10,541 nucleotides of DNA, taken from positions 1 through 10,541 of the forward strand of contig JAFZXD010000270.1 of the NCBI GenBank assembly GCA_017616955.1. Reading direction: 5' to 3'. Below are positions 1 to 10,541 of the stretch, piece by piece. Both the position numbers and the translations under genes were made by a program. Below the pieces are notes generated by a model. That model searched no databases. It was given only the letters and a program-made list of their open reading frames with translations, and had not been told where the DNA came from. This DNA comes from Eubacterium sp. GTDB taxonomy: Bacteria > Bacillota > Clostridia > Lachnospirales > Lachnospiraceae. The stretch's first letter is position 1. Each line of letters begins with the position of its first letter.

Positions 1-98
1 ATAAGGACTCGCAGATCACGAGAGAGATATACCTTCATGTTACTGAAACTTTGAAATCAAGGGATAATAACATACTTGAAAATGCTGCCATTCTATAG
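1..98 (+). CDS. int: Tyrosine recombinase (integrase), C-terminal end only
   Basis: Frame 3 of the plus strand is open from the window edge to a TAG at 96-98 and gives about 31 residues beginning KDSQITREIYLHVTETLK. This resembles the last catalytic block of phage tyrosine integrases, (LGH)xDxxxTxxIYxHVTxxxK. The two bases before the first full codon are AT, consistent with a CAT (His) codon. The Tyr at 30-32 would be the nucleophile that cuts and rejoins DNA at the attachment site. The rest of the gene lies left of the window. It is convergent with the tail operon, and the DNA just after it (99-327) has repeats suited to an attachment region. The fragment is short, so the call rests on this motif alone; a conjugative-element integrase of the same family cannot be excluded. 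Confidence 0.75.
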   Translation, partial: KDSQITREIYLHVTETLKSRDNNILENAAIL

Positions 99-120
99 TT
101 ATTTCCCCTTTATTTCCCCT
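99..120. repeat. Tandem direct repeat pair A, unit TTATTTCCCCT
   Basis: Two exact copies of TTATTTCCCCT lie head to tail at 99-109 and 110-120, starting at the base after the integrase stop. The unit recurs in the same orientation at 305-327. Direct repeats beside an integrase are typical of arm-type integrase binding sites, but a regulator site is also possible. Confidence 0.6.
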
Positions 121-139
121 CCTAATTTAACAGCACCTC

Positions 140-182
140 GCAAACGTACTATTTTAGCCACTTTTTAGTAATATATGTTTGC
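140..182. repeat. Imperfect palindrome, candidate recombination core
   Basis: GCAAAC at 140-145 is mirrored by GTTTGC at 177-182, and TACTA at 147-151 by TAGTA at 166-170, around an A/T-rich centre. It lies between the two direct repeat pairs. Nested inverted half-sites around a short spacer suit a tyrosine recombinase core, but the spacing is uneven, so this is only a candidate. Confidence 0.35.
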
Positions 183-203
183 ACCAGACGGGTATATATT
201 ATA

Positions 204-254
204 GTAGAAAAAAATCCTTATGTATAGTACATTTATGCTATTCATAAGGATTTT
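204..254 (-). terminator. Rho-independent terminator of the tail/DGR operon, possibly bidirectional
   Basis: AAAATCCTTATG at 211-222 pairs perfectly with CATAAGGATTTT at 243-254. After one mismatch, ATAG (224-227) pairs with CTAT (238-241), leaving a 10-nt loop. On the minus strand the stem runs into seven T residues (208-214), the usual layout of an intrinsic terminator for the leftward operon. On the plus strand the arm ends in only four T, so ending of integrase transcription from the other side would be weaker. The stem is A/T-rich, which lowers certainty. Confidence 0.6.
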
Positions 255-304
255 CTATACTTTTCTGTTTGCCATATTTGCCACAGTATGCTATCAATTT
301 GAGG

Positions 305-327
305 TTATTTCCCCTTATATTTCCCCT
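305..327. repeat. Tandem direct repeat pair B, unit ATTTCCCCT
   Basis: ATTTCCCCT occurs at 307-315 and 319-327; the first copy extends to the full TTATTTCCCCT of pair A. The orientation matches pair A about 200 bp away, with the hairpin and palindrome in between. Two arm-site pairs flanking a core would fit an intact attP. Confidence 0.55.
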
Positions 328-379
328 TATATAGAAACAGCCCACAATGCAGCAGAACCACATTGCAAGCTGTTAAGGA

Positions 380-401
380 AAGATAACTTACTCGTTATCT
401 T
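380..401 (-). other. Small hairpin spanning the end of the 50-aa gene
   Basis: AAGATAAC (380-387) pairs with GTTATCTT (394-401) around a 6-nt loop that contains the stop codon of the 50-aa gene. On the minus strand it is followed by TTCC, not a real T-run. It may slow ribosomes or stabilise the mRNA end; it is a poor terminator by itself. Confidence 0.35.
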
Positions 402-540
402 CTCTATCTTCATGAGGGATTTCCTCAAGAATGACCGAATATGTATATTGCGATTTGATGATATTCGATTCCGGGACCTGATATTTCTCGGCTATCATCT
501 TCTTTATATCTGATTGTTCCAATACGATTGCATTCTTCAT
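388..540 (-). CDS. Small phage protein, 50 aa, function unknown
   Basis: ATG at 538-540 and TAA at 388-390 give 50 residues beginning MKNAIVLEQSDIKKMIAEKY. GGAGGAG lies 10 nt upstream of the start, so translation is well supported. The sequence is charged, with a predicted amphipathic helix (about residues 8-20), a short region that looks like beta strand (SQYTYSVI, residues 30-37) and an acidic tail (EDREDNE). There is no signal peptide or membrane segment. It is the last gene of the tail/DGR operon, 26 bp after the XkdX gene. The stop codon sits in the loop of a small hairpin (380-401). Similar short proteins are common near the end of Firmicutes phage tail modules, but I know of no assigned function. 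Confidence 0.65.
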   Translation of the reverse strand: MKNAIVLEQSDIKKMIAEKYQVPESNIIKSQYTYSVILEEIPHEDREDNE

Positions 541-566
541 TCCTCTTCATCTCCTCCGATGATATC

Positions 567-677
567 TTAGTATTCTTCCTTTGTAAGTCTTCCCAGCTCA
601 TAGAGATGATCAATCTGAGCCTTATTCCATTTTTCTGGATAATACTTCTTAGCCATGTCATATACTGCTTTACTCAT
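567..677 (-). CDS. XkdX-family phage tail protein
   Basis: ATG at 675-677 and TAA at 567-569 give 36 residues. The sequence begins MSKAVYDMAKKYYPEKW and ends LGRLTKEEY. This matches the short XkdX family (PF09693; B. subtilis PBSX XkdX) in length, in the aromatic and Pro-rich start and in the G(R/K)LTxEEY end. XkdX genes sit in the tail or baseplate region of many Firmicutes phages; their exact role is unknown. The start is preceded by AGGAGG, and its ATGAGTAA overlaps the end of the 54-aa gene, so the two are probably translationally coupled. Its presence here shows that the DGR sits inside the tail operon rather than at its end. Confidence 0.8.
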   Translation of the reverse strand: MSKAVYDMAKKYYPEKWNKAQIDHLYELGRLTKEEY

Positions 678-834
678 TGATTATATCCTCCTCTTCTGGT
701 AATAATTCCGGATGATCGCAAGCGATGATGTAATCCTGGAATGCTTTGTTATTATCAGCTTCTGCAACCGCATTCTCTACATCCTTAGCCTGTCCTATCT
801 CCATCCCTATCTTCTCGATTATACTGTTTTTCAT
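670..834 (-). CDS. Small phage protein, 54 aa, overlapping the RT gene
   Basis: ATG at 832-834 and TAA at 670-672 give 54 residues beginning MKNSIIEKIGMEIGQAKDVE and ending with an acidic stretch (LPEEEDIINE). AAGGAGA lies just upstream of the start, inside the RT coding sequence, and the first 50 bp overlap the RT in another frame. The end overlaps the XkdX start by 8 bp. The strong ribosome site and coupling on both sides make it very likely real, although it is short and matches nothing I recognise. It looks soluble and helical, with no membrane segment. It is probably a small tail-associated protein that stood before XkdX until the DGR cassette came to lie upstream. Confidence 0.65.
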   Translation of the reverse strand: MKNSIIEKIGMEIGQAKDVENAVAEADNNKAFQDYIIACDHPELLPEEEDIINE

Positions 835-1879
835 CTTCAATCTCCTTCCATTTATCTTGATACCACTTATTCATCGCTTCAATCAGCTTATGAGTATTCC
901 CGAATCTGAGAGAAGCTTTCCAACTTTTGAAATAGACATCTACATCCCTTTTTCTTCTTTTATCATTCAAGGTGAGAAGCATCATCCTCTTCATTTTTCT
1001 TTTAGCATGAGAGATTGATTCCGGCTTTACTGTAGCAATAACTTTCCCTGTATCGAGAAGTCTGTAATCATATCCCAAAAATGCAATTTTATTTGTAATC
1101 GGCTGGATGAATGTTTTTTCCGGATTCAATGCCATATCCTGATTTTTGAGGATATTCTTGATTTCGCAATGTGCTTTTTCAAGATACTCCTTATCTGGAT
1201 GAAGCAGAACAAAATCATCCATGTATCGGATATAATATTTGATTCGGAGCCTTTCTTTGATGTAATGGTCCATTTTATTCAAGGCTAATATGCCGATATT
1301 CTGAATTGTCTGCTCTCCTGGATTAAATCCTATATCTCCGGGATGATAGTCAATCTCAGCTTGAATTAGTTCATCAGTTAATGGATCTACATACTGGGTA
1401 ACCATATTTTTGACAAACTTTCTATTCATATTTGGATAATAGCCTTTGATATCACAAGTGAGAGCATAGCCTTCTATTCCGTTCTTTCTATAGAAATCCC
1501 GGATGAAGTCTCTGAATCTCTCTCTTGCTGACAGAGTTCCCTTTCCCTTTTGACAAGCGAAATTATCGGGAATCAGTGATCTGGTGATTTGAGGATATAA
1601 AGCATTATCATTGAAGCTTCGGATGTATATCCTATCTCTGAAATGAATACTCATTATTTCTCTGACCTTTGGCTCAGTAATCATGAAGAACTTTGGTTTT
1701 CTTTTCTGATAAGTGCCGTCAGAGAGTTCTTCTTCCATTTTCAGAAGCTCGGTATTCCAGTTGTGAATATAGTATCCAGTTGTTGACTTCCATCCAACTC
1801 CCTTTTTACATTTTTGAAGAGAGTTGAATAATGCATCGTATCCGATTATATCTTCGATTTTGGTTGTGGTTTCTATCAA
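785..1879 (-). CDS. DGR reverse transcriptase (error-prone, YMDD type)
   Basis: This copies the TR RNA into adenine-mutated cDNA that replaces the VR. Numbered from the upstream ATG at 1931-1933, the palm motifs are TCDIKGYYPN (first catalytic Asp161) and YIRYMDDFVLL (YMDD at 237-240). NPEKTFI and AFLGY follow. The region DNFACQKGKGT (123-133) is typical of phage DGR RTs. There is no maturase or endonuclease domain as in group II introns, and the length suits a DGR RT. Start choice: the ATG at 1933 lacks a ribosome site, whereas AGGAG lies 8 nt before a TTG at 1877-1879, giving 364 aa and an N-terminus (IETTTKIEDIIGYDALF) of normal family length. Motif 4 reads PGEQTIQ, where DGR RTs usually end in SQ. 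The 3' end overlaps the 54-aa gene. Confidence 0.93.
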   Translation of the reverse strand: MIETTTKIEDIIGYDALFNSLQKCKKGVGWKSTTGYYIHNWNTELLKMEEELSDGTYQKRKPKFFMITEPKVREIMSIHFRDRIYIRSFNDNALYPQITRSLIPDNFACQKGKGTLSARERFRDFIRDFYRKNGIEGYALTCDIKGYYPNMNRKFVKNMVTQYVDPLTDELIQAEIDYHPGDIGFNPGEQTIQNIGILALNKMDHYIKERLRIKYYIRYMDDFVLLHPDKEYLEKAHCEIKNILKNQDMALNPEKTFIQPITNKIAFLGYDYRLLDTGKVIATVKPESISHAKRKMKRMMLLTLNDKRRKRDVDVYFKSWKASLRFGNTHKLIEAMNKWYQDKWKEIEDEKQYNREDRDGDRTG

Positions 1880-1982
1880 GTATCTAACTCCTATCCCGCA
1901 AGATATTTGTATCTTAATAGTCTGTTTATCCATTCACTCATGGAAGGGTTTTCGGTTCCTTGCGTATCTTTTTGATATTGCA

Positions 1983-1999
1983 ACTATACTATGTATAGT
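1983..1999 (-). other. Perfect hairpin in the TR-RT spacer
   Basis: ACTATAC (1983-1989) and GTATAGT (1993-1999) are perfect inverted arms around 3 nt. It begins 21 nt past the 3' end of the TR on the transcribed strand. It could be structure needed by RT/Avd for priming or, less likely, an operator-like site. Confidence 0.45.
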
Positions 2000-2020
2000 C
2001 CATCTGAATATCCTACTACC

Positions 2021-2145
2021 CAATCAAGGGGCGAGCCTATTGCCGTTGTTCGCGTTGTTGTTGTTGACGTTGCCCGAAGTGTTCACATTCCAAACATTAT
2101 TAGCGTTGCCACGGTTAGCCGACCGGAGCCAGCGGTTGCGAGCCG
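2021..2145 (-). repeat. DGR template repeat (TR)
   Basis: These 125 bp align without gaps to 2663-2787 at the end of the target gene (offset 642). There are 110 identical positions and 15 differences, and at all 15 the TR coding strand has A. The TR holds 33 adenines, 30 of them in 15 AAC or AAT codons when read in the target frame, so mutagenesis samples NNC/NNT codons and cannot create stop codons there. The homology stops sharply at 2145, six bases after the Avd stop codon. The last 14 bp before the spacer side, AGGCTCGCCCCTTG on the minus strand (2025-2038), form the IMH* equivalent. Confidence 0.95.
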
Positions 2146-2151
2146 ATCAAC

Positions 2152-2574
2152 CTACAACCCATATCTTTTTACTTCGCTTTTATACCATCTTTCGATGGAA
2201 TTCTGAGCCTCAACTGTCATTTTAGTCCAGTGTCTGACTCTGGAAGCTTTAAGATGAAATAGTTTTTGTGAGATCATGATGTCTGAATGAAGATCTTCGC
2301 ATAATATCAGACTTTCTCTTTCGAGTTTTATCCTGGCATGATATCTTTCTGAGAGTTCAACAGGATCTTTTGTTCTCATATCGATTTTATTTGCAACTCT
2401 GCATTTGTGATAAATCATGCAAGTTTCTTCTGCAATCTTATCTATCATCTTCTGATACCTCAGAATGAATATCTTTTCATTCGTCAGAATCTGACAGGTA
2501 TATGATACTAGATTCAATATGATATCCAAAGTATTAAATCTTGATACTGACTGTTCATTTTTTCTAACTGACAT
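2152..2574 (-). CDS. avd: DGR accessory variability determinant (Avd-like four-helix protein)
   Basis: ATG at 2572-2574 follows AAGGAGA and encodes 140 residues. Avd proteins are small basic four-helix bundles that assemble as pentamers, bind the DGR RT and nucleic acid, and are required for mutagenic retrohoming (known from BPP-1). Here the protein is Lys/Arg-rich, apparently all-helical and free of membrane segments. It carries the segment IYHKCRVANKID (about residues 54-65), which I recall from Avd-like proteins of Firmicutes DGRs, and ends WYKSEVKRYGL. Its position is diagnostic: between target and TR, with its stop 6 bp from the TR edge. It is slightly longer than BPP-1 Avd. The 23S rRNA intervening-sequence protein has the same fold, but this context points to Avd. 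Confidence 0.85.
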   Translation of the reverse strand: MSVRKNEQSVSRFNTLDIILNLVSYTCQILTNEKIFILRYQKMIDKIAEETCMIYHKCRVANKIDMRTKDPVELSERYHARIKLERESLILCEDLHSDIMISQKLFHLKASRVRHWTKMTVEAQNSIERWYKSEVKRYGL

Positions 2575-2610
2575 CTTATCTCCTTAATCATGAAAGAAAA
2601 TTTATAATGA

Positions 2611-2637
2611 CCGCCCGAGCAGGGATGCTCGGAGCGG
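2611..2637. promoter_or_regulatory. DGR hairpin/cruciform downstream of the VR
   Basis: CCGAGCA (2615-2621) pairs with TGCTCGG (2626-2632) around loop GGGA. The stem is extended by CCGC (2611-2614) with GCGG (2634-2637) past one bulged A. Many DGRs have a GC-rich stem with a 4-nt loop (GRNA consensus) shortly after the IMH that boosts retrohoming; GGGA fits that consensus on the plus strand (TCCC on the coding strand). It lies about 29 bp past the IMH, after the target stop codon. No T-run follows on the minus strand, so it does not look like a terminator, and avd would stay cotranscribed. Confidence 0.75.
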
Positions 2638-2647
2638 ATTGTATCGA

Positions 2648-3865
2648 TTATAGACCGATACGCAAGCAAGGGGCGAGCCTAAGGCCGTTGCCCGCGGTGC
2701 CGTCGTAGACGTAGCCCGAAGTGCTCACATTCCAAACATTATAAGCGTTGCCACGGTAAGCCGACCGGAGCCAGCGGTAGCGAGCCGTTGTCTGTGCTGC
2801 CAGATCGTACTTGATCAGCCTTGCGTATGTAGCTCCAGTTGATGCCGGAGTAGTCCTTCCGAGAAGTCTCTTATAATATTCCCAATATTCACCCTCTCCG
2901 CTTATCTGAGGGTTAATGTAAGACTGTTCCAGGCTGATCAGAAATACGCGGTCATAAGTCTCATCCATTCCTCCGAGTGGTGTATCGCCTGAATTAAATA
3001 CATTATTCCTTGCTGTGGTTACTTTGGTAACCTGCATATAATGCAGCAGCTCCGGATCAAATCCCTTCAAGAATCCATCTTTTGTATCAGCGTATGCAGG
3101 TTTTACATCCCATTTATGCTGCTGCGTCCACCATGAGCCTGCTGCCTTATCACTGTTAAGATATTGGCGAACTGCAGAATATTTCCATCTATTATATCCT
3201 AATACTACGCAATGCCAGTAATTCAGATCTCCGGTTCCGTCTGTCTCTCCGAGACTTGTTCCGGTTGGATTTTCTGTTACAACAGTAAATGCAAGAGCTT
3301 CTCCTGTTTTATCAGCTCCATTTGCAAATATTCCGAGTGTACAGTTCTCGATTGCTGCATTGTATCCACCGCTCTTTTTTCTGATCTGCTTTCCTGCTGT
3401 CAGGTCTTCGGTAAGAGTGAACTGAACATATTTTCCATTATTATTTCCCCATGCATCATTCACTATTTTAAAGTAGTAATCTCCTGCTGCGAGATCACTT
3501 GCTGATGCATATATTGCCTCTGGATCGTCATATACACAATCGAATGGAAGAACATAATGCGATTCAATATCCGCGACTTTGATATCTTCCTGATCTTCAA
3601 GCTTAGCAGTCTCAAGGTGGCATAGATTGAATCCCATAGTATAGTTATTTGATCCATCTGCCCATGCAAGATTGATCCTGTCACCATAATCCATTACTTC
3701 CAGAAGCTCATCATTCTTGATAAGCTCCGCAACAGCTTCCAGATTAGTTACAAGCTCTGCCCTCTTATCTGCAGCCAATAAATCTATAGCTGCATTCTGA
3801 TGAGCTATCAAATGGTTCAATGCATCAAGCTGAGCATTAATTACCGGTACTCCCTGTAGTGCCAT
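2648..3865 (-). CDS. DGR target: C-type-lectin-like tail tip / receptor-binding protein
   Basis: The 405-aa protein starts at ATG 3863-3865, 10 nt after AGGAGG. Residues 1-60 look helical (DALNHLIAHQNAAIDLL) and may anchor the protein to the tail. A middle region (about 65-210) of unknown fold follows. The last ~190 residues resemble the DUF6273/formylglycine-type C-type lectin domain: NYWHCVVLGYNRW, AVRQYLNSD, DRVFLISLEQSY and RYRWLRSAYRGNAYNVW. The C-terminus NGLRLAPCLRIGL plays the part of the G-R-P-A-L-like end of DGR targets. The VR covers about residues 360-401, so variation falls on the ligand face of the CLec fold. Place after the baseplate genes suggests host-receptor binding. That role is inferred; the DGR target assignment rests directly on the VR. 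Confidence 0.92.
   Translation of the reverse strand: MALQGVPVINAQLDALNHLIAHQNAAIDLLAADKRAELVTNLEAVAELIKNDELLEVMDYGDRINLAWADGSNNYTMGFNLCHLETAKLEDQEDIKVADIESHYVLPFDCVYDDPEAIYASASDLAAGDYYFKIVNDAWGNNNGKYVQFTLTEDLTAGKQIRKKSGGYNAAIENCTLGIFANGADKTGEALAFTVVTENPTGTSLGETDGTGDLNYWHCVVLGYNRWKYSAVRQYLNSDKAAGSWWTQQHKWDVKPAYADTKDGFLKGFDPELLHYMQVTKVTTARNNVFNSGDTPLGGMDETYDRVFLISLEQSYINPQISGEGEYWEYYKRLLGRTTPASTGATYARLIKYDLAAQTTARYRWLRSAYRGNAYNVWNVSTSGYVYDGTAGNGLRLAPCLRIGL
2663..2787 (-). repeat. DGR variable repeat (VR)
   Basis: This is the recipient copy, encoding about residues 360-401 of the target. Relative to the TR it shows six A-to-T, six A-to-G and three A-to-C changes on the coding strand and none at C, G or T. 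The changed codons are 363, 370, 375, 381, 385, 387, 388, 389, 390, 392 and 395. Codon 400 also differs but lies beyond the invariant IMH and is probably a fixed IMH/IMH* difference. Asn codons 373, 376, 379 and 393 still match the TR. Confidence 0.95.
2667..2680 (-). promoter_or_regulatory. Initiation of mutagenic homing (IMH) site
   Basis: The 14-bp GC-rich AGGCTCGCCCCTTG (minus strand) is identical in TR and VR and lies at the 3' end of the VR, where cDNA integration begins in known DGRs. It contains an adenine that has not changed. BPP-1 has a 14-bp G/C element in the same place. The next base differs (C in VR, A in TR), marking the IMH versus IMH* distinction. Confidence 0.75.
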
Positions 3866-3885
3866 ATTTTAAAATCCTCCTTTAT

Positions 3886-4086
3886 TTAATCCTCTCCATC
3901 ATCTACATAGACATAGAATAATCCGTTATCATCTACCATCAAATTGTTAGCGAACAAATGAGGTATATCCATCTTTCCTGTTCCAATAATGGAATCAACC
4001 GCCATGACTGCTCCGGATGGAAACTGAGTATATTCTCTCGTTAGATTTCTTATTCTGATTGTTTCTTCATAAATAGGTTCCGCCAT
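3886..4086 (-). CDS. Small protein, 66 aa, between baseplate and target genes, function unknown
   Basis: ATG at 4084-4086 follows AAGGAGGG, which overlaps the stop codon of the upstream baseplate gene. TAA at 3886-3888 lies 20 bp before the target start. The protein begins MAEPIYEETIRIRNLTREYT and ends with acidic VYVDDGED. It looks mainly beta-stranded (a possible small beta domain) with no signal or membrane segment. I do not recognise it. Its fixed place between the adsorption protein and the diversified protein, with tight coupling on both sides, suggests a small structural connector or an assembly helper for the target. Confidence 0.75.
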   Translation of the reverse strand: MAEPIYEETIRIRNLTREYTQFPSGAVMAVDSIIGTGKMDIPHLFANNLMVDDNGLFYVYVDDGED

Positions 4087-4099
4087 ATATATGCCCTCC

Positions 4100-5032
4100 T
4101 TACACTCTTATATACTGACCGAGTTCATTTACAAATACCGCTCCAGGTGTTCCCAGACAATTAAAACCAATCCTACTCTTTAAGCATTCAATATAAATAT
4201 CATTTTCAGCATTGTCATTAGTTATGTAAAATCTGACTTCTTCATCTTCGTCTCCACGATTTATAACCATAAAATCGTAATCGGTCCACGGAAGAGCTTT
4301 CAATCCATTTATATAAACGAAAAAGATATCATTATCTTCATATTTATATCCGGTCGGAGCAAATTGATAATATGCCGGTGATCCGCTCTTACGCGTTGGA
4401 GATTCCTCATAATTCTGGATAGTAGTCTGCACTCTTAATTCTCCAACCAGATCATCAAACCACTCCTGAAAAGCTGCCTGCATATCCGTATAGTATGCAT
4501 TAAAGAGATCCACCCACTGATTATACAGAGTTGAAATATCAAGTTGTGTGATCAGTCCTGTCACCCATCCACAATCATCCGTTGATCTTGCATCTTCTAT
4601 GTTAGTGCCTGATATAGTAGAAGAAGCAGCCGGAACGGTGACATACGCAAGAGCAAGCTCCCATATTGATTCATTCTGTGTCAATGATGGTTTATCTGGT
4701 GTTGGTGCTGGTTCTCCATCAACCGTGGATATCTCCATAAGACGATTGACGTTATCAAGTCTCATTACTACTACAGTAATTCGATTAAGAGTTGCATGGC
4801 TTCCGGTTATCGGAACCGAAATGACGGCATCATTATCTATCCACTTGCAATCAATCACTCCTCGGCCGGAACCGACATTGACATTCATGCCATCTCCTGC
4901 AGTGACTACTAATCCCGATCCGACTGATTCAAATACTCCGTTTCCGATCAGTCCTTTGAAGTAACTAGACATCTGATCAGCATCGTATTTTCGATCTCCA
5001 TTTTCAGAATTAAAAAATCCGTATGTTATCAT
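4100..5032 (-). CDS. Phage baseplate / tail adsorption protein
   Basis: The start is taken at ATG 5030-5032, which overlaps the upstream TGA (ATGA) and has GGGAGG 7 nt upstream; this gives 310 aa. A further in-frame ATG at 5045-5047 would bury that ribosome site in coding sequence and is less likely. The N-terminus ITYGFFNSENGDRKYDADQM and the following Gly-rich GSGLVVTAGDGMNVNVGSGRG are typical of Firmicutes siphophage baseplate proteins (BppU-like upper baseplate and related families). A helical segment, LYNQWVDLFNAYYTDMQAAF (about residues 173-192), follows, then a beta-rich C-terminal domain. It probably links the hub to receptor-binding proteins, here including the DGR target. The family assignment is by pattern, and the exact baseplate role is inferred. 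Confidence 0.8.
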   Translation of the reverse strand: MITYGFFNSENGDRKYDADQMSSYFKGLIGNGVFESVGSGLVVTAGDGMNVNVGSGRGVIDCKWIDNDAVISVPITGSHATLNRITVVVMRLDNVNRLMEISTVDGEPAPTPDKPSLTQNESIWELALAYVTVPAASSTISGTNIEDARSTDDCGWVTGLITQLDISTLYNQWVDLFNAYYTDMQAAFQEWFDDLVGELRVQTTIQNYEESPTRKSGSPAYYQFAPTGYKYEDNDIFFVYINGLKALPWTDYDFMVINRGDEDEEVRFYITNDNAENDIYIECLKSRIGFNCLGTPGAVFVNELGQYIRV

Positions 5033-6147
5033 TGTATAACCTCCCATTCTGAGAATGTCAGCTCTGAATTGATTCCATTCTCATCTTCTGCGTATACTAT
5101 TCCGATAATTCTTGCATTCGCATTGATCCCGATTTCAGTTTTGACGGTAACTATATCTCCTAAAAAATAATCTTTATTGAGCTTATATATTCCATCAGAT
5201 TCTATCTCAGCAGTGAAATCAAGAAGCTTCTGCTGGTTAAGTTCCTGCTTTGCTTCGCCTCTTAATACTTCCCGATATTCCTGTTCTGAAAGACTTGTAT
5301 CTCCTTCTTTTGAACTCAGCGAAGAATCAATATATTTTTCAAAACGATTGAAGCCTGTCGGTTGATTATCTGCCGGATAATATGTATTTTTTCGTTTTCC
5401 GGCATTTGGTGAATCATCCGGATATTCTTCACCATAGATATAGACCATGTTCTTAAAATTCGTAACATCCTTCTGATAAGTCGATTTATACAGATTATCA
5501 AATTCCTTTGAAAAGATAATCGGCATATTTATACTCTGACTCACAGATCTATCTTCACCTTTCAGGAATGCAAAATGATAACTTCCATATTTAATATAGA
5601 CATCCCATCCCCATCCATATTCCCGGCATTTTTCTTCAAGCCATTCAGCAAAATTTTCTCCGAGAACCTGAACATCAATTTGATTCGTAAATCCTATCGC
5701 TGAATCTAATCCAAATCCAGGTATTAATCTATTAGTTGTTGTAATAAATATGGAAGTTATCAGATTTCTGATCTGCGTCTCAGCGTTCCCCTTGAGATTT
5801 TTCGCAGGAGTAAGAACTCTCTTCCTGAACAAGTCATTTTTGAGTCCCTTTCCGATTACTCTCATAATTATTCCGTTATCGATATCATATTCGATAATGA
5901 CCGTCTGAATTGCCATGACATTATGCATCTCATCATTCTTCCAGTCGATTTCTCTTACCAGGTATGATCCTTCTTTCAGAAGTCTAATATTTTCTTCGGA
6001 ATAGGCCGTCACCAACTCAAAATAGCTCTGGCCTTGAAATTCTATATTCCATATCAAAGATTGATATACTTCCAGCATTCCGATAGTTGACACATTAGAA
6101 TCTGCAGCCGGATAATCAACCCTTGAATCTCTTAATACATATATCAT
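5029..6147 (-). CDS. Siphovirus ReqiPepy6 Gp37-like tail/baseplate hub protein
   Basis: The 372-aa protein starts at ATG 6145-6147, directly after the distal tail protein stop (TAGATG), with GAGGGAG upstream. The N-terminal beta region (YQSLIWNIEFQGQSYFELV), the central FAEWLEEKCREYGWGWDV, and the C-terminal block FLGDIVTVKTEIGINANARI followed by LTFSEWEV fit the ReqiPepy6 Gp37-like family (PF14594). That family takes the place of the T4 gp27-like hub or Tal protein, attaching below the distal tail protein and carrying adsorption proteins. No peptidase or lysozyme domain is visible, unlike longer Tal proteins. It overlaps the next gene by 4 bp, indicating translational coupling. Confidence 0.85.
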   Translation of the reverse strand: MIYVLRDSRVDYPAADSNVSTIGMLEVYQSLIWNIEFQGQSYFELVTAYSEENIRLLKEGSYLVREIDWKNDEMHNVMAIQTVIIEYDIDNGIIMRVIGKGLKNDLFRKRVLTPAKNLKGNAETQIRNLITSIFITTTNRLIPGFGLDSAIGFTNQIDVQVLGENFAEWLEEKCREYGWGWDVYIKYGSYHFAFLKGEDRSVSQSINMPIIFSKEFDNLYKSTYQKDVTNFKNMVYIYGEEYPDDSPNAGKRKNTYYPADNQPTGFNRFEKYIDSSLSSKEGDTSLSEQEYREVLRGEAKQELNQQKLLDFTAEIESDGIYKLNKDYFLGDIVTVKTEIGINANARIIGIVYAEDENGINSELTFSEWEVIQ

Positions 6148-7005
6148 CTATACTCCCTCATATAATGTATTGATGTATAATACTCCATTTAAGAATTGAG
6201 CATTGCCTTCCGCATTTGTACATAATAGCTGAATAACATTCTCACCCGGAAGAATCTTCAAAAATGTGCTTCCAGTCATCATCCTTCCGATTGCATTTGA
6301 TACAACTCCCAATGCATTTCGAATTGATATGCTCTTTTCTTTATCAATAGTATCGATGATAAGCTCTTCTCCCGGAGACAGATTTCCGGTGATTCCGATA
6401 TATTCTCCGGTTGAGACATTGACAATCTTGACATTGCTGCAAGTCAGCTCCGCCCTAATTGATGCAATCATTCCCGATGCAACATGACCATGATTGAATA
6501 TAGTCTTATTTCCATAGATATCTATTTCGCTGAATGGGATTGGTTCTTCAATCTCAAATGGAAATTCAAATAGTTCAATCGTATTTCCAATATCTAGGCC
6601 TATATCAATCATATCCTTCCAGTAAGGATCTGGGCATCTGAATACTATGACAGCCTTCTCTTGTATGTCGAAGTAACTTATCGGCATACTTTGTAGGTAT
6701 CCATCAATATATACGTCTTTTTGACCATTACTGAAAAATATGCGATGTCTCTGTTTGATCTTCAAATAATTATAAAGCATCAATCTGTTATCTTCTGCCG
6801 GACCATTAATAGCTAATACTATAGTCAAAACTCTAGGCTCAGCTTTCGCAGAATTGAACTTTGTGCCATCCATCCCGAATACTTCATTTTCATTAATTCG
6901 TGCATCTATAGGAGACAGACCATCAATCTCCTCCACCGTATAACATGATGAAGATGTCAGATCTATCTCTCTGTTATATTCATTTCTTATTCTTAAAGAA
7001 AACAT
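6148..7005 (-). CDS. Distal tail protein (Dit, Sipho_tail family)
   Basis: The 285-aa protein starts at ATG 7003-7005; its ribosome site TAGGAGA overlaps the stop of the tape measure gene. The N-terminal half has the Dit pattern: early beta strands, FGMDGTKFNSAKAEPRVLTI (about residues 43-62), and the end of the belt domain AVIVFRCPDPYWKD. The C-terminal half (FNHGHVASGMIASI, then EELIIDT and GENVIQLLCTN) resembles the galectin-like domain of PF05709 proteins. Dit forms the hexameric ring joining the tail tube end to the baseplate hub. The order tape measure, Dit, hub agrees with the canonical siphovirus order. Length is normal. Confidence 0.9.
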   Translation of the reverse strand: MFSLRIRNEYNREIDLTSSSCYTVEEIDGLSPIDARINENEVFGMDGTKFNSAKAEPRVLTIVLAINGPAEDNRLMLYNYLKIKQRHRIFFSNGQKDVYIDGYLQSMPISYFDIQEKAVIVFRCPDPYWKDMIDIGLDIGNTIELFEFPFEIEEPIPFSEIDIYGNKTIFNHGHVASGMIASIRAELTCSNVKIVNVSTGEYIGITGNLSPGEELIIDTIDKEKSISIRNALGVVSNAIGRMMTGSTFLKILPGENVIQLLCTNAEGNAQFLNGVLYINTLYEGV

Positions 7006-7014
7006 TTGAATCTC

Positions 7015-10000
7015 CTATAATATGCTCTTAAGCAATGCAATCTGCTGCCTTCTTGCCTGGTATGTTTCCAGAGCTGATAAGCTCTTCGGACTGTTATTAG
7101 TCTGATTTAGGTTATAATTATTTGTTACATTTGATACGTTTGAATAATATCCTGTTTCTGAGCTTGTTGGGATTGACAGATTTTCTCTAGCTGTAAAGGT
7201 TGAATCCTTAAGGCCTGCAATGAGTCCATTCCCAGAGTTTTCCATCAAGTTATTAATAGAATTTCTGGCTTTTGATGCCATATTCTTAAAGCCTTTAACA
7301 AATGCACCCTGCCCCAGTCCAGATACTGCATTTTCCGCTTCTCCCGACATACTTTCTATGCCATCTATGAATCCAGCCACTAGATCAACTCCACTTTTCT
7401 TAGAATCTTGATCAAGTCCTGATACTGCATCAAATGCAAGTCTTGTGGCTGCAGCTACTACATTTTTGGTCATGTCTGTTATTCCCAGCTCATAACCCTC
7501 ACCGAAATATTGACCGCTCAATCTCGTAAGCTTTGATGGTGAGCCTTCTTTCTGGCCTTTTTTCAGAGCTTCAAGTGCTTTTTTCGCCATGTTAAAGGCT
7601 GCAGACCATACATCGTTTGTTTTGTTTTGGATACCATTAACAAAGCCCTGTCCAAAGTTTTCACCGGAAGACTTCGTATCTCCAGATCCACTCTCCAATG
7701 CACTGTTGGCATTTTCTCCCATACTCTTTGCAGATGCTGCAGACTTACCGGAGTTGCTATCAATTCCACCTGCATATTCATCAGCAAACTGGTTTCCTTC
7801 TTTTGCCGGAGCATCTCCTGGTTTTGCACCTTCGGCAGCTGCATTTGCAAGTGATGCACCGCTGTTCTTTGCAGCCTGCTTGTTCGATTCGGATCCAACC
7901 TCACTTGCATATCCTGATCCGGTCTCTTTTCCGTACTTTTTAGCCTCATCAGGAGCCTTCGCAAGTTCATCCTTAGCTTTTTTGACCATCGTTTCTGCCT
8001 GCTTGCGAGTTTCTTCAGATACTCCCGGAGTGCCGTCCTTGATAGCCTGCTCAATCAGTTTTAGATTTTCCTCATAATCCTTGACCTGCTTCTCAAGTGT
8101 TTCCTTCGTAGCTGTTTCCGCAGTCTGGAAATTATAAACCATGTTATCCATGGCCTCATTTATCTTTGATGCATCTCCACTGATGATCGCACTTGATAGA
8201 CCTTCATAATTCTTTATAGTTGACTGATAGCCTTCATAAGTGCTTTTTGCTTTCTCATAGGCTGTTCGAGTTTCTCCAACCGCTCCCTGTGCTGAGTGGA
8301 GTTCATCTTCTGTCTTTTTTAATGTGCTGTTATAAGCCTTCTGAATATCATCAGCATCACCGCATATGTCATTTAGTTCAGCCCACTTCTCTGCTCCAAG
8401 ACTCTGAAGTTCAGTAAGTCTTGATTCAGCATCATTCATCTCATCGACATTTGCCTTGTATATTTTTCCAGCTTCTGTCATTTCGGTGAGAGCAGTCTTG
8501 CTATTCTTAACAGCCTCTGTGTATGCTTCTTCGGAAGCTGTGAGGACTGCTTGAGCTTCTTTTTTCTGAAGCAATTCATCAATAGCATCTATCTCTTCCC
8601 GATAATTATCAATAATGCCATCAGTCAATGTTATTTCAGTTCCAAGAGCATCATTAAGAGTGCCGATTATAAAGTTGGCTCTGTCCTCATAGCCTTCTTT
8701 AACTTTTCCATTCTCATCGACCAGCGTCTCAAGTTCTTCCTTAAGTTCTCCGTAATGAGCATATTCTTCCTGAATGCCAGCAATGTTTTCCTTCCGCTCT
8801 GCTTCCATATTGCGGTAAGCTTCAGTCATTTCGTTGATTGAATCAACGTGTTTCTGCTCTTCCTCAGTAAGTGTTGGAAGCTGTTCTTTGTATTCGTCAT
8901 CGGTACTTATCAGCCATAATACTGCAGCGGCAAGACCTGCGACAGCTGCTGTGACCGCTCCGATTACGTTTGCACTCTGAGCAGCGTTAAGAAGTTGCTG
9001 TGCTGTTGTAGCTCCTTCGGTTGCTGTCTTAAGTGTCTGGAATGTCTTGACCAGTCCTACGATCATGCTTATGAACGAGGTTATCTTGTTCACCGCAAAG
9101 GTTGCTATCAGAACTGTTCCGACAGCTTTTACTATGGTCATTATTCCATCGAAGTTGTTGATCAAGCCAGTGAGAAGCTTTGCAATCGTGGTGATAACAC
9201 CCTTGATGGTGTCCTTAATTGCCGGAGCATTCTGTTTGATTGCATTCATAACGTCCTTGAACGCATCTTTTATAATTCCGAGCAGTTCATCTATATCTTC
9301 ACTATTTTCATCGAGCATTTCTGATATGTACTGACCAACCTCTGCCTTCATTCCCTGGAATGTCAGCTTTATCTTATCGGAAGCATCGAGTGTTGCATCG
9401 TAGGTCTTATCGAGGTTGCCTTCGTAGTCTGTCATTGCATTTCCGAGATCCTCGAAGTTGAGTCTTCCGGAAGCACAAGCCTCTGCGATTGCAGGACCTG
9501 CCTTAGTTCCGAACAGCTCCATCGCTGCAACTGTCTTTTCTGAATCGGATGTCGATGCAGCCATGGTTGCTTGGAGTTCCGCAAGAGCATCCTTGGTTGA
9601 TGTTCCTTCTTTCGCACTATTTGCCAGAGCCTTTTTGAGTCCCTGCATTACTGTATCCGCATCAACTCCGGCAAGCTCAAGCTGTCCTAGGAATGTTGTG
9701 GCTTCATCAACGCTGAATCCCATATCCTTCAGAGAGGCTGCGTTTGTTGTCAGCGAAGAAGTAAGCTTATCAACTGAAGCTTCTGTGGTCTGACCTGTTG
9801 CATTCAGCAGATCAAGGAATTTATCAGCATCCTCCATCGAAATGCCCCAGGCAGTCATTGCTGAGTAAACGTTATCGATTGAGGTTGAAACATCTGTATT
9901 GTTCAGCTGTGAGAATTTCAGCATCTTTTCTGAGAAACTCTGAAGCTCATCTCCGGATAGACCAAACTTTGTGCTAATCTCACCAATCGCATTCGCAATA

Positions 10001-10541
10001 TCGTTTGAATCTGCAACTATATCCTTTGATACGTTCACATATGTGTCTCTTAATCCTTCAAGCTCTTTTCCGGTTGCTCCGGTCTTCGCTATCATCGTAT
10101 CTTCAGCAGCATCGAACTCTTCATAAGCTTCCTTTGCAGCACTAGCAAGGTCCTTGAATCCACTAATCATTGCTTTGATTCCGGTTGCTACAAGATCAGC
10201 CATGACAGCCTTCATCGTGGTGAAGCCATCATCAAGATCCTTGAGATTCTTATCAGCATCCTTCATTGAAGAACCAGACTCATCTAACTCATCGGAAAAA
10301 CGTCCAGTTCCTTCCTTGCAGTCCTTCAGATCCTGCTCGTAAGTTCCAAGCTCTTTCTCGGTCTTGGCAACAGCTGCTTCCAAGTTATTAAGCTTGATCT
10401 TGGCTCTGTCTGCCTCTGCGGAGTTCTCTCCGTAAGCTTCCTTGGTCTTTTCCCATTCTTCCGTTGCAAGAGCCACCTGAGTCTTCTGAGCCTTCAGGAT
10501 AGAATTAAGTTGTTTGATCTTAGCCTCAAGACCATCTGCGG
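7015..10541 (-). CDS. Phage tail tape measure protein (TP901 family), 5' end cut by window
   Basis: The frame is open to the right edge, so the N-terminus is missing; 1174 complete codons are visible, ending at TAG 7015-7017. A GTG at 10474-10476 is internal, because the upstream codons continue the coiled coil (ADGLEAKIKQLN). The order is: a coiled coil of Lys/Glu heptads (about 10540-10200), then the TP901 core domain (about 10110-9430) with EDTMIAKTGATGKELEGL and AMELFGTKAGPAIAEA. Two hydrophobic segments follow (about 9160-9040 and 8970-8905), then long coiled coils (about 8880-7950), a Gly/Ser/Ala-rich repeat region (about 7940-7300), and the C-terminal NNSPKSLSALETYQARRQQ. It sets tail length and is ejected during DNA delivery. 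No peptidase domain is visible. Confidence 0.93.
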   Translation of the reverse strand, partial: ADGLEAKIKQLNSILKAQKTQVALATEEWEKTKEAYGENSAEADRAKIKLNNLEAAVAKTEKELGTYEQDLKDCKEGTGRFSDELDESGSSMKDADKNLKDLDDGFTTMKAVMADLVATGIKAMISGFKDLASAAKEAYEEFDAAEDTMIAKTGATGKELEGLRDTYVNVSKDIVADSNDIANAIGEISTKFGLSGDELQSFSEKMLKFSQLNNTDVSTSIDNVYSAMTAWGISMEDADKFLDLLNATGQTTEASVDKLTSSLTTNAASLKDMGFSVDEATTFLGQLELAGVDADTVMQGLKKALANSAKEGTSTKDALAELQATMAASTSDSEKTVAAMELFGTKAGPAIAEACASGRLNFEDLGNAMTDYEGNLDKTYDATLDASDKIKLTFQGMKAEVGQYISEMLDENSEDIDELLGIIKDAFKDVMNAIKQNAPAIKDTIKGVITTIAKLLTGLINNFDGIMTIVKAVGTVLIATFAVNKITSFISMIVGLVKTFQTLKTATEGATTAQQLLNAAQSANVIGAVTAAVAGLAAAVLWLISTDDEYKEQLPTLTEEEQKHVDSINEMTEAYRNMEAERKENIAGIQEEYAHYGELKEELETLVDENGKVKEGYEDRANFIIGTLNDALGTEITLTDGIIDNYREEIDAIDELLQKKEAQAVLTASEEAYTEAVKNSKTALTEMTEAGKIYKANVDEMNDAESRLTELQSLGAEKWAELNDICGDADDIQKAYNSTLKKTEDELHSAQGAVGETRTAYEKAKSTYEGYQSTIKNYEGLSSAIISGDASKINEAMDNMVYNFQTAETATKETLEKQVKDYEENLKLIEQAIKDGTPGVSEETRKQAETMVKKAKDELAKAPDEAKKYGKETGSGYASEVGSESNKQAAKNSGASLANAAAEGAKPGDAPAKEGNQFADEYAGGIDSNSGKSAASAKSMGENANSALESGSGDTKSSGENFGQGFVNGIQNKTNDVWSAAFNMAKKALEALKKGQKEGSPSKLTRLSGQYFGEGYELGITDMTKNVVAAATRLAFDAVSGLDQDSKKSGVDLVAGFIDGIESMSGEAENAVSGLGQGAFVKGFKNMASKARNSINNLMENSGNGLIAGLKDSTFTARENLSIPTSSETGYYSNVSNVTNNYNLNQTNNSPKSLSALETYQARRQQIALLKSIL

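Follow-up and report, generated by a model that had tools for sequence, protein, structure and literature searches.

A phage diversity-generating retroelement whose reverse transcriptase departs from the SQ motif

The stretch of 10,541 nucleotides analyzed here (the window) almost certainly carries a functional phage diversity-generating retroelement (DGR), operating by RNA copying, adenine misincorporation and replacement of its VR. Its architecture and target family are already known, and its reverse transcriptase (RT) is a variant of a known DGR type: by sequence comparison, it belongs to a DGR subgroup in which a hydrophobic residue replaces the serine of the SQ motif and proline or alanine precedes the glycine, while adenine specificity is kept. 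We propose that the TR region would be transcribed, that the RT and an Avd-like protein would copy the TR RNA and misincorporate opposite adenines, and that the mutated cDNA would replace the VR of a DUF6273 tail protein, with the IMH at the 3' end of the VR and the hairpin past it directing the exchange. DGR RNA, cDNA and homing are expected in this phage from its sequence, and recent VR rewriting is shown by sequence comparison of near-identical relatives from a sister lineage.

The DGR cassette and its tail operon

The initial annotation described a complete DGR with its parts in order on one strand within a phage tail operon, and both descriptions hold. On the minus strand, the target gene with its 3' VR is followed by the hairpin, the Avd-like gene, the TR and a YMDD RT (Table 1), and a siphophage-type tail operon comprising tape measure, Dit, Gp37-like and structural genes lies upstream, the tape measure gene being truncated by the contig end. 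We take the smaller downstream ORF, at 567-677, to resemble XkdX, although none of the tools gave a match for it.

Table 1. Coordinates of the DGR and neighboring features in the window
Feature	Position	Strand	Remarks
Two small ORFs downstream of RT	567..840 (670-840 and 567-677)	-	
DGR-type RT	785..1933	-	382 aa; YMDD; region-4 motif PGEQTIQ, not (I/V/L)GxxxSQ
Spacer, TR core to RT	1934..2024	-	Contains IMH* edge; by position only
TR, 121-nt core	2025..2145	-	32 adenines
Avd-like accessory gene	2152..2574	-	140 aa; predicted four-helix bundle
Hairpin/cruciform after VR	2611..2636	-	Arms 2615-2621 and 2626-2632, loop 2622-2625
DGR target gene	2648..3865	-	405 aa; DUF6273 (PF19789) at residues 223-400; VR at 3' end
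VR, 121-nt core	2667..2787	-	129-nt repeat reaches 2659
Tail module, upstream of target gene	3886..10539	-	66-aa ORF, structural protein, Gp37-like minor tail protein, Dit, tape measure

The TR/VR pair extends over 129 nt (2017-2145 and 2659-2787; 88% identity), with 15 of 16 mismatches on TR adenines (hypergeometric p 1.7e-9). In the 121-nt core all 14 mismatches fall on TR adenines (p 6.2e-10), nine at codon position 1, five at position 2 and none at position 3. The remaining two of the 16 mismatches, A to C and G to C, lie outside the core at the 3' end of the 129-nt repeat, the region in which divergence between IMH and IMH* is expected. The VR lies at the 3' end of the target ORF and the TR outside it, close to the RT, and an adenine-only pair in this expected place is diagnostic of a DGR. 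A query with the TR against the window's own assembly (58.6% complete) matched this TR and this VR only, with no second VR.

The VR encodes residues 360-403 of the target, at the C-terminus of the DUF6273 domain (54.8 bits against a curated cut-off of 23.5). Nearly all TR adenines sit in what, read in the VR frame, would be AAC or AAT codons, and codons of these two kinds, in which adenine changes cannot create stops, make up most of those rewritten. Foldseek comparison of the predicted target structure with the PDB gave one match at E < 0.001 (9qa6). The target protein presumably binds the host receptor. The Avd-like ORF had no matches in Pfam, NCBIfam, PHROGs or PADLOC at E 0.001; it is predicted to fold as a four-helix bundle similar to Avd (4dwl) as well as to other helical bundles, and an Avd alignment run against viral contigs yielded 110 stretches, two of them confirmed.

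The hairpin downstream of the VR has a 7-bp stem and folds well as DNA (z = -4.6; equally good shuffles 1 of 200), and stem substitutions across seven loci, with pairs counted around the loop, mostly preserve pairing. Its dimensions fit the GC-rich stem of 7-10 bp and 4-nt loop described for DGRs in PMC3240598. The sense-strand loop consensus given there is GRNA, whereas the window reads TCCC on that strand, and only the complement, GGGA, would fit. By analogy with BPP-1, the spacer between TR core and RT may form part of a priming RNA. In the window, no Rfam families were found at gathering scores, and promoter-like sites (18 versus 15.0 in shuffles) and terminator-like sites (2 versus 2.4) in positions 1-4200 occur at about chance level.

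No near DNA match to the window was found among 50,697 phage records, and L018, the closest of the relatives from named assemblies, lies in a Paludibacteraceae MAG. Matches to the RT at E 1e-20 within the same genus came from one of 61 genomes, the window's own assembly, so the bacterial host is unconfirmed and the contig might be misbinned.

Reverse transcriptase motif and VR rewriting

The RT belongs to Pfam family PF00078, and its NCBIfam matches include group II, Drt3a, Drt5 and retron RTs, while 47 RT-like PADLOC models also match (best E 3e-27, in a collection that gives no cut-offs), as might be expected if a retroelement with another role, such as a defense RT, retron or group II intron, merely adjoined an unrelated repeat. 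We regard this as scarcely credible: the NCBIfam matches fall far under their cut-offs (best 61.9 bits versus 300), the top PDB sequence match (8ub7_A, E 1e-20) is to an entry titled as a DGR ribonucleoprotein reverse transcriptase, and the adenine-only repeat pair is itself diagnostic of a DGR. The phylogeny proposed as a check by the initial annotation likewise placed the window RT among DGR RTs, apart from two group II outgroup RTs, in a tree of 62 RTs from which the motif columns were omitted. The tree held three non-DGR rows, none of them a retron: the two group II RTs and L045, whose very long branch arose among the DGR RTs. RTs with the motif [P/A]-G-x-x-x-hydrophobic-Q cluster together, inside the sampled DGR RTs.

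The motif (I/V/L)GxxxSQ in region 4 occurs in 90% of 155 elements and is perhaps not absolutely necessary, according to PMC3521204, and for this reason we did not treat it as DGR-defining. The SQ motif is absent from the window RT and was found in 0 of the 120 homologues listed, as tallied from their alignment; of the motif positions, the G and the closing Q alone are common to all the aligned DGR-type RTs. The initial annotation mentioned neither this absence nor the departure of the hairpin loop from the sense-strand consensus. Adenine specificity is nonetheless kept. Repeat pairs were obtained in 50 of 57 PG..[IV]Q loci, and in 49 of these 50 TR adenines account for at least 75% of the mismatches. 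In the [P/A]-G-x-x-x-hydrophobic-Q group 3 of 3,230 non-A positions differ among pairs that passed a filter for adenine bias, and the mutation spectrum is indistinguishable from that of SQ RTs.

Departures from SQ have been suggested as possible sequencing errors or inactivations (PMC3521204, PMC4244168), and by that reasoning the cassette would be a decayed DGR, its RT inactive and its VR a fossil of earlier rewriting. We consider this very improbable, as the RT, Avd-like and target genes all have open frames, and a departure shared by all 120 homologues listed is not a fresh mutation. Moreover, two members of a related lineage whose RTs read PGSQIVQ (L005 and L006) differ at 20 of 4,632 bases compared, and 20 of 20 differences lie in the VR opposite TR adenines, which also weighs against a non-DGR role for this group. 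With a third member (L007) there are 21 variable sites in 4,632 nt, and 20 of these lie in the VR, each at a TR adenine; the TR is identical in all three, and the single non-VR site distinguishes L007.

Closer to the window, the target allele P0145 (96% identical) differs at 16 residues, 10 of them in the VR and 9 of those 10 at codons with a TR adenine, and P0146 (95% identical) at 21 residues, 12 of them in the VR and all 12 at such codons. VR differences in related phages, the other check proposed at the outset, are almost entirely at TR adenines. A second lineage examined for VR-only change (L010, L012, L013 and L014) carries the SQ motif and is thus uninformative on the variant.

Relation to known DGRs and significance

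The DGR of Bordetella phage BPP-1 (mtd, bbp7, which we take to be avd, TR and brt) has the same gene order and strand as the window, so the suggestion that this order might be undescribed did not survive comparison. In both elements a tail-protein gene carries the VR at its 3' end, a hairpin comes after it, and the TR/VR mismatches are confined to TR adenines (17 of 17 in BPP-1, L028, where 119 nt were detected); each also has a small four-helix accessory protein, predicted in the window. They differ in RT (24% identity; IGSLTSQ in BPP-1 versus PGEQTIQ), hairpin loop (GAAA versus TCCC) and target (Mtd versus DUF6273).

Nor is the target family new, as had been entertained: DUF6273-target DGRs are described in the Faecalibacterium prophages Lelie, CP11, Roos and Pioen (PMC11792537) and in phages nd4 and nd12 (PMC10743442), which like the window have the VR within the DUF6273 domain. 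The nd12 and Lelie RTs, 34% and 30% identical to that of the window, both carry SQ motifs, and their detected VR follows the RT, whereas that of the window precedes it; two targets are reported for each (PMC10743442, PMC11792537). The crAssE-Sib DGR (PMC11054128) also departs from GxxxSQ. Its GxxxSP retains the serine, whereas the window group loses the serine and keeps the Q, and in many of its RTs P or A replaces the I/L/V before the glycine. Roseburia phage Shimadzu (LR596903) similarly has a tail fiber gene followed by an annotated Avd and RT, but its tail genes are of baseplate type and its RT (LGSETSQ) is 32.5% identical.

Hairpin loops in the [P/A]-G-x-x-x-hydrophobic-Q group are mostly unlike the published GRNA. 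Such elements could constitute a distinct DGR type, in which SQ gave way to [P/A]-G-x-x-x-hydrophobic-Q and a GNNA loop to mostly CACC- or TCCC-like loops in a joint change, the loop being read by the DGR-encoded RT or Avd and adenine infidelity being independent of the serine and the pre-glycine residue. We consider this proposal as a whole rather unlikely; if true, these DGRs would be orthogonal to BPP-1-like ones. Since three changes of loop class suffice over 44 rows of the RT tree, the association of loop and RT motif may reflect shared descent, and a causal link is unsupported.

The SQ motif has been put forward as a predictor of DGR RTs and perhaps as the reason for adenine-only mutation (PMC3521204), and the failure of a standard finder to detect one DGR has been blamed on motif absence (PMC11054128). 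A group lacking SQ with the same adenine specificity and spectrum argues, from sequence comparison, against the serine and the aliphatic residue before the glycine as the cause of that specificity. Motif-based DGR searches may overlook the variant-motif group, which offers a natural test of the role of the SQ motif, and its differing hairpin loops provide a natural set for finding the loop-reading factor, a question left by PMC3240598.

Layout of the retroelement and its repeat pair

All features of interest in the window lie on the minus strand. Across the 129-nt repeat, adenines of the template repeat (TR) account for 15 of the 16 mismatches in the coding direction, and for all 14 of those in the 121-nt core (p 6e-10). 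These 14 mismatches alter eleven codons of the variable repeat (VR), from residue 361 to 399, and the edge codon 400 also differs, by an A to C change beyond the core. By a codon-table count, AAC and AAT triplets in the frame of the VR hold 30 of the 32 core adenines; adenine changes in these triplets cannot yield stop codons. The core is closed by a GC-rich run, as in the IMH at the 3' end of known VRs, beyond which TR and VR diverge.

Features of the Eubacterium sp. contig bearing the diversity-generating retroelement (DGR)
Feature	Coordinates	Strand	Remarks
Tape measure, Dit, Gp37-like, structural and small ORFs	10539 to 3886	-	Read in coding direction
Target gene with DUF6273	3865-2648	-	405 aa
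VR copy of the repeat	2659-2787	-	129 nt
Hairpin	2611-2636	-	Beyond VR
ORF	2574-2152	-	140 aa
TR-bearing stretch	Between 140-aa ORF and RT	-	
TR copy of the repeat	2017-2145	-	129 nt
Reverse transcriptase (RT)	1933-785	-	382 aa; small ORFs beyond
Small ORF	388-540	-	DUF7225 match below threshold (19.7 bits vs 27)
Open frame at contig edge	3-98	+	31 residues; convergent with tail operon
Imperfect repeat	82-119 and 288-325		71%; TTTCCCC runs

The open frame at the contig edge had no tool match; its sequence resembles the C-terminus of a tyrosine integrase, so the window probably represents an end of a temperate phage or prophage. The imperfect repeat adjoins this presumed integrase end, and its copies may serve as attachment sites or as integrase arm sites. 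Two other contigs also carry genes related to the target (L025 6001-7395 and L027 6001-7146; 42% and 55% identical), and no RT frame or TR/VR-like repeat was found in these stretches (13 kb); the target family may occur without a nearby DGR.

A variant region 4 motif among DGR reverse transcriptases

The solved structure nearest to the window RT is a DGR ribonucleoprotein reverse transcriptase (8ub7_A, E 1e-20), with a group II maturase at 7e-8. In a tree of 62 RTs, calculated with the motif columns excluded, two group II RTs as outgroup and no retrons in the sample, the window RT fell among DGR RTs in a 40-row group (SH-aLRT 100). L045, a non-DGR row, also came out among the DGR RTs, its branch being very long; the Bordetella phage BPP-1 locus (L028) and L037 likewise attach as long branches, so that the deep order of this tree is unsure.

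The window RT departs from BPP-1 at region 4, where a gapless alignment sets PGEQTIQ against IGSLTSQ. Position 181 of the BPP-1 bRT, the I of IGxxxSQ, reportedly influences adenine mutagenesis. Among 120 listed homologues of the 1791 with E up to 0.001, the residue before G is P in 117 and A in 3, and the motif ends in VQ in 87, in IQ in 33 and in SQ in none. A tree of 110 DGR-type RTs, built without outgroup classes, resolves the 62 rows with P or A before G and a hydrophobic residue before Q as one side of a branch with support 98. The start of the L018 RT is 78% identical to that of the window and lies on a 7268-base contig from a Paludibacteraceae MAG, where TR, VR (12/12 mismatches at A) and hairpin are present. 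The window belongs to a different MAG; the L018 contig, that of the window, or both may be misbinned phage contigs.

Single cases of VQ motifs have already been published, SQ is reported in 57 sequences of a 62-member clade (PMC4244168), and an SP motif was described in a DGR overlooked by myDGR (PMC11054128). PMC8144416 divides DGRs into six clades, of which three are almost entirely viral; its main text never uses the terms "motif", "GxxxSQ", "hairpin" or "DUF6273", and its catalogue probably contains the variant group. Among the papers listed in literature searches, judged on title and the start of the abstract, we found none describing a hydrophobic-Q group.

Hairpins and their loops

Beyond the window VR, seven base pairs enclose a TCCC loop, and the 51-nt hairpin stretch folds as DNA with -13.2 kcal/mol (z -4.6). 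Stem positions 5-7 vary over seven loci (for example GC, TA and CG at position 5), L004 having been excluded as a near copy of L005, and pairing is maintained in all but L018, in which it is broken at positions 4 and 5. Stem structure has been reported to matter and stem sequence not to, with loop size and sequence critical and a sense-strand loop consensus of GRNA (PMC3240598).

We tallied 4-nt loops of hairpins beating 95% of single-base shuffles, with seven near-copies dropped. GNNA loops, a class picked after the loops were seen, occur at 15 of 16 loci with S/TQ RTs and 5 of 29 in the variant group (all GCAA; Fisher 6e-7); by the published GRNA, the same loci give 9/16 and 0/29. Loops of CACC, CACT or CACG are present at 15 of the 29 variant-group loci, and TCCC in the window and L018; read on the opposite strand, TCCC becomes GGGA, which fits GRNA, and CACC becomes GGTG, which does not. 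Hairpin loops of 3 or 5 nt also occur in the variant group (GAA in two). Since loop class changes only three times on the tree, the loop represents a lineage pattern and is not proof of co-adaptation; lineage-wise departures from GRNA were already known from the GRA trinucleotide loops reported for archaeal DGR hairpins (PMC4372165). Of 53 loci in the variant group, 43 yielded a shuffle-beating hairpin, as did 9 of 10 TQ loci and 14 of 24 SQ loci; at several of the loci without one, the VR had been shortened by the detection method.

Adenine specificity across motif groups

The contigs L005, L006 and L007, all from one phage, share identical TRs, with the RT motif PGSQIVQ in L005 and RT frames of equal length and score in L006 and L007. 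They vary at 21 sites in 4632 common bases; 20 of these sites lie in VR, every one opposite an adenine of the TR, and set L006 apart from the other two. Longer blastn alignments of L005 and L006 contain 21 mismatches in 6042 bases and one in a further 796, leaving about two outside VR. The probability of at least 20 of 21 sites landing in the 120-nt VR stretch is ~4e-31, a figure that takes sites as independent, though one homing event may alter many. Four SQ-motif contigs (L010, L012, L013, L014) vary at 36 sites in 9591 bases, with 33 in VR or at most 15 nt from it, all 33 at TR adenines. In the window's own lineage, compared at the protein level, two target alleles differ from that of the window at 16 residues (P0145; 10 in VR) and 21 (P0146; 12 in VR); the window TR carries an adenine in 9/10 and 12/12 of these VR-difference codons, and in 17/39 of all VR-core codons.

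We surveyed 114 RT-bearing loci, retaining near-identical ones and excluding 15 (window copies, repeated contigs, RT-less loci and outgroups), with repeat pairs picked on length and identity, ignoring adenine bias. Among 57 PG..[IV]Q loci, 50 had a pair, and in 49 of these at least 75% of mismatches fell at TR A (619/624), including L102, a distant 4-mismatch repeat that is probably not a TR/VR pair. The fiftieth, L076, had 4/6 at TR A, two AGSQLIQ loci (L075, L077) 7/12, and L113 (LGSEMMQ) 9/19. The SQ motif was present at 36 loci, 29 with a pair and 24 of these biased (278/283); the five unbiased pairs were long non-TR/VR repeats (L115, L019, L043, L044) and L124 (9/13).

For distinct, at least 75% adenine-biased pairs of at least 90 nt, the 40 [P/A]G..[I/V/L]Q loci hold 574 changes at A and 3 changed non-A positions of 3230, and the 14 SQ loci 199 and 4 of 1129, these non-A counts being partly circular given the 75% filter. 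Spectra were C 0.22, G 0.42, T 0.36 and C 0.20, G 0.43, T 0.37, with 0.46 (mean) and 0.48 of adenines changed, respectively; with VRs under selection in both groups, we found no difference between them in spectrum (p 0.86) or changed fraction (p 0.29). Ten further loci (L030, L093, L094, L100, L103, L105-L108, L112), with 152 changes at A and 0/696 at other positions, carry the motif LGSxxTQ and GNNA hairpin loops, and this group looks intermediate between the SQ and hydrophobic-Q RTs.
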